Below are positions 1 to 64,000 of a DNA stretch of 64,000 nucleotides, piece by piece. A model generated the notes under the pieces. The model saw nothing but the letters and a program-made list of their open reading frames with translations, had not been told where the DNA came from and ran no database searches. The DNA is from Phenylobacterium sp. NIBR 498073. GTDB taxonomy: Bacteria; Pseudomonadota; Alphaproteobacteria; Caulobacterales; Caulobacteraceae. How positions within the stretch are numbered: the first letter of the stretch is position 1; each line of letters begins with the position of its first letter. The DNA is taken from assembly GCF_027286305.1 (NCBI RefSeq), contig NZ_CP114599.1, forward strand, positions 3,691,001-3,755,000, in the 5' to 3' direction. The translations under genes were made by a program, and so were the position numbers.

Positions 1-18
1 GGGCTTTCCGGGATGACA
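1..18. repeat. Right end of a TGTCATCCCGG-type intergenic repeat (partial)
   Basis: Bases 5-18 read TTTCCGGGATGACA, the right end of the intergenic repeat found complete at 5879-6012, 10074-10213 and 38557-38698. The rest of this copy lies outside the window. It sits just beyond the 3' end of the DJ-1/PfpI-like gene, as the other copies sit beside gene ends. Confidence 0.6.
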
Positions 19-38
19 GCAGGTGCGCTGGCGAACGC

Positions 39-616
39 CTACCCCGCCAGCTCCGCCGCGCACATCTCCCGGAACTGCGCCAGGCTCTCGGCCCGCTCGG
101 GATGCAGCGCCCCCAGCACCTCGATCGTGAAGGTGACCGGCGCCGAGCCCGCCGCCGTCACCAGCGTGCCGTCGCGCACCGCCGCGGGCGTGTCGACATA
201 GAGGTCCCAGGCGCGATAGCCCGGCGTGTAGTGGCGCATGAAGTCGAGGGCGTTCGAGGTATGCCGCCGGCTGTCCAGCAGGCCGGCCCGCGCCGCCGCC
301 ACCGTCCCGGCGCAGATCGCCCCCACCACCTTGCCGGCCGCGTCGGCGGCCTGCAGCACCGAGGCGATGTCGGGCGCGTCGTCGCCGGTCCAGCCGTCCG
401 AGCCGATCACCACCAGCGCGTCATAGGCCTCGGGCTGCAGGTTCTCGATGGCCGCGCCCGGATCGATGGTCATGCCGCCCATCGAGGTGACCGGCCGCCC
501 CCCGGCGTATGGAACGAGGTCGCCCCGTCGAAATAGGTTCGCGCCGCGGCGCTCAGCTGCGCGTGCTCCCAGTCGGCGAAGTTGTCGATGACGATGAAGG
601 CGATGTGCTTGCCCAT
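39..616 (-). pseudogene. DJ-1/PfpI family protein, frameshifted
   Basis: DJ-1/PfpI (class I glutamine amidotransferase-like) protein of about 192 residues. The nucleophile elbow GAICAGT carries the family Cys. The true start is the ATG at 616, preceded by GGAG eight bases upstream and encoding MGKHIAFIVIDNFADWEH, a typical first strand of the fold. That frame runs to a run of six C (G on the coding strand) at 498-503. Beyond it the homologous sequence (GGRPVTSMGGMTIDPG) continues in another frame to the stop at 39. Adding one base to the run restores one continuous frame of 193 codons. Either a one-base deletion has broken the gene or the homopolymer was miscounted. The family covers chaperone/deglycase and amidotransferase-like roles; the substrate cannot be told. 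Confidence 0.75.
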
Positions 617-688
617 GGCGATACTCCAGACGCGCGATGACGAAACGCATCATCGCCGCTTCCGGCGCCAGAACCTGTCAGCAGGATG

Positions 689-1936
689 TCAGCCCATCGG
701 CCGATCGATCGAGGTCGGCGGCGTCGAAAACCAGCGCGCCCCCTGCTCGGTCATATAGAGGCAGTCCTCCAGCCGCACCCCGAACCGGCCGGGCAGATAG
801 AGTCCCGGCTCGTTGGACAGGCACATGCCCGGCGCCAGCCTCGTCGCCTCGCCGCGAACGAAGTTGATCGGCTCGTGGCCGTCCAGGCCGATGCCATGCC
901 CGGTCCGGTGCGACAGCCCCGGCAGGCCGTAGTCCGGTCCATAGCCCAGGCTCTCGTAGTGGCGCCGCACCGCATCGTCGACGGCGCCGGCGGCGACGCC
1001 GACCTGGGCGGTCTCGAAGGCGATCTGCTGGCCGCGCGCCACCTCGCTCCAGACCTTGCGCTGGGCGCCGGTCGGCTCGCCGAACACGAAGGTCCGCGAG
1101 ATGTCGGATTGATAGCCCTCGACCGTGCAGCCGCAGTCCATCAGCACGATCTCGCCCTCGCGCACGACCTGCGGCTTCTCCGAGCCATGCGGCAGGGCCG
1201 CGCCCTCGCCGACCAGCACCATCGCGAACTCCGGCGTCCCGCCCAGCGCGCGGGTGGCCTTGTTCATGATCGCCCCGACCTCGGCCTGGGTCATGCCGCG
1301 TTCGACCTTGCCGTGGGTGTAGCGGTAGGCCGCGACCGTCACGTCGGCGGCCAGCTGCATCAGCGCCAGCTCGGCGGGCGACTTGATCATCCGGCAGCCG
1401 CGCACGACGTCGGCGCCGGAAACGAAGGTCGCATCGGGCAGCCGCCGCGCCAGGCCGTCATGGACGAAGAAGCGGACCGTCTCCTCGACCCCGATCCTGC
1501 CGGCCGCCAGCTTGCGGGCCTTCAGCCAGTCGGCGACGACCAGGGCCGGATCCTCATCCTCCTGCCAGACCCGCACCTGCGCCGGGACCGCCAGGGTCTC
1601 GCGCACCGACGGCTCCTCGAAGTGCGGCGTGACGATCAGCGTCTCGCCCTCGACCGGGATGATCGCGGCGGTCACCCGCTCGCTGCGCCACCAGCGCACG
1701 CCGGTGAAATAGGTCAGCGAGGAACCGGCCTCGACCACCAGCGCCGACAGCCCCTGCGCCTTCATCAGCCGCTGGGCCTTGGCCATCCGCGCCAGGCGTT
1801 CCTGCGGCGAGATCGGGGCCGCCCCGCCGGTGATCTTCGCCAGCCCATCGACCTGCGCCGCCGCAGCGCCGCCGAGGCTCAGCGCCAGCCCGGCGCCCGC
1901 CGCCCCGGCCAGGAAGTTCCGTCGATCCAGACCCAT
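689..1936 (-). CDS. Tat-exported M24 family metallopeptidase (Xaa-Pro peptidase-like)
   Basis: Peptidase family M24 (prolidase/aminopeptidase P fold), 415 residues, predicted to be exported folded. It begins MGLDRRNFLAGAAGAG, a twin-arginine signal ending near GGAAAAQ. The C-terminal pita-bread domain shows the metal ligands in order: MDCGCTVEGYQSDISRTF (two Asp), HRTGHGIGLDGHE (His), LSNEPGLY (Glu) and FGVRLED (Glu). The N-terminal creatinase-like domain is present. Start chosen at 1936 because AAAGGGGGG lies six bases upstream; the ATG at 1942 would abut that ribosome site. M24 members cleave Xaa-Pro bonds or act on creatine-like amides; substrate unknown. No operon partner is evident. Confidence 0.88.
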   Translation of the reverse strand: MGLDRRNFLAGAAGAGLALSLGGAAAAQVDGLAKITGGAAPISPQERLARMAKAQRLMKAQGLSALVVEAGSSLTYFTGVRWWRSERVTAAIIPVEGETLIVTPHFEEPSVRETLAVPAQVRVWQEDEDPALVVADWLKARKLAAGRIGVEETVRFFVHDGLARRLPDATFVSGADVVRGCRMIKSPAELALMQLAADVTVAAYRYTHGKVERGMTQAEVGAIMNKATRALGGTPEFAMVLVGEGAALPHGSEKPQVVREGEIVLMDCGCTVEGYQSDISRTFVFGEPTGAQRKVWSEVARGQQIAFETAQVGVAAGAVDDAVRRHYESLGYGPDYGLPGLSHRTGHGIGLDGHEPINFVRGEATRLAPGMCLSNEPGLYLPGRFGVRLEDCLYMTEQGARWFSTPPTSIDRPMG

Positions 1937-2078
1937 GCCCATCCCCCCTTTGGGCGAGGCGCCCGTCACCCCGCTCGCCTATCTGAGCCGAGCCGCCGGC
2001 CGGCTCAAATCGATAACAACGATATTCCAGAACCGCCCTTGCACAGCTAGCCTGCCGCCAAAAGGAGAGGCGTCCCCC

Positions 2079-2843
2079 ATGACCCAGCGCACCAGCATCC
2101 TCGCCCTCGTGCTCGCCGCCGGCCTGGCGGCTTCCGCCCTGGCGACCTCGGCCTTCGCCGCGCCTCCGGCCAACATCGCCGCGGCCCTGGCCGACCCGGC
2201 CCGTCCGGCCGCCGACGTGGCCCGCGATGCGACCCGCAAGCCCGGGGACCTGCTGGCCCTGGCCGACATCAAGACCGGCGACAAGGTGGCCGACTTCGTG
2301 ATCGGCGGCGGCTACTTCACCCGCGTCCTGTCAGCCGCCGTCGGGCCGACCGGCCACGTCTACGCCTACCAGCCCGCCGAGTTCATCAAGTTCCAGGCGT
2401 CCTACGGCGAAAACCTCAAGAAGGTGGCGGATGCCTACAAGAACGTCACCCCGCTCGACGCCAGCTTCCAGCAGCTCGACCTGCCCGACGGCCTCGACGC
2501 CATCGTCACCGTCCAGAACTATCACGACCTCTACCTGAAGCCGTTCCCGTCCGGGATGGCCGCCAAGGTCGACGCCGAACTCTTCAAGTCGCTGAAGCCC
2601 GGCGGCGTGCTGCTGGTGGTCGACCACGCCGCCGTGCCCGGCTCGGGCATCAGCGCCGCCGACAGCCTGCACCGCATCGACCCCGAGGCGGTGAAGAGCG
2701 ACCTGAAGGCCGCCGGCTTCGTGCTGGAGAGCGAAAGCCCGCTGCTGGCCGACGCCGCCGATCCCCACACCGCCAGCGTCTTCGACCCGGCCATCCGCGG
2801 CAAGACCGACCAGTTCGTCCTGGTGTTCCGCAAGCCCCGCTAG
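2079..2843 (+). CDS. Secreted SAM-methyltransferase-like protein
   Basis: 254-residue protein with a Sec signal peptide (hydrophobic stretch to ALATSAFA-APP) followed by a class I methyltransferase-like fold. The segment KTGDKVADFVIGGGYFTRVL is the SAM-binding motif I, and later VTVQNYHDLYL and LKPGGVLLVVDH match motifs IV-VI of predicted methyltransferases (COG4798 type). The start has an excellent ribosome site, AAAGGAGAGG at 2061-2070. Export is odd for a SAM-dependent enzyme, because the periplasm has no SAM supply; this feature recurs in the family and the activity is unproven. Transcribed alone between the M24 gene (opposite strand) and the aromatic operon. Confidence 0.8.
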   Translation: MTQRTSILALVLAAGLAASALATSAFAAPPANIAAALADPARPAADVARDATRKPGDLLALADIKTGDKVADFVIGGGYFTRVLSAAVGPTGHVYAYQPAEFIKFQASYGENLKKVADAYKNVTPLDASFQQLDLPDGLDAIVTVQNYHDLYLKPFPSGMAAKVDAELFKSLKPGGVLLVVDHAAVPGSGISAADSLHRIDPEAVKSDLKAAGFVLESESPLLADAADPHTASVFDPAIRGKTDQFVLVFRKPR

Positions 2844-2962
2844 CCGCCCGCGCCGCCTTGCGCGGCAACAGGTATCTGGTGCAACTTTTTTGCGGCGAAG
2901 GGGCCTATTGCGCCTTCGCCTGCGATGACCTATGCGCCGAACCTTCGTTTTCGGGGGAAAGT

Positions 2963-3769
2963 ATGGCCAAGGCCGATCCCAAGTCCGCTCCGCCCACCCT
3001 CGAGGCCGTGCGCGCGCGCATCGACGCGATCGACGCCCAGCTGCTGGCCCTGGTCGACGAGCGTGCGGGCCTGGCCGTCGAGGTCGCCGCCGCCAAGGCC
3101 GCGGCGGGCGATGCGGATAAGTTCGCCCTGCGCCCCGGCCGCGAGGCCCAGCTCATCCGCAGCCTGCTCGAGCGGCCGCGCAACGCCGCCCGCCCCAGCC
3201 TCGTCGTGCGCATCTGGCGCGAACTGATCGGCGACAGCCTCTCGCGCCAGGGCCCGTTCCACATCAGCGTCTTCGGCGGCCGCGATCCTGGCCGCGCGGT
3301 CGAGGGCGCGCGCCTGCGTTTCGGCGCGGCCGCCTCGCTGCGCCAGGTCGCCCGCCCCGAGGACGCCATCGCCGGCGCCAAGACCCTCGGCGGCGTCGCG
3401 GTGCTGGCCCTGTCGTGCGACACCCCCTGGTGGGGCCGCCTGCTGGCCGAGCCGAAGCTGAAAGTGTTCGCCGCCCTGCCGTGCCTGTCGGCCTGGGGCC
3501 CGAACACCGCCCTGGCCGTCGCCGACGTCGAGGTCGAACCCACCGGCGCGGACCTCACCTACTGGGTCACCGACGCCGGCGGCACGGCCCAGGCCATCGA
3601 GGGTGCGCTCGGCCGCGACGGCGTCGCCGGCGACCTGATCGCCGAAGCCGGCGGCTTGAAGCTGTTCGCGCTGATGGGCTTCTACCAGCCGGGCGACGAG
3701 CGGCTGGCCCGCGCCCCCGGCCGCCTGACCGGCGTCATCGGGGCTGCGCCGGCGCCGATCGACGTGTAA
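2963..3769 (+). CDS. Chorismate mutase (AroQ) fused to a prephenate-dehydratase-like domain
   Basis: 268 residues. Residues about 12-95 are an AroQ-type helical chorismate mutase (VRARIDAIDAQLLALVDERA, later SLVVRIWRELIGDSL), converting chorismate to prephenate in Phe/Tyr synthesis. The remaining 170 residues resemble a degenerate prephenate dehydratase/periplasmic-binding fold: where dehydratases have the catalytic TRF motif, this protein has DLTYWVTD, so dehydratase activity is doubtful. Start at 2963 follows GGGGGAAAG. It is the first gene of a run with hisC (45-bp gap) and tyrA (overlap), so the operon makes prephenate and carries it toward tyrosine. The mutase call is firm; the second domain is inference. 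Confidence 0.82.
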   Translation: MAKADPKSAPPTLEAVRARIDAIDAQLLALVDERAGLAVEVAAAKAAAGDADKFALRPGREAQLIRSLLERPRNAARPSLVVRIWRELIGDSLSRQGPFHISVFGGRDPGRAVEGARLRFGAAASLRQVARPEDAIAGAKTLGGVAVLALSCDTPWWGRLLAEPKLKVFAALPCLSAWGPNTALAVADVEVEPTGADLTYWVTDAGGTAQAIEGALGRDGVAGDLIAEAGGLKLFALMGFYQPGDERLARAPGRLTGVIGAAPAPIDV

Positions 3770-3814
3770 GACGGCGCTCCCCTCCATCGCCGCCGAGCTC
3801 CTGCCGCCGAAGCC

Positions 3815-4945
3815 ATGCCCGACACCGTTCTCGACCGCGCCTCCGCCCCGCGCCCGACGCCCAAGCCAGGCATCCTCGATATCGCCCCCTACGTGCCGGG
3901 CAAGTCGAAGGTCGAAGGGGTCGAGCATCCGCTGAAGCTGTCGGCCAACGAGAACATCCTCGGCTCCAGCCCCGCGGCGCGCGAGGCGTTCTCCACCGCC
4001 TTCGACCAGCTGCAGATGTACCCGGACGGGCGCGCGACCATCCTGCGCGAGGCGTTGTCTGCGACCTACGGCCTGGAGCCCGAGCGCCTGCTGTTCGGCT
4101 GCGGCTCGGACGAAATCTTCCAGCTGCTGAACCAGACCTTCCTCGAACCGGGCGACAACATCGTCCAGGGCGAGTTCGGTTTCGGCGCCTACGCCATCGG
4201 CGCGCGCGCCTGCCAGGCGGAAGTGCGCATGGCCCCCGAGCCCGACTACCGCATCGACGTCGACGAGCTGCTTAAGCTGGTCGATGCGCGCACCCGCATC
4301 GTCTTCGTCGCCAATCCAGCCAACCCGACCGGCACCTGGAATTCGGGCGCCGAGATCCGCCGCCTGCACGCGGCCCTGCCGCCCAGCGTCGTCCTCTGCC
4401 TGGACGGCGCCTATGCCGAATTCTGCGACGACCCGGCCTATGAGGACGGCATGTCGATGGTGCGCGAGTTCGAGAACGTCGTCGTCACCCGCACCTTCTC
4501 CAAGCTGCACGGCCTGGCCGCGCTGCGGGTCGGCTGGGCCTACATGCCGCCGGAAATGGCCGCCGCCGTCGACCGCATCCGCCTGCCGTTCAACGTCAAC
4601 ATCCCGGCCCAGCTCGCCGCGGTCGCCGCCCTCGGCGACGATGACTTCCAGCGCCGCTCGCTCGACCTCGTGAACCGCTGGCGCCCCTGGCTGGCCCAAC
4701 AGCTCGGCGGCCTCGGTCTTGAGCCCTTGCCCTCGGCCGCCAACTTCGTGCTGGTCGGCTTCCCGACCACGCCCGGCAAGACCGCCAAGGAGGCCGACGC
4801 CTTCCTCAGCGCCCGGGGCCTGATCACCCGCAATGTCGCCGGCTACGGCCTGCCCAATCACCTGCGCATCACCATCGGCCTCGAGGAACACAACCGCGCC
4901 GTGGTCGAGGCCTTGCGCGAATTTCTGAACGGAGCCGGCGCATGA
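3815..4945 (+). CDS. hisC: Histidinol-phosphate aminotransferase (class I/II PLP)
   Basis: 376-residue fold-type I PLP aminotransferase of the HisC family. Seen: LSANENILGSSP near the N-terminus (substrate arm), FGCGSDEIFQLL, VFVANPANPTGTWN, LDGAYAEF (PLP-ring Asp and Tyr) and RTFSKLHGLAALRVG with the Schiff-base Lys. HisC-like enzymes transaminate imidazole acetol phosphate and often phenylpyruvate, 4-hydroxyphenylpyruvate or prephenate. Position between chorismate mutase and tyrA suggests an aromatic aminotransferase role here, possibly besides histidine synthesis. The stop codon overlaps the tyrA start (ATGA at 4942-4945), implying translational coupling. Confidence 0.92.
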   Translation: MPDTVLDRASAPRPTPKPGILDIAPYVPGKSKVEGVEHPLKLSANENILGSSPAAREAFSTAFDQLQMYPDGRATILREALSATYGLEPERLLFGCGSDEIFQLLNQTFLEPGDNIVQGEFGFGAYAIGARACQAEVRMAPEPDYRIDVDELLKLVDARTRIVFVANPANPTGTWNSGAEIRRLHAALPPSVVLCLDGAYAEFCDDPAYEDGMSMVREFENVVVTRTFSKLHGLAALRVGWAYMPPEMAAAVDRIRLPFNVNIPAQLAAVAALGDDDFQRRSLDLVNRWRPWLAQQLGGLGLEPLPSAANFVLVGFPTTPGKTAKEADAFLSARGLITRNVAGYGLPNHLRITIGLEEHNRAVVEALREFLNGAGA

Positions 4946-5871
4946 GCGTGATCTACCCGCGCATGGCGGTGATCGGCTGCGGCCTGATCGGCTCGTCGGT
5001 GATCCGCGCGGCCCGCGAGGCCGGCGCCGTCGGCCACGTCTTTGTCGCCGACGCCAGCGAGGCGCACCGCGCCCGCATCGCCGAGCTCGGCTACGCCGAC
5101 GAGGTCACCGGCGACATCGCGCAGGCGGTCAGGGACGCCGACCTGGTGGTCCTGGCCGTCCCGGTGCTGGCGATGGGAGAGGCCGCCGCCGCAGCGGCCG
5201 CGGCGCTCAAGCCCGGCGCCACGGTCACCGACGTCGGCTCGGTCAAGGGCAGCGTCGCCGACGCCATGGCCAAGGCTCTGCCCGCTGACGTCTTCGTCGT
5301 CCCCGGTCACCCGATCGCCGGCACCGAGCATTCGGGCCCCGACGCCGGTCTCGCCGAGCTGTTCCAGAACCGCTGGGTGATCCTCACGCCCCAGCCGCGC
5401 GCGGACGAGGCCTACATCGAGGCGACCGGCCGCTTGGCCGAGTTCTGGCGCGCGCTCGGCGCCAATGTCGAACAGATGGACGCCGGCCACCACGACCTGG
5501 TGCTGGCCGTCACCAGCCACCTGCCGCACCTGATCGCCTACAACATCGTCGGCACGGCCGCCGACATGGAGGAGGTCACCCAGGCCGAGGTGATGAAGTA
5601 CTCGGCCGGCGGCTTCCGCGACTTCACCCGCATCGCCGCGTCCGACCCGACCATGTGGCGCGACGTCTTCGTGGCCAACAAGGACGCGGTGCTCGAAATC
5701 CTCGGCCGCTTCACCGAGGACCTCCAGGCCCTGTCGCGCGCCATCCGCTGGGGCGAGTCCGACAAGCTCTACGACCTCTTCACCCGCACCCGCGAAATCC
5801 GCCGCGGCATCATCGCCGCCGGCCAGGAAAGCGCCGAACCCAACTTCGGCCGCGACCGCGGCAAGCATTGA
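4942..5871 (+). CDS. tyrA: Prephenate/arogenate dehydrogenase
   Basis: 309 residues. The N-terminal Rossmann fold shows VIGCGLIGSSVIRAA (GxGxxG) and the C-terminal helical dimer domain shows the usual SVKGSV, GHPIAGTEHSG and HDLVLAVTSHLPHL motifs with catalytic and substrate-binding His. The enzyme oxidatively decarboxylates prephenate to 4-hydroxyphenylpyruvate, or arogenate to tyrosine. No ACT domain is present, so feedback control by tyrosine must act through the catalytic domain if at all. Last gene of the chorismate mutase-hisC-tyrA operon, coupled to hisC by a four-base overlap and followed by an intergenic repeat. Confidence 0.93.
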   Translation: MSVIYPRMAVIGCGLIGSSVIRAAREAGAVGHVFVADASEAHRARIAELGYADEVTGDIAQAVRDADLVVLAVPVLAMGEAAAAAAAALKPGATVTDVGSVKGSVADAMAKALPADVFVVPGHPIAGTEHSGPDAGLAELFQNRWVILTPQPRADEAYIEATGRLAEFWRALGANVEQMDAGHHDLVLAVTSHLPHLIAYNIVGTAADMEEVTQAEVMKYSAGGFRDFTRIAASDPTMWRDVFVANKDAVLEILGRFTEDLQALSRAIRWGESDKLYDLFTRTREIRRGIIAAGQESAEPNFGRDRGKH

Positions 5872-5878
5872 CTCAAGC

Positions 5879-6012
5879 TGTCATCCCCGTTTGCGCAGCA
5901 AGACCGGGACCCATGAACACCAGATGGCTGAGGTGCTGACTCAGCCGAGCCTCATTCCGCCAACGCGGCGCGAATGGGTCCCGGACAGGCGCTCCGCGCC
6001 TTCCTGGATGAC
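5879..6012. repeat. TGTCATCCCGG-type intergenic repeat, complete copy
   Basis: Element of 134 bp with ends TGTCATCCCCG and TTCCTGGATGAC (imperfect inverted repeats) and inner conserved blocks AAGACCGGGACCCAT and CGCGAATGGGTCCCGGACA, themselves inverted relative to each other. It fills the gap between the convergent tyrA and EF-G-like genes, and its folded form could act as a bidirectional transcript end. Compare 10074-10213 and 38557-38698. Confidence 0.75.
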
Positions 6013-6020
6013 GCCATTTG

Positions 6021-8051
6021 TTAAGCCACGTGCTGCTCGCCCTTCGCCACTTGCTCGGCCAGCTTGCCGGGCAGTTCGGCCATGTGGTCGAACTGCGCGG
6101 TGAACTCGCCCAGCCCCTGGGTCAGGCCGCGCAGTTCCTGGATCAGGTCCTGACGCTCGGCCCTGGGCAGGCAGACCTCGATCTCGTCCCAGCCGCTCCA
6201 GCCCTCGCGCGGCGCGAAGCCGAGGATCTGGCCGCGCCGCGCCGACACCGCCTGGGTGATCTTCGAGGTCGAGGCCTGCGGCGCGTGGATGATCAGCTTC
6301 TCGACCGGCTCCAGCAGATAGGGCGCGGCGGCCCGCAGGCCCTCGCTCATCGCCAGCCGTCCGGCCGCCCGGAAGCTCATCTCCGAGGAGTCGACGCTGT
6401 GGTACGAGCCGTCGACCAGCACCACCTCGACGTCGGTCACCGGGAACCCGAAGGCGCCGCGCTCCATGGCGTCGCGCACGCCCTGCTCGACCGAGGGAAT
6501 CCACTGCTTGGGCACCACCCCTCCGGTGATCTTCTGCGAGAACGAAAAGCCCTCGCCCCGCGCCCGCGGCCTGATCTCCAGCACCACGTCGCCGAATTGG
6601 CCGTGGCCGCCGGTCTGCTTCTTGTGCCGCCCGCGCTGGGTGACCGGTTTGCGCAGGGATTCCTGGTAGGAGACCTTCGGCCGCCCGGTCGCCGCCTCGA
6701 CCCCGAACCTGCGCTTCAGCCGCTCCAGCAGCACATGCAGATGCGCCTCGCCGCGGCCGGAGACGATGGTCTCCTGGGTCGCCGGATCCTGGGCGACGAC
6801 GATGGCCGGATCCTCCTCGGCCAGCTTGTTCAGCGCCGCCGACAGCCGCACGTCGTCCTTGCGGTCCTTGGCCGAGATCGACATCGAGTAGAGCGTCGCC
6901 GGCGGGAACGCCGGCTGCGCCAGGCTGCGGGCCTTGGCGTCCATCGAGGCGACCATGCCCGGCATCGCCGCCTCCAGCTTGCCGATCGCGACCACCTCGC
7001 CTTCGAGCGCCTTGTCGGTCTTCTTGCCGCTTGGCGAGGAGAAGGTGACCAGCCCGCCCGCCCGCGCCTTGTCGCCGCCGCTCAGCGTCAGCTCCTGGCC
7101 GTCGGCCAGTTCGCCCTGCATCACCCGGCCATAAGCGATCTTGCCCGCCTGGCCGGCGTAGGAGGTCTTGAAAATGTAGGTGCAGGGCCCGTCCAGTCCC
7201 ATGCGTGCGGCCGCCGCCACCACGTCCGGCGTTTCGTGCCGCAGCGCCTTCAGCAGCCGCCGCACGCCGAACCCGTTCAGCGCCGAGCCGAAGAACACCG
7301 GGGTGATCAGCCCCTGGGCGAGGTCCGCCGCCAGGTCGGCGAACACCGCGTCCTGGTCGGGGCTCAGGTCCGACAGAAGTTGCTCCATCAGCGTATCGTC
7401 GAAATCGGCCAGCTGCTCCAGCATGTGGAACCGCGCATCGGCCTCGGCCGCCGCGACCTCGCCGGTCAGGTCGATCTGCTGGCTCGGCTGGCCCGGCCGG
7501 TAGACGAAGGCCCGCTCCAGCGCCAGGTCGACGAACCCGGTCACGTGCTCCTTCTCGACCAGCGGGATCTGCCGCGCGACCAGCCGGTTTCCCGAGGCCG
7601 GGGCCATCGCGGCCATCAGCTCGTCCAGCCCGCCGCGCGCCTGATCGATCTTGTTGACGAACACCGCATGCGGCGTCCGCCGCGCCTCCAGCTCCTTGAA
7701 GATCGGCTGCAGCAGATGGGCGCGCGCGGGGTTCGGGTCGGCGACGATGATCGCCAGGTCGACCGCCGGCAGCACGAAGTCCTCGGTCCCCGAGAACTCC
7801 GGCGATCCGGGACAGTCGATCACCGCATAGCGGTCGCCCATGAACTCGAAGCCCGCCACATTGAATTCAATGGTTTGCCCGCGGGCGCGCGCCTCCGGGC
7901 TGGCGTCGCCGACGCTGGCCGAGCCGACCTCGCCCTGGCGCGGGATCGCGCCGGCCGCGAACAGCATGGCTTCCATGAGGCTAGTCTTACCGGCTCCCGC
8001 CGCGCCGACGAGGGCGATGGCGCGTGCGGCGCCGGAACCTGGTCTGCCCAT
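6021..8051 (-). CDS. Elongation factor G-like GTPase (EF-G2 family)
   Basis: 676-residue translational GTPase with EF-G domain order (G, II, III, IV, V), of the shorter EF-G-like family common in alphaproteobacteria rather than canonical FusA. G1 is LVGAAGAGKTSLMEA, G3 is DCPGSPEF in place of DTPGHVDF and G4 is VNKIDQA. The catalytic switch-II His of EF-G is thus replaced by Ser, and the G2 region (RGQTIEFNVAGFEF) lacks the usual RGITI Thr pattern. Domain IV is recognisable (SYQESLRKPVTQRGRHKKQTGG). Start at 8051 gives the P-loop its normal distance from the N-terminus, after a GGGAGG site; an open frame extends upstream without homology. The family role is not established; canonical translocation is unlikely. 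Confidence 0.88.
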   Translation of the reverse strand: MGRPGSGAARAIALVGAAGAGKTSLMEAMLFAAGAIPRQGEVGSASVGDASPEARARGQTIEFNVAGFEFMGDRYAVIDCPGSPEFSGTEDFVLPAVDLAIIVADPNPARAHLLQPIFKELEARRTPHAVFVNKIDQARGGLDELMAAMAPASGNRLVARQIPLVEKEHVTGFVDLALERAFVYRPGQPSQQIDLTGEVAAAEADARFHMLEQLADFDDTLMEQLLSDLSPDQDAVFADLAADLAQGLITPVFFGSALNGFGVRRLLKALRHETPDVVAAAARMGLDGPCTYIFKTSYAGQAGKIAYGRVMQGELADGQELTLSGGDKARAGGLVTFSSPSGKKTDKALEGEVVAIGKLEAAMPGMVASMDAKARSLAQPAFPPATLYSMSISAKDRKDDVRLSAALNKLAEEDPAIVVAQDPATQETIVSGRGEAHLHVLLERLKRRFGVEAATGRPKVSYQESLRKPVTQRGRHKKQTGGHGQFGDVVLEIRPRARGEGFSFSQKITGGVVPKQWIPSVEQGVRDAMERGAFGFPVTDVEVVLVDGSYHSVDSSEMSFRAAGRLAMSEGLRAAAPYLLEPVEKLIIHAPQASTSKITQAVSARRGQILGFAPREGWSGWDEIEVCLPRAERQDLIQELRGLTQGLGEFTAQFDHMAELPGKLAEQVAKGEQHVA

Positions 8052-8061
8052 CCTATGGGCC

Positions 8062-8092
8062 CTCCCAACTGGAGGCGCCCGCCTCTTGGGAG
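8062..8092. promoter_or_regulatory. Long inverted repeat between divergent genes
   Basis: Two nested perfect arms: CTCCCAA (8062-8068) with TTGGGAG (8086-8092), and GAGGCG (8072-8077) with CGCCTC (8080-8085), a 13-bp stem with a three-base bulge and a two-base loop. It lies between the EF-G-like gene (start 8051, minus) and the SMR gene (start 8175, plus), so it is in both leaders or promoters. It may be an operator or an mRNA hairpin; no T-run follows on either strand. Confidence 0.5.
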
Positions 8093-8174
8093 CGGGCGCT
8101 CGTGACCCCGACCGGCTATATGCTTCCACCCGCTTGGCGATCTGCACAAGCGCCGAGTTCGATGAGGAGCAGGG

Positions 8175-8507
8175 ATGAACGGATACGCTTGGCTGGGCCT
8201 GGCCATCGTTGCGGAGGTGATCGCCACCAGCGCGCTGAAGGCGTCCGACAGTTTCACCCAGCTGGTCCCGTCGCTGATCACCGCAGTCGGCTACGGCGTC
8301 GCCTTCTACTGCCTGTCGCACTCGATGAAGACGGTGCCGGTCGGGATCGGCTACGCGATCTGGTCGGGCGTCGGCATCGTGCTGATCACCATCATCGCCT
8401 GGGTGCTGTTCAAGCAGCGGCTCGATCCGCCGGCCATGGTCGGCATGGGCCTGATCCTCGCCGGCGTGCTGGTGATCAACGTCTTCTCCAAGAGCTCGGC
8501 CCACTGA
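8175..8507 (+). CDS. SMR family multidrug/cation efflux protein (EmrE-like)
   Basis: 110 residues with four hydrophobic helices. The first holds the essential membrane Glu (LAIVAEVIATSALK) and the fourth-quarter motif YAIWSGVG is diagnostic of small multidrug resistance proteins. These work as antiparallel dimers in the inner membrane, exchanging protons for cationic drugs, quaternary ammonium compounds or guanidinium. Sequence around SALK and SGVGIV is nearer the EmrE/QacE branch than guanidinium-specific Gdx. The ribosome site GAGGAGCAGGG is strong. Single gene, divergent from the EF-G-like gene across an inverted repeat. Confidence 0.92.
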   Translation: MNGYAWLGLAIVAEVIATSALKASDSFTQLVPSLITAVGYGVAFYCLSHSMKTVPVGIGYAIWSGVGIVLITIIAWVLFKQRLDPPAMVGMGLILAGVLVINVFSKSSAH

Positions 8508-8510
8508 TCC

Positions 8511-8975
8511 TCAGTGGGCGCCGCCCGCCTCGACCTCCAGCGCCAGCCGCTCGATCCCCTCGCGGGTGCCGTGGATGCGGTCCTCCAGGTCGTCGTGGCC
8601 GTCGAAATAGGCCAGCTGCTCGGTCATCCGCATGAAGGTCGCCTCGCCCTCGCCGGTGAACTCGACGGTCACCAGCGAGGCCGACAGCCGCCGGCCGCCG
8701 ATCTCGACGTCGTAGGCGAAGACGATCCGCGCATCCTGCACGATGTCGAAGAACACCTTCTCGACCCGCTGGCTAACCCCGCTTGGCAGCTGCGCGCGAT
8801 AGCTCTCGCGCCCGCCGGGCCGGAAGTCCATTGTCAGCTCGGTCTCGCCCTCGTCGACGTGGCAGTCCGACCAGCGCTTCTTGGCCTCCAGGTCGGCCCA
8901 GGCCCCGAACACCGCCGCCGGCGGGGCGGCGAACCGGCGCTCGATCACGAAACTGGTGTGGCTCGCCGAGGTCAT
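8511..8975 (-). CDS. SRPBCC/AHSA1 domain protein
   Basis: 154-residue START-like (SRPBCC) protein of the AHSA1 group. Seen: FVIERRFAAPPAAVFGAWAD at the N-terminus, DFRPGGRESYRAQ in the middle and VEFTGEGEATFMRMTEQL with the C-terminal helix (DDLEDRIHGTREGIERLALE). The fold is a hydrophobic-cavity helix-grip. It is the third gene of a GST-ArsR-AHSA1 operon: its ATG overlaps the ArsR stop (ATGA at 8972-8975). ArsR/AHSA1 pairs are very common in bacteria and probably sense or handle a small hydrophobic ligand; the ligand is unknown. Confidence 0.88.
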   Translation of the reverse strand: MTSASHTSFVIERRFAAPPAAVFGAWADLEAKKRWSDCHVDEGETELTMDFRPGGRESYRAQLPSGVSQRVEKVFFDIVQDARIVFAYDVEIGGRRLSASLVTVEFTGEGEATFMRMTEQLAYFDGHDDLEDRIHGTREGIERLALEVEAGGAH

Positions 8976-9313
8976 CGGTCGTCTCTGCTCTTGGTCTGCG
9001 CCAGATAGGCGTCCAGCCGGTCGAACTGCGCGTTCCAGGCCCGCTTGCGCTGCGCCACCCAGGCCTCCAGCCCGGCGAAGGCGTCCGGCGCCAGGCGATA
9101 GGTCCGCACCCGCCCGGCCTTCTGCGAGGAGACCATGCCGCTCGCCTCCAGCACCGCCAGATGCTTCATCACCGACGGCAGCGCCAGGGTCGTCGGCGCC
9201 GCCAGCTCGCTGGCCGAGGCCGGGCCGCTGGCCAGCCGGTCGATCATCGCCCGCCGCCCCGGATCGGCCAGCGCCGTGAACACCCGGTCCAACCCCTCGC
9301 CGCCCCCGTTCAC
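8972..9313 (-). CDS. ArsR/SmtB-type transcriptional regulator
   Basis: 113-residue winged-helix repressor. The sequence FTALADPGRRAMIDRLASGP, SELAAPTTLALPSVMKHLAVL (recognition helix) and GMVSSQKAGRVRTYRL is typical of the metal-independent ArsR group paired with AHSA1 proteins; no CxC metal site is present. The GTG at 9313 is chosen because it overlaps the upstream GST stop (GTGA) and follows GGAGGAGG; an ATG 147 bases further upstream would add 49 residues without homology and overlap GST. It probably represses its own operon, whose promoter carries twin direct repeats at 9995-10063. Confidence 0.85.
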   Translation of the reverse strand: MNGGGEGLDRVFTALADPGRRAMIDRLASGPASASELAAPTTLALPSVMKHLAVLEASGMVSSQKAGRVRTYRLAPDAFAGLEAWVAQRKRAWNAQFDRLDAYLAQTKSRDDR

Positions 9314-9978
9314 GCCTCCTCCAGGAAGCGCGCCGGCATCAGCTCGCGATAGGGGAAGTAGTCGAAGAACGGTTGCGCCTCGGCCAGCGTCCGCGCCACC
9401 GACGGCCGCGCAATCAGCCGCTCGAAATAGGCCCCCAGCTCGCCCCGCTCCTCGCCCCACGGCTCAACGATCCCGGCATAGAACAGCGCAGGGCTCGCCG
9501 CGCAGTCGGCCAGGCTGAAGGCCTCGCCCGCCGCCCAGGTCCGTCCGGCCATATGCCCGTCGATCAGGCCATAGGCCATCTGCAGCATGTCGCGGGCGTT
9601 CTCGACCCCGCGCGGGTCCTTCTCGCCGTCGGCCCGCATCCGGTCGGCAACGATCTTCTGCATCGGCGTCATCACGTACTGGTCGAACAATCGGTCCCAC
9701 AGCCGCGCCTCCAGCCGCGCCTCAGGATCGGCCGGCAGCATCGGCGGGCCCGGATAGCGGGTGTCGAGATACTCCAGTTGGATGCTGGTCTCCGGCACCA
9801 CCCGCTTGCCGTCGACCAGCAGCGGGATCTTCGCGGTCGGCCACAGCGCCGCGAACTCGCCCGCCGTCTGCGAAAGGTCGACCACCCGCGCCTCGAACGG
9901 CGTGCCGCGCTCATAGAGCCCGATCAGCACCTTGTGGCAGTAGGACGACAGCGGATGGAAGTGCAGCACCAGGCTCAT
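9310..9978 (-). CDS. Glutathione S-transferase family protein
   Basis: 222 residues. The N-terminal thioredoxin-fold domain holds LHFHPLSSYCHKVLIGLYE (catalytic Ser/Cys region), KIPLLVDGKRVVPETSIQLEY (cis-Pro and glutathione-binding Glu-Thr/Ser), and the C-terminal helical domain holds FSLADCAASPALFYA (N-capping Asp motif). Conjugates or reduces electrophiles with glutathione in the cytoplasm. Start at 9978 follows GGAG at eight bases; the in-frame GTG at 10005 overlaps the direct repeat. First gene of the GST-ArsR-AHSA1 operon, so the three may answer one electrophilic or hydrophobic stress. Confidence 0.9.
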   Translation of the reverse strand: MSLVLHFHPLSSYCHKVLIGLYERGTPFEARVVDLSQTAGEFAALWPTAKIPLLVDGKRVVPETSIQLEYLDTRYPGPPMLPADPEARLEARLWDRLFDQYVMTPMQKIVADRMRADGEKDPRGVENARDMLQMAYGLIDGHMAGRTWAAGEAFSLADCAASPALFYAGIVEPWGEERGELGAYFERLIARPSVARTLAEAQPFFDYFPYRELMPARFLEEA

Positions 9979-9994
9979 CGGCTCGGCTCCAATT

Positions 9995-10063
9995 AGTTTC
10001 CGCACTAGCTAACTATCTGAGACCGCGCCTGGCAAGAAAAAGTTTCCGTAAAAGCTAAGTGTT
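9995..10063 (-). promoter_or_regulatory. Twin direct repeat in the GST operon promoter
   Basis: Two copies of AGTTTCCGnAnnAGCTAA: 9995-10012 (variable bases C and CT) and 10041-10058 (T and AA). Start-to-start distance is 46 bp. The pair lies 17-85 bp upstream of the GST start, where a promoter would be, and one copy also carries inverted half-sites (TTAG and CTAA). Likely operator for the operon's ArsR-type repressor; inference from position only. Confidence 0.5.
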
Positions 10064-10073
10064 ACACCCCCGC

Positions 10074-10213
10074 TGTCATCCCGGTTTCGGCGCAGCCGAA
10101 GACCGGGACCCATAGACACCGGATGGACCAGGCCCCGGCTCGGCCGCGCCCCATTCTCCCGCTCCAGCGCGAATGGGTCCCGGACAAGCGCTGACGCGCC
10201 TTCCGGGATGACA
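10074..10213. repeat. TGTCATCCCGG-type intergenic repeat, complete copy
   Basis: 140-bp copy with perfect 11-bp terminal inverted repeats (TGTCATCCCGG and CCGGGATGACA). The left half can fold on GGTTTCGGC/GCCGAAGACC and the inner blocks GACCGGGACCCAT and GAATGGGTCCCGG are inverted relative to each other. It lies just past the 3' end of the secreted hydrolase gene and upstream of the GST operon promoter. Confidence 0.8.
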
Positions 10214-10226
10214 CCTCCGCCGGCCC

Positions 10227-11162
10227 TCAAAGCCGCGTCTTCAGGAACCGCACCACCTCCGCATTGAACCGCTCGTGAAACTTCGCCCGGTCGAACCCCG
10301 GGGTCGGCGCGCACACCGCCGGCGCGGCGGCCGCCAGCTGCGGCGTGCAGGGCCGCAGGAAGTCGAAATGCCCCGCCCCTTCGACCTGATGGAACTCCGG
10401 CGCGGTCGGCAGCGCCGCGCGGACCGGCTCGACATACCACGGCGCCGGCAGCACCTGGTCGCCGCCCGCCTGCCAGAGCTGGACCGGCTGCTTCACCCCG
10501 GCCAGACCCTCGCGGGTGAACGCAAAGCCCAGGGCGGGCGCTGCGACCACCGCCGCCTTGATCCGCGTATCGCGGGTCCATGCCGGGCTGCCTTCCGCCA
10601 CCGGCCGCGCCGCGATCAGCCGGCAGTCATAGAAACCCGGGTTCGCCTGGCAGTGCTCGCCGATGCGCGAGACGTCCGCCTGCCCGCCCGCCGCCGTCAG
10701 CACGGTGAAGCCGCCGGCCGAGAACCCGAACGCGCCGACCCGCTGCGGATCGATCGCGACGCGCCCGGCCCAGCCGGTCAGCATGTAGTCGATCAGCACC
10801 GACAGCTGCCGCGGTCGGCCGGCCACGTCGGTGGCCCGGCTCTGGTCGCGCCAGTTGTCGCCGGTGTGCGTCAGCGCCGCGACCACGAAGCCGGCGGCGG
10901 CCAGGGCCTGGGCCGTGTCCTCATGGCTGCGGAAGTCGCCGCCGTTGCCGTGCGAGATCACCACCAGCGGCAGGCCGCGCCCTCCGCCGGGCGGCGTCCA
11001 CACCCCCGCCTCGATCGCCAGCCCGTCGCCGTCGGGCACGGTCAGTCGCGAGAACGCCGCCGCGTCGGCGGGCCTCGTCGTGACCGCCGGCGCCTGCATT
11101 GGGGCGGCTTCCGGCGCAGCGGAGGCCAGGGCGAGGGCGGCGATCAGGGACAGCAGAGGCAT
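10227..11162 (-). CDS. Secreted alpha/beta hydrolase (dienelactone hydrolase-like)
   Basis: 311 residues with a Sec signal (MPLLSLIAALALASAAPEA). The alpha/beta hydrolase core shows LVVISHGNGGDFRSH (oxyanion loop), VGAFGFSAGGFTVL (nucleophile Ser in GxSxGG) and EGAGHFDFL (catalytic His); it matches predicted dienelactone hydrolase/PAF-acetylhydrolase-like proteins (COG4188). Four Cys in the mature part (EHCQANPGFYDCR, RPCTPQ..VCAP) suggest periplasmic disulfides. Substrate unknown; ester or lactone hydrolysis is the family expectation. Transcribed alone, divergent from the LytTR regulator. Confidence 0.85.
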   Translation of the reverse strand: MPLLSLIAALALASAAPEAAPMQAPAVTTRPADAAAFSRLTVPDGDGLAIEAGVWTPPGGGRGLPLVVISHGNGGDFRSHEDTAQALAAAGFVVAALTHTGDNWRDQSRATDVAGRPRQLSVLIDYMLTGWAGRVAIDPQRVGAFGFSAGGFTVLTAAGGQADVSRIGEHCQANPGFYDCRLIAARPVAEGSPAWTRDTRIKAAVVAAPALGFAFTREGLAGVKQPVQLWQAGGDQVLPAPWYVEPVRAALPTAPEFHQVEGAGHFDFLRPCTPQLAAAAPAVCAPTPGFDRAKFHERFNAEVVRFLKTRL

Positions 11163-11307
11163 GGGCGAGAACTCTCGAAGGGTACGTTGGGGGCCCAGCG
11201 ATGCCTCCGATCTCGCCCTGCGCCAGTGGTTCTGCGTGAACGGGCGAACGGGTTCGCGGCCGGGCGACCCGGCTGCGGCTGCGGCCCTCCTTTGCTAGGG
11301 TCAGCCT

Positions 11308-12072
11308 ATGGAATCGGCGGGCGGCGATCGGGCGAAATGGCGGACGGCGGCGACAGGCTTCGCCGCGGCGACCGCGCTCGGTCTCGTCCTCGGCGCCATC
11401 GGGCCGTTCGGCAGCTACCTCAACGACTCAGCGCCCGTGCGCATGGCCTACTGGGTCGCCAACCTTTGGGTCGGCTGGCTGGCCTTCGGGTTCAGCCTGC
11501 CGCGCCTCTCGGCCTGGGCCGCCCAGCGCGGCGTCCCGCTCTGGCTCTGGACGCCGCCGGCGGTCGCCCTGCTGGCCGCGCTCCCCGCCGTGGTCAGCCG
11601 CACCCTGGCCCTGCGTCTCTGGCCGGTCGTCGGTCAGGTCCATTGGCTCGAATGGTACGCCCAATGCCTGCTGATCAGCGCCTTGATCACCGCCGCCGTG
11701 CTCTGGGCGACCCGCCCGCGCGCCGCAGCCGGCGGACCGAACCCGGCCTCGGCCGACCCGCGCGAGCGCCTGCCGCCGCAACTGGGCCGCACGGTGCTCT
11801 GCCTGCAGATGGAGGACCACTACGTCCGCGTGCACACGCCCCAGGGCTCGGCCCTGGTGCTGATGTCGCTCTCCCAGGCGATGGAGGGCCTCAAGGACCT
11901 CGAAGGCGCCCAGACCCACCGCTCCTGGTGGGTCGCCCGCTCGGCCATTACAGGCGTCGTCGAGGACGGCCGCAACCTGCGTCTGAACCTCAAGGGCGGC
12001 CTGCAGGCCCCCGTCTCCCGCGCCCGCGTCGGCCGCCTGCGCGAAGACGGCTGGCTCGCGGGCGGCCAGTAG
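11308..12072 (+). CDS. Membrane-anchored LytTR transcriptional regulator
   Basis: 254 residues: four hydrophobic helices in residues about 15-135 (AATALGLVLGAIGPFGSYL, MAYWVANLWVGWLAFGF, WTPPAVALLAALPAVV, CLLISALITAAVLWA) followed by a LytTR DNA-binding domain (residues about 155-250) with VLCLQMEDHYVRVHTPQG and HRSWWVARSAI. Unlike AgrA-type regulators it has no receiver domain, so the membrane part is presumably the sensor or a simple anchor. Such LytTR proteins usually bind direct repeats upstream of their own gene or a neighbour; the divergent hydrolase or the downstream beta-lactamase-like gene are candidate targets. Confidence 0.87.
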   Translation: MESAGGDRAKWRTAATGFAAATALGLVLGAIGPFGSYLNDSAPVRMAYWVANLWVGWLAFGFSLPRLSAWAAQRGVPLWLWTPPAVALLAALPAVVSRTLALRLWPVVGQVHWLEWYAQCLLISALITAAVLWATRPRAAAGGPNPASADPRERLPPQLGRTVLCLQMEDHYVRVHTPQGSALVLMSLSQAMEGLKDLEGAQTHRSWWVARSAITGVVEDGRNLRLNLKGGLQAPVSRARVGRLREDGWLAGGQ

Positions 12073-12154
12073 CCCGATACGCGACGGCGGCGCCGTTGAC
12101 GCGCTCGCCCCAGCATTGCAACGATCCAGCTTCACCACCAAAACTGGAGACCTC

Positions 12155-13588
12155 ATGCGGGGCCCTGCGATCGTCCTGGCCGCCACTCTCGCCGCCTCGG
12201 CGAGCTCTGCTGCGCCCGCGCCCGGCCAGGCGCAAGCCGACAGCTTCGCCCGGCTCTATGTCGATGCGGTCAACAGCGACGCGGGCTTCGAGCGCTTCAT
12301 GCTGCGCGACGCCGAGCCCGTACCCCGCGAGGCGATTCAAGGCTTTTTCAAAGACCAACGCTGGATCAGCGGCGGCGGCGTCGATCTGATCGGCGCCCGG
12401 ATGCGGCCGGGCGATCCGCGGCTGGTCGAGATCGCAGTGCGCAACCGCATCTATGGCGGCGTGCAGGGCGTCGAGCTGAGGCTCGACTCCGCCGCGACCC
12501 CGCGCGTCGCGGCCTTCGAGCCCACCCCGGCCCCGGCCTGGGCCCTCCCGCGGGCCAAGCCTCTGAGTCAGGCCGAATTCACGGCCCGGGCCTCGGGGCT
12601 GATCGACAAGGGCTGCGCGGCCGGCGTGTTCTCCGGCGCCGTCCTGATCGCCGCCGGCGAGAAGGTGCTGGTCGAGAAGGCCTGCGGCGAAGCCAGCCGC
12701 CGCTACCATGTCGCCAACACCACCTCGACCCGCTTCAACATCGGCTCGATGGACAAGATGTTCACGGTCGTGGCGGCGATGCAGCTGGTCGAGGCCGGCA
12801 AGCTCTCGCCGGACGCCACGCTCGACCGCTACCTCGACGCATCCTGGCTGGCGCCCGAGATCGCCCGCCAGGTCACCGTCTGGCAACTCATGACCCACAC
12901 CAGCGGCCTGGTCCCGGACGTCGCCGATGAACTCGACACCAAGCCCCGCTTCCGCCTGCGCGAACTGGACCATTTCAAGCCGCTGGTCCGCGACTCGCGG
13001 CTCGCAACCAAGCCCGGCGAGACGTTCAACTACAGCAACACCGGCATGTTGCTGCTCGGCGCGGTGATCGCCCAGGCGTCGGGCGAGGACTACTACGCCT
13101 ATGTCCAGCGCCACATCTTCGCGCCGGCCGGCATGACCGCGACCGCCAGCGACCTCATCGACGATCCGGTCGAGAATATCGCCATCGGCTATACCCGTGT
13201 CCCGGGCAGCGCCTACGGCTGGCGCGAGAACTCGATCCGCATCATGCGCCGCGGCATCCCGGCCGGCGGCGGGTACTCCACCGTCGGCGACCTCCACCGC
13301 TTCGCCCTGGCGCTGCAGTCGAACAAGCTGATCTCCCAGGCGTCCCTGCAACGCCTGTGGGCTGACGAAGATCGCGACAACTACGCCGCCGGGTTCGAGA
13401 TCGGCCACGGCGCGGTCGGCGCCGCCGCCGGCCACTCCGGCCTCGACGCCGGCGTCAGCACCCGCATGCGGCTCTACCTGGATCGCGGCTACGTCGCCGT
13501 GCTGCTCGCCAACATCGACCGCGCCGCGCCGCCGCTGCTCGACGCCATCGAGGGCGAACTGGTCCGCGCGCCCACAGCGGCGCGATAA
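12155..13588 (+). CDS. Secreted serine hydrolase, class C beta-lactamase family
   Basis: 477 residues. A signal peptide (LAATLAASASSAAPAPGQA) is followed by about 130 residues of an accessory alpha/beta domain and then a beta-lactamase/penicillin-binding-protein-like transpeptidase fold. The catalytic motifs are IGSMDKMFT (SxxK), FNYSNTG (YxN) and AGHSGLDAG (the HxG equivalent of KTG). The His-type third motif points to the esterase/D-aminopeptidase side of the family rather than a true beta-lactamase. Start at 12155 follows CTGGAG. Substrate unknown. Confidence 0.87.
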   Translation: MRGPAIVLAATLAASASSAAPAPGQAQADSFARLYVDAVNSDAGFERFMLRDAEPVPREAIQGFFKDQRWISGGGVDLIGARMRPGDPRLVEIAVRNRIYGGVQGVELRLDSAATPRVAAFEPTPAPAWALPRAKPLSQAEFTARASGLIDKGCAAGVFSGAVLIAAGEKVLVEKACGEASRRYHVANTTSTRFNIGSMDKMFTVVAAMQLVEAGKLSPDATLDRYLDASWLAPEIARQVTVWQLMTHTSGLVPDVADELDTKPRFRLRELDHFKPLVRDSRLATKPGETFNYSNTGMLLLGAVIAQASGEDYYAYVQRHIFAPAGMTATASDLIDDPVENIAIGYTRVPGSAYGWRENSIRIMRRGIPAGGGYSTVGDLHRFALALQSNKLISQASLQRLWADEDRDNYAAGFEIGHGAVGAAAGHSGLDAGVSTRMRLYLDRGYVAVLLANIDRAAPPLLDAIEGELVRAPTAAR

Positions 13589-13597
13589 CCTCCACCG

Positions 13598-13698
13598 TGT
13601 CATCCCGGTTTGCGCAGCAAGATCGCCGGATGGATCAGATCTCAGCCCGGCCGCGCCCCGCGAGCGTCCCCAGACAAGCGCTACACGCTTGCCGGACA
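13598..13698. repeat. Degenerate TGTCATCCCGG-type intergenic repeat
   Basis: The left end TGTCATCCCGGTTTGCGCAG matches the other copies exactly, then blocks matching CGCCGGATGGATCAG and CTCAGCCCGGCCGCGCCCC follow. The middle is shortened and the right end has decayed to CTTGCCGGACACC, without the GGGATGACA terminus. It sits ten bases after the beta-lactamase-like gene's stop. Confidence 0.6.
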
Positions 13699-13792
13699 CC
13701 AAAGCCATGACGTCGTTCCCGCGTTGGCGAATGGCTGGCGGACGCGTCGAGGTCCTTTAGGATTATAAGATCGGCTCGAAGGAGATTCGTTC

Positions 13793-14437
13793 GTGGGGTT
13801 AATTCAACGCGACTGCCCGCACTGCCTTACGGCGCGTGTCGCCTTTAGCATTCCATACAGTTACTCCCGCAACGCCGAACAACATGAATTTGGCGCGATT
13901 GGCGTCTGCGCCGGCTGTCACAAGCCAATCTCATTTTTGGCCTCGAATAGAGTCAACGGCCTGTCACCCCAGCAGTTCAGCGGGAACATTGAGCCGACCA
14001 TGAGTGTGCTTGATGTGTGGCCTTGCACGATCGCTTCCGAGGCTCCCCCGCACACTCCGCCAGCGGTCGCCAAGCGTTTCGTCGAGGGGGAAGACGCTTA
14101 CCTGCGAGGCAGCTGGAACGCGGCCGTGGCGATGTATCGGTCTGCCCTCGACATTGCCACGAAGGCGGTGGATGGAATTCCGCGGGGAACTTTCTATGCC
14201 CGCCTGCAATGGTTGCACGAGCACCGGCTCATCACGCCCGACATGAAAGACTGGGCAGACCATGTCCGGGTCGAGGGCAACGATGCGCTTCACGATCCCG
14301 ACGAGTTCACTGAGGATGACGCCAAGCCTCTTCGCCTCTTCAGCGAGATGTTCCTGCGCTACATGTTCGAATTGCCGGGGGAGGTCGCGGCGTTCCGCGG
14401 ACGTACGGCTGAGGTTGCGGAGACCGCGGCGCAGTAA
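13793..14437 (+). CDS. DUF4145 domain protein with N-terminal zinc ribbon
   Basis: 214 residues. Two Cys pairs near the N-terminus (CPHC at 8-11 and CAGC near 42) form a probable zinc ribbon; the C-terminal half is a helical DUF4145-type domain (AYLRGSWNAAVAMYRSALDIATK, RLITPDMKDWADHVRVEGND, ALHDPDEFTEDDA). DUF4145 domains occur alone and fused to nucleases in restriction and defence-associated proteins; the function alone is unknown. GTG start with a clear ribosome site (AAGGAGATT). Base composition is slightly lower in G+C than its neighbours, so it may be acquired. Confidence 0.82.
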   Translation: MGLIQRDCPHCLTARVAFSIPYSYSRNAEQHEFGAIGVCAGCHKPISFLASNRVNGLSPQQFSGNIEPTMSVLDVWPCTIASEAPPHTPPAVAKRFVEGEDAYLRGSWNAAVAMYRSALDIATKAVDGIPRGTFYARLQWLHEHRLITPDMKDWADHVRVEGNDALHDPDEFTEDDAKPLRLFSEMFLRYMFELPGEVAAFRGRTAEVAETAAQ

Positions 14438-14510
14438 GGGTCAAGCGCATTGGCCTGAACCTTGGGGATCAGCCTGCTCTGATGGGGCAGGCGTCGCCTA
14501 AGCAGTATCC

Positions 14511-17327
14511 CTACTCGGCCGGGTCCGTCTCCACCCCCGGCCCCAGGAACTCCGTCACCGCCTCGATGACCTCGACCAGGCCCAGCCGGTCGACGCGCAC
14601 GCCTTCGGGCAGGCCGGAGAACAGCCGCGTCGGGGCGGCGGCGTCCAGCATCACGAACACGCCCTTGTCGTCGGCGCGGCGGATCAGCCGGCCGAAGGCT
14701 TGGCTGATACGGGCGCGGGCGACGTTGTCGTCATAGACCTTGCCGCCGAACCGGGCGCGGCGGGCCTTGTGCAGGATGTCGGGCCGCGGCCACGGCACCC
14801 GGTCGAAAGCCAGCAGCCGCAGCGAACGGCCGGGCACGTCGACCCCGTCGCGCACCGCATCGGTGCCCAACAGGCAGGAGTCTTCCTCAGCCCGGAAGAT
14901 GTCGACCAGCGCGCCGACCTCCAGCGGATCGACGTGCTGGGCGTAGAGCGCCAGCCCCTTGTCGGCCAACGGCGCGGCGATCCGCTCGTGCACCGCGCGC
15001 AGCCGCCGGATGGCGGTGAACAGGCCCAAGCCCCCGCCGCCGGCCGCCAGGAACAACTCGCGCATCGCCGCGGCCACCTGGCGCGGGTCGTCGCGGCCGA
15101 TGTCGGTGACCACATAGGCCCGGGCGTTGGCGGCATAGTCGAACGGCGAGGCCAGCTTCAGGGTCTTGGGCCGGTCGGGCAGCCGCGCGGCGCCCGTGCG
15201 CATCTCGGCCAGGGCGAACGGGTCGTCCAGGGTCGGGTCGGTCAGAGTGGCGCTGGTCACCAGCACCCCATGCGCCGGAGCGATGACCGCGTTGGTCAGC
15301 GGTTCGGTCGGGTCGACCCAGTGGCGGCGGCAGGCGGCGTCCACCACCCGACCATAGAGGAACGTCGCGTCGAACCAGTCGACGAAGTCCGGGTCGTCCT
15401 CGGCGTCCTCGTCGATCGCCCTCAGCATCGAGCGCCAGGCCGGCAGCAGCATGCGGCAACGGCGGTCCAGGCCGCGCAGCGCCCCTTCGAACTGGCCGCG
15501 GTCGCTGGTGACGATCTGGCTGGCCTCTTCGTCCAGCAGATCTTCCAGGTGCCGCGCCAGGGCCAGCAGCGGAGCCTCGATCTTGGCCAGCGCCGCGGCG
15601 GCCTCGCGGGCGGTGGCCCGCACCAGGTCCAGGGCCGGGCGGGCGGCGCACTCCATGCCGACGTCGGACGGCGCGGCCCGCGCCCGCAGCTGTTCGATCA
15701 CCGCCACCAGGAAGGACTCGATCGGCCCGATCGGGTTGACCTCGCCGTTCGGCGGCGCGATCCGACCCGACCAGCCCTCGCCCGGCAGGGCGGCGGCGGC
15801 CTGGATGGCCGAGATCAGCGCCTCGCGCGCATCCTCGCGGTCGCCCAGCATGTCCATCAGCCGCGCTTCCAGCCCGCGGCCGCGACGACCGCGGCCTTCC
15901 GGCCCGCGGATCCAGCGGCGCAGCTCGGCGGTCTCCTGCCCCGACAGCGCCGCGGCGAAGGCCGCGTCCGCGGCGTCGAACAGGTGGTGGCCCTCGTCGA
16001 AGACGATGCGCTTGAGCTGGGTGGTCTCGCCGTCGGCCTTGGAGCCGCGCGCCGCACGGGCGCCGTCGAACGCCGCCTGGGTCAGCACCAGGGCGTGGTT
16101 GGCGATCACCAGGTCGGCCTTGCGCGAACCACGGATCGCCTTCTCGACGAAGCAGGCCCGATAATGCTGGCAGCCGGTGTGCACGCACTCGCCGCGCCGG
16201 TCGACCAGGTTGGCGGCGCTCGCCTGACCCGCGGCCGGGACCGCGAACAGGGTCGGCAGCCAGGCCGGGAAGTCGCCGCCGGTCATGTCGCCGTCGCGGG
16301 TGGCCCGCGCCCAGCGCGCGGTCAGCGCCATGCCGATCAGGTCGGCCCCGCCGAGCTGGGCGGTGTTGGCCAGGTCCTGGAAGTTCAGCAGGCAGAGGTA
16401 GTTCTCGCGCCCCTTGCGCACGACCGCCTTCTTGGCGCGCACCTTGGGGTCGGGAAAGATCGAGTGGCTCTCGCGCTCGATCTGCCGCTGCAGCGCGCGG
16501 GTGTAGGTCGAGACCCAGACCGACGGGCCGTTGGCCTCGGCCCACAGCGAGGCCGGCGCCAAATAGCCGAGGGTCTTGCCGACCCCGGTCCCAGCCTCGG
16601 CCAGCATCATCCGCGGCTCGCCCTCGCGCTCGCGCGGGGCGAAGGCGAAGGCCGCCTCCTGGGCGTACTCGGCCTGGGCCGGCCGGGTTTCATCCAGGCC
16701 CGAGCGTTGCAGCAGCTCGGCCAGCCGCTGGCCGGCGTCCTCCGGGACGACGGGCCGCGAACTGGCCTCGCCGGGCGGCGCTTGGTCCTCCCACTCGGCG
16801 ATGCGGGTCCAGACGTCCATGCCCGAGGTGCGGAACTGGTTGCCGACCGGAGCCGATCGCAGGGCCGCGACCACCGAGGGCCCCCAGGCCCAGCCGGCGC
16901 GCATCATGGTCTCGGCCAGGGCCAGCGCCTCCTCGCGGCTCGGCTGCGGGCTGGCGGCGATCTCGTTCAGCAGCTGCGTGCAGGCCGCGCGCAACGCCTC
17001 GGCCTGCGCCTGCGCGCCCTTCGGTTCGGGCTGGCCCAGCGCCAGGGCCAGACCCACCGCCGACGGCGCGCAGAAGGTCGCCGGCCGGGCGAAGGCGTAG
17101 AGCTCGAGGGCGTCGAACAGCCCGGGCATCCGCGGCGGCGCATTGAGCCCCAGTCGCCGCGCCGTCATCGAGGCGTGGGCGACGAGCACCGGGCCGCGCT
17201 GCAGAAGATCACGGGCGTCGGGCGCGCGGATCGCCTGGCCGCCGGTCGCATCGGCGACGCCGCCCCGCGGCCCTGGCAACACCACCAGGGCGGGCGCAAG
17301 ATCCAGACTCGGTGCCGGGGCGTTCAC
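14511..17327 (-). CDS. ATP-dependent DNA helicase, DinG/XPD family
   Basis: 938 residues, superfamily 2 helicase of the Rad3/XPD/DinG type. Walker A is AEAGTGVGKTLGYLAP (about residue 255), the DEAH-box variant is VFDEGHHLFDAAD (about residue 445) and the later motifs include TSATLTDP, GTDAVRDGVDVPG and SQAFGRLIRRADD (motif VI). Four Cys between motifs I and II (YLCLLNF, then CVHTGCQHYRACF) are the iron-sulfur cluster ligands. Expected to unwind 5'-3' and resolve R-loops or forked DNA. An N-terminal extension of about 220 residues precedes the P-loop, longer than in E. coli DinG. Not in an evident operon. Confidence 0.9.
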   Translation of the reverse strand: MNAPAPSLDLAPALVVLPGPRGGVADATGGQAIRAPDARDLLQRGPVLVAHASMTARRLGLNAPPRMPGLFDALELYAFARPATFCAPSAVGLALALGQPEPKGAQAQAEALRAACTQLLNEIAASPQPSREEALALAETMMRAGWAWGPSVVAALRSAPVGNQFRTSGMDVWTRIAEWEDQAPPGEASSRPVVPEDAGQRLAELLQRSGLDETRPAQAEYAQEAAFAFAPREREGEPRMMLAEAGTGVGKTLGYLAPASLWAEANGPSVWVSTYTRALQRQIERESHSIFPDPKVRAKKAVVRKGRENYLCLLNFQDLANTAQLGGADLIGMALTARWARATRDGDMTGGDFPAWLPTLFAVPAAGQASAANLVDRRGECVHTGCQHYRACFVEKAIRGSRKADLVIANHALVLTQAAFDGARAARGSKADGETTQLKRIVFDEGHHLFDAADAAFAAALSGQETAELRRWIRGPEGRGRRGRGLEARLMDMLGDREDAREALISAIQAAAALPGEGWSGRIAPPNGEVNPIGPIESFLVAVIEQLRARAAPSDVGMECAARPALDLVRATAREAAAALAKIEAPLLALARHLEDLLDEEASQIVTSDRGQFEGALRGLDRRCRMLLPAWRSMLRAIDEDAEDDPDFVDWFDATFLYGRVVDAACRRHWVDPTEPLTNAVIAPAHGVLVTSATLTDPTLDDPFALAEMRTGAARLPDRPKTLKLASPFDYAANARAYVVTDIGRDDPRQVAAAMRELFLAAGGGGLGLFTAIRRLRAVHERIAAPLADKGLALYAQHVDPLEVGALVDIFRAEEDSCLLGTDAVRDGVDVPGRSLRLLAFDRVPWPRPDILHKARRARFGGKVYDDNVARARISQAFGRLIRRADDKGVFVMLDAAAPTRLFSGLPEGVRVDRLGLVEVIEAVTEFLGPGVETDPAE

Positions 17328-17395
17328 ACCGCCTTGCTAGCGGCTTTCGGCAGGAAACGGAAAGGGAACGTTGAAAACCTGCCGATCGGCCGCAT

Positions 17396-17824
17396 TTACT
17401 CGCCGATCGCCTCGCCGGAGCCGCCGAACTCGGCCGGGAAGTCTTTCAGTTTCGGCAGGCCATCCTTCATCCGCAGCACGGTCTCGGCATAGTTGACGTG
17501 GACGCCCGGCTCGAATTGAAGCGTCGGAATCGTCGCGGCGAACACGTCGACCAGCTTCAAGGGCGGATGATTGGCCATCAGGTGGCCGCCGCATTTGCTG
17601 CAATACTTGCGTTCGCTCATCTCGGTCTTGGCGAAGGTCGCCACGTATTCCTCGCCGGCCGTCACCTTGACCGCCGATGGCTCCCAGAGACTGAAGGCGT
17701 TGACGGGCCCGCCCGACCACGAGCGGCAGGATCTGCAATGGCAATAGCCCATGGCTGCCGGTTGGCCCGTGACCTCGATTTTCACGGCGCCGCAAAAGCA
17801 CTCACCCGGATACGACTGAGACAT
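17396..17824 (-). CDS. GFA family protein (glutathione-dependent formaldehyde-activating fold)
   Basis: 142-residue GFA/CENP-V fold protein binding two zinc ions. Cys motifs: GECFCGAVK, GYCHCRSCRSWSG and KYCSKCGGHLM. This matches the large alphaproteobacterial set annotated as GFA family or CENP-V-like; the founding enzyme condenses glutathione with formaldehyde, but most members are untested. Single gene, convergent with nothing and 69 bp past the DinG gene start. Confidence 0.9.
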   Translation of the reverse strand: MSQSYPGECFCGAVKIEVTGQPAAMGYCHCRSCRSWSGGPVNAFSLWEPSAVKVTAGEEYVATFAKTEMSERKYCSKCGGHLMANHPPLKLVDVFAATIPTLQFEPGVHVNYAETVLRMKDGLPKLKDFPAEFGGSGEAIGE

Positions 17825-17976
17825 GCTCGGCTCCTGTCAGCTTATGCGCGACGGGCGCAAGTCTACGCCCTCCGCGTGCGCCGACCACCGACTCAGGGGC
17901 GTCGCTGCGCAACCCAAACTTGACTCGAACAAACCCGGAACTTACGACTGGTTGCGCAATTCAGACGGGTGGGCAC

Positions 17977-18564
17977 ATGGGGTTCGCGCTGGACTTGGCT
18001 TCGATCGAGGGGCTCGACAAGGACGAGGCTCTGAGACGCCTGGGATATATCGACACCGGCCGGAGGACCGACCGCATCGGCCGTGACGTGGCGTGGGCCG
18101 CCACCTCCAAAGGCCGGGTTGTTCTCATCGCGCGATACGGCTGGCTCGAACCTGCTCGTCTCGCGGACCTCTCCGGGGGCGCCTCGCTGGTGGCCGGACG
18201 GTTCGAGACTCATGTCGGCGACAGCAACGCCTGGGGCTACCGCGACGGAGCCTGCGTCTGGTCGGTCCTGTACCCCGCGGAAGGCCGAGGCTTGACGGTC
18301 AAGGGCGCGCCGCCGCCGGAGTTCGCTGTGATCCGCGACCGCCTGTTGGCCGAACGCCAGGCCGAAGCCAACGAAGACGACGAGGCCGACGAAGACTTGT
18401 TCGATCTGCCCGAGGCCTTGGTCGACGCCATCGGCGGCTGGACTCCGGAAGGCGAAGGCAGCGAGGATTTGCAGTTCTTCATCGCGGCCGCGGACCGGGC
18501 CGCCGATCAGCGCTCCCCTGGCGTGATCAGTCGCTTGCTCAAGGTCTTCGGCCGTTCCCGGTAG
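17977..18564 (+). CDS. Unrecognised protein, about 195 residues
   Basis: I do not recognise the family. The protein is soluble, without signal peptide or membrane helix. The N-terminal half is mixed alpha/beta (LASIEGLDKDEALRRLGYID, GRVVLIARYGWLEPARLADL); a central acidic stretch EANEDDEADEDLFDLPEAL follows a basic helix, and the C-terminus is basic (LLKVFGRSR). Start at 17977 after GGGTGGGCAC; an in-frame ATG at 17920 would add 19 residues with no visible ribosome site. Codon use is high-GC3 like its neighbours, which supports a real gene. It ends 42 bp before the Lhr-type helicase gene and may be co-transcribed with it. Confidence 0.7.
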   Translation: MGFALDLASIEGLDKDEALRRLGYIDTGRRTDRIGRDVAWAATSKGRVVLIARYGWLEPARLADLSGGASLVAGRFETHVGDSNAWGYRDGACVWSVLYPAEGRGLTVKGAPPPEFAVIRDRLLAERQAEANEDDEADEDLFDLPEALVDAIGGWTPEGEGSEDLQFFIAAADRAADQRSPGVISRLLKVFGRSR

Positions 18565-18606
18565 GCGACGCTTGCGCGAAACGTAACGCGAACATCATAT
18601 GGGGCG

Positions 18607-21078
18607 ATGGCTGACGCAGCAGCGCTCCCGACCGACCTCCTGCCCGACAAGTTCGCCGCCTGGTTCGCAGACCGCGGCTGGCGCCCGCGCGCGCACCAGC
18701 TGGACATGGTCGCGCAGGCCCGGCGGGGGCGGGACGCGCTGCTGATCGCGCCGACCGGCGGCGGCAAGACCCTGGCGGGCTTCCTGCCCAGCCTGATCGA
18801 GCTCGCCGAGCGCCCGCCGGCCAATGCACCGCGCGGGATCCACACGCTCTACATCTCGCCCCTGAAGGCGCTGGCCGTCGACGTCGAGCGCAACCTGATG
18901 GCCCCGATCCTCCAGATGGGCCTGCCGATCGTCGCCGAGAGCCGCACCGGCGACACCGGAGTCTCACGCCGCCAGCGCCAGCGGGTGAAGCCGCCGGACA
19001 TCCTGCTGACCACGCCCGAACAGCTGGCGCTGTTCTGCGCCTGGGAGGGCGCGCGGCTCTATTTCGAGAGCCTGTCGTGCGTAGTCCTCGACGAGATCCA
19101 CACCCTGCACGGCTCCAAGCGCGGCGACCTGCTGGCGCTGGATCTTGCGCGGCTGCAGCAGTTCGCGCCGAACCTGCGCCGCGTCGGCCTCTCGGCGACG
19201 GTCGACGATCCCGACGTCATCCGCCGCTGGATGGGCTATGGCAGCGCCGCCGACACCCACGAGTCCATAGCTCTGGTCCGCGGCCCCGCCGGCGCGGCGC
19301 CGATCGTCGACATGCTGCTGTCGGAGGGCAAGGTCCCCTGGGCCGGCCACACCGCCAAGCACGCGATGGACGAGGTCTACGAGGCCATCAAGGGCGCCCG
19401 CACCGCCCTGGTCTTCGTCAACACCCGGTTCCAGGCCGAGTTCGCCTTCCAGGAGCTCTGGCGGCTGAACGAGGACAATCTCCCGATCGCCCTGCACCAC
19501 GGCAGCCTGGCCGCCGAGCAGCGCCGCAAGGTCGAGGCGGCGATGGCCCGCGGCGAGCTGCGCGCCGTGGTCTGCACCTCGACCCTCGACCTCGGCATCG
19601 ACTGGGGCGACGTCGACCTGGTCATCCAGCTGGCCAGCCCGAAGGGCGCCAGCCGCATGGTCCAGCGGATCGGCCGCGCCAACCACCGCCTGGACGAGCC
19701 CTCGCGCGCCCTGTTCGTGCCGGCCAACCGCTTCGAGATGCTCGAGTGCCAGGCCGCCCGCGAGGCCATCGCCGAGAACCGCTTCGACGGCGAGGCCAGC
19801 CGCGTCGGCGCGCTCGACGTGCTGGCCCAGCACGTCATGGGCTGCGCCTGTTCCGAGCCCTTCGACCTCGTGGCCCTCTACGACGAGATCACCAGCGCAG
19901 GGCCCTATCGCGACCTGCCCTGGGAAGACTTCGAGCAGGTCGTCGATTTCGTCTCCACCGGCGGCTACGCGCTGAAGACCTACGACCGCTTCCGCCGGAT
20001 CGTGAAGACCCTCGACGGGCGCTGGACCGTGCGCAACGCCGAGACCGCCCAGCGCCACCGCCTCAACGTCGGGGCCATCGTCTCGCCGGCCATGCTGGCG
20101 GTGCGGATCTCGATGGGCCGCGGCCGCGCCGGCCGCAAGATCGGCGAGGTCGAGGAGGGCATGCTGGAGATGCTCGATCCCGGCGACGCCTTCGTCTTCG
20201 CCGGCCAGGTCTGGGCCCTGGTCGCGGTCACCGGGACCGAGGTCCTGGTCACCCCGGCGACCCACAAGGACCCGAAGATGCCCTCCTGGGGCGGCTCGAA
20301 GTTCGCGCTCTCGACCTTCCTGGCGAGCCGCGTGCGCGAGCTGATGTTCGACCAGGCGCACTGGACGGTGCTGCCGGCGGACGTGCGCGAATGGCTGGAA
20401 GCCCAGCGCGACCTGTCGCTGATCCCGCCGCCCGAGGAGATGCTGCTGGAGACCTTCCCGCGCGGGAAGCGGTTCTTCCTGGTGGTCTATCCGTTCGAAG
20501 GCCGCCTCGCCCACACCACGCTCGCCATGCTGCTCACCCGGCGGCTGGAGCGGCTGGGCGCCGCCCCGCTCGGCTTCGTCTGCAACGACTACGCCATGGC
20601 GATCTGGGCGCTGAAGCCGATGGACGGCCTCGATTTCGACGAGCTGTTCGGCGAGGACATGCTCGGCGACGACCTGGAGGCCTGGCTCGCCGAGAGCTTC
20701 ATGATGAAGCGCGCCTTCAAGGGCTGTGCGATCATCTCCGGACTCATCGAGCGGCGCTTCCCGGGCCATGAGAAGACCGGCCGCCAGGTGACCTTTTCGA
20801 CGGACCTGATCTACGACGTGCTGCGCCGCCACCAACCCGACCACCTGCTGCTGCGCTGCGCCCGCCAGGACGCCGCCACCGGCCTGATCGACGTCGCCCG
20901 CCTTGGCCAAATGCTGGCGCGGATCAAGGGCGCGATCCGCCATGCGCCCCTGGCGCACCTGTCGCCGTTCTCGGTGCCGATCCTCTTGGAGATCGGCAAG
21001 GAGCGCTCGCCCGGCGACGCCGCCGAGATGATCCTGGCCGAGGCCCAGGACGACCTGATCGCCGAGGCCATGTCGTGA
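18607..21078 (+). CDS. Lhr-type DEXH helicase, ligase-associated DNA repair group
   Basis: 823-residue superfamily 2 helicase of the Lhr family, the short form associated with DNA ligase/PdeM repair loci. Motif I is APTGGGKTLAGFLPSL (residues about 46-60), motif II is VLDEIHTLHG, motif III is GLSATVDDP and motif VI is QRIGRANHRLDE; the C-terminal part holds the Lhr winged-helix/beta-barrel region. It probably translocates 3'-5' on single-stranded DNA. The stop overlaps the PdeM gene start (GTGA at 21075-21078), so helicase and nuclease are coupled. The ATP-dependent ligase and exonuclease genes often found in the same cluster are not in this window. Confidence 0.92.
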   Translation: MADAAALPTDLLPDKFAAWFADRGWRPRAHQLDMVAQARRGRDALLIAPTGGGKTLAGFLPSLIELAERPPANAPRGIHTLYISPLKALAVDVERNLMAPILQMGLPIVAESRTGDTGVSRRQRQRVKPPDILLTTPEQLALFCAWEGARLYFESLSCVVLDEIHTLHGSKRGDLLALDLARLQQFAPNLRRVGLSATVDDPDVIRRWMGYGSAADTHESIALVRGPAGAAPIVDMLLSEGKVPWAGHTAKHAMDEVYEAIKGARTALVFVNTRFQAEFAFQELWRLNEDNLPIALHHGSLAAEQRRKVEAAMARGELRAVVCTSTLDLGIDWGDVDLVIQLASPKGASRMVQRIGRANHRLDEPSRALFVPANRFEMLECQAAREAIAENRFDGEASRVGALDVLAQHVMGCACSEPFDLVALYDEITSAGPYRDLPWEDFEQVVDFVSTGGYALKTYDRFRRIVKTLDGRWTVRNAETAQRHRLNVGAIVSPAMLAVRISMGRGRAGRKIGEVEEGMLEMLDPGDAFVFAGQVWALVAVTGTEVLVTPATHKDPKMPSWGGSKFALSTFLASRVRELMFDQAHWTVLPADVREWLEAQRDLSLIPPPEEMLLETFPRGKRFFLVVYPFEGRLAHTTLAMLLTRRLERLGAAPLGFVCNDYAMAIWALKPMDGLDFDELFGEDMLGDDLEAWLAESFMMKRAFKGCAIISGLIERRFPGHEKTGRQVTFSTDLIYDVLRRHQPDHLLLRCARQDAATGLIDVARLGQMLARIKGAIRHAPLAHLSPFSVPILLEIGKERSPGDAAEMILAEAQDDLIAEAMS

Positions 21079-21803
21079 GCGCGCTCGCCGCCCCCGCTCC
21101 CTACGCCTTCGCGCCCAGCCCGTGCGGCGGCCTGCGCACCGCGCTGAACGGCGCCGCCGTGACCTTGCGCCCCAGCGGCGCGCTGTGGATCGAGGCCGCG
21201 CGGACGCTGGTGGTCGCCGACCTCCACCTGGAGAAGGGCTCGGCCTACGCCATGCGCGGCCAGATGCTGCCGCCCTACGACACCCGCGACACCCTGCGCC
21301 GGCTGCAGGCCGAGGTGGTCGCCGCCCAGCCGGCCGCCGTGGTGCTGCTCGGCGACACCTTCCACGACCGCGCCTCCGAGGACCGCCTGGCCCGCGACGA
21401 CGCCGAGGGCCTGCGCGCGCTGTCGGGCCTCGCCCGCCTGGTCTGGGTGGTCGGCAACCACGACGCCGAAGGCCCGCGGCGATTACCCGGCGAAGTGGTC
21501 GACGAGGTCGCGCTCGAGAGCCTGGTCCTGCGCCACGAGCCGACGCCCGGCCGCCAGGACGGCGAGGTCGCCGGCCACCTGCATCCCTGCGCCCGCGTGG
21601 TCGCCTCGCGCGGCAGCGTGCGCCGCCGCTGCTTCGTCACCGACGGCGCGCGGATGATCGTCCCGGCTTTCGGGGCCTATGCCGGCGGGCTCAGCATCCG
21701 CGACGAGGCGTTTTCAGGACTGTTCGCACGCCCGCCGCTGTGCGGAGCGTTGGGGGCCGGGCGGGTGCACGCCGTCGGCTGGCGCTCCGTCGCCGGAGAC
21801 TGA
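21075..21803 (+). CDS. pdeM: Ligase-associated DNA damage response endonuclease PdeM
   Basis: 242-residue calcineurin-type metallophosphoesterase. Metal-binding motifs in order: VADLHLEKGSAYAMRG (DxH), LLGDTFHD (GD), WVVGNHDAEG (GNHD) and VAGHLHPCA (GH..H). This arrangement and the GSAYAMRG segment match PdeM, the nuclease partner of Lhr-type helicases. GTG start, translationally coupled to the helicase gene. Predicted cytoplasmic; acts on DNA ends or mismatched single strands during repair, as known for the family only in general terms. Confidence 0.9.
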   Translation: MSALAAPAPYAFAPSPCGGLRTALNGAAVTLRPSGALWIEAARTLVVADLHLEKGSAYAMRGQMLPPYDTRDTLRRLQAEVVAAQPAAVVLLGDTFHDRASEDRLARDDAEGLRALSGLARLVWVVGNHDAEGPRRLPGEVVDEVALESLVLRHEPTPGRQDGEVAGHLHPCARVVASRGSVRRRCFVTDGARMIVPAFGAYAGGLSIRDEAFSGLFARPPLCGALGAGRVHAVGWRSVAGD

Positions 21804-21839
21804 GTTCAGAAGATGATCGAAGTTCGACTTCGATCAGGG

Positions 21840-22307
21840 CTACAGCCGCATCGCCTGTTCGAGCGCCAGGCCCAGCGACAGGCAGGCGCCGAGGGTCAGG
21901 CTGGTCATCAGCCGCGGATAGCGGGCCGGCACGTCCGGCGCGGCGTGGTCGTACAGCCACTGCAGGATGAACGCCGCCAGGAAGCCGCACAGCAGCCAGG
22001 CGGTCTCTACCGAGCCGCGGGCGAAGATCAGCGTCCAGGCCACGGTCGGCGAGACCACCGAGGTCGCCAGCCGCGTCCAGCGCGGGGTCGCCCGTCCGCT
22101 CTCCAGCCCCCAACGGATGCCGCCCAGGAACCCGAGCACGATCGCCGACCAAGTGAGCAGCACGGTCAGCGCAGGGCCGCTCATATCGGCGTCGCCATAG
22201 ACATAGGTCAGGGCGGAGATCGGGAACGGCGCCAGCCCGAGCAGCGCGATCCCCCAGAGCGGGCGCGGCGCGGAGGTCTCGGCGTGCACGTGGCCGTCGG
22301 TTTCCAA
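21840..22307 (-). CDS. DUF3429 membrane protein
   Basis: 155 residues with four or five hydrophobic helices (WGIALLGLAPFPISALTYV, LTVLLTWSAIVLGFLGGIRWGLE, ETAWLLCGFLAAFILQWLYD, LTLGACLSLGLALEQAM), typical DUF3429. The motif FLGGIRWGLE is characteristic. No function is known. Start assigned to TTG 22307: it follows the TIGR02186 gene's stop by four bases and uses the GGAGGAAC embedded in that gene's last codons as ribosome site; the longer ATG reading would overlap the neighbour by 116 bases with unrelated residues. Third gene of a TauE-TIGR02186-DUF3429 run. Confidence 0.8.
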   Translation of the reverse strand: METDGHVHAETSAPRPLWGIALLGLAPFPISALTYVYGDADMSGPALTVLLTWSAIVLGFLGGIRWGLESGRATPRWTRLATSVVSPTVAWTLIFARGSVETAWLLCGFLAAFILQWLYDHAAPDVPARYPRLMTSLTLGACLSLGLALEQAMRL

Positions 22308-22311
22308 GCGG

Positions 22312-23094
22312 TCAGTTCCTCCGGAAGGCCACCGAGGCCGCCCAGCCCGCGGCCAGGGCGATCGCCACCGAAGCCAAGCCGTACGACCATGGCCTTTGAT
22401 GGGCGAACAGGTAAAGCGCCCGCTCAATACCGGCCTTCTCGACGGTCAGGCCGCGGGTCCGGCTCGACACCGGCTGTCCGTCCTGGAACAGGAAGATGTC
22501 CGCCGAATAGACCCCGATCGGCGCCCCGGTCGGCAGGTCGATCTCGGCCTTGAACAGGCCCTTGTCGACGAAGCTGACCCCGCGGGAGTCGGCGGCGTAG
22601 AGGCCGCTGGCCTCCTTCAGCCGCACCACGGCCCGTCGCCAGTCGAGATAGTCCGCCCCCAGACCGCTGACCACCACGTCGCGCACGCCGTAGCGCGTCT
22701 CGATCCGCTGCTCCATCGGCGCGTTGATCCGCAGGTGGTCGATGCCCGCCCCCAGCCGCCGCAAGGTGCTGAAGCTGGCGATTTCGTTCAGCGGACGGGT
22801 CGAGGCGGCCATGTAGAAGCCCGGCGCCCCCTCGAACACCACCGGCCGCGAATTGACCCAGACGCCGGCGATGCGGGTCTTGCGCGCCATGCGGACCGGC
22901 GCGTCGGGCCCGCGCACGATGACCACGACGTCGCTCGGCTTCTGGCTGGGATCGAGCACCGCGCCGTAGAGCACGATGCGCGCGCCGCGGAAGCTGGAGG
23001 TCACCCGGACATTGGTCGTGGTCAGCGCGGCCGAAACGGCGGCCGCCGGCGGTGTCGGAGGTAGGGATGGGGGCGGGGCGGCGTCGATCGCCAT
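22312..23094 (-). CDS. TIGR02186 family membrane protein
   Basis: 260 residues. A mainly beta periplasmic region (FRGARIVLYGAVLDP, DVVVIVRGPDAPVRMARKTR, IAGVWVNS, APGFYMAAS) is followed by one C-terminal membrane helix (LASVAIALAAGWAASVAF) and a short RRN tail. This is the Alph_Pro_TM/TIGR02186 family, almost restricted to alphaproteobacteria and regularly next to a TauE/SafE exporter, as here. Where homologues have a signal peptide this protein starts MAIDAAPPPS, a proline-rich segment without a clear hydrophobic core, so the annotated N-terminus or export route is uncertain. The start overlaps the TauE stop (TGATG). Confidence 0.82.
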   Translation of the reverse strand: MAIDAAPPPSLPPTPPAAAVSAALTTTNVRVTSSFRGARIVLYGAVLDPSQKPSDVVVIVRGPDAPVRMARKTRIAGVWVNSRPVVFEGAPGFYMAASTRPLNEIASFSTLRRLGAGIDHLRINAPMEQRIETRYGVRDVVVSGLGADYLDWRRAVVRLKEASGLYAADSRGVSFVDKGLFKAEIDLPTGAPIGVYSADIFLFQDGQPVSSRTRGLTVEKAGIERALYLFAHQRPWSYGLASVAIALAAGWAASVAFRRN

Positions 23095-24014
23095 CAGCCG
23101 TTCCCCGCCATCAGCACGAAGGGCTCGGAGGGCGTGAAGAACAGACCCAGCCCCATCCGCAGGCCCACCGCCAGCACGATCAGCGCCAACAGCGCGCGCA
23201 GTTCCTCCGCGCGGAACCGCGACGAGGCCCGCGCCCCGACCTGCGCACCCAGCACGCCGCCGATCAGCAGCAGGGTGGCCAGCACGACGTCGACGGTCTG
23301 ATTGCGCCCAGCCTGCAGCACGCTGGTCAGCGAGGTGGTGATGATGATCTGGAACAGGCTGGTGCCGACCACGACCCCGGCCGGCATGCGCAGGATATAG
23401 ACCATCGCCGGCACCAGCACGAAGCCGCCGCCGACGCCCATGATCGCCGACAGGATACCGACGAACACGCCCAGCAGGATCGGCGGAATGACGCTGATAT
23501 AGAGCCGTGAACGCGGAAACCGGACCTTGAACGGCAGGCCGTAGAGCCAGGGCGGGCGCCGGTCCTTGCGCGGCTTGGGCGCATCACCCCGGCGGCGGCG
23601 CAGGATCGAGCCCAGCGACTCCCACAGCATCAGCGCGCCGATGACGCCCAGGAAGATCAGATAGGACAGCGAGACCACGAGGTCGGCCTGGCCGAGCAGC
23701 CGCAGCCAGCGGAACACCTCGACGCCCAACAGCGACCCGACCGCGCCCCCGGCCGCCAGCACCCCGCCCATGCGGAAGTCGACCGCCTTGCGCCGCGTGT
23801 AGGAGATGACGCTGGAGGTCGAGGAGGCGGCGACGTGATTGGCCTCGCTGGCCACCGCCACCGCCGGTGGAATCCCTAGGAACACCAGCACCGGCGTCAT
23901 CAGGAAGCCGCCGCCGATTCCGAACAGGCCTGAAATGAACCCCACCGCCGCGCCCAGCGCAATCAGCAGGGGCGCGTTCACCGAGACTTCCGCAATGGGG
24001 AGGTAGAAATCCAA
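23094..24014 (-). CDS. TauE/SafE family anion exporter
   Basis: 306 residues, eight predicted membrane helices in two TauE repeats: LIALGAAVGFISGLFGIGGGFLM near the N-terminus and GVFVGILSAIMGVGGGFVLVP in the second half, with the conserved GGGF turns. TauE/SafE proteins move sulfite, sulfoacetate or other organosulfur anions across the inner membrane. First gene of the three-gene run, 23 bp downstream of podJ on the same strand, so read-through from podJ is possible. Substrate cannot be inferred from sequence. Confidence 0.9.
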   Translation of the reverse strand: MDFYLPIAEVSVNAPLLIALGAAVGFISGLFGIGGGFLMTPVLVFLGIPPAVAVASEANHVAASSTSSVISYTRRKAVDFRMGGVLAAGGAVGSLLGVEVFRWLRLLGQADLVVSLSYLIFLGVIGALMLWESLGSILRRRRGDAPKPRKDRRPPWLYGLPFKVRFPRSRLYISVIPPILLGVFVGILSAIMGVGGGFVLVPAMVYILRMPAGVVVGTSLFQIIITTSLTSVLQAGRNQTVDVVLATLLLIGGVLGAQVGARASSRFRAEELRALLALIVLAVGLRMGLGLFFTPSEPFVLMAGNG

Positions 24015-24037
24015 GGGCGCCCCTTACCCGGCGCGCG

Positions 24038-27000
24038 TCACCGCGTGAAGACCTGAAGCCGCGAAAGCGTGACGGGATCGAGCGAGCCGGTCGCCGCCAT
24101 GCCCTGATGCCGCTGGTAGGCGGCGATGGCCATGGTCAGGGCCGGCGAGACATTGCCGTCGGTCGGCCCCTGGTAATAGGCGAGCCGCGACAGCGCGCGC
24201 TGGGCGGTGGCCACGTCGTTGCTCGCGGCGGCCGGCGCCGCGGCGGCCGACACGGCCGGCGACACTGGCCGGAATCCCTGGGCCGAGCGCTCGGAAACCG
24301 CGCGCGCCTCGGCCGACAGGCCCGCGCGCACCCGCGCGGCGTTGTCCAGCGCCAGCTCGTCGCGGCTGCGGGCCGCGATCAGGTACCACTTGTAGGCCTC
24401 GGCGGCGTTCTGCGTGACCCCGCGCCCCTGCTCGTAGAGGACGCCCAGATTGTACTGGCTGTCGACGAGGCCGAGATCGGCCGCCTTGCGGAACCACTCG
24501 GCCGCCAGGGTCAGGTTCTTCGGACCGCCCTGCCCCTGGGCGAGCGCGATGCCGAGATTGTGCATGGCCGCGCGGTTGCCGCCCTCGGCGGCCCGTTCGG
24601 TCCAGCGACGGGCCTCGACGGGGTCCTTCTTCAGGCCCGCGCCGCCGTCGGTGTAAAGCTTGGCGAGATAGAACTGCGCCGGCGAATGGCCGAGGTTCGC
24701 GGCCTTGCGCAGCTTGTCGAGGCCGCCCGGCTCGGAGGCCTCGAGCGCACGCAGCGCCTCAGCGTAGAGATTGGAGACCGCAGCGGGATCCCCCGCCGGC
24801 GCGGCCGCCGGCAGGCCCGAAGGTTGCGGCGCCAGCGCCACGGCGGCGCGGACGTTTGTCGGGTTCGGCGTGGTGTCGGCCTCGCCGCCGGCGATTTCGC
24901 CGGCCTGGTCGCTGGCGAACACCGCCAGGGCGTCGGCCACCCGCTGGGGCGGGGCGCCGCCGGGTTCGGCGTCGGTCACGAAATAGCTGGCCGCCGCCAG
25001 GCCCAGGAACGCCGAGCCGCCCGCCACCAGCAGGGCGGTCTGCAGCGACGAGGAGCCCACCGCCCGCTTGCGCAGGCCCAGGCCGGAGAACAACGAACGA
25101 CCGCCCTCCTTGCCCTTGCGCGGCAGCTTCTCGATCTTGCCGCCCTTGCGCTTGGGCTCGCCCGAACTGGAGGCGGCGCGCGCCGCGGCCCGCGCCTGCT
25201 CGATGACCTCACGGGTCGACAGCGGGCGCGCCGGCTCGGCCTCGGCCTCAGTCCCAGCCTCGGCCGCAGGCGTTTCGAAGTCTTCGAGGGCCTCGAGCGT
25301 TTCGACGGCTTGCGCCTCGGCATCCGGTTCGCCCGGCGACGTCCAGGCGCTCTGGGCGAATGGATCGGCGGCCGGATCGGCGAAATCCTCGCGCTCGTCC
25401 AGTTCGTCCCCGAACGGGTCGTTCGCCTCGGCCTCGGCTTCGACCTCGCTCTCGCTCTCGCTCTGCGCGGCCGCCGTCGCGATCGGCTCGAAGCCGTCGG
25501 CGGCCTCGAAATCGACGGCGTCGAACACCGGCGCATTCGTCGTTCGCGGGAACTCGGCGACGACCGCCGCCTCGTCGGCGTCGTCGGGCTCGGCCTCATC
25601 GGCGGGCTCGGCCTCGTCGAACGCGGCGGCCGACGGCTCAGACGCGGCGAAGGCCTGCAGAGCGAGCCCTTCCGGGCTGGCCTCCGCCACCGGACCAAGC
25701 TCGCGGAACGGATCGTGGTCGAACGCCGCCCCCGCAGGCTCGTCGCGGGTCAGGCGCTGCGCGTCCGGAGCGGCGGCGGCCAGGGCCTGCTCGCCGCTGC
25801 GGCGATGCGACTCGGCCAGGCTGCGGTCGATCGTCGCGCGCGCCTCGTCGAGCAGACGCGCGGTGCGCTCCTCGCTCTGACGGATGCGCTCGGCGAGGTC
25901 TTCGCCTGAGCGCTCTTGGCGTTGAGTGATCCGCTCGCTGACCCGGGCGACCTGCTCGCCGACGTCGTCGATGGCCTGGGCGGCGCGGCGCTCGGAGCTG
26001 CCGATCCGTTCGGTCAGGCGATCGGTGATGCGGCCGATTTCCGCGCCCAGCTTCTCCAGGGCTTCGGCATGCGCGCCTTCCGAGCGGCCCAGCCGCTGCT
26101 CCATCGCCTGGGCGATGCGGGCGACTTCGCCGCCGACCTGCTCGATCGCGTCGGCGCTGCGGTGTTCGGCGGCCTGCACCTGGCGGTTCAGGGCGTCGGC
26201 CATCGTCAGGACCTCGCGGCCCATGCGCTCGATGGCCTCGCCCGTGGCCTGCTCGGATTTGCGCACCGTCTCGGCCACTTCGCCGAGCTGGCGCTCCAGG
26301 CGATCGACCCGACCGCCCCCGGCGTCACCCGCCCCCTTGGTGATCTCGCTACGCACGTCCTCGACGCGGCGCGACAGGGTGGCGGCCAGCTCCTCGATCT
26401 TGCGCTCGACTTCCGGACCTATGGACTTTTCCGCCGCGCCCATCCGGCCATCGAGATTGGCGAACGCCTGGCCCAGATTGACCAGCGCCTCCGAGGTCCG
26501 CGTCTCGGCGTCGGTCAGACGGGCGTCGACGCGGTCGACGATTTCCTCGAGCAAAGTGGCCGGATCGCCGCCGCCGGAGGCGAAGATCTGCTCGATCCGC
26601 CGTTCCATGGCCTGCAGGCTGTCTCGCGTGCGGCCCTCGCCCTCGTAGAGATGGTTGGCGACCTTGCCGAGCGCCGCCTCCAGCGAGCGCAGCGCCTCGG
26701 CCGAACGCGGCCCGGCGGCCTCGGACTCGACCCGGCGCAGCCGCTCGGCCAGGCGGGTGTTTTCGGCGCGGGCCTCCTGCACGGCGCCCTCGAAGCGAGC
26801 GGCGACGGCGACGGCCTCACGCTCAGCGGCCTCGATGCGGGCCACGGCTTCGCGAAGCACGGTCTCGGCGGCGATGGATTCAGGCGTCACCCGCGGCGCG
26901 GCGCGATCGGATTTTCCGCTCAGGCGCTCAAGCGCCATCGCCACGCGGCCCTCGCCGCCGGAATGGCCCGCCCCGAAGCGGCCATGCGCCGGTTCGATCA

Positions 27001-27223
27001 CTGCGGCGCCAGCGGCCTCCGCGGCGCGCGGCGCGCGCTCGCTGCGAGTGGGCCGCTCCTCGAAATAGGACTGAGAGGTGATTTCCTCGGGCGCGTCGTC
27101 CTCGAGGATCATGCGGTTCAGCCATTCGCCGAGGGTCATGCCGGACCGGCGTGCGAGGTCCTTCGCGACCTCCCTCGCCTTAGGGTCGATCCCCTTGACG
27201 CTCCAGGGCGCACCCGACGTCAT
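24038..27223 (-). CDS. podJ: Polar localization factor PodJ
   Basis: 1061 residues with the full PodJ layout. The N-terminus (VKGIDPKAREVAKDLARRSG) matches PodJ. A long heptad-rich coiled coil follows (about 130-500, with repeated AIERMG/AIEQVG/ALEKLG units), then an acidic Pro/Ala/Glu-rich cytoplasmic segment (500-665), one membrane helix (about 723-748, LLVAGGSAFLGLAAASYFV), three Sel1-like repeats in the periplasm (about 820-970; NLGHSPAQFYLAKLY, AMHNLGIALAQG, SQYNLGVLYEQG) and a C-terminal peptidoglycan-binding domain (about 997-1058). In Caulobacter PodJ marks the new pole and recruits PleC and pilus/holdfast factors. Promoter carries CtrA-type boxes and a GANTC site. Confidence 0.92.
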   Translation of the reverse strand: MTSGAPWSVKGIDPKAREVAKDLARRSGMTLGEWLNRMILEDDAPEEITSQSYFEERPTRSERAPRAAEAAGAAVIEPAHGRFGAGHSGGEGRVAMALERLSGKSDRAAPRVTPESIAAETVLREAVARIEAAEREAVAVAARFEGAVQEARAENTRLAERLRRVESEAAGPRSAEALRSLEAALGKVANHLYEGEGRTRDSLQAMERRIEQIFASGGGDPATLLEEIVDRVDARLTDAETRTSEALVNLGQAFANLDGRMGAAEKSIGPEVERKIEELAATLSRRVEDVRSEITKGAGDAGGGRVDRLERQLGEVAETVRKSEQATGEAIERMGREVLTMADALNRQVQAAEHRSADAIEQVGGEVARIAQAMEQRLGRSEGAHAEALEKLGAEIGRITDRLTERIGSSERRAAQAIDDVGEQVARVSERITQRQERSGEDLAERIRQSEERTARLLDEARATIDRSLAESHRRSGEQALAAAAPDAQRLTRDEPAGAAFDHDPFRELGPVAEASPEGLALQAFAASEPSAAAFDEAEPADEAEPDDADEAAVVAEFPRTTNAPVFDAVDFEAADGFEPIATAAAQSESESEVEAEAEANDPFGDELDEREDFADPAADPFAQSAWTSPGEPDAEAQAVETLEALEDFETPAAEAGTEAEAEPARPLSTREVIEQARAAARAASSSGEPKRKGGKIEKLPRKGKEGGRSLFSGLGLRKRAVGSSSLQTALLVAGGSAFLGLAAASYFVTDAEPGGAPPQRVADALAVFASDQAGEIAGGEADTTPNPTNVRAAVALAPQPSGLPAAAPAGDPAAVSNLYAEALRALEASEPGGLDKLRKAANLGHSPAQFYLAKLYTDGGAGLKKDPVEARRWTERAAEGGNRAAMHNLGIALAQGQGGPKNLTLAAEWFRKAADLGLVDSQYNLGVLYEQGRGVTQNAAEAYKWYLIAARSRDELALDNAARVRAGLSAEARAVSERSAQGFRPVSPAVSAAAAPAAASNDVATAQRALSRLAYYQGPTDGNVSPALTMAIAAYQRHQGMAATGSLDPVTLSRLQVFTR

Positions 27224-27226
27224 ATC

Positions 27227-27231
27227 GAATC
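27227..27231. promoter_or_regulatory. GANTC (CcrM-type) methylation site before podJ
   Basis: GAATC lies four bases upstream of the podJ ATG, at the ribosome-site position. In Caulobacter, GANTC is methylated by CcrM and GcrA acts at promoters with methylated sites; podJ is among reported GcrA-dependent genes. The site here is consistent with the same cell-cycle input, though its position is in the leader rather than at the -35/-10 region. Confidence 0.5.
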
Positions 27232-27275
27232 GTTCTCCCAGCCCATCCCGGACGCTACCACCGATCCCTGGTGTG

Positions 27276-27290
27276 TAAACGGAAGGTTAA
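27276..27290. promoter_or_regulatory. Near-consensus CtrA box
   Basis: TAAA-CGGAAGG-TTAA, seven of eight bases of TTAA-N7-TTAA with the correct spacing. It is 53-67 bp upstream of the podJ start, where it would cover the promoter. See the perfect box at 27365-27379. Confidence 0.5.
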
Positions 27291-27364
27291 CACTAGATAT
27301 TGGGCCAACCGCGAAAGTCTGTGGATGGCGCCCCTTCCCCTTGAGAAAACAAGCGTCAACATGG

Positions 27365-27379
27365 TTAAAGGCCCGTTAA
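27365..27379. promoter_or_regulatory. Perfect CtrA box
   Basis: TTAA-AGGCCCG-TTAA matches the CtrA consensus TTAA-N7-TTAA at all eight fixed bases, rare by chance in such GC-rich DNA. It lies between podJ (start 27223, minus) and the small membrane protein gene (start 27437, plus), 58 bp upstream of the latter, which suits an activator site at -35 for that gene and a distal site for podJ. Confidence 0.7.
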
Positions 27380-27436
27380 GTCTTATCGACGGCTTCACCT
27401 TTGCGCCGGCCGGGCGCCTGCTGTAGGCGCAGCGGC

Positions 27437-27640
27437 ATGGATTTGAACCTGACCCTGGCGCTATGCGGCGTCCTGCTCGCGCTCGCCGCCTTCGCCGGCT
27501 GGAGGGGCTCCAAGCCGTCCGACCCGATCAAGGGACCACGGATGATTCCCTGGCGCTTCATCATGGTGACGGCCAGCGCGTTCGCGCTGTTCATGATCGT
27601 CCACGCCGTGAACCTGCTAGGGGTGACGACCGGCCGCTGA
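27437..27640 (+). CDS. Small two-helix membrane protein, 67 residues
   Basis: Short inner-membrane protein with two hydrophobic helices (LTLALCGVLLALAAFAGW and IMVTASAFALFMIVHAVNLLG) joined by a basic, proline-containing loop (RGSKPSDPIKGPRMIPWRF). Positive-inside reading puts the loop in the cytoplasm and both ends in the periplasm. I do not know a function. Support for a real gene: high-GC3 codon use, a perfect CtrA box 58 bp upstream and a position between two convincing genes. The loop WRF near the second helix start is typical of small conserved alphaproteobacterial membrane proteins. Confidence 0.75.
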   Translation: MDLNLTLALCGVLLALAAFAGWRGSKPSDPIKGPRMIPWRFIMVTASAFALFMIVHAVNLLGVTTGR

Positions 27641-27682
27641 GCGACGCCGCGCTGGAGCAATTTCCGCCGAAACGGCCATCGC

Positions 27683-29356
27683 CTAGGCCGCGGTCGGCAA
27701 TCCGGCGGACTCCTCGGTTTTCTTCGGACGCTTGGCCAGGCCGGCCACGCCGCCCGAGGTCAGCAGCCCCATGTCGGCCAGCAGCAGCGGGATCGCCCAC
27801 TTGTTGGGCGCCGCCATGTAGCGCGGCCGCCAGACCGGATCGTACTTGCCCTTGTAGGCCCGCACGCCCTGGAAGTTGTAGATTTCCTCGCCGCGCTCGA
27901 AGATCAGCGCCCCTACCCGCGACAGCACCGGGGCCAGCGGTCGGTCATCCAGTCCCGACAGCGGGGCCATGCCGAACTCGATCGCCTGGTAGCCCTCACG
28001 ACGGCCCCACTCGATCAGTTCGACGAACAGGTAGTCCATGATCCGACGCGGGCCTTCCTCGATGTACCGCATCAGGTCCATGGAGAAGGCGCTGCGGTTT
28101 GCGGTGACCCAGAGCGTGGCGAAGGCGATGATCTTGCCCTCGAACCGCACGATGCCGACCGGAAACTCGGCCACGTAGGACGGATAGAAGCCGCCCATCG
28201 AGAAGCTCTTGTCGCCGCCGGCGTGATGCACCAGCCAGGCGTCGGAGATCGCCTGCAACTGCGGCATGATCTCGTGCACCCGCTCGGGCGGCACGACCTC
28301 GAAGGTGGCGCCGGCCTCCCCAGCCTGGCGCCAGGCCCGGCGCAGGTTGCCGCGCTTGGTGCCCTCGATGGTGAACGTGTCCAGGGCGACCGCCGCGCTC
28401 TCGCCGACCTTGGCGATTGCAAAGCCCAACTCGACCACGTCGGGCAGGTCGTCGGCGTCCAGCCCGTAGAAGCCCGGGCGCGCGGCGTGGGCGTCGGCCA
28501 GTTCGCGGAAACGCCAGAGCAGATCCATCCGCTCGTCGCGGCGGCCGACCGGGGCGCCGAGCGAGATCCACGAGCGACCACGGACGCCGAACATCAGGAA
28601 GCTCTCGCCCGACGGGGAGAACAGGAAGCGCTTGTCGCCCAGCAGGGCGAGGTTCGATCCGGGCTCAGCATCCTCCGCCTTGGCCAGGACCGCGCGCACG
28701 CGGCCCAGTTCAGGGTCGTCCTCGCCGACGACCTTGGGGGTCGCAGCCGAGGCGAACAGCCGCCAGATCCCGAACGCCAGCAGCAGGATCGCCGCGCCGA
28801 CCCAGCCGCGGATGGCGCGGGCAGCGTCGGCGTCGGCCATCACCACCCAGAACGGCTTGTCGCCGTAGTCGGCGTGCTGGAACGACCACAGGCCCAGCAG
28901 TCCGGCGCCGACCATGACCGCGAAGGCCGAGATCAGCCAGCCCGGCGTGACCTCCATGCTGAGCAGCCGCGCCTTGCGCGGGAAGGCGCCGTGGAACGGC
29001 AGCAAGAGGGCGGCGAACAGCGCCAGGGCCAGCGCCTCCTCCCAGGCGAAGGCCTTGAGCAGGGCCAGCGGACTGGCGACGATCAGGGTGACGAGCGTGG
29101 CCCACCACGCCCCGTCCAGCCTGGCCCGCAGCCCGAAGGCCAGCAGCACCAGCACCAGGCCAAGGATGCTGGACAGGAAGTGGCTGACTTCGATCAGCAC
29201 CACGGGGCTGATCTCGTAGATCTGGAAGAAGCGGTCTGGGATGGTGGGCGTCGCGCCCGAGGCGAGGAGCATGATCCCAGCCAGCAGGGCCAGGATGGCT
29301 GCCGTTGACGGCGCCGCGGCGAAGGCCGCCGGCTTCAGTTCACGCCAAAACCTCAT
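27683..29356 (-). CDS. MprF-like phosphatidylglycerol lysyltransferase domain protein
   Basis: 557 residues: six hydrophobic helices in residues about 10-230 (STAAILALLAGIMLLASG, VSHFLSSILGLVLVLLAFGL, GWLISAFAVMVGAGLLGLWS and others), then a DUF2156 tandem GNAT domain (about 245-540) as in the catalytic end of MprF: FSPSGESFLMFGVRGRSW, YPSYVAEFPVGIVRF, SMDLMRYIEEGPRRIMDYL. MprF transfers an aminoacyl group from tRNA to phosphatidylglycerol, lowering membrane negative charge. At 557 residues it is about 300 shorter than full MprF and lacks most of the flippase part. Start at 29356 has GGAGGG just upstream. Single gene. Confidence 0.85.
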   Translation of the reverse strand: MRFWRELKPAAFAAAPSTAAILALLAGIMLLASGATPTIPDRFFQIYEISPVVLIEVSHFLSSILGLVLVLLAFGLRARLDGAWWATLVTLIVASPLALLKAFAWEEALALALFAALLLPFHGAFPRKARLLSMEVTPGWLISAFAVMVGAGLLGLWSFQHADYGDKPFWVVMADADAARAIRGWVGAAILLLAFGIWRLFASAATPKVVGEDDPELGRVRAVLAKAEDAEPGSNLALLGDKRFLFSPSGESFLMFGVRGRSWISLGAPVGRRDERMDLLWRFRELADAHAARPGFYGLDADDLPDVVELGFAIAKVGESAAVALDTFTIEGTKRGNLRRAWRQAGEAGATFEVVPPERVHEIMPQLQAISDAWLVHHAGGDKSFSMGGFYPSYVAEFPVGIVRFEGKIIAFATLWVTANRSAFSMDLMRYIEEGPRRIMDYLFVELIEWGRREGYQAIEFGMAPLSGLDDRPLAPVLSRVGALIFERGEEIYNFQGVRAYKGKYDPVWRPRYMAAPNKWAIPLLLADMGLLTSGGVAGLAKRPKKTEESAGLPTAA

Positions 29357-29519
29357 CCGCCCTCCAAATGGCCGCCCCTGGGGCCCGTATATATCGTGAT
29401 TTGCGCCATGGGCAGGGGCGACGGGGCCAGTCAAACAAGCGTTTCGTTCCGCTTGCTCTTGCACCGCCGCTCGCTAATGTGCCCGCGCGTAAAGGCGCTT
29501 CTGTTTGCGGGAGGAATTC

Positions 29520-30743
29520 ATGGCCGACTTTGGCGGCGGCGATCTCGACGCGTTCCGCGACGAGGTGAAGGCCTGGCTCGAAGCCAACTATCCCCCTGAA
29601 CTGCGCGATCGGAACGCCAAGACCGACGAAGAGGCGGTCTGGGGCGGCCGCGCCTTCGCCGGCTCCAGCGATCCGCAGATCGTCTGGATGCAGCGGATGG
29701 CGGACAAGGGCTGGACCGCGCCGACCTGGCCGCAGGCCTATGGCGGGGGCGGCCTCTCGCCGCAGCAGGCCCGCGTCCTCGACCAGGAGCTCAGCGCCGG
29801 CCGCTACCGCCAGCCGCTGGCCTCGTTCGGGATCTGGATGCTGGGCCCCGTGCTGCTCGAATACGGCTCCGAGGCGCAGAAGCTGGAATACCTGCCCAAG
29901 ATCGTCCGCGGCGAAATCCGCTGGTGTCAGGGCTATTCCGAGCCGGGCGCCGGCTCGGACCTCGCCGGCCTGCAGACCAAGTGCGAGGACAAGGGCGACC
30001 ATTGGCTGATTAACGGCCAGAAAATTTGGACTTCCTACGCCAACAAGGCCGACTGGTGCTTCTGCCTGGTCCGTACCGATACTTCGAAAAAGCACGAAGG
30101 AATCTCCTTCGTCCTTATTGATATGAAGACCCCGGGCGTCGAGACCCGGCCGATCCAGCTGATCTCGGGCGAGAGCCCGTTCTGCGAGACCTTCTTCACC
30201 GACGTGAAACTCGCCAAGGACGCCCTGGTCGGCAAGGTCAACGGCGGCTGGGAGATCGCCAAGCGGCTGCTGCAGTACGAGCGCCAGAACATCTCCGGCG
30301 GCTTCGGCGGCGGCGGCGGCGCGGGAGGCGCGGCCGGCGACCTGGGCCAGATCGCCAAGACCTATGTCGGGACCGACGAGAGCGGCGCCCTGGCCGACAG
30401 CGACCTGCGCACCCGCATCACCAAGAACAAGATGGACTTCGACTGTTTCTACAAGACCATCGCCCGCGTGGCGGCGGAGTCGAAGGCCTCCAACGGCCCC
30501 AGCGCCGCCACCTCGATCATCAAGTACGCCGCGGCGACCTTCGCCCAGGAGCGTTCGGAGCTGATGGTCGAGGCCATGGGCGCCCAGGGGCTGGGCTGGG
30601 AGGGCGAGGCCTACGCCCCGCTCGAACTGACCGCCACCCACGGCTGGCTGCGCTCGAAGGGCAACTCCATCGAGGGCGGCACCTCCGAGGTGAACCTCAA
30701 CGTGGTCTCCAAGCGGGTGCTCGGCCTGCCCGACCCCAAGTAA
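29520..30743 (+). CDS. Acyl-CoA dehydrogenase, array member 1
   Basis: 407-residue FAD-dependent acyl-CoA dehydrogenase with the three usual domains. Seen: WCQGYSEPGAGSDLAGLQT (FAD/substrate loop), KIWTSYANKADWCFCLVRTD (mid beta domain) and SIEGGTSEVNLNVVSKRVLG near the C-terminus. The Glu position used by medium-chain enzymes is Gly here (EGGT); instead LLQYER supplies a Glu where isovaleryl- and steroid-type enzymes keep theirs. First of four paralogues, with a glycine-rich insert GGFGGGGGAGGAAG (about residues 260-273). Strong ribosome site GGGAGGAATTC. Substrate probably branched or cyclic acyl-CoA, by group resemblance only. Confidence 0.9.
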   Translation: MADFGGGDLDAFRDEVKAWLEANYPPELRDRNAKTDEEAVWGGRAFAGSSDPQIVWMQRMADKGWTAPTWPQAYGGGGLSPQQARVLDQELSAGRYRQPLASFGIWMLGPVLLEYGSEAQKLEYLPKIVRGEIRWCQGYSEPGAGSDLAGLQTKCEDKGDHWLINGQKIWTSYANKADWCFCLVRTDTSKKHEGISFVLIDMKTPGVETRPIQLISGESPFCETFFTDVKLAKDALVGKVNGGWEIAKRLLQYERQNISGGFGGGGGAGGAAGDLGQIAKTYVGTDESGALADSDLRTRITKNKMDFDCFYKTIARVAAESKASNGPSAATSIIKYAAATFAQERSELMVEAMGAQGLGWEGEAYAPLELTATHGWLRSKGNSIEGGTSEVNLNVVSKRVLGLPDPK

Positions 30744-30751
30744 GTGTGAAC

Positions 30752-30779
30752 GACGGCGCCCTGTTCTTCGGGCCCCGTC
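30752..30779 (+). other. Hairpin between array members 1 and 2
   Basis: GACGG-C-GCCC (30752-30761), loop TGTTCTTC, GGGC-C-CCGTC (30770-30779): nine pairs with one C/C mismatch, directly after the stop of the first dehydrogenase and followed by only TT. More likely an attenuating or mRNA-stabilising hairpin than a full terminator. Confidence 0.45.
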
Positions 30780-30819
30780 CTTGATTTGATCGAAGCGATT
30801 TCGAGAGGCGAGATTTCCC

Positions 30820-32031
30820 ATGGCTGACTTCGGCGGCGACGACCTGCAGGCCTTCCGCAGCGAGGCGGCGGCCTGGCTCGAGGCGAACTTCCCCAAGGCC
30901 CTGGCCGCCGATCCGGCCGCCCAGGTCGCCAAGGCGAGCGGCGGCGAAGAGACGCCCGACGCGCTGGCCTGGCGCAAGGCCATGGGCGCGAAGGGCTGGG
31001 GCGTCCCGACCTGGCCGGCGCAATACGGCGGCGGCGGCCTGAGCCTCCAGCAGGCCCGCGTCCTGCACGAGGAAATGGCCAAGATCGGCGCCCGCAACCC
31101 GATCGGCGGCATGGGCGTGATGATGTTCGGCCCGACCCTGATCGAGTACGGGACCGAGGAGCTGAAGCGCCAGCACCTGCCGGGCATCGTCAGCGGCGAC
31201 GTCCGCTGGTGCCAAGGCTATTCCGAGCCGGGCTCCGGTTCCGACCTCGCCTCGCTGCAGACCCGCGCCGAGGACAAGGGCGAGACCTACCTCGTTAACG
31301 GCTCGAAAATTTGGACAAGCGGCGCCAATCTCGCCGACTGGTGCTTCTGCCTGGTGCGGACGGACACCTCGAAGAAGCACGAGGGCATCTCGTTCCTGCT
31401 GATCGACATGACCACGCCCGGCGTCGAGGTCCGGCCGATCCTGCTGATCAACGGCACCTCGCCGTTCTGCGAGACCTTCTTCACCGACGTGGTCGTCCCC
31501 AAGAACCAGCTGTTCGGCCCGCTGAACGGCGGCTGGACGGTAGCCAAGCGCCTGCTGCAGTTCGAGCGCGACAACATCTCGGCTGGCCTCGGCGGCGGCT
31601 CGATCGGCGCGCCGGTCAACGCCCTGACCGTCAAGAGCGCGGCGACCAAGTATGTCGGCCTGGACGAGAGCGGCCGGCTGGCCGACAGCGACCTGCGCCG
31701 GCGCATCACCGAACACCTGATGGAGGTGCAGAGCTTCCAGCAGACCGTCCGCCGCGCCGCCGACGAAGCCAAGGCCGGCAACGGCCCGTCGGCCGCCACC
31801 TCGATCATGAAGTACATGGGCGCCAAGGTGGCCATGGACCGCAACGAACTGATCGTCGAGGCCCTCGGCACGGCCGGCGCCGGCTGGGGCGGCGAAGGCT
31901 ACGAAGACCCCGAACTGGCCGCCGTCCGGACCTGGCTGCGCTCGAAGGGCAACTCGATCGAAGGCGGCACCTCGGAGATCAATCTGAACGTCGTTTCAAA
32001 ACGAGTGCTGGGCCTGCCCGATCCCAAGTGA
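30820..32031 (+). CDS. Acyl-CoA dehydrogenase, array member 2
   Basis: 403 residues, close paralogue of its neighbours. FAD/substrate loop WCQGYSEPGSGSDLASLQT, beta-domain KIWTSGANLADWCFCLVRT, probable catalytic Glu in LLQFER and C-terminal SIEGGTSEINLNVVSKRVLG (Gly at the medium-chain Glu position). The Gly-rich insert of member 1 is reduced to GLGGGSIGAP. Member 2 shares IEGGTSE and the LGLPDPK ending with member 1, whereas members 3 and 4 share IYGGS and DLTQN endings, so the array is two sister pairs. Gap of 76 bp to the previous gene. Confidence 0.9.
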   Translation: MADFGGDDLQAFRSEAAAWLEANFPKALAADPAAQVAKASGGEETPDALAWRKAMGAKGWGVPTWPAQYGGGGLSLQQARVLHEEMAKIGARNPIGGMGVMMFGPTLIEYGTEELKRQHLPGIVSGDVRWCQGYSEPGSGSDLASLQTRAEDKGETYLVNGSKIWTSGANLADWCFCLVRTDTSKKHEGISFLLIDMTTPGVEVRPILLINGTSPFCETFFTDVVVPKNQLFGPLNGGWTVAKRLLQFERDNISAGLGGGSIGAPVNALTVKSAATKYVGLDESGRLADSDLRRRITEHLMEVQSFQQTVRRAADEAKAGNGPSAATSIMKYMGAKVAMDRNELIVEALGTAGAGWGGEGYEDPELAAVRTWLRSKGNSIEGGTSEINLNVVSKRVLGLPDPK

Positions 32032-32066
32032 TTTTATAGTCCCGCCCGGAAACGGGAGCGCGAACC

Positions 32067-32094
32067 ATAATCGTCGCTAAGATAATGATTATTA
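32067..32094 (+). promoter_or_regulatory. AT-rich inverted repeat with Fur-like sequence before array member 3
   Basis: ATAATC (32067-32072) and GATTAT (32087-32092) are inverted copies. Overlapping them, 32080-32094 reads AGATAATGATTATTA, 13 of 15 bases of the 7-1-7 palindrome TGATAATnATTATCA used by Fur-type regulators. It ends at the AGGGAG ribosome site of the third dehydrogenase. In a 70% GC genome such an AT block between genes stands out; could be an operator, an internal promoter or an unstructured ribosome entry region. Confidence 0.4.
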
Positions 32095-32106
32095 GGGAGA
32101 ATTTTC

Positions 32107-33315
32107 ATGGCTGACTTTGGCGGCCCCGATTTGGAAGCCTTCCGCGCCGAAGCCAAGGAGTGGCTCGAGGCGAATTTCCCGAAGTCCCTGGGCAAGGACG
32201 TGGCCGGTCAGACCGCCGCGCTGATGAGCCCGGACAAGCCCACCGGCGACCTCGCCGTGTGGAAGGAACGCATGGGCGCCAAGGGCTGGGGCGTGCCGAC
32301 CTGGCCGAAGGCCTATGGCGGCGGCGGCCTCAGCGCGCCCGAGGCCCGCGTCCTGGCCCAGGAGATGGGCAAGATCGGCGCGGTGAACCCGATCGGCGGC
32401 ATGGGCGTGGGCATGTTCGGCCCGACGCTGCTGGAATACGGCACCGAGGAACAGAAGAAGAAGTATATCCCGGACATCGCCACGGCGAAGGTCCGCTGGT
32501 GCCAAGGTTTCAGCGAGCCGGGCGCAGGTTCCGACCTGGCCTCGCTGCAGACAAAGGCAGAAGACAAGGGCGATCACTGGATCGTAAACGGCTCGAAGAT
32601 CTGGACCAGCGGCGGCCAATACGCCGACATGATCTTCTGTCTTGTCCGCACCGACCAGACCCGCAAGCATGAAGGCATCTCGTTTGTTGTCTTCGACATG
32701 CACCAACCGGGCGTCGAAGTCCGCCCGATCAAGCTGATCGCCGGCAACTCGCCGTTCTGCGAGACCTTCTTCACCGACGTGAAGGTGCCGAAGGAGAACC
32801 TGGTCGGGCCGCTGAACGGCGGCTGGACGGTGGCCAAGCGCCTGCTGCAGCACGAGCGCAGCGGCATGAACGGCGGCCGCGCCGGCGGCGGCTCGAACGC
32901 CTCGCTGGGCGTGCTGGCCAAGAAGTACGTCGGCGAGGACGAACAGGGCCGCCTGGACGATCCGGATCTGCGCACCCGCATCATCCTCAACGAGATCGAC
33001 CAGCGCGCCGTGGCCCAGACCGTGGTCCGCGCCGCCCTGGAGTCCAAGGGCAATTCCGGCCCGTCGGCGGCGACCTCGATCATGAAGAACGCCTTCATGA
33101 AGGCGACCCAGGACCGCGCCGAACTGACTCTCGAGGTCATGGGCCACCAGGGCCTGGGCTGGGAGGGCGACGAGTTCAGCGAGGAGGAGCGCACCGCGGT
33201 CCGCACCTGGCTGTCGGGCAAGGCCGGCTCGATCTACGGCGGCTCGAACGAAGTGCAGAGCAACATCATTTCCAAGCGTATCCTGGGACTCCCGGACCTG
33301 ACCCAGAACCACTAG
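32107..33315 (+). CDS. Acyl-CoA dehydrogenase, array member 3
   Basis: 402 residues. WCQGFSEPGAGSDLASLQT and KIWTSGGQYADMIFCLVRTD mark the FAD and beta domains; LLQHER carries the probable catalytic Glu and SIYGGSNEVQSNIISKRILG the C-terminal motif with Gly in place of the medium-chain Glu. It differs from the other members by MIFCLVRTDQTRK where they have WCFCLVRTDTSKK, a loop that contacts acyl substrate in the family. Preceded by an AT-rich inverted repeat and a good ribosome site (TTAGGGAGAATTTTC), so it may have its own promoter. Confidence 0.9.
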   Translation: MADFGGPDLEAFRAEAKEWLEANFPKSLGKDVAGQTAALMSPDKPTGDLAVWKERMGAKGWGVPTWPKAYGGGGLSAPEARVLAQEMGKIGAVNPIGGMGVGMFGPTLLEYGTEEQKKKYIPDIATAKVRWCQGFSEPGAGSDLASLQTKAEDKGDHWIVNGSKIWTSGGQYADMIFCLVRTDQTRKHEGISFVVFDMHQPGVEVRPIKLIAGNSPFCETFFTDVKVPKENLVGPLNGGWTVAKRLLQHERSGMNGGRAGGGSNASLGVLAKKYVGEDEQGRLDDPDLRTRIILNEIDQRAVAQTVVRAALESKGNSGPSAATSIMKNAFMKATQDRAELTLEVMGHQGLGWEGDEFSEEERTAVRTWLSGKAGSIYGGSNEVQSNIISKRILGLPDLTQNH

Positions 33316-33330
33316 GGTGCATCCGAACCA

Positions 33331-33370
33331 GGCCGTTTGCGCCATGTCATTTCGCATGGCGCAGGCGGCC
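33331..33370 (+). other. Strong hairpin between array members 3 and 4
   Basis: GGCCG-TT-TGCGCCATG, loop TCATTTCG, CATGGCGCA-GG-CGGCC: a perfect nine-pair stem extended by four or five pairs across a 2x2 internal loop. Followed by GCGAGTTTTC, so a weak intrinsic terminator or mRNA-processing hairpin separating the third and fourth genes. Confidence 0.5.
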
Positions 33371-33412
33371 GCGAGTTTTCAAACGACCTGATTTTTCTAG
33401 GAGACTATTTCA

Positions 33413-34618
33413 ATGGCAGATTTTGGCGGCGGCGATCTCGACGCCTTCCGTTCGGAAGTGCGCGGCTGGGTCGAGGCCAACTTCCCCGCTTCGCTGAAGG
33501 GCAAGCCCAACCCGATGATGCGCGAAGAGCGCAGCAATCCGAGCCCGGACCAGGACGCCTGGCGCAAGGCGGTCGGCGCCAAGGGCTGGGGCACCCCGAC
33601 CTGGCCGGCCGAATACGGCGGCGGCGGCCTGTCGGCGGCCGAAGGCCGTGTGATCATGCAGGAATTCCAGCGCGCCGGCGCCTATAACCCGATCGGCGGC
33701 ATGGGCGTGATGATGTTCGGCCCGACCCTTCTGGAATACGGCACGGACGCACAGAAGAAAGAGCACATTCCGCCGATCTGCCGCGGCGAAATTCAGTGGT
33801 GCCAAGGTTTCAGCGAGCCGGGCGCCGGTTCCGACCTCGCGTCTCTTCAGTGCAAGGCTGAAGATAAGGGCGACCATTACCTGGTTAACGGCCAAAAAAT
33901 CTGGACTTCCGGCGCTCAATACGCCGACTGGTGCTTCTGCCTGGTGCGCACTGACACCAGCAAGAAGCATGAAGGCATCTCCTTCGTGCTGTTCACCATG
34001 CACCAGCCGGGCGTCGAAGTCCGCCCGATCCCGCTGATCGCCGGCAACTCGCCCTTCTGCGAAACCTTCCTGACCGACGCCCGCGCCGAGAAGAAGGATC
34101 TGGTCGGCCCGCTGAACGGCGGCTGGACCATCGCCAAGCGCCTGCTGCAGCACGAACGTTCGGGCCTGTCGGGCGCCGGCGGCGGCGGCTACGCCGGCGG
34201 CCGTTCCCTGCCGAAGCTGGCCAAGGACTATGTGGGCGTCGACGAGCAAGGCCGCCTGGCCGACAGCGACCTGCGCACCCGCGTCATCCTGAACGAGATC
34301 GACGGCCGCGCCTTCCAGCAGACCGCCGTGCGCGCGATGATGGAAGCCAAGGGCAATTCCGGCCCGTCGGCGGCGACCTCGATCATGAAGAACGCCGGCA
34401 CCCGCTGGATGCAGGACAAGGCCGAACTGACCCTCGAGATCATGGGTCACCAGGGCCTGGGCTGGGAAGGCGAGGCCTTCACCGGCGAAGAACTGGGCGC
34501 CGTGCGCTCGTGGCTCGGCGGCAAGGCCACCACGATCTATGGCGGTTCGCAGGAGGTGCAGAACAACATCATCTCCAAGCGCATCCTCGGCCTGCCGGAC
34601 CTGACGCAGAACAATTAA
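33413..34618 (+). CDS. Acyl-CoA dehydrogenase, array member 4
   Basis: 401 residues, sister of member 3. WCQGFSEPGAGSDLASLQC, KIWTSGAQYADWCFCLVRTD, LLQHER (probable catalytic Glu) and TIYGGSQEVQNNIISKRILG. Gly-rich insert GAGGGGYAGG after the catalytic helix. Ribosome site TAGGAGACTATTTC. 97-bp gap from member 3, containing a strong hairpin; 43-bp gap to the fifth gene, so members 4 and 5 are most likely on one transcript and the best candidate for direct partnership. Confidence 0.9.
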   Translation: MADFGGGDLDAFRSEVRGWVEANFPASLKGKPNPMMREERSNPSPDQDAWRKAVGAKGWGTPTWPAEYGGGGLSAAEGRVIMQEFQRAGAYNPIGGMGVMMFGPTLLEYGTDAQKKEHIPPICRGEIQWCQGFSEPGAGSDLASLQCKAEDKGDHYLVNGQKIWTSGAQYADWCFCLVRTDTSKKHEGISFVLFTMHQPGVEVRPIPLIAGNSPFCETFLTDARAEKKDLVGPLNGGWTIAKRLLQHERSGLSGAGGGGYAGGRSLPKLAKDYVGVDEQGRLADSDLRTRVILNEIDGRAFQQTAVRAMMEAKGNSGPSAATSIMKNAGTRWMQDKAELTLEIMGHQGLGWEGEAFTGEELGAVRSWLGGKATTIYGGSQEVQNNIISKRILGLPDLTQNN

Positions 34619-34661
34619 CCCTCAGAACAACCAACGAATTTTCGAGAATAGGATTTAAGAC

Positions 34662-35798
34662 ATGGCCGTTCTGAACGAAGAACAGAGCATGCTCCGCGAC
34701 GCGGCGAAGAGCTGGGTCCAGGAAAAGAGCCCGGTCACCGCCTTCCGCAAGATGCGCGACTCCGGCGTCGAGCTCGGCTACGACGCCGCCGCCTGGAACG
34801 AGCAGGCCGAAATGGGCTGGGCCGGGGTCATCATCCCGGAAGACTTCGGCGGGTCGAACTTCGGCTACCTGTCGATGGGCCTGATCCTTGAGGAGATGGG
34901 CCGCACGCTCACCGCCTCGCCGCTGCTGGCCTCGGGCCTGGCCGCCGCCAGCGCCCTGATCCTGGGCGGCGACGACGCCCAGAAGGGCGAGTACCTGCCG
35001 AAAATTGCCGACGGCTCGCTGGTCGCCACGCTCGCCGTTGACGAAGGCGCCCACCACGCCCCGGAAAAGGTCGCGCTGGAAGCCAAGAAGTCGGGCGCCG
35101 GCTACACCCTGAACGGCAAGAAGACCTTCGTGCTCGAAGGTCCGGGCGCCGGCCTGCTCATCGTCTCGGCCCGCACCAGCGGCAAGCCGGGCGACAAGGA
35201 CGGCATCAGCCTGTTCCTGGTGCCGGCCGACGCCAAGGGCGTGACCAAGCAGAACCTGAAGCAGGCCGACAGCCGCGGCGTCTCGAACATCTCGTTCGAC
35301 AACGTCGAGGTTTCCGCCGACGCCCTGCTGGGCGCCGAAGGCAAGGGCTGGGACGTGCTGGAAGCGACCCTCGACCGCGCCCGCGCGGGCGTGGCCGCCG
35401 AAATGCTCGGCGCCGCGGTCCAGGCCTTCGAAACCACGCTCGACTACCTGAAGGTCCGCGTTCAGTTCGGCCAGGTCATCGGTTCGTTCCAGGCCCTGCA
35501 GCACCGCGCGGCCAAGATGTTCACCGACCTGGAACTGGCCCGCTCGGCCGTCGAAGCCGCCCTGGCGGCGATCGACGCCGGCAGCCCGGACGTGCCGGAG
35601 CTGGTGTCGCTGGCCAAGGCCAAGATGGGCGACGTCTTCCACCTCGTCTCCAACGAGATGGTCCAGATGCACGGCGGCATCGGCATGACCGACGCCCACG
35701 ACGCGGGCTTCTACCTGAAGCGCGCCCGTGCGGCCGAGGCGGCCTATGGCAGCCAGTCGTACCACCGCGACCGCTACGCCCGCATCCAGGGCTACTAA
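34662..35798 (+). CDS. Acyl-CoA dehydrogenase-like protein, probable non-catalytic partner
   Basis: 378 residues with the acyl-CoA dehydrogenase fold (MAVLNEEQSMLRDAAKSWV; MGWAGVIIPEDFGGSNFGYL; LATLAVDEGAHHAPEKVALE; VRVQFGQVIGSFQALQHRAAKM; MHGGIGMTDAHDAGFYLKRA). It is a distant relative of the four preceding paralogues. At the medium-chain Glu position (YEGT) it has AYGS, and at the isovaleryl/steroid-type position it has TLDRAR, Asp not Glu, so neither known catalytic Glu is present. Such subunits occur in alpha2beta2 dehydrogenases of steroid degradation. It ends in a terminator, closing the array. Confidence 0.85.
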   Translation: MAVLNEEQSMLRDAAKSWVQEKSPVTAFRKMRDSGVELGYDAAAWNEQAEMGWAGVIIPEDFGGSNFGYLSMGLILEEMGRTLTASPLLASGLAAASALILGGDDAQKGEYLPKIADGSLVATLAVDEGAHHAPEKVALEAKKSGAGYTLNGKKTFVLEGPGAGLLIVSARTSGKPGDKDGISLFLVPADAKGVTKQNLKQADSRGVSNISFDNVEVSADALLGAEGKGWDVLEATLDRARAGVAAEMLGAAVQAFETTLDYLKVRVQFGQVIGSFQALQHRAAKMFTDLELARSAVEAALAAIDAGSPDVPELVSLAKAKMGDVFHLVSNEMVQMHGGIGMTDAHDAGFYLKRARAAEAAYGSQSYHRDRYARIQGY

Positions 35799-35810
35799 GA
35801 CCTTGAGCTT

Positions 35811-35834
35811 CGCGCCCCGGCCCGCCGGGGCGCG
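35811..35834 (+). other. Perfect 10-bp hairpin
   Basis: CGCGCCCCGG, loop CCCG, CCGGGGCGCG, 13 bases after the stop of the fifth dehydrogenase gene. No T-run; it precedes the true terminator and may protect the mRNA 3' end. Confidence 0.6.
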
Positions 35835-35855
35835 GGGTCATGGAGAGCAAACGAA

Positions 35856-35885
35856 GCCCCGCCAGCGCAAGCCGGCGGGGTTTTT
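35856..35885 (+). terminator. Rho-independent terminator of the dehydrogenase array
   Basis: Stem CCCCGCC (35857-35863)/GGCGGGG (35874-35880) with an inner GC-GCAA-GC tetraloop, followed by TTTTTG. A textbook intrinsic terminator 58 bp after the last dehydrogenase stop. Confidence 0.85.
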
Positions 35886-36122
35886 GTTTGGGGGCTAGCG
35901 GCGGCTGCTGGCGCCGGCCGCCAAGCCGCTCCGCCGCATCAGGGACATTTTCGTTAGGCCCCAGCGCGCATGACGAGCAACGTCTCGCCAGTCTACATGC
36001 TGTGTCACACAACGACACAGGACGGCCCGTCAACGAACATAGTTGGCGTGACTATTGATTTGTACTGGTCGCTAATATTACCACCGAGGAATAGAAATCC
36101 GGGACGAGTCGGAGGGGAAGCT

Positions 36123-37676
36123 ATGTCGTCTGAGTTTTTGAGGAACTTTGGTTTCGACGAGGACCCTTTCGCCTCCACCAATGCCGCAGACGAGCCACTC
36201 ATTGGGCAATACTTCGTTGAGCCGCCCTTTTTTCCAGCTGTTGTGGGGGACCCTAGGGTCCCAAAGAGCAACGTCGTCTTTGCGCCGCGCGGCGGGGGAA
36301 AAACCGCACAAAAGATAATGATCGAGCGCAAAAGCGCGGATGCAAACGAAAATTTCCTTTGCATTTCGTACGACAGCTTTCCTGTCGATAACCTACCCAA
36401 GGACAAGCTGGTTCCGGTCGAATTTCACCTCAACAACATATGTAGAACATTACTACTCGCAATATTATTGCGAATAGAGGACGCGAAACTTCCTCCGGGC
36501 GCGCTCGACAAAACTGACAAGATGCTCATCGTTTCAATGTCACGAGAGCTTTTAGGGCCAATAACTTCGGAGAAGTTCAGAGATTCTCTTAATTCCATAA
36601 AGTCCATGGGCGACAAGGCCGCGGACGCCTGGAATCGATACGGCGGAGTGATTGTAACTCTCGTAAATGCCATTTCGGCACGATTTGATTTCGGAAAGCT
36701 TGAACCCGCGCACTCCGAATTTCAACCAAACAGCGAGAGCATTCGATTCAAGTTCGCCTCGTTGATTTCTCTCGCGAGGAAAATTGGATATTCATCGACT
36801 TACATACTTGTCGATAGAGTCGATGAAATTGTCTTTACGGCTAGAGACGCAGAGCGTGCCTTCCAATTCCTCGAGTCGCTCCTGATAGATTTGCCCCTGC
36901 TCGAAACGCCAGGGGTCGCCTTCAAGTTCTTTCTTTGGGATCAAATGAAAGAGCATTATCAGAGCGCGGGCGGCCGCCCAGATCGCCTTTTGGAATACAC
37001 GCTCAATTGGTCCGTCGAGGAGCTCGCACGCGTACTTCAACGTCGACTTCAAAGTTATTCAGCAGGGAAGGTTTCACGCTTTGATGAACTCCTGGCTGAA
37101 GACACGCCGTACGACGTTCATAAGCTCGTCGCATACTTCGCTCACGGCTCCCCCCGGGACATGGTGCGCATTTGCAAGAAAATCACAGATGAGCATACTA
37201 GATCCGGCAAGTTTTCCGCGAAAATTGAGTTTCGCACGGTGAAATCGGCCATTATGGCGTTCTCAACCGAACGAGCACGCGAGCTATACGGCGAGCACTT
37301 CTCTGAAATTAGAAAAGTTGACGGCCTCAACTTTACCATTAGCGCCCTCGCGAGCTCTGTATTCCGCGTTTCTCAGCAGGCGGCGCGAGCAAAGGTCCAG
37401 AAATGGCTTGCATCGGGCGCAGTTGTAAAAATCGGCGACGTTCCGAATCCGGGAAATCGTCCACAATATTTGTACGGCATTGTTGATCCCCGCTTGGCGG
37501 TTGCGGTCCTATCAGAGGCAAGCATCGAAGAAGCCGTCGAGGATTTCTTGAAAATTTGCCCCCACTGTCAGAGCCTCCGGATTGCAGTCGAAGGCGACAT
37601 CACTTGTCCCGATTGTCAGGGTAACTTCAAAAGTGATGGCGCGACGACGCTCGCAGATGTCATTACTCGACACTAG
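36123..37676 (+). CDS. P-loop ATPase, Sll1717 family, with winged helix and zinc ribbon
   Basis: 517 residues. N-terminus FLRNFGFDEDPFASTNAADE and IGQYFVEPPFF match the Sll1717-type P-loop ATPase family. Walker A is FAPRGGGKTAQK (residues about 57-66, Ala replacing the first Gly), Walker B is YILVDRVDEI (about 230) and GSPRDMVRICKKI (about 345) is a sensor-2-like segment. A winged-helix-like region follows (ALASSVFRVSQQAARAKVQ) and the C-terminus is a zinc ribbon (CPHC and CPDC). G+C and codon use (AAT, ATA, TTA, AGA codons) are clearly lower than all neighbours, so it was probably acquired. Related ATPases lie in defence islands; an anti-phage role is inference. Confidence 0.8.
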   Translation: MSSEFLRNFGFDEDPFASTNAADEPLIGQYFVEPPFFPAVVGDPRVPKSNVVFAPRGGGKTAQKIMIERKSADANENFLCISYDSFPVDNLPKDKLVPVEFHLNNICRTLLLAILLRIEDAKLPPGALDKTDKMLIVSMSRELLGPITSEKFRDSLNSIKSMGDKAADAWNRYGGVIVTLVNAISARFDFGKLEPAHSEFQPNSESIRFKFASLISLARKIGYSSTYILVDRVDEIVFTARDAERAFQFLESLLIDLPLLETPGVAFKFFLWDQMKEHYQSAGGRPDRLLEYTLNWSVEELARVLQRRLQSYSAGKVSRFDELLAEDTPYDVHKLVAYFAHGSPRDMVRICKKITDEHTRSGKFSAKIEFRTVKSAIMAFSTERARELYGEHFSEIRKVDGLNFTISALASSVFRVSQQAARAKVQKWLASGAVVKIGDVPNPGNRPQYLYGIVDPRLAVAVLSEASIEEAVEDFLKICPHCQSLRIAVEGDITCPDCQGNFKSDGATTLADVITRH

Positions 37677-37701
37677 TCGAGCATCGTAGCGGGAGCTCGA
37701 C
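37676..37701 (+). other. Inverted repeat at the ATPase stop codon
   Basis: GTCGAGC (37676-37682) and GCTCGAC (37695-37701), perfect seven-base arms with a 12-base loop, beginning at the last base of the ATPase stop. No T-run follows. It marks the return to GC-rich sequence and could be a weak terminator or the islet's edge. Confidence 0.4.
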
Positions 37702-37777
37702 CTAAGCCAAATTGCTCAACGAGGGGCAAGGGGCGCCACGTCCGCTTCCGACGCCCCGGCGCGCGATGCTCCGCGCC

Positions 37778-38545
37778 ATGGCCCGGCCTCCCTCCCCGCC
37801 CCTGCCCGTCATCGACCACAAGGGCGGCGCCAAGGCGAGCCAGTACCACCCGAACCTCGGCTGGGAGATCTGCCAGCGGATCTGCGACGGGCTGACGATC
37901 AAGGAGATCGCCGCCGATCCGGCCATGCCGTCCTACGCCACCATCTTTCACTGGCGGAAGATGCACCCGGAGTTCGCGGCGATGTACGACGCCTGCCGCG
38001 ACAAGCTGGCCTGGAAGCGGCAGATGGAGGCCGCCTCGCTCGCGCGGGCGAGCGCGGCGCGGCGTGAGCAGGAGGTGGCGCGCGGCCTGCGCCGGCGGCG
38101 GCCGGCGGGGGCCGGGCGCAAGAGCACCTTTACGATGGAGGCGGCGCTGGCGGTGTGCGTGCGGCTGGCCGCCGGCCAGGCGCTGAGCGCCATCTGCGCG
38201 CGCCCGGACATGCCGTCGCTGAAGGCGGTCTATACCTGGCTGAAGCGGTTCCCGGTGTTCGAGGCCATGTACCTGACCGCGCGCGACGAACAGCGCATGT
38301 GGCTGGAGCTGAAGATCGAGCACGTGATCGGCTCGTGCCACTGGACGCAGTTCGAGGCGGCCAAGGCGCAGGTGGCGCAGCTGCAGGAACGGCTGGGGCG
38401 GCTGACGCCCAAGCACTATCGGCCGGGCGGGCGGGCGGCGCCGGTGACGCTGGAGGGCGAGGCGTTTTCCGGCCCGCTGTTCGGCGACCACAGCGGGCGG
38501 GTCACGCGGGGGCCTTGGCTGAACGGGGTGCTGGACGAGGATTGA
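37778..38545 (+). CDS. Terminase small-subunit-like protein with duplicated domain
   Basis: About 255 residues. Two copies of a helix-turn-helix module resembling phage terminase small subunits: ICQRICDGLTIKEIAADPAM followed by PSYATIFHWRKMHPEFAAMY (about residues 28-68), and ALAVCVRLAAGQALSAICAR followed by PDMPSLKAVYTWLKRFPVFE (about 124-162). A basic linker RGLRRRRPAGAGRKS joins them. No portal, large terminase or other phage gene is nearby. The start is uncertain: ATG 37778, ATG 37766 and TTG 37712 are all in frame and none has a clear ribosome site. Composition is normal for the chromosome, unlike the adjacent ATPase. May be a domesticated DNA-binding protein. Confidence 0.65.
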   Translation: MARPPSPPLPVIDHKGGAKASQYHPNLGWEICQRICDGLTIKEIAADPAMPSYATIFHWRKMHPEFAAMYDACRDKLAWKRQMEAASLARASAARREQEVARGLRRRRPAGAGRKSTFTMEAALAVCVRLAAGQALSAICARPDMPSLKAVYTWLKRFPVFEAMYLTARDEQRMWLELKIEHVIGSCHWTQFEAAKAQVAQLQERLGRLTPKHYRPGGRAAPVTLEGEAFSGPLFGDHSGRVTRGPWLNGVLDED

Positions 38546-38556
38546 GCCTGCTCGCG

Positions 38557-38698
38557 TGTCATCCCGGAAGCCGCGCAGCGGCTGTCCGGGATCCATTCGC
38601 GGCGACGCCGGCAGGATGGGCCGGGGCCGAGCCGGGTCCTGATCCATCCGGTGTTCATGGGTCCCGGTCTTCGGCCTGCGGCCGAAACCGGGATGACA
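38557..38698. repeat. TGTCATCCCGG-type intergenic repeat, inverted complete copy
   Basis: 142-bp copy lying in the opposite orientation to those at 5879 and 10074. Its reverse complement begins TGTCATCCCGGTTTCGGC and runs through GACCGGGACCCATGAACACC and GAATGGATCCCGGACA to TTCCGGGATGACA, matching block for block. It occupies the gap between the convergent terminase-like and aspartyl-protease genes. Confidence 0.8.
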
Positions 38699-38717
38699 GT
38701 CGTGGGGGACGATTGGC

Positions 38718-40541
38718 TCAGTAGTAGTCCTTCAGGGTCAGCGGGACCTGGGTTCCGTCCTGCAGGGTGAGGGTCAGGACCTGGCCGGCCGGGGCGGTGC
38801 GCAGCGGCGTGAAGCCGGCGACGCCGAGCTCTGCGGCCGGGCGACCGTCGATCGCGGTGATCAGCTGGCCGGCCTTGAGGCCCGCGGCCTCGGCCGGCGA
38901 GCCGGGCGCGACCAGGGCGATGGTGAGACCGCCCTCGGCGGGGCGCGCCAGGGCGCCGGCGCGGTCCTTGACGAACGGGGCGGCCAGGGCGTCGGCGCGC
39001 GGGGTCAGCAGCAGGCGGTTTCGCGCGTAGTCGGTGGTCAGGCCGAAGCGGCTGAGCACCGGCATGCCGACGTTGCCGGAGGTGTGGCCGATGTTGAAGA
39101 CGCTGTTGTCCTCGTCGCCGAACACGGCCGGGACGTCGCGCACCGCCATGCCGCCGATGGCGATGGTCTTGACCGTGGCGATGGTGCGGGTGCGCGGGCC
39201 GCCGGCCCCGACGCCGCCGGAGAGCACCTTGGAGGCTGGGCGATCGGCCAGCATCGCCTGCGGCTTCCAGTAGTTGGGATAGACCAGCATCGGCGAGCCG
39301 TTGCCGAGGTCGAAGTGCATCAGCACCGGGTCTGCGCCCTCGATCGAGACGGGGATCGCGTGCAGGCCGCCGACATTGCTGACCGGCACGGCGACGGCGC
39401 CGGCCGGGGCCTGATAGGCGGCGGGGTCGTGGAAGGTGATGGTCTTGCCGGCGAAGTCGAGCTGGACGGTCAGGGCGTTCAGCACCTCCTTGCCGAGGAT
39501 GGCCGGCAGCGGGCGGCCGACGCCGGCGGCGATCGGCGACAGGTCCATGAGCGCGACGGTGATGTCCTTCAGCTCCACCTCGCCCAGCTTCAGGGTGACG
39601 CCGCTGGCCAGCTCTGCGACGTCGCGCCCGCCGGTGCCGAGGGCGGCGACCAGGCCGGTCGGCTTGATCCCCAGCTTTTCGGCATAGGCCTTGTCGAGCA
39701 CGGTGACCTCGGCCCCGCTGTCGAGCATGACCGGGGTCTCTGCGCCGTTGACCGCGGCCGGGATGACGATGCGGTTGCCGAGGAACAGCTCGAAGGCCAG
39801 CGGCGTGGTCGCCGCGCGGCCCTGCGGGAAGCTGTAGATCCGCCGCGAGGCTGGCCGCGCGAAGGCGGCCGCGTCCGGGGCCGGGTCGATGTCGACCGAG
39901 GTCAGGACGGTGGTCAGGACCAGCGGCTCGCCCTGCGTCTGCTGGACCTGGCGGAAGGCCATGCGCACGCCCTCGACCATGCGCCAGTCGTCGTAGCGGG
40001 TGAGCGTGGGCACGCCCTCCTCGGTCGTGCGGTCGGCGAGCAGGGCGCCGCTGGCCGGGTCGAGCAGCAGCTCGTAGGCCGCGCCGCCGGCGAAGGCCAC
40101 GCGCAGCACCTGAACGGTCTTGCCCTCGAAGGTCTCGTCCGGAGCCAGGGTCACCGGGCCGTGGGCGCCGTCGAAGGCGTCGTCGAAGGCGGTCAGCCGG
40201 CGGCGCGCGGCCTCCTGGGCGGCGGGCTCGCCGGCGTCCTCGACCTGGCCGCTGAGGGTGATCGTCCAGCCGCCGTCGGCGGTCAGGGCGCGGCGCATGT
40301 CGGCCGAGCCGACGGCGATGTGCTCGGCGGTGCGGCCCGGCTCCATGCGGCGCTGGACCGTGCCCTTGAAGCGGCCGTTGTCCATGGTTCCGGCCACGGC
40401 CAGCCCTTCGGCCTTCGCGAACGGCGCGCCGCCGCGCCAGGCGACGTAGCGGGCCAGCGCGTCGGCGGCCGGGTCGGCGTGAGCGGCGGCGGCCGGGGCC
40501 AGCAGGGCGATGACCGCGGCGGCGGCGAGCAGGGACTTCAT
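38718..40541 (-). CDS. Secreted double aspartyl-protease-fold protein with PDZ domain
   Basis: 607 residues with a Sec signal (MKSLLAAAAVIALLAPAAAAHA). Residues about 30-240 form a lipoprotein-like N-domain; then a retropepsin-type domain with PVMLDSGAEVTVLDKAYAEKLG (catalytic DSG), a second similar lobe in which the motif is VLMHFDLGNGSPMLV (DLG, degenerate), and a C-terminal PDZ domain (IALVAPGSPAEAAGLKAGQL). This is the family annotated as aspartyl protease/PDZ proteins in Caulobacterales and Sphingomonadales. Periplasmic; substrate unknown. Start at 40541 follows CAGGAG. The second lobe may have lost catalysis or may complete a pseudo-dimer. Confidence 0.85.
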   Translation of the reverse strand: MKSLLAAAAVIALLAPAAAAHADPAADALARYVAWRGGAPFAKAEGLAVAGTMDNGRFKGTVQRRMEPGRTAEHIAVGSADMRRALTADGGWTITLSGQVEDAGEPAAQEAARRRLTAFDDAFDGAHGPVTLAPDETFEGKTVQVLRVAFAGGAAYELLLDPASGALLADRTTEEGVPTLTRYDDWRMVEGVRMAFRQVQQTQGEPLVLTTVLTSVDIDPAPDAAAFARPASRRIYSFPQGRAATTPLAFELFLGNRIVIPAAVNGAETPVMLDSGAEVTVLDKAYAEKLGIKPTGLVAALGTGGRDVAELASGVTLKLGEVELKDITVALMDLSPIAAGVGRPLPAILGKEVLNALTVQLDFAGKTITFHDPAAYQAPAGAVAVPVSNVGGLHAIPVSIEGADPVLMHFDLGNGSPMLVYPNYWKPQAMLADRPASKVLSGGVGAGGPRTRTIATVKTIAIGGMAVRDVPAVFGDEDNSVFNIGHTSGNVGMPVLSRFGLTTDYARNRLLLTPRADALAAPFVKDRAGALARPAEGGLTIALVAPGSPAEAAGLKAGQLITAIDGRPAAELGVAGFTPLRTAPAGQVLTLTLQDGTQVPLTLKDYY

Positions 40542-40739
40542 GGCTAGGGCTCCTGAAACAGCGCCGTCATTTGCGCCGCCGGGGCATGCCTCGTCCAATT
40601 AAGCTGCGGTAAGGATTGGCGTTTTCGGCCGATTTCGTCGTACGGGCGGCGGGCTTGGTCGATCAGCCGCCGCGCGCGGCGGTGGAGCGGCCGGCGCCGG
40701 GGATGCTAAGGGCCTTGCTTCCGACCACGGAGAGTTCGC

Positions 40740-41609
40740 ATGCACGGGCCGACGTCGCACTTCTACTTCTCGCAGCGCCTGCGCCTGCACTATGTCGATT
40801 GGGGCAACGAGGGGGCCCCGCCGCTCTTGCTGGTGCACGGCGGGCGCGACCATTGCCGCAACTGGGACTGGGTCGCCGAGCGGCTGCGCGAGCGCTACCA
40901 CGTCATCGCCCCGGACCTGCGCGGGCACGGCGACAGCGCCTGGGCGATCGGCGGCGGCTACGACATGAGCGCCTATCTCTACGACATCGCCCAGCTGGTG
41001 CATCAGAAGGCGATGGCGCCGGTGACGATCATCTCGCACTCGATGGGGGCCGGGATCTGCCTGAACTACTGCGGGGCGTTCCCCGACCAGGTGAAGAAGA
41101 TCGTCGCCATCGAGGGGCTGGGCCCCTCGCCGAAGGTGATGGCCGAGCAGTCCAAGAAGGGCGTCGATGCGCGCCTGCGCGACTGGATCGCCGACCGCCG
41201 CGAGAACTCGGGCCGCGCGCCGCGCCGCTACGCCAGCCTGGACGAGGCGACGGCGCGGATGGCCGAGGAGAACCCGCACCTGTCGGCCGAGCAGGCCCGC
41301 CACCTGACCGTCTATGGCGCGCACCAGAACGAGGACGGCACCTTCTCGTGGAAGTTCGACAACCACGCCCGCTGGGGCGGGGTCGGCGGGCTGTCGCACG
41401 CCGACCAGCACCAGCTGTGGCGCAACATCACCTGCCCGGTGCTGCTGATGCGCGGCATGGAGTCGTGGGCCTCGGACCCGGTCGAGGACGGGCGGATCGA
41501 GAACTTCGCCAACGCCCGGCTGGTCAATTTCGAGGGCGCCGGCCACTGGGTGCACCACGACAAGCTGGACGAGTTCATGCGCGAGACCGAAGCTTTCCTC
41601 GCCGAGTGA
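40740..41609 (+). CDS. Alpha/beta hydrolase
   Basis: 289-residue cytoplasmic alpha/beta hydrolase. LLLVHGGRDHCRNWDWVAERL is the oxyanion-hole strand, IISHSMGAGICLNY the nucleophile elbow (Ser in SHSMGA), LLMRGMESWASDP holds a candidate acid and FEGAGHWVHHDKLDEF the catalytic His. Closest in look to haloalkane-dehalogenase/epoxide-hydrolase-like esterases, but without diagnostic halide residues. Ribosome site GGAGAG at nine bases. Transcribed alone; substrate unknown. Confidence 0.87.
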   Translation: MHGPTSHFYFSQRLRLHYVDWGNEGAPPLLLVHGGRDHCRNWDWVAERLRERYHVIAPDLRGHGDSAWAIGGGYDMSAYLYDIAQLVHQKAMAPVTIISHSMGAGICLNYCGAFPDQVKKIVAIEGLGPSPKVMAEQSKKGVDARLRDWIADRRENSGRAPRRYASLDEATARMAEENPHLSAEQARHLTVYGAHQNEDGTFSWKFDNHARWGGVGGLSHADQHQLWRNITCPVLLMRGMESWASDPVEDGRIENFANARLVNFEGAGHWVHHDKLDEFMRETEAFLAE

Positions 41610-41701
41610 GGATGCAGCCGATGCGCAGGTGACCACCCTGCCGGGTTTGCTGTAAGGGCTGCGCACCGCTGCGTGTGTCCGGCGGGCGTTCGGGGCGTAG
41701 C

Positions 41702-42454
41702 ATGCAGTCGGTGTCTCTGGGGAGTTGGTTCGGAGGCGACGGCGATCCGCAGGCGCCCTGCGACGCGGCCGTGGTGATCCCGACGGTGCTGCGGCCGGCG
41801 CTGCTGGCCAGCCTGGAGTCGGTGTTCCGCCAGGACCTGGACGGCCGTATCCAGGTGCTGATCGGGGTCGATGCGCCGCGGCCAACGCCGCCGGCGCTGC
41901 TGGGGCTGATCGCCCGGCGGCCGGCGAACGTCTCGGTGCTGCTGCTGACCCTGCCCTACTCGACCTCGGTCCGGCACGGCGGCGTCCATCGGGCGACCGA
42001 CGGCGGGTCGCTGCGCTCGATCCTGACCTTCATGGCCGCCAGCCGGCATGTCGCCTATCTCGACGACGACAACGCCTGGGAGCGCGACCACCTGTCGAGC
42101 CTGCGCGCGGCGATCGCCGGCAAGGCCTGGGCCTACTCCCTGCGGATGCTGGTCGACGAGGCCAGCGGCGAGGAGCTGGGGATCGACCGCTGGGATTCGG
42201 TCGGACCGGACCGCGGCCGCTTCGCCGCGCGCGGCGGCTTCGTCGACCCCAACTGCCTCATGATCGACAAGCTGCTTGCCCTGCCCACCCTGGGCCGGTG
42301 GTCGCAGGGGCCGGGCATGCAGTCGGACCGCGCCTTCTTCGACGCGATCCGGCGGGCCGCGCACGGCCACGTGCCGCGACCGACGACCCGCTACTCGGTG
42401 CGGCCGGACAACGACGTGTTCCGCGGCTTCATAGCCGAGGGCGTGGAGTTCTAG
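41702..42454 (+). CDS. GT-A (family 2-like) glycosyltransferase
   Basis: 250 residues. The nucleotide-sugar domain starts AAVVIPTVLRPALLASLESV and carries the acidic metal-binding motif VAYLDDDNAWERDHLSSLRAA. QVLIGVDAPRPTP and GGFVDPNCLMIDK fit a GT2-type fold with an acceptor loop. No membrane helix. Start at ATG 41702; a GTG at 41675 would add nine residues. Likely adds a sugar to a surface polysaccharide or small acceptor, but there is no polysaccharide cluster around it to name one. Confidence 0.78.
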   Translation: MQSVSLGSWFGGDGDPQAPCDAAVVIPTVLRPALLASLESVFRQDLDGRIQVLIGVDAPRPTPPALLGLIARRPANVSVLLLTLPYSTSVRHGGVHRATDGGSLRSILTFMAASRHVAYLDDDNAWERDHLSSLRAAIAGKAWAYSLRMLVDEASGEELGIDRWDSVGPDRGRFAARGGFVDPNCLMIDKLLALPTLGRWSQGPGMQSDRAFFDAIRRAAHGHVPRPTTRYSVRPDNDVFRGFIAEGVEF

Positions 42455-42458
42455 TTCA

Positions 42459-43301
42459 CTAGCGCCGCAGCGTCTTGCCGTGGGTGACCGCCGAGCGGGC
42501 GTGGATCAGGTCGCTCCAGGTCCAGTTGCTGTCGCCGAGCGCGATATGGGCGCCGCCCGCCCCGTCGCGCAGCGAGATCAGCACCAGGCCGCGGACCCGC
42601 TCGGCGCGGCAGGCCTCGGGCGCATAGGCGATCTCCCAGGTCATGATTTCGCGCACGGCGGCCAGGCCGCCGCCCTCCTGGCCCGGATGCACCACCCAGT
42701 CGCCGTTCCAGACCATGACCGGCCGCCCGCGATGGGCCCCGGCCATCGCCGCCTGCACCCGTCGGTCGCTGCGCAGCTTGGCCTGCAGCCATCGCAGCAT
42801 GTCGCACTCGCCGCCGCCGGCGCCGTCGCCCGACCCGGAACCGGACCCGGCGCGCGCCGCGCCGGCGATCTGGGCGTCGGTCAGCTCGACGCCGGAGCCG
42901 ACGCTGGTCGTCTCCACCCGGCTGGCGGGGACGGTGATCACCTCGGGCGGCGGCGGGCGCGGCGTCGGGCGGCGCTTGGGCGGCGGCTTGGCGGGGGTCG
43001 GCTTGGGGGTCTCGACCGGCGCGGCGGCGGGGGCCGGCGAGGGTTCAGGATCGGGCGCGGGCGGCGAGAGCACCGGGATCGGCTTGGGGATCTCGACCAG
43101 TTGCACGACCATCGGCGGCGGCTCAGGCTCGATCGGCTCGGAGGGCGCCAGGATCATCGGCAGCACGATCAGCACGTGCGCCAGCGTGCTGAGCACGACG
43201 ACCAGCGGGCGGCGATGACGCGAGGCCCAGGCGCGCAGGCGCAGCTCCGCGCCGGCCCAGGACGGCAGGTCGTCGGTGATCCTCGCGCCGTCCCCCGCCA
43301 A
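42459..43301 (-). CDS. Proline-rich single-pass membrane protein, TonB-like layout
   Basis: About 280 residues. A short basic cytoplasmic N-terminus, one membrane helix (PLVVVLSTLAHVLIVLPMIL, about residues 34-53) and a long Pro/Lys/Glu-rich periplasmic stretch (PEPPPMVVQLVEIPKPIPVL onward) copy the layout of TonB. The C-terminal 110 residues (CDMLRWLQAKLRSDRRVQAA; IMTWEIAYAPEACRAERVRG; ALGDSNWTWSDLIHARS) do not look like a TonB C-terminal domain and I do not recognise them. Start set at TTG 43301, which has GGAGG five bases upstream; GTG 43313 is the alternative. Could span the periplasm to a partner in the outer membrane. Confidence 0.7.
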   Translation of the reverse strand: MAGDGARITDDLPSWAGAELRLRAWASRHRRPLVVVLSTLAHVLIVLPMILAPSEPIEPEPPPMVVQLVEIPKPIPVLSPPAPDPEPSPAPAAAPVETPKPTPAKPPPKRRPTPRPPPPEVITVPASRVETTSVGSGVELTDAQIAGAARAGSGSGSGDGAGGGECDMLRWLQAKLRSDRRVQAAMAGAHRGRPVMVWNGDWVVHPGQEGGGLAAVREIMTWEIAYAPEACRAERVRGLVLISLRDGAGGAHIALGDSNWTWSDLIHARSAVTHGKTLRR

Positions 43302-43405
43302 ACGTGCCTCCACACCGCGTCAACAACTCGACACAACCTGCATTGACGCCGAAAGGGGCGGATTGTGGGCGGGGCGGAAACGTCGCACCCCGCCCTCTGG
43401 TTGCA

Positions 43406-44068
43406 CTAGAGCCGTCGTCCGCGGGTGGCGCCGCCGACCACCCCGACGCAGATCAGGAACTGGCCGAAATAATAGAGGCCCCAGATCGCCAGCCCGACCC
43501 AGGCCGCCCCGGCCAGCGGCCCGGCCCGGCCGAAGATCAGCAGGTCGGAGACCACGAACATCAGCGCGCCGAGGCCGACCAGGATCCGCGGAAAGCGGCT
43601 GGCCCAGGCGCAGGCGGCCATGATCGCCAGGCCGAGCGAATAGAGCGCCGCCCCGCCCCCGAGCGCCCGGTCGGCCGGCAGCAGGTAGGCGGCGATCGCC
43701 GTTCCCGGCACCAGCACCGCGATCAGCAGCTTGTCGGCGAGCGTCAGCCCGCGGCGGCGATTGCGCAGATAGAGGACGATGGCGACGATGTGCCCGACGA
43801 GGAAGGCGACCGCCCCGACATTGAGGCCATGGGTCTCGAGCAGCACGTCGCCGAGCGCGCCGAACGCCATCACCGCGCAGATCAGCCAGCCGTCGAGGCT
43901 ACGCGCGCGCAGGCCGGCATAGACCGCCAGCAGCGCGACGCCCGCGCCCTTCCAGGCCGTGGAGCCCCATTCGGGAAAGCCGGCCAGGTTCCAGGAGGCG
44001 ACATAGCTGACCCCCGCGATCACCGACGCGGCCAGCACCAGCCAGGCCAGCGGATTGTTCCGCTCCAT
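43406..44068 (-). CDS. YhhN/TMEM86 family membrane protein (lysoplasmalogenase-like)
   Basis: 220 residues, seven or eight membrane helices. The family pattern is visible in AVMAFGALGDVLLE and ALMFVVSDLLIFGRAG, with the conserved acidic residues in GD and SD that form the presumed active site. Eukaryotic TMEM86B hydrolyses the vinyl ether bond of lysoplasmalogens; the bacterial members are mostly untested. Start at 44068 follows GGGAGAGG. An open frame upstream is not homologous. Confidence 0.85.
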   Translation of the reverse strand: MERNNPLAWLVLAASVIAGVSYVASWNLAGFPEWGSTAWKGAGVALLAVYAGLRARSLDGWLICAVMAFGALGDVLLETHGLNVGAVAFLVGHIVAIVLYLRNRRRGLTLADKLLIAVLVPGTAIAAYLLPADRALGGGAALYSLGLAIMAACAWASRFPRILVGLGALMFVVSDLLIFGRAGPLAGAAWVGLAIWGLYYFGQFLICVGVVGGATRGRRL

Positions 44069-44120
44069 TCGTCCCTCTCCCGTCGTTTTGCGACAGTCTA
44101 GCTTTGGGACAGGGGGCTCG

Positions 44121-44786
44121 TCACCACCGGGACTGGCGCCCCACGACCTCCATCGCCTCCCCCACGCGCACGATCGCCTCGCCGTCGCGCAGGGTGCGGT
44201 GGGGGATGTCCCGTTCCGCCAGCCAGGCGGCGGCGACCGTCGCTGCGTCGGCCTCGGGGTGATCTGATGCGAAGTGAGGGACGATGACAAAGTCCACGAG
44301 GGCGAGGCCATCATAGATCGGGGCGGGATCGTAGCCCGCGGCGACCTCGTCCGGCGCGTCCATCAGGTCGATCCCGCACAGGGCTGAGCCGGCGACGCAG
44401 GCCCCGGCGCTCCAGCCGCCATAGGCGATGCTGTCGTCGGCCAGGCGACGGTGGAGGACGGCGTCGAGGCCGCTCTGGGCCATGGCCCGGCGCAGCAGGA
44501 AGGTGTTGCCGCCAACGGCCCAGACCATCTGCACGTCGGCCAGTTCCCGCTCCAGCCCGGCCGCATCGCCGAACCAGCGCCGCAGGTCGAGGTCGAACGG
44601 CGAGAGGCCCATCTCCGCCAGATCGGCCAGCGGATCGTGGACGTTGCGCGCATAGGACCTGCGCGACTCGTCCGGGATCAGGTCCAGCGCATTGGAAACC
44701 ACCGCCACCCGCGCCCCAGCCGGGACCAGGGCGGCCAGTCGGTCGACCGCCGATCCGAAGCGATAGGACGAGAGGTAGAGGCGCAT
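44121..44786 (-). CDS. Peptidase E-like protein (peptidase family S51)
   Basis: 221 residues, class I glutamine-amidotransferase-like fold with Ser nucleophile. Motifs: VWAVGGNTFLLRRAM, AYGGWSAGACVAGSAL (Ser in GWSAGA) and DFVIVPHFASDHPEA (His). S51 enzymes cleave dipeptides with an N-terminal Asp or related bonds (dipeptidase E, cyanophycinase). No signal peptide, so cytoplasmic. Start at 44786; a longer GC-rich frame upstream lacks homology. It is 53 bp from the YhhN gene on the same strand. Confidence 0.85.
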   Translation of the reverse strand: MRLYLSSYRFGSAVDRLAALVPAGARVAVVSNALDLIPDESRRSYARNVHDPLADLAEMGLSPFDLDLRRWFGDAAGLERELADVQMVWAVGGNTFLLRRAMAQSGLDAVLHRRLADDSIAYGGWSAGACVAGSALCGIDLMDAPDEVAAGYDPAPIYDGLALVDFVIVPHFASDHPEADAATVAAAWLAERDIPHRTLRDGEAIVRVGEAMEVVGRQSRW

Positions 44787-44905
44787 GGCCCCAGGATGAG
44801 CCGGGGGCGCCCGTAACACCACCCCTTCCCCACCGCCGCTGACCGGCTAGGGTGCCCCGCATAAGAGCCCCAAGGCTCACCGATTCATTAGGACCGAAAC
44901 ACCCC

Positions 44906-45859
44906 ATGATGATCATCGATTTCGAGTGCGACACCCCGACCAAGGAAGCGGTCGAGGACACGGTGCGGCTGATCAAGTCCGGCCGCGGCTTCGACAAGGA
45001 AGGCTACGCCCAGCACATGGCCCCCGGCTGGGCGGCCCAGATCGGCATGAGCGTCGACGAGTTCAACGCCGCCAAGGAGCGCGACGGGCTGACCAGCCTG
45101 GCCCTGAAGCTGTGCGAGGTCGACATGACCCGGGCGATGAGCCACGAGCAGGTCATCGGCATGCTGGACGTGGCCCAAGTCCGCTACGCCTGCATCGGCA
45201 ACGCCGGCCGCCGCGCCAGCAACGAGGACGTGGCCAAGTTCGCGGCCGAATATCCCGACCGGCTGATCCCCTGGTTCCGCATCTGGGGCGACGAGGGCGA
45301 GGACGGTGTCGCGGCGCTGGAGCGCGGCGTGCGCGAGTGGGGCTGCAGGGGCTTCGAAATCTCATCCTATCGCGAAGGGCGCTACATCAACGATCCGGCC
45401 TACTGGCCCTTCCTGGCCAAGTGCGTCGAACTGGACATCCCGGTGCGGATCACGGTCGGCCTGCACCTGCTGTCGGACCGCCCCTACGACTACGCGCACC
45501 CGAAGTACCTGGACGAGGTCGCAGTGCGCTTCCCGGAGCTGAAGATCGTCGCCGGCCTCACCGGTTGGCCGTGGGTGGACGAGGCCTGCGCCATCGCCTC
45601 GCGCCACAAGAACATCTACATCGACTTCGCCTGCAAGCGCGTGAAGCACCTGCTGGCGCCCGGCGCAGGCTATGAGGCGCTGATCTACTACGGAGCGCGC
45701 AACCTGCAGGACAAGATCATCTTCGCCACCGGTTGGGGCACCCAGATGGTCCCGCTGCACCAGCTGGTCGCCGAGACCGACGAGCTGCCGCTGAAGCAGT
45801 CGGTGCGCGAGAAGTGGATGGGCGGCAACGCGGCCCGCGTGCTGGGGCTAGACCACTGA
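44906..45859 (+). CDS. Amidohydrolase_2-fold protein lacking metal ligands
   Basis: 317-residue TIM-barrel protein of the amidohydrolase_2 (ACMSD/decarboxylase-like) family, recognised by order and spacing: IIDFECDTPT at strand 1, RLIPWFRIWGDEGEDGVAAL, EWGCRGFEISSYREGRYIND, YLDEVAVRFPELKIVAGLTG, WPWVDEACAIASRHKNIYID and the C-terminal MGGNAARVLGLDH. The residues that bind metal in the family are changed: HxH is ExD, the strand-5 His (PVLIHTG) is Thr (PVRITVG), the strand-6 His (AHLGG) is Gly (AGLTG) and the strand-8 Asp (FGSDxP) is Gly (FATGWG). Probably not a classical hydrolase or decarboxylase. Single gene. Confidence 0.8.
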   Translation: MMIIDFECDTPTKEAVEDTVRLIKSGRGFDKEGYAQHMAPGWAAQIGMSVDEFNAAKERDGLTSLALKLCEVDMTRAMSHEQVIGMLDVAQVRYACIGNAGRRASNEDVAKFAAEYPDRLIPWFRIWGDEGEDGVAALERGVREWGCRGFEISSYREGRYINDPAYWPFLAKCVELDIPVRITVGLHLLSDRPYDYAHPKYLDEVAVRFPELKIVAGLTGWPWVDEACAIASRHKNIYIDFACKRVKHLLAPGAGYEALIYYGARNLQDKIIFATGWGTQMVPLHQLVAETDELPLKQSVREKWMGGNAARVLGLDH

Positions 45860-45868
45860 CGCTTTTCT

Positions 45869-45957
45869 CCCGCTCGTCCCGGCGAGGTCCCAAGCGGCCC
45901 CTCCGCCGCCACGGCCGCACGTCGGCTTGGGCCGTGGCTTTCGCCGGGACGAGCGGG
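45869..45957. repeat. 89-bp element with perfect 17-bp terminal inverted repeats
   Basis: The outer arms CCCGCTCGTCCCGGCGA (45869-45885) and TCGCCGGGACGAGCGGG (45941-45957) are exact reverse complements. Inside, GGTCCCAAGC and GCTTGGGCC are imperfect inverted copies. It begins ten bases after the amidohydrolase-like gene and runs into the 5' end of the next gene, supplying one candidate start codon. Different in sequence from the TGTCATCCCGG family. No coding capacity of its own, so a miniature mobile element or paired repeat. Confidence 0.75.
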
Positions 45958-46413
45958 GTTTTGGCCATCACCCTGGCGTCGCCCGCCCTCACTGCGCCGA
46001 GACTGACCGAGGCGCAGGCGCGGGCGTTCGCCCAACGCCAGGAGGCGGCCTGGAACGCACGCGACCTGGACGGCTACTTCGCCCTCTTCACCAAGGACGC
46101 GGTGTTCATCGACCAAACCCGCGACATCAAGCACGGCGGCATGATCCCCTATGGGACCAGCACCCTGCCCCAGGCGCGCGCCCAGGCGACCAAGTTCCTG
46201 GCCGGCGCGACCTCGACCGAGCGCGGGAGGATCGACAAGGTCGAGATCGCGCGCGACGGGACCAGTGCGCGGCTGGTCGGCCGCGAGGTGACCACCATCC
46301 AGAGCAAGGGCCGCACCCGCAAGGCCTGCGCCGACACCGAGCAGACCCTGGTGCTGGTCGGCGGCCAGATCCGTTCGAAAGGCCAGACCGACACCATCAC
46401 CCGCTGCCGCTAG
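45934..46413 (+). CDS. SnoaL/DUF4440-like secreted protein
   Basis: Up to 159 residues. After a hydrophobic N-terminus (VLAITLASPALTA) comes an NTF2-like cone: TEAQARAFAQRQEAAWNARD, LDGYFALFTKDAVFID and IDKVEIARDGTSARLVGREV, ending in KACADTEQTLVLVGGQIRSK. Two Cys could form a disulfide, fitting export. Start uncertain: GTG 45934 gives a longer signal peptide, TTG 45961 a short one, and neither has a good ribosome site; the former lies inside the 89-bp inverted-repeat element, which may have replaced the original 5' end. Ligand or enzyme activity unknown. Confidence 0.7.
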   Translation: MAFAGTSGVLAITLASPALTAPRLTEAQARAFAQRQEAAWNARDLDGYFALFTKDAVFIDQTRDIKHGGMIPYGTSTLPQARAQATKFLAGATSTERGRIDKVEIARDGTSARLVGREVTTIQSKGRTRKACADTEQTLVLVGGQIRSKGQTDTITRCR

Positions 46414-46476
46414 GAGCGCTGGCGAAGCGGTCGCCGGCAAGGCTAAGCTTGGCCTTAAACCGAGGGGCGGGACCAA

Positions 46477-47142
46477 GTGCAGAAGATCAGTCTGGGGCTC
46501 AGCCTGGCGTTCGCGTTGGTGACGTCGGCCGGCGCCGAACCGTCAACGGCCGAGCAGTTCAGGCCCTACTACCCGCCTGAGGCCCTGGCCGCCGGCCTGA
46601 ACGGCGAGGCCACGCTTCGCTGCAACATGTCGCCTGCGCTTGTGCTCGAGAAGTGCCGCCTCGTGTCCGAGACGCCGGCCAAAGCCGGATTTGGCGCCGC
46701 CGCATTGCGGTTGGCCGCTCTATCGCAGCCCAACCCGCACGCGGCCTTCCCGCCGGAGCGCAACCGGATCATGACCTTCCGGTTCACGGCGAGCCCGCTC
46801 GGCATCACGCCCGACACGCTGAAGCCGTTAGTGGTCGTGAAGAATCCCGACTGGGTGCGCCTGCCGACCCCCGAAGAGTCCAGCCGAGTGTTCCCCAGCA
46901 CGGCGACCGCCGATCAGGGCCGGGCGGTCGTCCAGTGCCATGTGGCCGTCGACCAGACCATGGCCGACTGTCGGGTGGTGGCGGAGACGCCGGAGGGACA
47001 GGGCTTCGGGCCGGCGGCGCTTGAGCTGACGAAGGTTTTCCGGATGACGCCGAAGACCTATGACGACGTACCGGTGGCCGGCCACCCTGTCATCGTGCCG
47101 ATCGTGTTCCAGCGGCCGCCGCCGGCGAAGTCCCGGGACTAG
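46477..47142 (+). CDS. Secreted protein with two TonB C-terminal-like domains
   Basis: 221 residues. Signal peptide MQKISLGLSLAFALVTSAGA, then two tandem modules of the TonB C-terminal type. First: YYPPEALAAGLNGEATLRCN to SETPAKAGFGAAALRLAAL. Second: RVFPSTATADQGRAVVQCHV to AETPEGQGFGPAALELTKVF. Each has the paired Cys of the Caulobacterales/Sphingomonadales TonB-family proteins (RCN..EKCR, QCH..DCR). There is no membrane helix or proline-rich spacer, so it cannot transduce energy like TonB; a periplasmic partner is plausible. GTG start. The 3' end overlaps the convergent DUF4239 gene by 53 bases. Confidence 0.8.
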   Translation: MQKISLGLSLAFALVTSAGAEPSTAEQFRPYYPPEALAAGLNGEATLRCNMSPALVLEKCRLVSETPAKAGFGAAALRLAALSQPNPHAAFPPERNRIMTFRFTASPLGITPDTLKPLVVVKNPDWVRLPTPEESSRVFPSTATADQGRAVVQCHVAVDQTMADCRVVAETPEGQGFGPAALELTKVFRMTPKTYDDVPVAGHPVIVPIVFQRPPPAKSRD

Positions 47143-47980
47143 CCGCCGAAGCCGATTCCGGCGGCAGCCAGCGGTCGTAGGTGGCCGGCGGGGTGGTCTT
47201 GAGGGTCTGCAGCGTCCACTGCATGGGCAGCTGGCTCTCGCGGATGCCGCCGCGGGTCGGGCGGTCGATATCGACGATCAGCAGCATCGACATCCAGAGC
47301 AGCCCCAGCATGAACACCGCCGCGGCCCGGCCGCGCGGGCCGGAGAATACATAGCCGAGCACCCCGGAGGTGACGGTCAGATAGACCACCAGGACGATGA
47401 ACACCTCGGTCGGGACCCGCACCGTCCGCGCCGCCTTGCGCGAGGTGTCGAGGTCGATGAGCGTGTTCATGCTGTCGATGTAGGCGCTGGAGAAGTCGAG
47501 CCCCTTGACCGACTGGAAGCCGGCGGCAGTCGCGGCCCAGAGGTCGGTGACGATCCGGTTGTTCGTGGCCAGCATCTGCGGTTGCTCAGCGGCCGAGCTT
47601 TCGCCGAGCGCAACGCGGTTCGCAGTGTAGTCGATCAACAGGGCGCTGATTCGCTCGCGGTGCGGCTGGGGCAGCAGCTGGGTGCGCAGATAGGCCGTGC
47701 CGATCGCGTTGGCTTCTTGCAGCACCAGGGCGCGGCGCGTCTCGAAACGATCGACGGCCAGGGCGAAGGTAAAGCCGAGCAGCAGGGCCAGCAGGCCCAG
47801 GACCGCCGAGACGACGTAGCCTTCCTGGCCGTCGTCGTCCCGCGGGGCGCGGCGATCGTCACTGTCGTGGCGACGGCGGACCCAGATCCCGACCGCCAGG
47901 CCCGCGACCAGCAACAACAGGACGACGACACCCAGCACCAGCAGCGGCGCGCCGTCCACCCAGCCCTTGAGAACGTCCAT
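47090..47980 (-). CDS. Bestrophin-like DUF4239 membrane protein
   Basis: 296 residues, four membrane helices: two N-terminal (PLLVLGVVVLLLLVAGLAVG and VVSAVLGLLALLLGFTFALA) and two C-terminal (FIVLVVYLTVTSGVLGYVF, VFMLGLLWMSMLLIVDID), with a helical cytoplasmic loop between (RFETRRALVLQEANAIGTAY; LLPQPHRERISALLIDYTAN). The motif FETRRxLVxxEANAIGTAYLR is diagnostic of DUF4239. Possible anion channel by analogy to bestrophins; unproven. Start follows AGGAGGCGCGC. The last 17 codons overlap the opposite-strand TonB-C-like gene. Confidence 0.85.
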   Translation of the reverse strand: MDVLKGWVDGAPLLVLGVVVLLLLVAGLAVGIWVRRRHDSDDRRAPRDDDGQEGYVVSAVLGLLALLLGFTFALAVDRFETRRALVLQEANAIGTAYLRTQLLPQPHRERISALLIDYTANRVALGESSAAEQPQMLATNNRIVTDLWAATAAGFQSVKGLDFSSAYIDSMNTLIDLDTSRKAARTVRVPTEVFIVLVVYLTVTSGVLGYVFSGPRGRAAAVFMLGLLWMSMLLIVDIDRPTRGGIRESQLPMQWTLQTLKTTPPATYDRWLPPESASAASPGTSPAAAAGTRSAR

Positions 47981-48077
47981 GCGCGCCTCCTGAAGCGGGA
48001 GGCAGGATCATGCGGTCAAGCCTGAAGGCCTATCGGGCGAAACCCGGAGAAGGCGGCTCAGCCGACCGGGCCCGCAT

Positions 48078-48108
48078 GAAAAGCGGCGCCTCCGGGGGGA
48101 GGCGCCGC
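48078..48108 (-). terminator. Rho-independent terminator of the flavin monooxygenase gene
   Basis: Perfect 11-bp stem GCGGCGCCTCC/GGAGGCGCCGC with a four-base loop (48083-48108), followed on the minus strand by CTTTTC. Eight bases beyond the monooxygenase stop. Confidence 0.8.
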
Positions 48109-48115
48109 GGCCGGA

Positions 48116-49618
48116 TCAACCGTAGACGAGGGCTGATTCGTCGAGGTCCACCTTCGGCAGTTCGTCCTTCTCGGACCAGTAGTCCTGGGTGTGGCGCCAT
48201 TCCGGCTTGTCGATGCTCTTGGGCATCAGGTGCAGGCCGCGCATCAGGTAGCCGGGGTTGAAGTTCTCCGGGTCGATCCAGGTCGTCAGTTCGTCGGCCT
48301 TGTCCTCGGGGCGCAGCGCCGGGACGACGGTTTTGTAGCCCTTGTCCTGCATGTGGGCGAGCAGGCGGGCGATGAAGTCGCCCATCAGGTCGGCGCGGAG
48401 CGTCCAGGAGGCGCGGAAGTAGCCGAACACCCAGGCCAGGTTCGGCACGCCGGTGAACATCATGCCGCGATAGGTGACCGTGTCGGACCAGTCGACCGGC
48501 TTGCCGTTCACCTGGAACGGGATGTCGCCCATGACGGAAAGGTCGAAGCCGGTGGCGCTGATGACGATGTCGGCCTTCAGCTCCTCGCCGGACTTCAGCA
48601 GGATGCCGTTCTCGGTGAAACGCTCGATCTCGTCGGTGACCACCGAGGCCTTGCCCGAGGCGATGCCGCGGAACAGGTCGCCGTCCGGAATGAAGGCGAT
48701 GCGCTGGCGCCAGGGGCGGTAGCGGGGGGTGAAGTGCTTGTCGACGTCGAACTGGTCGCCCAGGAACATGCGCACGCCGGCCAGCAGCTCGGCCTTGACC
48801 GCCTCGGACTCCTCGACCGCGCGCTTGGTGAAGGCCGCGCCGTCGAACAGGCGCTTGCGGCGGACGATCTCGTGGACCCAGGTCTCGTCGATCTCGAGCT
48901 GGCGCAGGGTGTCGGCCAGTTCGTCGACGTTGCGGCCCGGCACGAAGTAGGTCGGCGAGCGCTGCAGCAGGGTCACGTGAGCGGTCTGGTCGGCGATGTT
49001 CGGCACCAGGGTCGCGGCGGTGGCGCCCGAGCCGATGACGATGACGTTCTTGCCCTTCAGGTCGATATCGTCAGGCCAGGTCTGCGGGTGGACGATGCGG
49101 CCCTTGAAGTCGGCCATGCCCGGCCAGTCGGGCGTGTAGCCCTGGTCGTGCTTGTAGTAGCCCTGGCACATGAAGAGGAAGTTGGTGGTGAACTGGGTCG
49201 TGGTCCCGTCGGTGCGGGTGACGTCGACGGTCCAGAGGTTGTCCTCGCCCGACCAGCTGGCGTTGGTGATCTTGTGGCCGTAGCGGATGTGCTGGGCCAA
49301 GCCGTTTTCGTCGATGACCTCGTTCATGTAGCTGAGGATCTCGGCGGCGGTGGCGATCGGCGCGCCGGTCCAGGGCTTGAAGCGATAGCCGAAGGTGTAG
49401 AGGTCGCTGTCCGAGCGGATGCCCGGGTACTTGTGGGTCACCCAGGTGCCGCCGAAGGTGTCCTTGCTTTCCAGAACCACGAAGCTGGTTCCTGGACGCT
49501 GGGTCTGCAGGTGATAGGCCGCGCCGACGCCGGAGATCCCGGCCCCGACGATGAGGACGTCGAAATGCTGGACGGCGGCGGCGGCCGGACGCTCGGCGAT
49601 CATGTCGGTGGCGGTCAT
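48116..49618 (-). CDS. Flavin-containing (Baeyer-Villiger type) monooxygenase
   Basis: 500 residues. FAD-binding VLIVGAGISGVGAAYHLQ at residues about 19-36, the BVMO/FMO fingerprint FKGRIVHPQTWPDD (FxGxxxHxxxW), NADPH-binding NVIVIGSGATAATLVPNIA and a late ISATGFDLSV. This set matches class B monooxygenases annotated as flavin-containing or Baeyer-Villiger monooxygenases, which insert oxygen into ketones or oxidise heteroatoms. Start follows AAGGAAACAG. Divergent from an SDR/dienoyl-CoA reductase-like gene across a 208-bp gap with a palindrome; a shared catabolic role, for instance ketone or cyclic substrate breakdown, is inference. Confidence 0.9.
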   Translation of the reverse strand: MTATDMIAERPAAAAVQHFDVLIVGAGISGVGAAYHLQTQRPGTSFVVLESKDTFGGTWVTHKYPGIRSDSDLYTFGYRFKPWTGAPIATAAEILSYMNEVIDENGLAQHIRYGHKITNASWSGEDNLWTVDVTRTDGTTTQFTTNFLFMCQGYYKHDQGYTPDWPGMADFKGRIVHPQTWPDDIDLKGKNVIVIGSGATAATLVPNIADQTAHVTLLQRSPTYFVPGRNVDELADTLRQLEIDETWVHEIVRRKRLFDGAAFTKRAVEESEAVKAELLAGVRMFLGDQFDVDKHFTPRYRPWRQRIAFIPDGDLFRGIASGKASVVTDEIERFTENGILLKSGEELKADIVISATGFDLSVMGDIPFQVNGKPVDWSDTVTYRGMMFTGVPNLAWVFGYFRASWTLRADLMGDFIARLLAHMQDKGYKTVVPALRPEDKADELTTWIDPENFNPGYLMRGLHLMPKSIDKPEWRHTQDYWSEKDELPKVDLDESALVYG

Positions 49619-49662
49619 CTGTTTCCTTGCCCTGGGTGAGACCGCTCGTGGCGGCTTCTAAC

Positions 49663-49675
49663 TTATCGATGATAA
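49663..49675. promoter_or_regulatory. Palindrome TTATC-GAT-GATAA in a divergent promoter region
   Basis: Perfect five-base arms with a three-base centre, followed by TGA, in an AT-rich patch 45 bp upstream of the monooxygenase start and about 150 bp upstream of the SDR start. TetR- or MarR-size operator; the regulator is not in the window. Confidence 0.45.
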
Positions 49676-49826
49676 TGAACAAGCCGCGGACTTCGCGTCA
49701 AGCGGCTGCGTGACGCAGGACAAACCGATTTTTCGAAATTGAGGCTCCGTGGGGTCAGGCTTTCGCCGTCGCCGCCGGCGGCGCTAAGCTCGTCGCCAAC
49801 CAAGGGACGGAACAAGGAAGAGCAGC

Positions 49827-50621
49827 ATGACCCAGGAACTGGCGGGCAAGACGGCGTTCGTGGCGGGCGGATCGAGCGGGATCAACCTGGGGATCGCCAA
49901 GCGGTTCGCCGCGGCCGGCGCCAAGGTGGCGATCATCAGCCGCAGCCCGGAAAAGATCGAGGCGGCCGCCAAGGAAGTCGCCGCCTTCGGCCCCTGCATC
50001 GGCATGGCCGCCGACGTGCGCGACTATGCGGCGGTCGAGGCGGCCCTGAAACGCACCCACGACGAGCTGGGACCGATCGACATCGTGCTGTCGGGCGCGG
50101 CCGGCAACTTCGTGGCCCCGGCCCTGGGCATGAGCGCCAACGGCTTCAAGACGGTGGTCGACATCGACCTGATCGGCACCTTCAACGTGCTGCGCGCCTC
50201 GTTCGAATTCCTGAACCGGCCGGGCGCCTCGCTGATCTCGATCACCGCCGGCCAGGCCGAGCGCGCCTCGATGTTCCAGGCTCACGTCTGCGCGGCGAAG
50301 GCCGGGATCAACATGCTGACCAAGTGCCTGGCGCTGGAGTGGGGCCCGGCCGGGGTGCGGGTCAACGCCATCTCCCCCGGGCCGATCGCCGACACCGAGG
50401 GCATGGCCCGCCTGGCGCCGACGCCGGAGGCCGAGGCCCGCGTCACCGGCCGCAATCCGATGCGCCGCTACGGCCAGAAGGACGAGATCGCCGACATGGC
50501 CATCTTCCTGTCGACGCAGAAGGCCGCCTATGTGAACGGCGCGATCATTCCGGTCGACGGCGGCAGCGGCGTCGGCGACGCCAGCGGCAACGCGCTGGGG
50601 AACTACGCGGCGGTCTACTGA
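49827..50621 (+). CDS. SDR family oxidoreductase, 2,4-dienoyl-CoA reductase-like
   Basis: 264 residues. Nucleotide-binding FVAGGSSGINLGIAKRFAAA (TGxxxGIG variant), NAG equivalent LSGAAGNF, active-site region SITAGQAERASMFQAHVCAAKAGINMLTK in which the classical Tyr of YxxxK is not Tyr (HVCAAK). This pattern, with LALEWGPAGVRVNAISPGPI, is that of peroxisomal-type 2,4-dienoyl-CoA reductases rather than ordinary alcohol-type SDRs. Such enzymes reduce dienoyl-CoA with NADPH during oxidation of unsaturated fatty acids. Ribosome site GGAAGAGCAGC. Divergent from the monooxygenase. Confidence 0.88.
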   Translation: MTQELAGKTAFVAGGSSGINLGIAKRFAAAGAKVAIISRSPEKIEAAAKEVAAFGPCIGMAADVRDYAAVEAALKRTHDELGPIDIVLSGAAGNFVAPALGMSANGFKTVVDIDLIGTFNVLRASFEFLNRPGASLISITAGQAERASMFQAHVCAAKAGINMLTKCLALEWGPAGVRVNAISPGPIADTEGMARLAPTPEAEARVTGRNPMRRYGQKDEIADMAIFLSTQKAAYVNGAIIPVDGGSGVGDASGNALGNYAAVY

Positions 50622-50626
50622 GCCGC

Positions 50627-51013
50627 CTATCGGGCGACCGACGTCCGATCCTCGGCCGGCCGATAGAACATGCCGAGCTTGAAGCTCTCGGCGATGCGGC
50701 CGGCTCTGGCCTGCAGCGCCTGGGCGATCGGCGGGGCATAGGTCTCGTCGGTCGCCTCCTTCCACAGCGCCAGCCAGCGGTCGAACATCGGCGGGGTGAT
50801 CGGCTGGCGCATGTGCTTGGCCATCGGCCGGCCGGTGAAGCGCCCGACCCCGAGCAGGCCCGCGGCCCAGAACTGGGCGATGTGGTCCAGGTGATGGTCC
50901 CAGTCGTCGATGGCGGCGTTGAACACCGGACCGATCAACGCGTCCTCACGCGCCCGGCCGTAGAAGCGGCCGACCAGCTCGCGCAGGTTCTCGGGCGTCA
51001 CTTGCGTATGCAT
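50627..51013 (-). CDS. Group III truncated hemoglobin
   Basis: 128-residue 2-on-2 globin. LRELVGRFYGRAREDALIGP is the B-helix region with Tyr, DDWDHHLDHIAQFWAAGLLG and GRFTGRPMAKH hold the family Trp, the FW pair and the proximal His, and FDRWLALWKEATDETY the G helix. Group III truncated globins bind O2 or NO with haem and are usually linked to nitrosative or low-oxygen physiology. Convergent with the SDR gene (stop codons five bases apart). Upstream, an inverted repeat TCGTTT/AAACGA lies 105 bp from the start. Confidence 0.87.
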   Translation of the reverse strand: MHTQVTPENLRELVGRFYGRAREDALIGPVFNAAIDDWDHHLDHIAQFWAAGLLGVGRFTGRPMAKHMRQPITPPMFDRWLALWKEATDETYAPPIAQALQARAGRIAESFKLGMFYRPAEDRTSVAR

Positions 51014-51409
51014 GATCGCCAGATAGGGCGCGGGGCGCGGCGGCGGTAGTCCGGAATTGTCCTGGGGCGCGGCGGCGGCGAGCGCCCCGCCTCAAGCGTC
51101 CCGTCGATTTTCCGCGCTCGTTTAATATCAAACGACCGATCCGTACGGTTTCTCGCAGGCGAGGCCGGCGCGGACTTGCGAGGCGGCCGGCGCGGGCGCG
51201 TCGAACCGACGGCTTTCGAGGCCGAAACTTGCCGTTTCGGCGCCGGCCATAGGTCGGCGAAATTGCATTTCAAGGGGCCCGGCGCGGACTGTGACTGACC
51301 GGTCACACCACTCGCAGACCGGTGAAATGCAAGGGCTTCAGCCATTGTGACAGGGCGATGACGGGCATAGCTGGGGCTCAGTGTTTCAAGCCCAAAAGGG
51401 GACAAGAAC
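51014..51409. other. 396-bp intergenic leader with three inverted repeats
   Basis: No gene. It separates the truncated hemoglobin (minus) from the outer-membrane barrel gene (plus). Structures: TCGTTT (51118-51123)/AAACGA (51130-51135) with spacer AATATC; GTGAC...GTCAC at about 51290-51304; and TTGCATTTCA (51263-51272)/TGAAATGCAA (51323-51332). The remaining GC-rich parts (51140-51240) show nothing I can name. Probably holds both promoters and a structured 5' leader for the barrel gene. Confidence 0.6.
51263..51332 (+). promoter_or_regulatory. 10-bp inverted repeat around an internal GTGAC/GTCAC repeat
   Basis: TTGCATTTCA and TGAAATGCAA are perfect inverted copies separated by 50 bases, ending 77 bp before the start of the barrel gene. 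A second inverted pair, GTGAC and GTCAC, lies in the enclosed 50 bases. As RNA this would fold into a long stem; as DNA the outer arms could be two operator half-sites five helical turns apart. Confidence 0.5.
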
Positions 51410-52207
51410 GTGAAGACCCAACTGATCGCGACGGCCGCCGCGGCCGCCTTTTTCGCGCTGACCGGCGCCGCCCAAGCCCAGACCGTCGGCCATGTCGGCG
51501 CCAACTATAGCCGCGCCGAAATCGACGCCGGCGCGCTCGGCGACACCGACGCCGACGTCTTCCAGGGCGAAGGCGCGGTGGCGTTCGACGTCGGTTCGTC
51601 GCTGCGCGGCGCCGTCGATGGTTCGGTGACGAACTTTGACGCCGACGGCGGAGACGCCACCACCTGGGCCGTGACCGGCCACCTGAACAAGACCTTCGAA
51701 GGCGGCCTGGCCGGCGGCTTCGTCGGCGTCAACAAGAGCGACGACGTGACCCTGTGGGGCGTCGGCGCCGAGGCCCAGTACAACGTCTCGCCGAAGACCA
51801 CCCTCTACGGCCAAGTCGGCTACGGCCAGTCGGACGACCTCGACGACGTGGACTTCTGGGCCGGCCGCGCCGAGCTGCGCTACTTCGTGACCGACAACTT
51901 CAAGGTCCAAGGCACCGCCGGCTACACCAAGGCCGACGCCAAGGGCGGCGACCTCGACATCTGGAACATCGGCGCCGACGCCGAGTACCAGTTCGCGGGC
52001 ACCCCGTGGAGCGTGACCGGCGCCTACGAGCACGGCGAAATGGACGACGCGGACCTGAAGGCCGACATCTTCAAGGTCGGCCTGCGCTACACCTTCGGCG
52101 GCAGCCTGCGCGACCGCGACCAGGCCGGCGCGTCGCTGGGTTCGACCACGAACCTGTTCGGCGGCACGCTGGGTCAGAGCGTGATCGCCGCCGCCGGCGC
52201 GTTCTAA
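51410..52207 (+). CDS. Outer-membrane beta-barrel protein (porin-like)
   Basis: 265 residues. Signal peptide QLIATAAAAAFFALTGAAQAQ, then alternating strands with aromatic ends and a repeating pattern GYGQSDDLDDVDFWAGRAEL, YTKADAKGGDLDIWNIGADA, YEHGEMDDADLKADIFKVGL. The last barrel strand (FKVGLRYTFGGS) is followed by 35 residues (SLRDRDQAGASLGSTTNLFG onward) ending in AAAGAF, so the C-terminal Phe signature is kept. Asp-rich turns suggest calcium binding or surface loops. GTG start after AAAAGGGGAC. Preceded by a structured leader and followed by a terminator. Ligand unknown. Confidence 0.83.
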   Translation: MKTQLIATAAAAAFFALTGAAQAQTVGHVGANYSRAEIDAGALGDTDADVFQGEGAVAFDVGSSLRGAVDGSVTNFDADGGDATTWAVTGHLNKTFEGGLAGGFVGVNKSDDVTLWGVGAEAQYNVSPKTTLYGQVGYGQSDDLDDVDFWAGRAELRYFVTDNFKVQGTAGYTKADAKGGDLDIWNIGADAEYQFAGTPWSVTGAYEHGEMDDADLKADIFKVGLRYTFGGSLRDRDQAGASLGSTTNLFGGTLGQSVIAAAGAF

Positions 52208-52232
52208 GCCGGACGCTCCAGATCGGACGCAA

Positions 52233-52266
52233 GGGCGCTCCCGGCTTCGGCCGGGGGCGCCTTTTT
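52233..52266 (+). terminator. Rho-independent terminator after the barrel gene
   Basis: GGCGC-T-CCCGGC, loop TTCG, GCCGGG-G-GCGCC, then TTTTT. A T-G wobble in an otherwise perfect 12-pair stem with a UUCG tetraloop, 26 bases after the stop. The T-run also reaches the stop codon region of the opposite-strand gene at 52266. Confidence 0.88.
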
Positions 52267-53390
52267 CATACGTGGTGCAGCGGCTCCAACGCGACCGTGT
52301 TCAGACTGGCCTCGAAATCCATGAAGATGTCGATCAGTTCGTCGACGGCGATCCGCGGCAACTGGCCGGCCGGGAAGCGGAACCGCCAGAAGCTGGCGAC
52401 GTGCTCGATGGCCGACAGCCGCTCGCCCAGGCTGGAGAACATCGCCGGCGCACGCAGCAGGAAATCGCGAAACGCCATCGGTTCGCTGCGCTGGGTCAAG
52501 GCCGCATAGGCGGTGTCGTAGGCGGCCAGGGACTCGGTCACCGCCCCGCTCGCCGCGAAGATCCAGCCGCGCAGGTCCTTCTTGATGCGGGTGATGTAGA
52601 CCCGGTCGTCCGGCTCCATCGCCCCGACCGGACGGATGACTGAGATCTCGTCGACCACCTTGCGGATCCGCGGCAGCAGGTCGCGCAGCTGCCATTTGTA
52701 GTACAGGAAGGCCTTCCAGCAGAACACGCCCTCGCGGAACTGCTGGGCGTCCATGTTCATCACCCGACGCAGCGGCTCCAGCTCGGCGCTGCCGGCGTCC
52801 GACAGCAGCTTGGAGAGCAGGGTCGCCGACTTGGCCGCAAACGCGTGGCCGTCCCCGAACGACATGCGCACCAGCGGCTCCAGCTCCAGCCGCGCGGAGG
52901 AAGACATCCGCTCGACGTCGCCGTCGGAGAGGTTGAAGTAGCAGGCCGCCGGACTGAAGCCGTTGGTCTTCAGGCTCTCGCGCATCAGGAACGGGTCTAG
53001 CGAGGGCAGGCTGGAGATGATGTCGAGCACCAGCCGGTCGCGGGAGCCGCGTCGCAGGTCTTCGGCGAAAGAGGCCGCGGCCACGTCCTCGAAGTCGCGT
53101 TGGCCGACGAACAGGAAGCGCGCGCCATAGCGCAGTTCGCGCTCAGCGATCGGAAGCAGGATCTTGGTCGCCGTCTGCACCGGATAGTCGAAGAGGTCGG
53201 CCTCGCTGCCGCGCACCCGGTGCTTCAGGATCATCGCACGGTTCAGCAGCGTGTTGCGGAAGAAGGGGTTCTCCTGGTGCTCGGGCCTCGCGCCCTCACG
53301 CTGGGCGATCTGCCAGAGATTGAGCACGCGGGAGGTCGCGGCGCTTTTCCTCAGATACTCGAGGCTGCGATAGGTACGGTCACGCGACAC
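52266..53390 (-). CDS. Unrecognised protein, 374 residues
   Basis: No family recognised. Soluble, helical, no signal peptide. Features: basic N-terminus (TYRSLEYLRKS), aromatic-rich middle (CWKAFLYYKWQLRDLLPRIR), a patch DDRVYITRIKKDLRGWIFAA and a hydrophobic/acidic C-terminal helix (IAVDELIDIFMDFEASLNTV). High-GC3 codons and length argue for a real gene. Start at GTG 53390, which has GGGGGA seven bases upstream; the ATG at 53447 would add 19 residues without a ribosome site. Opposite to the barrel gene, ending at its terminator, and 105 bp from a small gene with a CtrA-like box on the same strand. Confidence 0.72.
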   Translation of the reverse strand: MSRDRTYRSLEYLRKSAATSRVLNLWQIAQREGARPEHQENPFFRNTLLNRAMILKHRVRGSEADLFDYPVQTATKILLPIAERELRYGARFLFVGQRDFEDVAAASFAEDLRRGSRDRLVLDIISSLPSLDPFLMRESLKTNGFSPAACYFNLSDGDVERMSSSARLELEPLVRMSFGDGHAFAAKSATLLSKLLSDAGSAELEPLRRVMNMDAQQFREGVFCWKAFLYYKWQLRDLLPRIRKVVDEISVIRPVGAMEPDDRVYITRIKKDLRGWIFAASGAVTESLAAYDTAYAALTQRSEPMAFRDFLLRAPAMFSSLGERLSAIEHVASFWRFRFPAGQLPRIAVDELIDIFMDFEASLNTVALEPLHHV

Positions 53391-53495
53391 GGTTAATCCC
53401 CCAGACTCCGCGTCGTAGGATCGCCCGCGGTCCTCTTCAAGTCGCAATCAACAATTGCAACGATGCATGCAACCGCTCGCCAGCGGGCGGAGCGG

Positions 53496-53684
53496 TCAGA
53501 TGCGAACGTCGAAGGTTCGGCCTTCTTCGCGGCTCTCAAGCGGGCGGCTGGGCACGACCCGGGCCTCGTCGGCGAACCCAAGGTCCTGGAGGGTCTTGGC
53601 CAGATGCGTGGCCGCCAACTGGGTCATCGGCGCGGCGCGGGCCCAGAGCCCCTCTCCCAGGAAGTGAAACTCCACCTTGAACAT
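53496..53684 (-). CDS. Small protein, 62 residues, unrecognised
   Basis: Begins MFKVEFHFLGEGLWARAAP and contains MTQLAATHLAKTLQDLGFAD followed by ARVVPSRPLESREEGRTFDV: a beta-alpha-beta-like pattern (strand, helix, strand) that could fold as a small domain. High third-position G+C as in neighbours. No obvious ribosome site (GGGTCGTCCG). A near-consensus CtrA box lies 49-63 bp upstream, which adds support. Overlapping open frames on the other strand look like shadows. Function unknown. Confidence 0.5.
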   Translation of the reverse strand: MFKVEFHFLGEGLWARAAPMTQLAATHLAKTLQDLGFADEARVVPSRPLESREEGRTFDVRI

Positions 53685-53732
53685 CGGACGACCCTTCTAG
53701 TCGTGACGCCGGGGAAGCTTGCGCCCACATGG

Positions 53733-53747
53733 TTAGCGAGGCGTTAA
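53733..53747. promoter_or_regulatory. Near-consensus CtrA box
   Basis: TTAG-CGAGGCG-TTAA: seven of eight bases of TTAA-N7-TTAA with exact spacing. It is 49-63 bp upstream of the 62-residue protein gene (minus strand), a suitable position for an activator overlapping -35. Confidence 0.5.
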
Positions 53748-53813
53748 ATATACGGAAGTTCTGCGAACTTTGTTCGCTGAGCGCCGTCAGCGTGGCCGGC
53801 GCGACACATATGG

Positions 53814-53843
53814 AAAGGGGCCCGGCCGCCGGCCAAGCCCCTT
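53814..53843 (-). terminator. Probable terminator of the thioesterase-like gene
   Basis: AAGGGGC/GCCCCTT outer stem (about 53815-53843) enclosing GGCC/GGCC, followed on the minus strand by TCC. A second perfect stem GCGCGCCG/CGGCGCGC lies at about 53847-53868, between it and the gene's stop. The T-run is short, so termination strength is uncertain. Confidence 0.5.
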
Positions 53844-53901
53844 GCAGCGCGCCGAATTCACGGCGCGCCGACAGCTGAACATGCTCGACGCGCGCGGCGC
53901 C

Positions 53902-54666
53902 TTAGGCCTGCTGCTTCGCCCCAAGCGGCAGCGGCATCGGGGCGCCAGGCGGGCGGCCGATCCAGATCTGGCCGGAGCGGGCCATGACCTCGCCCGCGCC
54001 ATCGAACAGCGCGACCCCGGCGAAGTGCTTGCGGCCCTCGACCTCACGAGCCCAGGCGACGACGACATAGGACTCGCCCGCCTTCGGCTTGCGCAGGACT
54101 TCGCCGGCCATGGTGCCGAGCAGCCCGACCGGCGAGCCGGACTTGATCCACCAGGCCATCGAGCCCGAGCAGTCGAGCGCGCCCCAGGTCACCTCGTCCG
54201 GAATGTTTCCGTGAGCGTCGGCGAAGTTGGCGTGCGGGGTCCAGACCCCGGCGCAGTGGCCGGCCGGGGCGCCGTCGATCTGGCCGACGAACACGCCCAG
54301 GCCCTCGCCGGCCTCGCGCTCGACGCAGCATGAGAAGCAGCCGCGGTGCAGCGAGCGGGTCGCGAACGGCGAGGCCGCGCCGAAGGCGCGGGCCTCTTCG
54401 AGGGTCGGCGGCGCCGGCGGCGGATTGGGAATCTGGCTGTCGTCGGCCGGTCGGGCCGAGCCGAGGACGGCGCCCTCGTTGTTGACCAGCAGCACGCCTT
54501 CACCGTCGCCGGGGGTCAGGCTGACCGCGGTGTCGAGCGGCACGCCCGCGCGCAGCATCGCCACGCCGCGGCCCCCGACCGCGCCGGCGAGCAAGCCGCA
54601 GATGTAGCCGCCATTGGCCGTGAAGGGAGGTCCCCGAAATTGGCGGGGAACGACGATCTCGCTCAT
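53902..54666 (-). CDS. Hotdog-fold thioesterase-like protein
   Basis: 254 residues. FRGPPFTANGGYICGLLAGA at the N-terminus matches the first helix of double-hotdog acyl-CoA thioesterases, and WAREVEGRKHFAGVALFDGAGEV with ARSGQIWIG matches the last strands of the second half. The central part holds several Cys (HRGCFSCCVE) unusual in the family. Likely hydrolyses or binds acyl-CoA; not assigned to a subfamily. Start ATG 54666 after GAGA. Divergent from the PPOX gene. Confidence 0.72.
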   Translation of the reverse strand: MSEIVVPRQFRGPPFTANGGYICGLLAGAVGGRGVAMLRAGVPLDTAVSLTPGDGEGVLLVNNEGAVLGSARPADDSQIPNPPPAPPTLEEARAFGAASPFATRSLHRGCFSCCVEREAGEGLGVFVGQIDGAPAGHCAGVWTPHANFADAHGNIPDEVTWGALDCSGSMAWWIKSGSPVGLLGTMAGEVLRKPKAGESYVVVAWAREVEGRKHFAGVALFDGAGEVMARSGQIWIGRPPGAPMPLPLGAKQQA

Positions 54667-54853
54667 CGAAATGATCTCAACTTTGAATCGGCAGTCGAAA
54701 GAATTCGGACATCATGGCCTAGGCGGCCGCATCCTGGGAAGCATGACGCAAGGGAAAGAAGTCGGAACCGCGGCTGTGATTTCGGGTTCAAGCTAGGGCG
54801 CGCCGAGTCCGATCGGACGATCGACGCCCGTTTGAACCGTCGCAGGAGCCGTC

Positions 54854-55345
54854 ATGAGCATCGACATGAACGACCGCGCCGCCGTCGAGCGTAGGCTGTG
54901 GGACGACATCGAGCGCCACCAGACCGGGATGTTGGGCTTGGCCGAAGAGACCGCCCTCCAACCAATGACCGCCTTCGTGGAACGCGAAGGAGAACGGCTA
55001 TGGTTCTTCGCCCGCAGCGACACTGAGCTGGCGCGCCGCATCGGCCAGGGCGGCGAGGGCATGTTCGTGTTCCAGCAACGTGACCTGCAGGCGACGATCA
55101 CCGGCCAGCTGAGCGTGAAACGCGACGAGGCGCGGATCGCCAAGTACTGGAACGCGGTCGTCGCGGCCTGGCATCCGCAAGGCAAGAGCGACCCGCGCCT
55201 GACGCTGATCTGCCTGGACGCGCGCGACGCCCAGGTCTGGTGCTCGCAGGCCGGGCCGGTGACCTTCGCCTGGGAGATCGCCATGGCCAACGCCCGAAAG
55301 CACGAGCCGCACCTGGGCGGACGGGCGAACCTGCACTTCCATTGA
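54854..55345 (+). CDS. Pyridoxamine 5'-phosphate oxidase-like general stress protein
   Basis: 163 residues, split-barrel flavin-binding fold. LWDDIERHQTGMLGLAEETA, LQPMTAFVEREGERLWFFAR and VFQQRDLQATITGQLSVKRD followed by RIAKYWNAVVAAWHPQGKSD match the general-stress-protein-26 branch. These proteins bind FMN or F420-like cofactors; members are stress-linked, activity mostly unknown. Ribosome site GGAGCCGTC. Followed by 230 bp of intergenic sequence with two inverted repeats. Confidence 0.87.
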   Translation: MSIDMNDRAAVERRLWDDIERHQTGMLGLAEETALQPMTAFVEREGERLWFFARSDTELARRIGQGGEGMFVFQQRDLQATITGQLSVKRDEARIAKYWNAVVAAWHPQGKSDPRLTLICLDARDAQVWCSQAGPVTFAWEIAMANARKHEPHLGGRANLHFH

Positions 55346-55382
55346 GGCGCCATGGCCGCCCCGGCTAGGATGATACGGTTAT

Positions 55383-55402
55383 ACTTCAGTCCAATCTGAA
55401 GT
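55383..55402. promoter_or_regulatory. Inverted repeat ACTTCAG-N6-CTGAAGT
   Basis: Perfect seven-base arms with six-base spacer in an AT-rich patch, 174-193 bp upstream of the Crp/Fnr gene. A second one, TGTCG-AGTTCA-CGACA, is at 55478-55493. Both have the 20-base or smaller size of dimeric helix-turn-helix operators and could serve autoregulation by the Crp/Fnr protein. Confidence 0.45.
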
Positions 55403-55575
55403 TTCCAAGAACGGCGGTCTATATTCGCCAGTTCTCGACGCCTGTTTTCAGCCGGCCGCCGCACGACCGCAAAGTTGTGTCGAGTTCACGACAGTCATAA
55501 AGCAGCGCACGGACTAGGTTAACGACAAGCCGCAAGGCGACGCGTGATTCTCCGCTGCGAAGGTCTCCGAGTTCA

Positions 55576-56289
55576 GTGCAAAATCGCTTACTCGCCGCAC
55601 TGCCTCCGGAGGACTACGGCCTCCTCGCGCCGCACCTCACCCACATGGACCTGGAGCGCGCGCGCCTGTTGTACGATCCGGGCGACCGGATCGACGTCGT
55701 CTACTTCCCTCACGACGGCGTCGTCTCGATGATGACCTTGATGGAGAACGGCGCGGCGATCGAGAGCGCCACCATCGGCTGGGAAGGCGCGGTCGGGTTG
55801 TCGGCGGCGGCGGCCCCGCGTCATTCGCTGTCGCGGGCGATCGTGCAGACGCCCTGCCGCTGTTCGCGCATCGGCTCGAGCCAGCTGCACGAGGCCTGGG
55901 CCAAGAGCCCGCGCATCCGCGAGATGGTCGACCGCAACGGCGAGGCGCTGCTGGCGCACACCGCCCAGTCGGCGGCCTGCAATGCGCTGCATTCGGTGGA
56001 GGCCCGGTTCTGTCGGTGGCTGCTGACCTGTCATGATCGGATTTCGACCGACACCGTGGCCCTGACCCAGGAATTCCTGGCCGACATGCTGGGGGTGCAG
56101 CGCACGACGGTGACCGCCGTCGCCCGCAGCCTGCAGGACAAGGGCTGGATCCGCTATCGCCGGGGCATCGTCGATATCGTCGACCGCGACGGCCTGCAGT
56201 CGGCGACCTGCGAGTGCTACGAGGCGGTCCGCCGCCAGTACGAACGGCTGGCGCCGCCCCCGCCGCGGGTCGAGGCGGGCCGCGCCTAG
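55576..56289 (+). CDS. Crp/Fnr family transcriptional regulator
   Basis: 237 residues. The N-terminal cyclic-nucleotide-binding-like barrel (LTHMDLERARLLYDPGDRID, VYFPHDGVVSMMTLMENGAA) lacks the cAMP-binding Arg/Ser phosphate cassette and has no FNR Cys cluster at the N-terminus. The C-terminal helix-turn-helix is TQEFLADMLGVQRTTVTAVA. It belongs to the ligand-uncertain Crp/Fnr branch common in Caulobacterales and Rhizobiales. GTG start. Its last four bases overlap the convergent histidine kinase gene. Confidence 0.88.
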   Translation: MQNRLLAALPPEDYGLLAPHLTHMDLERARLLYDPGDRIDVVYFPHDGVVSMMTLMENGAAIESATIGWEGAVGLSAAAAPRHSLSRAIVQTPCRCSRIGSSQLHEAWAKSPRIREMVDRNGEALLAHTAQSAACNALHSVEARFCRWLLTCHDRISTDTVALTQEFLADMLGVQRTTVTAVARSLQDKGWIRYRRGIVDIVDRDGLQSATCECYEAVRRQYERLAPPPPRVEAGRA

Positions 56290-56885
56290 AGGGAAAACAG
56301 CAACTGGGCGCAGACCCCGTCGCGAGTGTCCAACTTCAGCTCGCCGCGGACCTGGGCCGCCAGGCTGCGGACGAACCACAGGCCGAACCGCTCGCGCCCG
56401 CTCGGCGAGGACGGATCGAAGCCTCTGCCATGATCACGGACCACCAATTGGTAGCGCTCGCCGTCCTCGGCCCTCGACAGGCTGACCTCGACCTGGCCGG
56501 GCTCGCCCTCCCGATAGGCGTGGGCCAGGGCGTTGGAGACCAGCTCGTGCACGATCAGCGCCAGGGTGGAGGCGGCCTGGTCGGGGACGATGACCGGCTC
56601 CATCGCTACCGCCACCTCGATCGGCGCGGCGGTGTGGCGGCGACGCCAGACGGGAGCCATCTCCAGCAGGTAGGCCTGGAAGTCGACGCCGCCTTCGCGG
56701 CGATGGCGCTCCAGCGCGCCTAGGGCGCCGATCGCGTCGGCCATCCAGACCAGCTGGCGGCGGGCCTCGGGTTCGGCCGTGCGCTGGCCACGCATGCGGG
56801 CCAGGGCGGAAATGAGCTGGAAGGTGTTGGCGGCGCGGTGGCGCATCTCCGCCGCCCGGACGTCGTCCTGGCCATCGTCCGTCAT
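56286..56885 (-). CDS. Orphan HWE/HisKA_2-type histidine kinase
   Basis: 199 residues, no sensor or receiver domain. AEMRHRAANTFQLISALARM carries the phospho-acceptor His; IVHELVSNALAHAYREG is the N box, VVRDHGRGFDP the G1 box and GLWFVRSLAAQVRGEL the G2 region. The HWE/HisKA_2 group is frequent in alphaproteobacteria and many members are soluble kinases working in general stress or light responses. Start at 56885; ten extra residues are possible upstream. Convergent with the Crp/Fnr gene; no adjacent response regulator. Confidence 0.85.
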   Translation of the reverse strand: MTDDGQDDVRAAEMRHRAANTFQLISALARMRGQRTAEPEARRQLVWMADAIGALGALERHRREGGVDFQAYLLEMAPVWRRRHTAAPIEVAVAMEPVIVPDQAASTLALIVHELVSNALAHAYREGEPGQVEVSLSRAEDGERYQLVVRDHGRGFDPSSPSGRERFGLWFVRSLAAQVRGELKLDTRDGVCAQLLFSL

Positions 56886-57069
56886 GGTCTCGCTCGACGC
56901 CCCACGTCCTCGCACCCTAAGATGAGTATTGTCGCATCCGAGCCCGCCGTTTCGGCGCCTAGCGACAGTTGTCTCAGGGACTCACACAGCATGAACTACA
57001 GTATGCGGCGCCCAGGCGCCGCGAAAGCTGAATAGTTCGCGCTCAGGTGGAGCAATCTGATCGCGACTC

Positions 57070-57852
57070 TCAGCGTTCGGAAGCCGGCCAAGCCAGGGCG
57101 GCGGCGACGCCCAGCGTAAAGCCAAGCTCGAAAACCTGCTCGACCGCCCCCAGCACGTCGCCGGTGTAGCCGCCCAGCAGCCGGCGGGCGACGAGGACCA
57201 GGACCAGCGCCAGCAGGGCGCCGGCCAACAGACCCTGGAACACCACCCCGGCCGGGGACAGGGCCAGCGGCAGGGCCGCAAAGGTCAGGGCGGCCAGCAC
57301 CTCCCAGAAGCCGAGGTCGGAGGGCGCCGGCTTCCACTTGCCGCCGTCGACGTCGCGCACATAGGCCAGGGCGCGCATGGTCAGCACCGAGGCCCCGCGG
57401 CCGCCGGCATGGGCGGCGACCAGAGTCCAGGCGCCGAGGCCCGCCGGCAGGGTGGCCAGGGCCGAGACCTTGGTCGCCAGCACCAGACCCAGGGCGAGCG
57501 CGCCGTAGGTCCCAATGCGGCTGTCCTTCATGATTTCCAGGCGGCGCTCGGGCGTGCCGCCGCCGCCGAGGCCGTCGGCGGTGTCAGCCAGGCCATCCTC
57601 GTGGAAGGCGCCGGTGACCAGAACCCCCGTGCCGATCGCCAGCAGGGCCGGCAGCGCCCCGCTCCAGAGCTGGGAGGCGGCCCAGAACACCGCCGCGCAG
57701 ACGCCGCCGACCAGCAGGCCGACCAGCGGGAAGTAGCGGGCGCTGCGCGAGATCCAGTCCGGCTCGAAGCCGGAGAGCGTCGGCGTCGGCAGGCGAGTGA
57801 GGAACTGCACCGCGCAGAGAAACAGCCGCAGCTGGCGGGCGAGCCAGCTCAC
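57070..57852 (-). CDS. cobS: Adenosylcobinamide-GDP ribazoletransferase
   Basis: 260 residues, multi-spanning membrane enzyme. LFLCAVQFLTRLPTPTL and FPLVGLLVGG at the N-terminus, GAFHEDGLADTADGLGGG (conserved acidic active-site region) and EIMKDSRIGTYGALAL are diagnostic of CobS. It joins alpha-ribazole (phosphate) to adenosylcobinamide-GDP, the last step of cobalamin assembly. GTG start overlapping the cobT stop (GTGA). Last gene of the operon; a GCGGCGCC/GGCGCCGC hairpin lies 48 bp past its stop without a T-run. Confidence 0.93.
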   Translation of the reverse strand: MSWLARQLRLFLCAVQFLTRLPTPTLSGFEPDWISRSARYFPLVGLLVGGVCAAVFWAASQLWSGALPALLAIGTGVLVTGAFHEDGLADTADGLGGGGTPERRLEIMKDSRIGTYGALALGLVLATKVSALATLPAGLGAWTLVAAHAGGRGASVLTMRALAYVRDVDGGKWKPAPSDLGFWEVLAALTFAALPLALSPAGVVFQGLLAGALLALVLVLVARRLLGGYTGDVLGAVEQVFELGFTLGVAAALAWPASER

Positions 57853-58877
57853 AGGCGTCCGGCCAGCACGTCGTCGAGGCTGGCGACCTCGCGCAGCAGG
57901 GCCGCGGCGGCGCGGACCATCGGCAGGGCCAACAGCGCGCCGGTCCCCTCGCCCAGCCGCATCGAGAGGTCGAGCAGCGGATCGGCCCCGGCCGCGGCCA
58001 GAACGACGGCGTGGCCCTTCTCGGCCGAGCGGTGGGTGAAGATGCAGAAGTCGGCGCAGGCCGGGTCAAGCCGGATCGCCGCGAGCGCGGCGGTCGAGGC
58101 GATGAAGCCATCGATCAGCACCGGCGTCCGCGTCGCCGCCGCGCCCAGGATCGCGCCGGCCATGGCGATGATCTCCAGCCCGCCGAACTGCGCCAGCACC
58201 TCGCGCGGGTCGGTCGCATCGGTACGGGCGGCGGCGGCGGTCAGCACCGCATGCTTGCGGGCCAGGCCCTGCGGGTCGTGGCCGGCGCCCAGGCCGATGC
58301 AGTCGGCCAGCGGCGCGGAGGCCAGGCGGTGCAGGACCAGGGCGGCGCTGGCGCTGTTGCCGATGCCCATCTCGCCGACCGCCAGCACCTGCACGCCATC
58401 GGCCTCGACGGCGTTGCGGGCGATGGCGCCGCCGTGGGCCAGGGCGCTCTCCACCTCGGCGGGCGTCAGGGCCGGGCCATGCTCGGCGTTGCGCGTGCCC
58501 TTGCGGACCTTGGCGTCGATCAACGCCGGATGCGGCGGCAGGTCGGCGTCAACGCCCGCGTCGACCACCATCACCCGTGCGCCGACCGCGCCGGCGAAGG
58601 CGTTGGCGCTGGCCTTGCCGGCCAGCAGGGTGGCGACCATCGCCGTGGTGACGGCCGACGGATAGGCCGAGACGCCGGACTCGTTGAGGCCGTGGTCGCC
58701 GGCGAACACCAGCAGCAGCGCCTTGTCGAACGTGGGGTCGGGCCGGCCGGCGATCAGCGCCAGACGGACGGCGAGATCCTCAACCTTGCCCAGGGCCCCC
58801 GGCGGCTTGGCCTTGCCGTCGACCAGGGCGCGGAACGCCGCCTCCTGGCTGCGGTCGAGCGGAACGATCGGGGTCAT
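57849..58877 (-). CDS. cobT: Nicotinate-nucleotide--dimethylbenzimidazole phosphoribosyltransferase
   Basis: 342 residues. [57 protein letters not shown] and [20 protein letters not shown] match CobT throughout, including the Glu in the GEMGIGN segment region used as base. It forms alpha-ribazole phosphate from DMB and nicotinate mononucleotide. Overlaps cobS and cobQ by four bases each. The source of DMB (bluB or uptake) is not in the window. Confidence 0.94.
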
Positions 58878-60340
58878 GCACGGGGCTCCAGGCCGGCGAT
58901 GGCCGCCAGGCGGGGGATATCGAAGGCGGACTGCAGGACAGCGGCGATCTCGTCCAGCGCCGCGTCCACCCGCGCGATCTGGTCGAGGCCGTCGGACGCC
59001 GCCCCAAGCTCGGCCAGCAGCGAGGCGCGCGCCTGGGCGCCGTCGAACAGGCCATGGACATAGGCGCCGGCGATCCTGCCGTCGGCCGAGACTGCGCCCT
59101 CACCCGCCCCGTCCTGGCGGACCAGCAGCGGGCGGCGCAGACCGGGCCCGGTGGTGCGGCCGACGTGGATCTCGTAGCCGGCGAACGGCGCGCCTGAAAC
59201 CAGTCGGCCGGCGGCCGGGCGCAGCACCTTGTCGCCGGTCAGCACGGTCTCGACGTCGAGCAGACCAAGGCCTTCGGCCGCGCCGGGGGCCCCCTCGACG
59301 CCGTCGGGATCGGCGATGGAGCGTCCCAGCATCTGGAAGCCGCCGCAGATGCCCAGGACCCGCCCGCCGCGGCGCGCGTGCGCGGCAAGATCGATGTCCC
59401 AGCCCTGGGCGCGCAGGAAGGCCAGGTCGGCGATGGTGGCCTTGGTCCCCGGCAGGATCACCAGGTCGGCGTCGCCGGGCAATGGCGAGCCGGGCGGCAC
59501 GAAGCCGAACTCGACCTCGGGCTCGGCCCGCAGCGGATCGAAGTCGTCGAAGTTGGCGATGCGCGAGAGCATCGGCGCGACAATCTTCACCTTGCGGGCG
59601 GCCCCAACGCCGGCACGCTCGAGCACCACCGCGTCCTCGGCCGGCAGCCCGCGGGCGGCGGCCAGCCAGGGGGCCATGCCGAGGTCGGCCCAGCCGGTGC
59701 GGCGGGCGATCTCTGCGCGGCCGTCGTCGAACAGGCTGGGATCGCCGCGGAACTTGTTGATCAGGAAGCCGGCGATCATCTCGCGGTCCTCCGGCTCCAG
59801 CACCGTGTGGGCGCCGACCAGGGCGGCGATCACGTGGCCGCGGTCGATGTCGCCGACCAGCACGACGGGCACCTGGGCGGCGCGGGCGAAGCCCATATTG
59901 GCGATGTCGCCGGCCCGCAGGTTGATCTCGGCCGGGCTGCCGGCGCCCTCGACGATCACCAGGTCGCTCTCGTCCTTCAGGGTGCGGAAGCTCTGCAGCA
60001 CGACGTCTAGCAGGGCAGCCTTGCGCGCCTGGTAGCCGCGCGCCTGCCAGGTCCCGGCCATCCGGCCGCGAACGACGAGCTGGGCGCCGACGTCGCTCTG
60101 CGGCTTGAGCAGGACGGGGTTCATGTCGACGGTCGCCGGGGTGCGGCAGGCGATGGCCTGCAGGGCCTGGGCGCGGCCGATCTCGCCGCCGTCGATGGTG
60201 ACCGCGGCGTTGTTCGACATGTTCTGCGGCTTGAAGGGGCGCACGCGCAGGCCCTGGTTGGCGAACACCCGGCAGAGGCCGGCGACCAGCACCGACTTGC
60301 CGACGTCCGAGCCGCATCCCTGGATCATCAACGCGGCCAC
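58874..60340 (-). CDS. cobQ: Cobyric acid synthase (glutamine-hydrolysing)
   Basis: 488 residues. N-terminal dethiobiotin-synthetase-like ATPase ([20 protein letters not shown]) and C-terminal glutamine amidotransferase with nucleophile [15 protein letters not shown] and the late [10 protein letters not shown] His. [20 protein letters not shown] is typical of CobQ. It amidates four side chains of adenosylcobyrinic acid diamide. GTG start; overlaps the cbiB stop by 13 bases and cobT by four. Confidence 0.94.
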
Positions 60341-61248
60341 AGCAGTCCTCCGACGGCGAGCGCGGCGGCGAGGACCGCGCAGGCGCGCAGATAGAGCCCA
60401 AGCCCCCGCGTCAGGTCCAGGGCCGACGGCCGCGGCCCGTCACCGAAGCTCGGGCGGTCGTGGGGAACGCCGTCATAGCTGGCCGGGCCGCCGAGCCGCA
60501 CGCCCAGCGCGCCGGCCATCGCCGCCTCGGGCCAGCCCGAATTGGGCGAGGCGTGCTTGCCAGCGTCGCGCAGCATGACCTTCCAGCCGCGGCCGGCGAC
60601 GAGGGCGATCAGGCCGCCGGCGATGCGGGCCGGGATCAGGTTCATCAGGTCGTCGGTCCTGGCGGCGGCCCAGCCGAAGCAGCGATAGGGCTCCTCGCGG
60701 TGGCCGATCATGCTGTCGGCGGTGTTGACCGCCTTATAGGCGAAAAGGCCGGCGAGACCGCCGAGCAGGAACCAGAACAACGGGGCGACGACGCCGTCGT
60801 TGAAGCTTTCGGCCAGGCTCTCCAGGGCCGCGGCGGCGACGCCGCCTTCGTCCAGGGCGGCGGTGTCGCGGCCGACGATCATAGCCACGGCGGCGCGGGC
60901 GGCGGGCAGGTTCGTGTCAGGGTCCAGCGCCTTGCTGACCGCCGCCACGTGGTCGTAGAGGCTGCGGGCGGCGAGGCCCGTGGAACCCAGCGCTATCGTC
61001 AGGATCAGCGCCCAGCCGTGCAGGGACCTGTCGAGGCACCAGCCGGCGCCCCCGGCCAGCCCGGCGACGATCAGCAGGGTCAGGACCCCGGCGAGCCGCC
61101 GACGGACGTCGCCGCCGCGGTTGAGGGCGGCGTCCAGCCGGCGCAGGGCCGCGCCGATCCAGACCACCGGATGCGGCAGACGCCGCGGATAGCCGAAGAC
61201 GCCCTCGACCGCGGCGGCGGCCAGCACGATCCAGGGATCAGCCGCCAC
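60328..61248 (-). CDS. cbiB: Adenosylcobinamide-phosphate synthase
   Basis: 306 residues, membrane enzyme also named cobD in alphaproteobacteria. [40 protein letters not shown] and [20 protein letters not shown] followed by [15 protein letters not shown] are diagnostic. It attaches aminopropanol (phosphate) to adenosylcobyric acid. GTG start inside the end of the ABC ATPase gene (11-base overlap). Confidence 0.93.
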
Positions 61249-62014
61249 GCCCGACGATCTCGATCAGCGGGCCGCCCTGCCCCTCGACCACGCGGGCGCG
61301 GACGCCGTAGGCGCGGGCCATGACCTGCGGCGACAGCGCCTGCGCCGGCGGACCGTCGGCCAGAACCTGGCCGGCCGCCATGACGATGATCCGGTCGGCG
61401 ATGCGGGCCGCCAGCGACAGGTCGTGCAGGGTGACGATCACGCCCTTGCCCTGGTCGTGGGCCAGGCTGCGGAACAGCTCGCCGGCGTCGAGCTGGTGGC
61501 CGGGATCGAGGCCGGTCAGCGGTTCGTCGGCCAGCAGCCATTCGGGTTCGCCGGCCAGGGCGCGGGCGATCAGCACGCGGCCTCGCTCTCCGCCCGACAG
61601 GGTGGTGACGTCGCGGTCGGCCAGCTCGACCACGCCGGCGGCGGCCATGGCCCGGTCGATGGCGGCGGCGTCCTCGAGCGACAGGCCGCTGGAGCCGATG
61701 AACGGCGTGCGGCCGAGGCCTACCAGGATCCGCGCCTCGACCGCCCAGGCGACCTCCTGGGTTTGCGGCAGCACGCCGATGCGGCGGGCGCGGGCCCGCG
61801 GGGCCATGGCGATGACGTCGTCATGATCGAGGGCGACCTGGCCCGCCTGCGGCCTACGCAGACCGGCCAGGCAGCTGAGCAAGGTCGATTTGCCGGCGCC
61901 GTTGGGGCCGAGGATGGCGGTGACCGTCCCACTGTCGAAGGCGGCGGTGACGCCGTCGACCACGGCCTTGCCGCCGAGGCGGACCTGGACGCCGTGGGCT
62001 TGCAGGCGGCTCAT
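61238..62014 (-). CDS. btuD: ABC transporter ATP-binding protein for corrinoid uptake
   Basis: 258 residues. Walker A LGPNGAGKSTLLSC, Q-loop LPQTQEVAWA, signature TLSGGERGRVLIARAL, Walker B WLLADEPLTGLD and H-loop VTLHDLSLA. FecE/BtuD type. With the adjacent permease and binding protein it should import cobalamin or cobinamide; location inside the cobalamin genes supports corrinoid over siderophore. Start at 62014 overlaps the permease stop (ATGA); the longer open frame upstream is out of context. Confidence 0.88.
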   Translation of the reverse strand: MSRLQAHGVQVRLGGKAVVDGVTAAFDSGTVTAILGPNGAGKSTLLSCLAGLRRPQAGQVALDHDDVIAMAPRARARRIGVLPQTQEVAWAVEARILVGLGRTPFIGSSGLSLEDAAAIDRAMAAAGVVELADRDVTTLSGGERGRVLIARALAGEPEWLLADEPLTGLDPGHQLDAGELFRSLAHDQGKGVIVTLHDLSLAARIADRIIVMAAGQVLADGPPAQALSPQVMARAYGVRARVVEGQGGPLIEIVGRGG

Positions 62015-62988
62015 GCGATCCTCCGGCGCAGGGAGAGCAGCAGGGCGAAGAAGAACGGTCCGCCCAGCACGGCCATGGCGACGCCCAGCTTCACCTCGCC
62101 GGCGGCGGGGGTCAGCCGCACGGCGATGTCGGCGGCGAGCACCAGCACCGCGCCGCCGAGCGCGCTGGGCCACATCAGGCCGCCGGGCCGCGCCCCGACC
62201 AGCGGACGCAGCAGGTGCGGCACGATCAGGCCGACGAAGCCGATGACGCCGGTGACCGCCACGCTGGCCCCGGCGGTGAAGGCGACGCCGAGCGCCAGCA
62301 TCCAGCGCACCCGGCTCATATTGACGCCGAGCGAGCGGGCGCCCGTCTCGCCCAGGGTCAGGGCGTCGAGACTGCGGCCGGTGGCCAGCAGCAGGAGACA
62401 GCCGAGCACGATCAGCGGCAGGGCGGTCTGCACCTCGGGCAGGCTGCGGTCGGCGAGCGAGCCCATCAGCCAGTTGACGATCTCGTTCACCGCCCAGGGG
62501 TTGGGGGCCAGGCTCAGCGCCAGAGCGACGCCGGCGCCGGCCATGGTCTGCAGGATCACCCCGGCCAGGATGAAGGTGACGATGCTGGAGGCGCGGCCCG
62601 AGAGGGCCAGCAGCAGGAACACCGCGACCAGGGCGCCGAGCATGGCGAAGGCGGTGATCACCCAGGGCTCGGCCGCGCCGGCGCCGAGATAGAGGGTCAG
62701 CACCGCACCGAGCGCGCCCATCGAGGAGACGCCCAGGGCGCCGGGATCGGCCAGCGGATTGCGCGTGTAGCCCTGCATGGCCGCGCCGGCCATGCCGAGC
62801 GCCGCGCCGACGGCGACGGCCAGGATGGTGCGCGGCAACCGCAGCTCGAAGATGATCGACCAGCGCGGATCGGCGGGGTTCAGCCAATCGGATAGCGGCA
62901 CCCAGACCCGGCCGGCGGCCATGCTGACCATGGACAGCAGCACCAGTAGGCCGCCGAGGGCGATGAGAGTCGCGCGTCTTTTGCTCAT
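62011..62988 (-). CDS. btuC: FecCD-family permease for corrinoid uptake
   Basis: 325 residues, about nine or ten membrane helices. LRLPRTILAVAVGAALGMAG and TRNPLADPGALGVSSMGALG are hallmark FecCD/BtuC segments; the coupling helix region GVNMSRVRWMLALGVAFTAG and VGLIVPHLLRPLVG follow. Forms the channel with the ATPase. Four-base overlaps on both sides. Confidence 0.9.
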   Translation of the reverse strand: MSKRRATLIALGGLLVLLSMVSMAAGRVWVPLSDWLNPADPRWSIIFELRLPRTILAVAVGAALGMAGAAMQGYTRNPLADPGALGVSSMGALGAVLTLYLGAGAAEPWVITAFAMLGALVAVFLLLALSGRASSIVTFILAGVILQTMAGAGVALALSLAPNPWAVNEIVNWLMGSLADRSLPEVQTALPLIVLGCLLLLATGRSLDALTLGETGARSLGVNMSRVRWMLALGVAFTAGASVAVTGVIGFVGLIVPHLLRPLVGARPGGLMWPSALGGAVLVLAADIAVRLTPAAGEVKLGVAMAVLGGPFFFALLLSLRRRIA

Positions 62989-63836
62989 GCTCCCCTCCGC
63001 TTGGCCAGCGCGTCTCCGCGGGCCTTGGCCAGCATGCGGGCGGTCTCGATCAGCACCGGGCCGCCGCAGAAGGTCAGCTGCTGGGGGAAGGTCGCGCGGT
63101 GCATGCGGGTCGCGACCCGCGACAGGGCCGGATGGGTGAGGACACGGTCGGCCCAGGTCGGGGCGCCGGGCTCGGCCTGTCCGGCCAGCAGCACGTCCGG
63201 CGGATCAGCGACCAACAGTTCCAGCGGCACGTCGCCGGTGCGCTTGAGGCCATAGCGGGCGGCGGCGTTGTCGAGCCCGCAGCGGCGCATCATCTCGTCC
63301 ATCATGGTGCCCGGCGCGGTCGCAAAGCCGCCGGCCTGGTAGGTCAGCGCCGAGAGCCGCGGCGTGCCGGGCGGCGGCGTGGCGGCGGCGAGCGCGGCGC
63401 GGACCTGGGCGACCACCGCCTCGCCGCGTTTGGGGCGATGGACGGCGCGGGCCACCTGGCGCACCTGATCGAGGCTCTCCTCGACCGTGTTGGGGACGGC
63501 GAACAGTTCAGCGCGGATGCCCAGGCGTTTCAGCGCCGCGCGGGTGGCCGGCGAGGAGTGGCGGCCGGTCAGCACCAGGTCGGGCCGCAAAGCCAAGACC
63601 TCCTCGGCGCTCTCGTAGGTGAAGGGATAGGTCGCGCCGGCCGGACCGATGCTGGAGGAGCTGGGCTCGTGCGAATAGTGGCTGATGGCGGCGATCTGGG
63701 CGCGGTCGGCGACGTGGACCAGGATCACGTCCAGGCAGGGATTGAGCGAGACCACGCGCCGCGGCTCACGCGCCGTCGCCGCCCCGCCGAGGCCCACCAC
63801 GGCGCCCGCGGCGAGCGCCGAACGCCGGGTGAGCAT
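62985..63836 (-). CDS. btuF: Periplasmic corrinoid-binding protein
   Basis: 283 residues. Signal sequence LTRRSALAAGAVVGLGGAAT with a twin-arginine look, then a BtuF-type cobalamin/iron-siderophore-binding fold (RVVSLNPCLDVILVHVADRA; LRPDLVLTGRHSSPATRAAL; ARYGLKRTGDVPLELLVADP). Delivers corrinoid to the permease. Start at ATG 63836; a TTG at 63845 overlaps the cobO stop (TTGA) and is the alternative. Confidence 0.85.
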   Translation of the reverse strand: MLTRRSALAAGAVVGLGGAATAREPRRVVSLNPCLDVILVHVADRAQIAAISHYSHEPSSSSIGPAGATYPFTYESAEEVLALRPDLVLTGRHSSPATRAALKRLGIRAELFAVPNTVEESLDQVRQVARAVHRPKRGEAVVAQVRAALAAATPPPGTPRLSALTYQAGGFATAPGTMMDEMMRRCGLDNAAARYGLKRTGDVPLELLVADPPDVLLAGQAEPGAPTWADRVLTHPALSRVATRMHRATFPQQLTFCGGPVLIETARMLAKARGDALAKRRGA

Positions 63837-63841
63837 CCAGC

Positions 63842-64000
63842 TCAAAAGTCGATGCCCCGCTGAGCCTTGACGCCCTGCTCGAACGGATGCTTGACCAGGG
63901 TCATCTCGGTGACGAGATCGGCGATGGCCAGCAGCTCCGGCTTGGCGTTGCGGCCGGTGATCACGACATGCTTGTCGCGCGGGCGGGCCTGCAGGTCGGC
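63842..64000 (-). CDS. cobO: Corrinoid adenosyltransferase, C-terminal part (window edge)
   Basis: The last 52 codons are present: ADLQARPRDKHVVITGRNAK, LLAIADLVTEMTLVKHPFEQ and the diagnostic C-terminus GVKAQRGIDF. CobO/BtuR adenosylates cob(I)yrinic acid a,c-diamide using ATP. The rest lies outside the window. It is upstream of btuF in the operon, with a TTGA overlap, so the operon probably starts beyond the window; a cobalamin riboswitch would be expected there. Confidence 0.9.
   Translation of the reverse strand, partial: ADLQARPRDKHVVITGRNAKPELLAIADLVTEMTLVKHPFEQGVKAQRGIDF

What the first reader, a model, noticed from the sequence alone, without database searches (positions are those of the whole stretch)
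29520..35798. Four catalytic acyl-CoA dehydrogenase paralogues sharing one non-catalytic partner
Five acyl-CoA dehydrogenase genes lie head to tail. Members 1-4 are two sister pairs, each with Glu in LLQYER/LLQFER/LLQHER and Gly at the medium-chain Glu position. Member 5 is distant and has neither Glu (AYGS and TLDRAR). In known alpha2beta2 dehydrogenases (steroid side-chain and ring degradation, for example ChsE4-ChsE5) one subunit is catalytically dead and genes are paired 1:1. Here the ratio is 4:1, suggesting four interchangeable catalytic subunits with different acyl pockets using a common partner: a combinatorial dehydrogenase set.
Basis: partly seen in the sequence, partly recalled or inferred. 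Interest (0 to 1): 0.65.

Follow-up and report, generated by a model that had tools for sequence, protein, structure and literature searches.

The report
Many catalytic subunits, one shared partner
A Phenylobacterium genome carries four different catalytic fat-oxidising enzyme subunits in a row followed by one inactive partner subunit that holds the other half of the cofactor site, and many relatives carry two to five such subunits per partner, suggesting that one partner serves several interchangeable catalytic subunits.

Summary
The five genes are real, head to tail, under purifying selection and probably one operon. Members 1-4 look like catalytic (alpha) and member 5 like non-catalytic (beta) subunits of the PimCD/ChsE type of alpha2beta2 acyl-CoA dehydrogenase. 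The strongest evidence is complementary FAD half-sites. All 249 related alphas compared keep the flavin-ring half and the catalytic Glu and lack the key ADP-side letters; all 80 betas show the reverse. In published structures of this type alpha binds the flavin ring and beta the ADP-ribose, so members 1-4 should not make an ordinary FAD homotetramer.

The n:1 array is conserved: of 66 loci not cut upstream, 61 have 2-5 alphas before one beta. Sampled genomes of the window's genus hold 99 alphas to 18 betas of this type (23 at a laxer cut-off); a genus of the same family holds 17:17, and other Alphaproteobacteria mostly adjacent 1:1 pairs. This genome also has three such alphas with no adjacent beta, and a fairly recent copy of member 5 beside a more diverged fifth alpha. 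A shared beta is therefore likely (about 0.72).

Not shown: assembly, different substrates, mixed tetramers. New variant of a known kind. Dicarboxyl-CoAs or other bulky acyl-CoAs are the likeliest substrates (inferred).

The parts
29433..29444 (.). AAAC-N4-GTTT inverted repeat, a candidate regulator site, upstream of member 1
   Evidence: kept in the window and all 6 aligned close relatives; role inferred
29452..29481 (+). Promoter-like block CTTGCTCTTG-N11-GCTAATGTG
   Evidence: both outer parts conserved in 7 of 7 sequences; the E. coli-type scan found no promoter in 29300-36000; role inferred
29520..30743 (+). Member 1, catalytic (alpha) subunit
   Evidence: (best NCBIfam PimC large subunit, 269.5 bits, under cut-off)
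30820..32031 (+). Member 2, catalytic (alpha) subunit
   Evidence: (PimC large, 260.7 bits, under cut-off)
32107..33315 (+). Member 3, catalytic (alpha) subunit
   Evidence: PimC large, 294.1 bits, under cut-off; best solved relatives Tcur3483 and ChsE4
33413..34618 (+). Member 4, catalytic (alpha) subunit, the alpha next to beta
   Evidence: PimC large, 270.1 bits, under cut-off; four best PDB folds are 6wy9_A, 6wy8_B, 4x28_B, 4x28_A, the alpha chains
34662..35798 (+). Member 5, non-catalytic (beta) subunit keeping the ADP-side FAD site
   Evidence: (best NCBIfam PimD small subunit, 241.1 bits, under cut-off)
35857..35885 (+). G+C-rich hairpin followed by five T: likely terminator of the five-gene unit
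   Evidence: sequence read; the scan lists this stem on the - strand only

Best explanation
Members 1-4 are four alternative catalytic subunits that each assemble with member 5 as an alpha2beta2 acyl-CoA dehydrogenase. Each alpha supplies the substrate pocket, the catalytic Glu (E248 in member 4) and the flavin-ring half of the FAD site. Member 5 supplies the ADP-binding half and the partner face, and does no chemistry. Choosing the alpha changes the substrate; the beta stays the same. The array arose by duplication of alpha only, from a 1:1 PimCD-like pair. Shown here: gene order, half-site split, alpha excess, conservation, selection. Inferred: assembly, sharing, the ancestral 1:1 state, different substrates (most likely dicarboxyl-CoAs or other bulky acyl-CoAs), electron transfer to ETF.
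For: Half-sites: of the 37 acyl-CoA dehydrogenases that PF00441 found in this genome, I read 14 as alpha-type, 6 as beta-type and 17 as neither. Among relatives (249 full-length alphas from 71 loci, 80 betas from 80 loci) 249 of 249 alphas have S-E-P, G-S-D, W-T-S and the Glu, and none has the F of R..FG or the Q of Q..GG; 80 of 80 betas have R..F and Q.HGG (79 also the G of FG), and none has the Glu or the G-S of G-S-D. A paper passage states that in ChsE4-ChsE5 and ChsE1-ChsE2 alpha binds the flavin ring and has the Glu while beta contacts ADP-ribose (PMC10925408). Members 3 and 4 match the known alpha chains best. Array conserved: 61 of 66 uncut loci have 2-5 alphas before one beta. Ratio: 17 genomes of this genus, 99 alphas to 18 betas (typed, summed). 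In three further genomes classified gene by gene alpha:beta was 10:4, 15:7 and 4:3, and every beta there that is not of the member-5 type has its own adjacent alpha. Swap-like event: the second beta copy (dS 0.15 to member 5) sits beside an alpha with dS 0.83 to member 3 that branches just outside the member-3 clade (support 81).
Against: No biochemical or complex-structure evidence; an operon does not prove binding. Member 5 has the weakest predicted ribosome-binding site of the five (-6.4 against -7.3 to -10.3 kcal/mol), so nothing suggests that beta is made in excess to match four alphas. Member 5's best fold and sequence matches are ordinary homotetrameric enzymes; its known beta counterpart is at rank 11. 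Two loci (L055, L057) have a beta with no alpha in the 17 kb held. Five of the 15 surplus alphas and two of eight in this genome belong to other families, so beta shortage is not special to this array.
Confidence: 0.72

Rival explanations
1. Member 5 is the dedicated partner of member 4 only. Members 1-3 pair with other beta subunits made elsewhere in the genome.
For: The alpha next to beta is of the member-4 type in nearly all arrays (exceptions with another type: L110, L111, L116). Four other betas exist in the genome besides the two member-5-type ones.
Against: Each of those four sits next to an alpha of another family, only 31-39% identical to members 1-4. In the three other genomes classified, 10 of 15 surplus alphas are of the array family (counted by hand). 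Members 1-3 have stayed in the array in many species.
Confidence: 0.13
2. The beta is shared, but the alphas are redundant copies with one substrate range, kept for dosage or by chance.
For: Alpha number varies from 0 to 5 before a beta; no pathway genes were recognised among the neighbours scanned that would assign a substrate.
Against: The alpha clades diverged before the sampled species did and are kept as separate lineages under purifying selection. The residue beside the active-site Gly is largely clade-specific, Glu against Tyr/Phe.
Confidence: 0.2
3. Members 1-4 work without a beta, as homomers with altered FAD binding.
Against: All 249 alphas lack the F and Q of the two ADP-side motifs. 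A review says the heterotetramer is essential for activity in the steroid relatives studied (PMC8399759, passage).
Confidence: 0.04

Closest known systems
PimC-PimD pimeloyl-CoA dehydrogenase (large and small subunit) of Rhodopseudomonas palustris; NCBIfam TIGR03204 and TIGR03203
   Same: Best NCBIfam models of members 1-4 and of member 5 respectively. PimCD-like pairs in beta-proteobacteria have strong fitness effects on C8-C12 dicarboxylic acids and were suggested to be heterotetramers (PMC12543098, passages).
   Different: Scores of 261-294 and 241 bits are far below the cut-offs of 624 and 653; several large subunits for one small one.
ChsE4-ChsE5 and Tcur3481-Tcur3483 steroid acyl-CoA dehydrogenases (PDB 4x28, 6wy8, 6wy9)
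   Same: Same alpha/beta split; their alpha chains are the best solved relatives of members 3 and 4.
   Different: 27-30% identity in the fold alignments; one alpha and one beta in those complexes; no steroid gene recognised among the 10 neighbours scanned.
FadE31-FadE32-FadE33 of Mycobacterium tuberculosis
   Same: As I recall it, one subunit was proposed to pair with two others: the nearest precedent for a shared subunit.

Membership tests
alpha2beta2 heteromeric acyl-CoA dehydrogenase (ChsE/IpdE/PimCD kind) | Alpha chain keeps the catalytic Glu and the flavin-ring half of the FAD site and lacks the ADP half | tested here: met
   members 1-4 and 249 of 249 relatives
alpha2beta2 heteromeric acyl-CoA dehydrogenase (ChsE/IpdE/PimCD kind) | Beta chain lacks the Glu and keeps the ADP half | tested here: met
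   member 5 and 80 of 80 relatives
alpha2beta2 heteromeric acyl-CoA dehydrogenase (ChsE/IpdE/PimCD kind) | Forms an alpha2beta2 tetramer with two FAD | not testable with these tools
   only single chains could be folded
alpha2beta2 heteromeric acyl-CoA dehydrogenase (ChsE/IpdE/PimCD kind) | One alpha gene beside one beta gene (usual, not strictly defining) | tested here: not met
   4:1 here; 2-5:1 in 61 of 66 uncut loci
PimC/PimD equivalogs (TIGR03204, TIGR03203) | Score above the curated cut-off | tested here: not met
   260.7-294.1 against 623.85; 241.1 against 652.7
IpdE2 equivalog (NF050027) | Score above the curated cut-off | tested here: not met
   member 5 146.5 against 450
Steroid-degradation acyl-CoA dehydrogenase | Lies among steroid catabolic genes | tested here: inconclusive
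   Pfam scan of 10 neighbouring frames; none recognised as a steroid gene, two without any match; the rest of the window was not scanned
Homotetrameric acyl-CoA dehydrogenase | Both FAD half-sites and a catalytic Glu in one chain | tested here: not met
   none of members 1-5

The most novel reading that the evidence does not exclude
One beta protein is the common FAD-holding chassis for all alphas of this family in the cell: the four of the array, the fifth beside its copy, and the three with no adjacent beta. Tetramers with two different alphas form, giving one enzyme with two different active sites, and lineages gain substrates simply by adding alpha genes.
Probability: 0.3. Interest if true: 0.75.

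Novelty: new variant of a known kind. Interest (0 to 1): 0.56.

Why it matters
It would show that heteromeric acyl-CoA dehydrogenases can work as a plug-in system: a fixed partner that completes the cofactor site plus a growing set of exchangeable catalytic subunits. That would explain why such genomes carry far more alphas than betas, warn against assigning partners by gene adjacency alone, and offer a ready set for engineering oxidation of dicarboxylic or bulky acids. It turns a loose question (how subunit sharing evolves) into a direct test with five genes.

Tried and rejected
Filing the genes as PimC/PimD or IpdE2: scores far below the cut-offs. A steroid role for the window array: no support among 10 neighbouring frames. 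The printed alignment of member 3 puts Gly, not Pro, at the ChsE4 position that a paper links to a wide pocket (PMC10925408), with a Pro two residues earlier; read by eye, little weight. A strong ribosome site for member 5: not found; no promoter found by the E. coli-type scan. Slower evolution of beta as a sign of many partners: beta is the most conserved gene of the array in two of three genome pairs, less conserved than alpha in all six pairs of one 1:1 family and in the one pair of another, and mixed in a third; weak.

Corrections and limits of the counts. One of the 14 'five-alpha' loci, L056, is a four-alpha array with one gene split by a frameshift in the contig, so the corrected numbers are 30 loci with 4 and 13 with 5. 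Fourteen of 80 loci were left out of the ratio because the contig starts too close. L118 counts as 0 because its two alphas lie over 500 nt away. The 249 alphas are those of at least 360 aa whose best match is to members 1-4, aligned from near their start. The 99:18 ratio uses E <= 1e-115 for alpha and E <= 1e-130 for beta; counting every beta-search hit at E <= 1e-60 gives 99:23. Counts are lower bounds, since at most 12-16 candidates per genome were scored. In G084 only 29 of 38 Pfam hits were fetched and classified (the nine left out scored 135 bits or more); in G026 26 of 26 and in G096 18 of 18. One of the six betas of this genome (at 1.80 Mb) still has S-D at the ring-side position. Trees are quick ones, with long branches flagged.

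Paper searches (listings, some capped) showed no title or abstract about this array or an acyl-CoA dehydrogenase beta shared by several alphas; the library lacks most subscription journals. Papers seen as passages only: PMC8399759, PMC6429209, PMC6593523, PMC12543098, PMC10925408, PMC6678751, PMC12502768.
Full report
What is there. Five acyl-CoA dehydrogenase genes lie head to tail on the + strand at 29520-35798, with spacers of 43-97 nt. All three Pfam domains are present in each. A promoter-like block and an AAAC-N4-GTTT repeat upstream of member 1 are conserved in six close relatives, and a hairpin with a T run follows member 5 (sequence), so one transcription unit is likely. dN/dS of 0.03-0.24 in 30 of 30 comparisons says all five are working genes. 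The nearest named relatives are Phenylobacterium, for example P. haematophilum. The flanking genes are a phosphatidylglycerol lysyltransferase-type gene on the opposite strand upstream and a defence-type ATPase downstream, not a recognisable pathway.

What kind. The best NCBIfam models are the pimeloyl-CoA dehydrogenase large subunit for members 1-4 and the small subunit for member 5, all well under the curated cut-offs. The best solved relatives of members 3 and 4 are the catalytic chains of two alpha2beta2 enzymes, Tcur3483 and ChsE4, and a model of member 4 (mean pLDDT 81.6) finds the same chains as its four best folds. Member 5 (pLDDT 92.3) resembles ordinary acyl-CoA dehydrogenases most, with Tcur3481 at rank 11.

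The half-site test. In an ordinary enzyme of this family one chain binds the flavin ring and the neighbouring chain helps to bind the ADP part (established knowledge of the family). A paper passage says that in ChsE4-ChsE5 and ChsE1-ChsE2 alpha binds the ring and has the Glu while beta contacts ADP-ribose (PMC10925408). I aligned the 37 enzymes found in this genome and read both halves by eye: 14 have only the ring half, 6 only or mainly the ADP half, and 17 fall in neither class. In 249 alphas (71 loci) and 80 betas (80 loci) the split is clean: no alpha has the F of R..FG or the Q of Q..GG, no beta has the Glu or the G-S of G-S-D, and one beta lacks only the G of FG. This is the main reason to think that members 1-4 need a beta.

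Is the beta shared? Among 80 related loci, 14 are cut by the contig start. The other 66 have 0 (3 loci), 1 (2), 2 (9), 3 (9), 4 (29) or 5 (14) alphas directly before one beta; one of the fives is really a four with a split gene. In the 17 genomes of the window's genus listed I counted 99 alphas to 18 betas of this type, or 23 if every hit at E <= 1e-60 is counted; in the 15 listed genomes with a match of another genus of the family (g22), 17 to 17 (from the tables, by hand; the first total summed). Class-wide (153 genomes), 16 other genomes hold 19 alphas and 20 betas, with 18 of the 19 alphas within about 110 nt of a beta, while one genome of another family (G121) has a 4+1 array plus one further alpha (by hand; the beta of G002 is taken). 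In three genomes classified gene by gene the ratios were 10:4, 15:7 (29 of 38 hits examined) and 4:3; each beta not of the member-5 type has an adjacent alpha, and 10 of the 15 alphas left over are of the array family.

Two features of this genome add to this. Three alphas of this family stand without an adjacent beta (two in L120, one in L125), and the one in L125 branches inside a clade of array alphas (long branch, so its place is unsure). And a second beta, 97.6% identical to member 5, sits beside a fifth alpha. That beta copy is fairly young (dS 0.15, against 0.07-0.13 between member 5 and its three nearest relatives), whereas its alpha is far from member 3 (dS 0.83) and branches just outside the member-3 clade with support 81. 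A beta shaped by one set of alphas thus appears to have been placed beside an older one.

How it probably works. Each alpha brings the pocket, the catalytic Glu and the flavin-ring half-site; member 5 brings the ADP half-site and the contact face. Substrates are not known. PimCD-like pairs in beta-proteobacteria matter for C8-C12 dicarboxylic acids (PMC12543098, passages), so dicarboxyl-CoAs are a fair first guess. Different pockets are suggested by the residue before the active-site Gly: Glu in 57 of 57 member-1-like and 44 of 50 member-2-like alphas, Tyr or Phe in 43 of 49 member-3-like and 86 of 93 member-4-like ones.

What speaks against it. No assembly was tested. The ribosome site of member 5 is predicted to be the weakest of the five. 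Some loci have a beta without an alpha (L055, L057), and surplus alphas also occur in other families. The possibility that members 1-3 use another beta is not excluded, only made unlikely.

Novelty. Alpha2beta2 acyl-CoA dehydrogenases are known; an alpha array with one beta, varying between species, did not turn up in the listings of the searches named. A partial precedent in M. tuberculosis (FadE31 with FadE32 and FadE33) is recalled, not read. New variant of a known kind.

Noticed in passing
window 35970-37676 (+): The gene right after the array matches the NCBIfam anti-phage model DS41_1 (435.4 bits, cut-off 370). Its G+C is 51% in a window of 70%, which suggests foreign origin.
   Followed up: partly
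L119 and L120 (own genome, about 1.78-1.815 Mb): A stretch with mostly lower third-position G+C than the window carrying P450, old-yellow-enzyme-like, TetR, TonB-receptor-like, aldehyde dehydrogenase, thiolase-like, CoA ligase and GMC oxidoreductase genes, plus three alphas of the array family, a copy of member 5 and another alpha-beta pair: looks like a catabolic island.
   Followed up: partly
window 37712-38545 (+): Open frame matching the Sf6-type phage terminase small subunit (PF20901, 108.5 bits), overlapped by a frame on the other strand with no Pfam match.
   Followed up: no
L055 and L057, around 7866-9134: A member-5-type beta with no alpha in the locus; the same two assemblies also hold, on another contig, a beta with at least one alpha before it (L109, L041).
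   Followed up: no
   Followed up: no
L124 and L126 (own genome): Two further alphas, 34-39% identical to members 1-4, also lack an adjacent beta, so partner sharing may extend to other families of these enzymes.
   Followed up: partly
   Followed up: no
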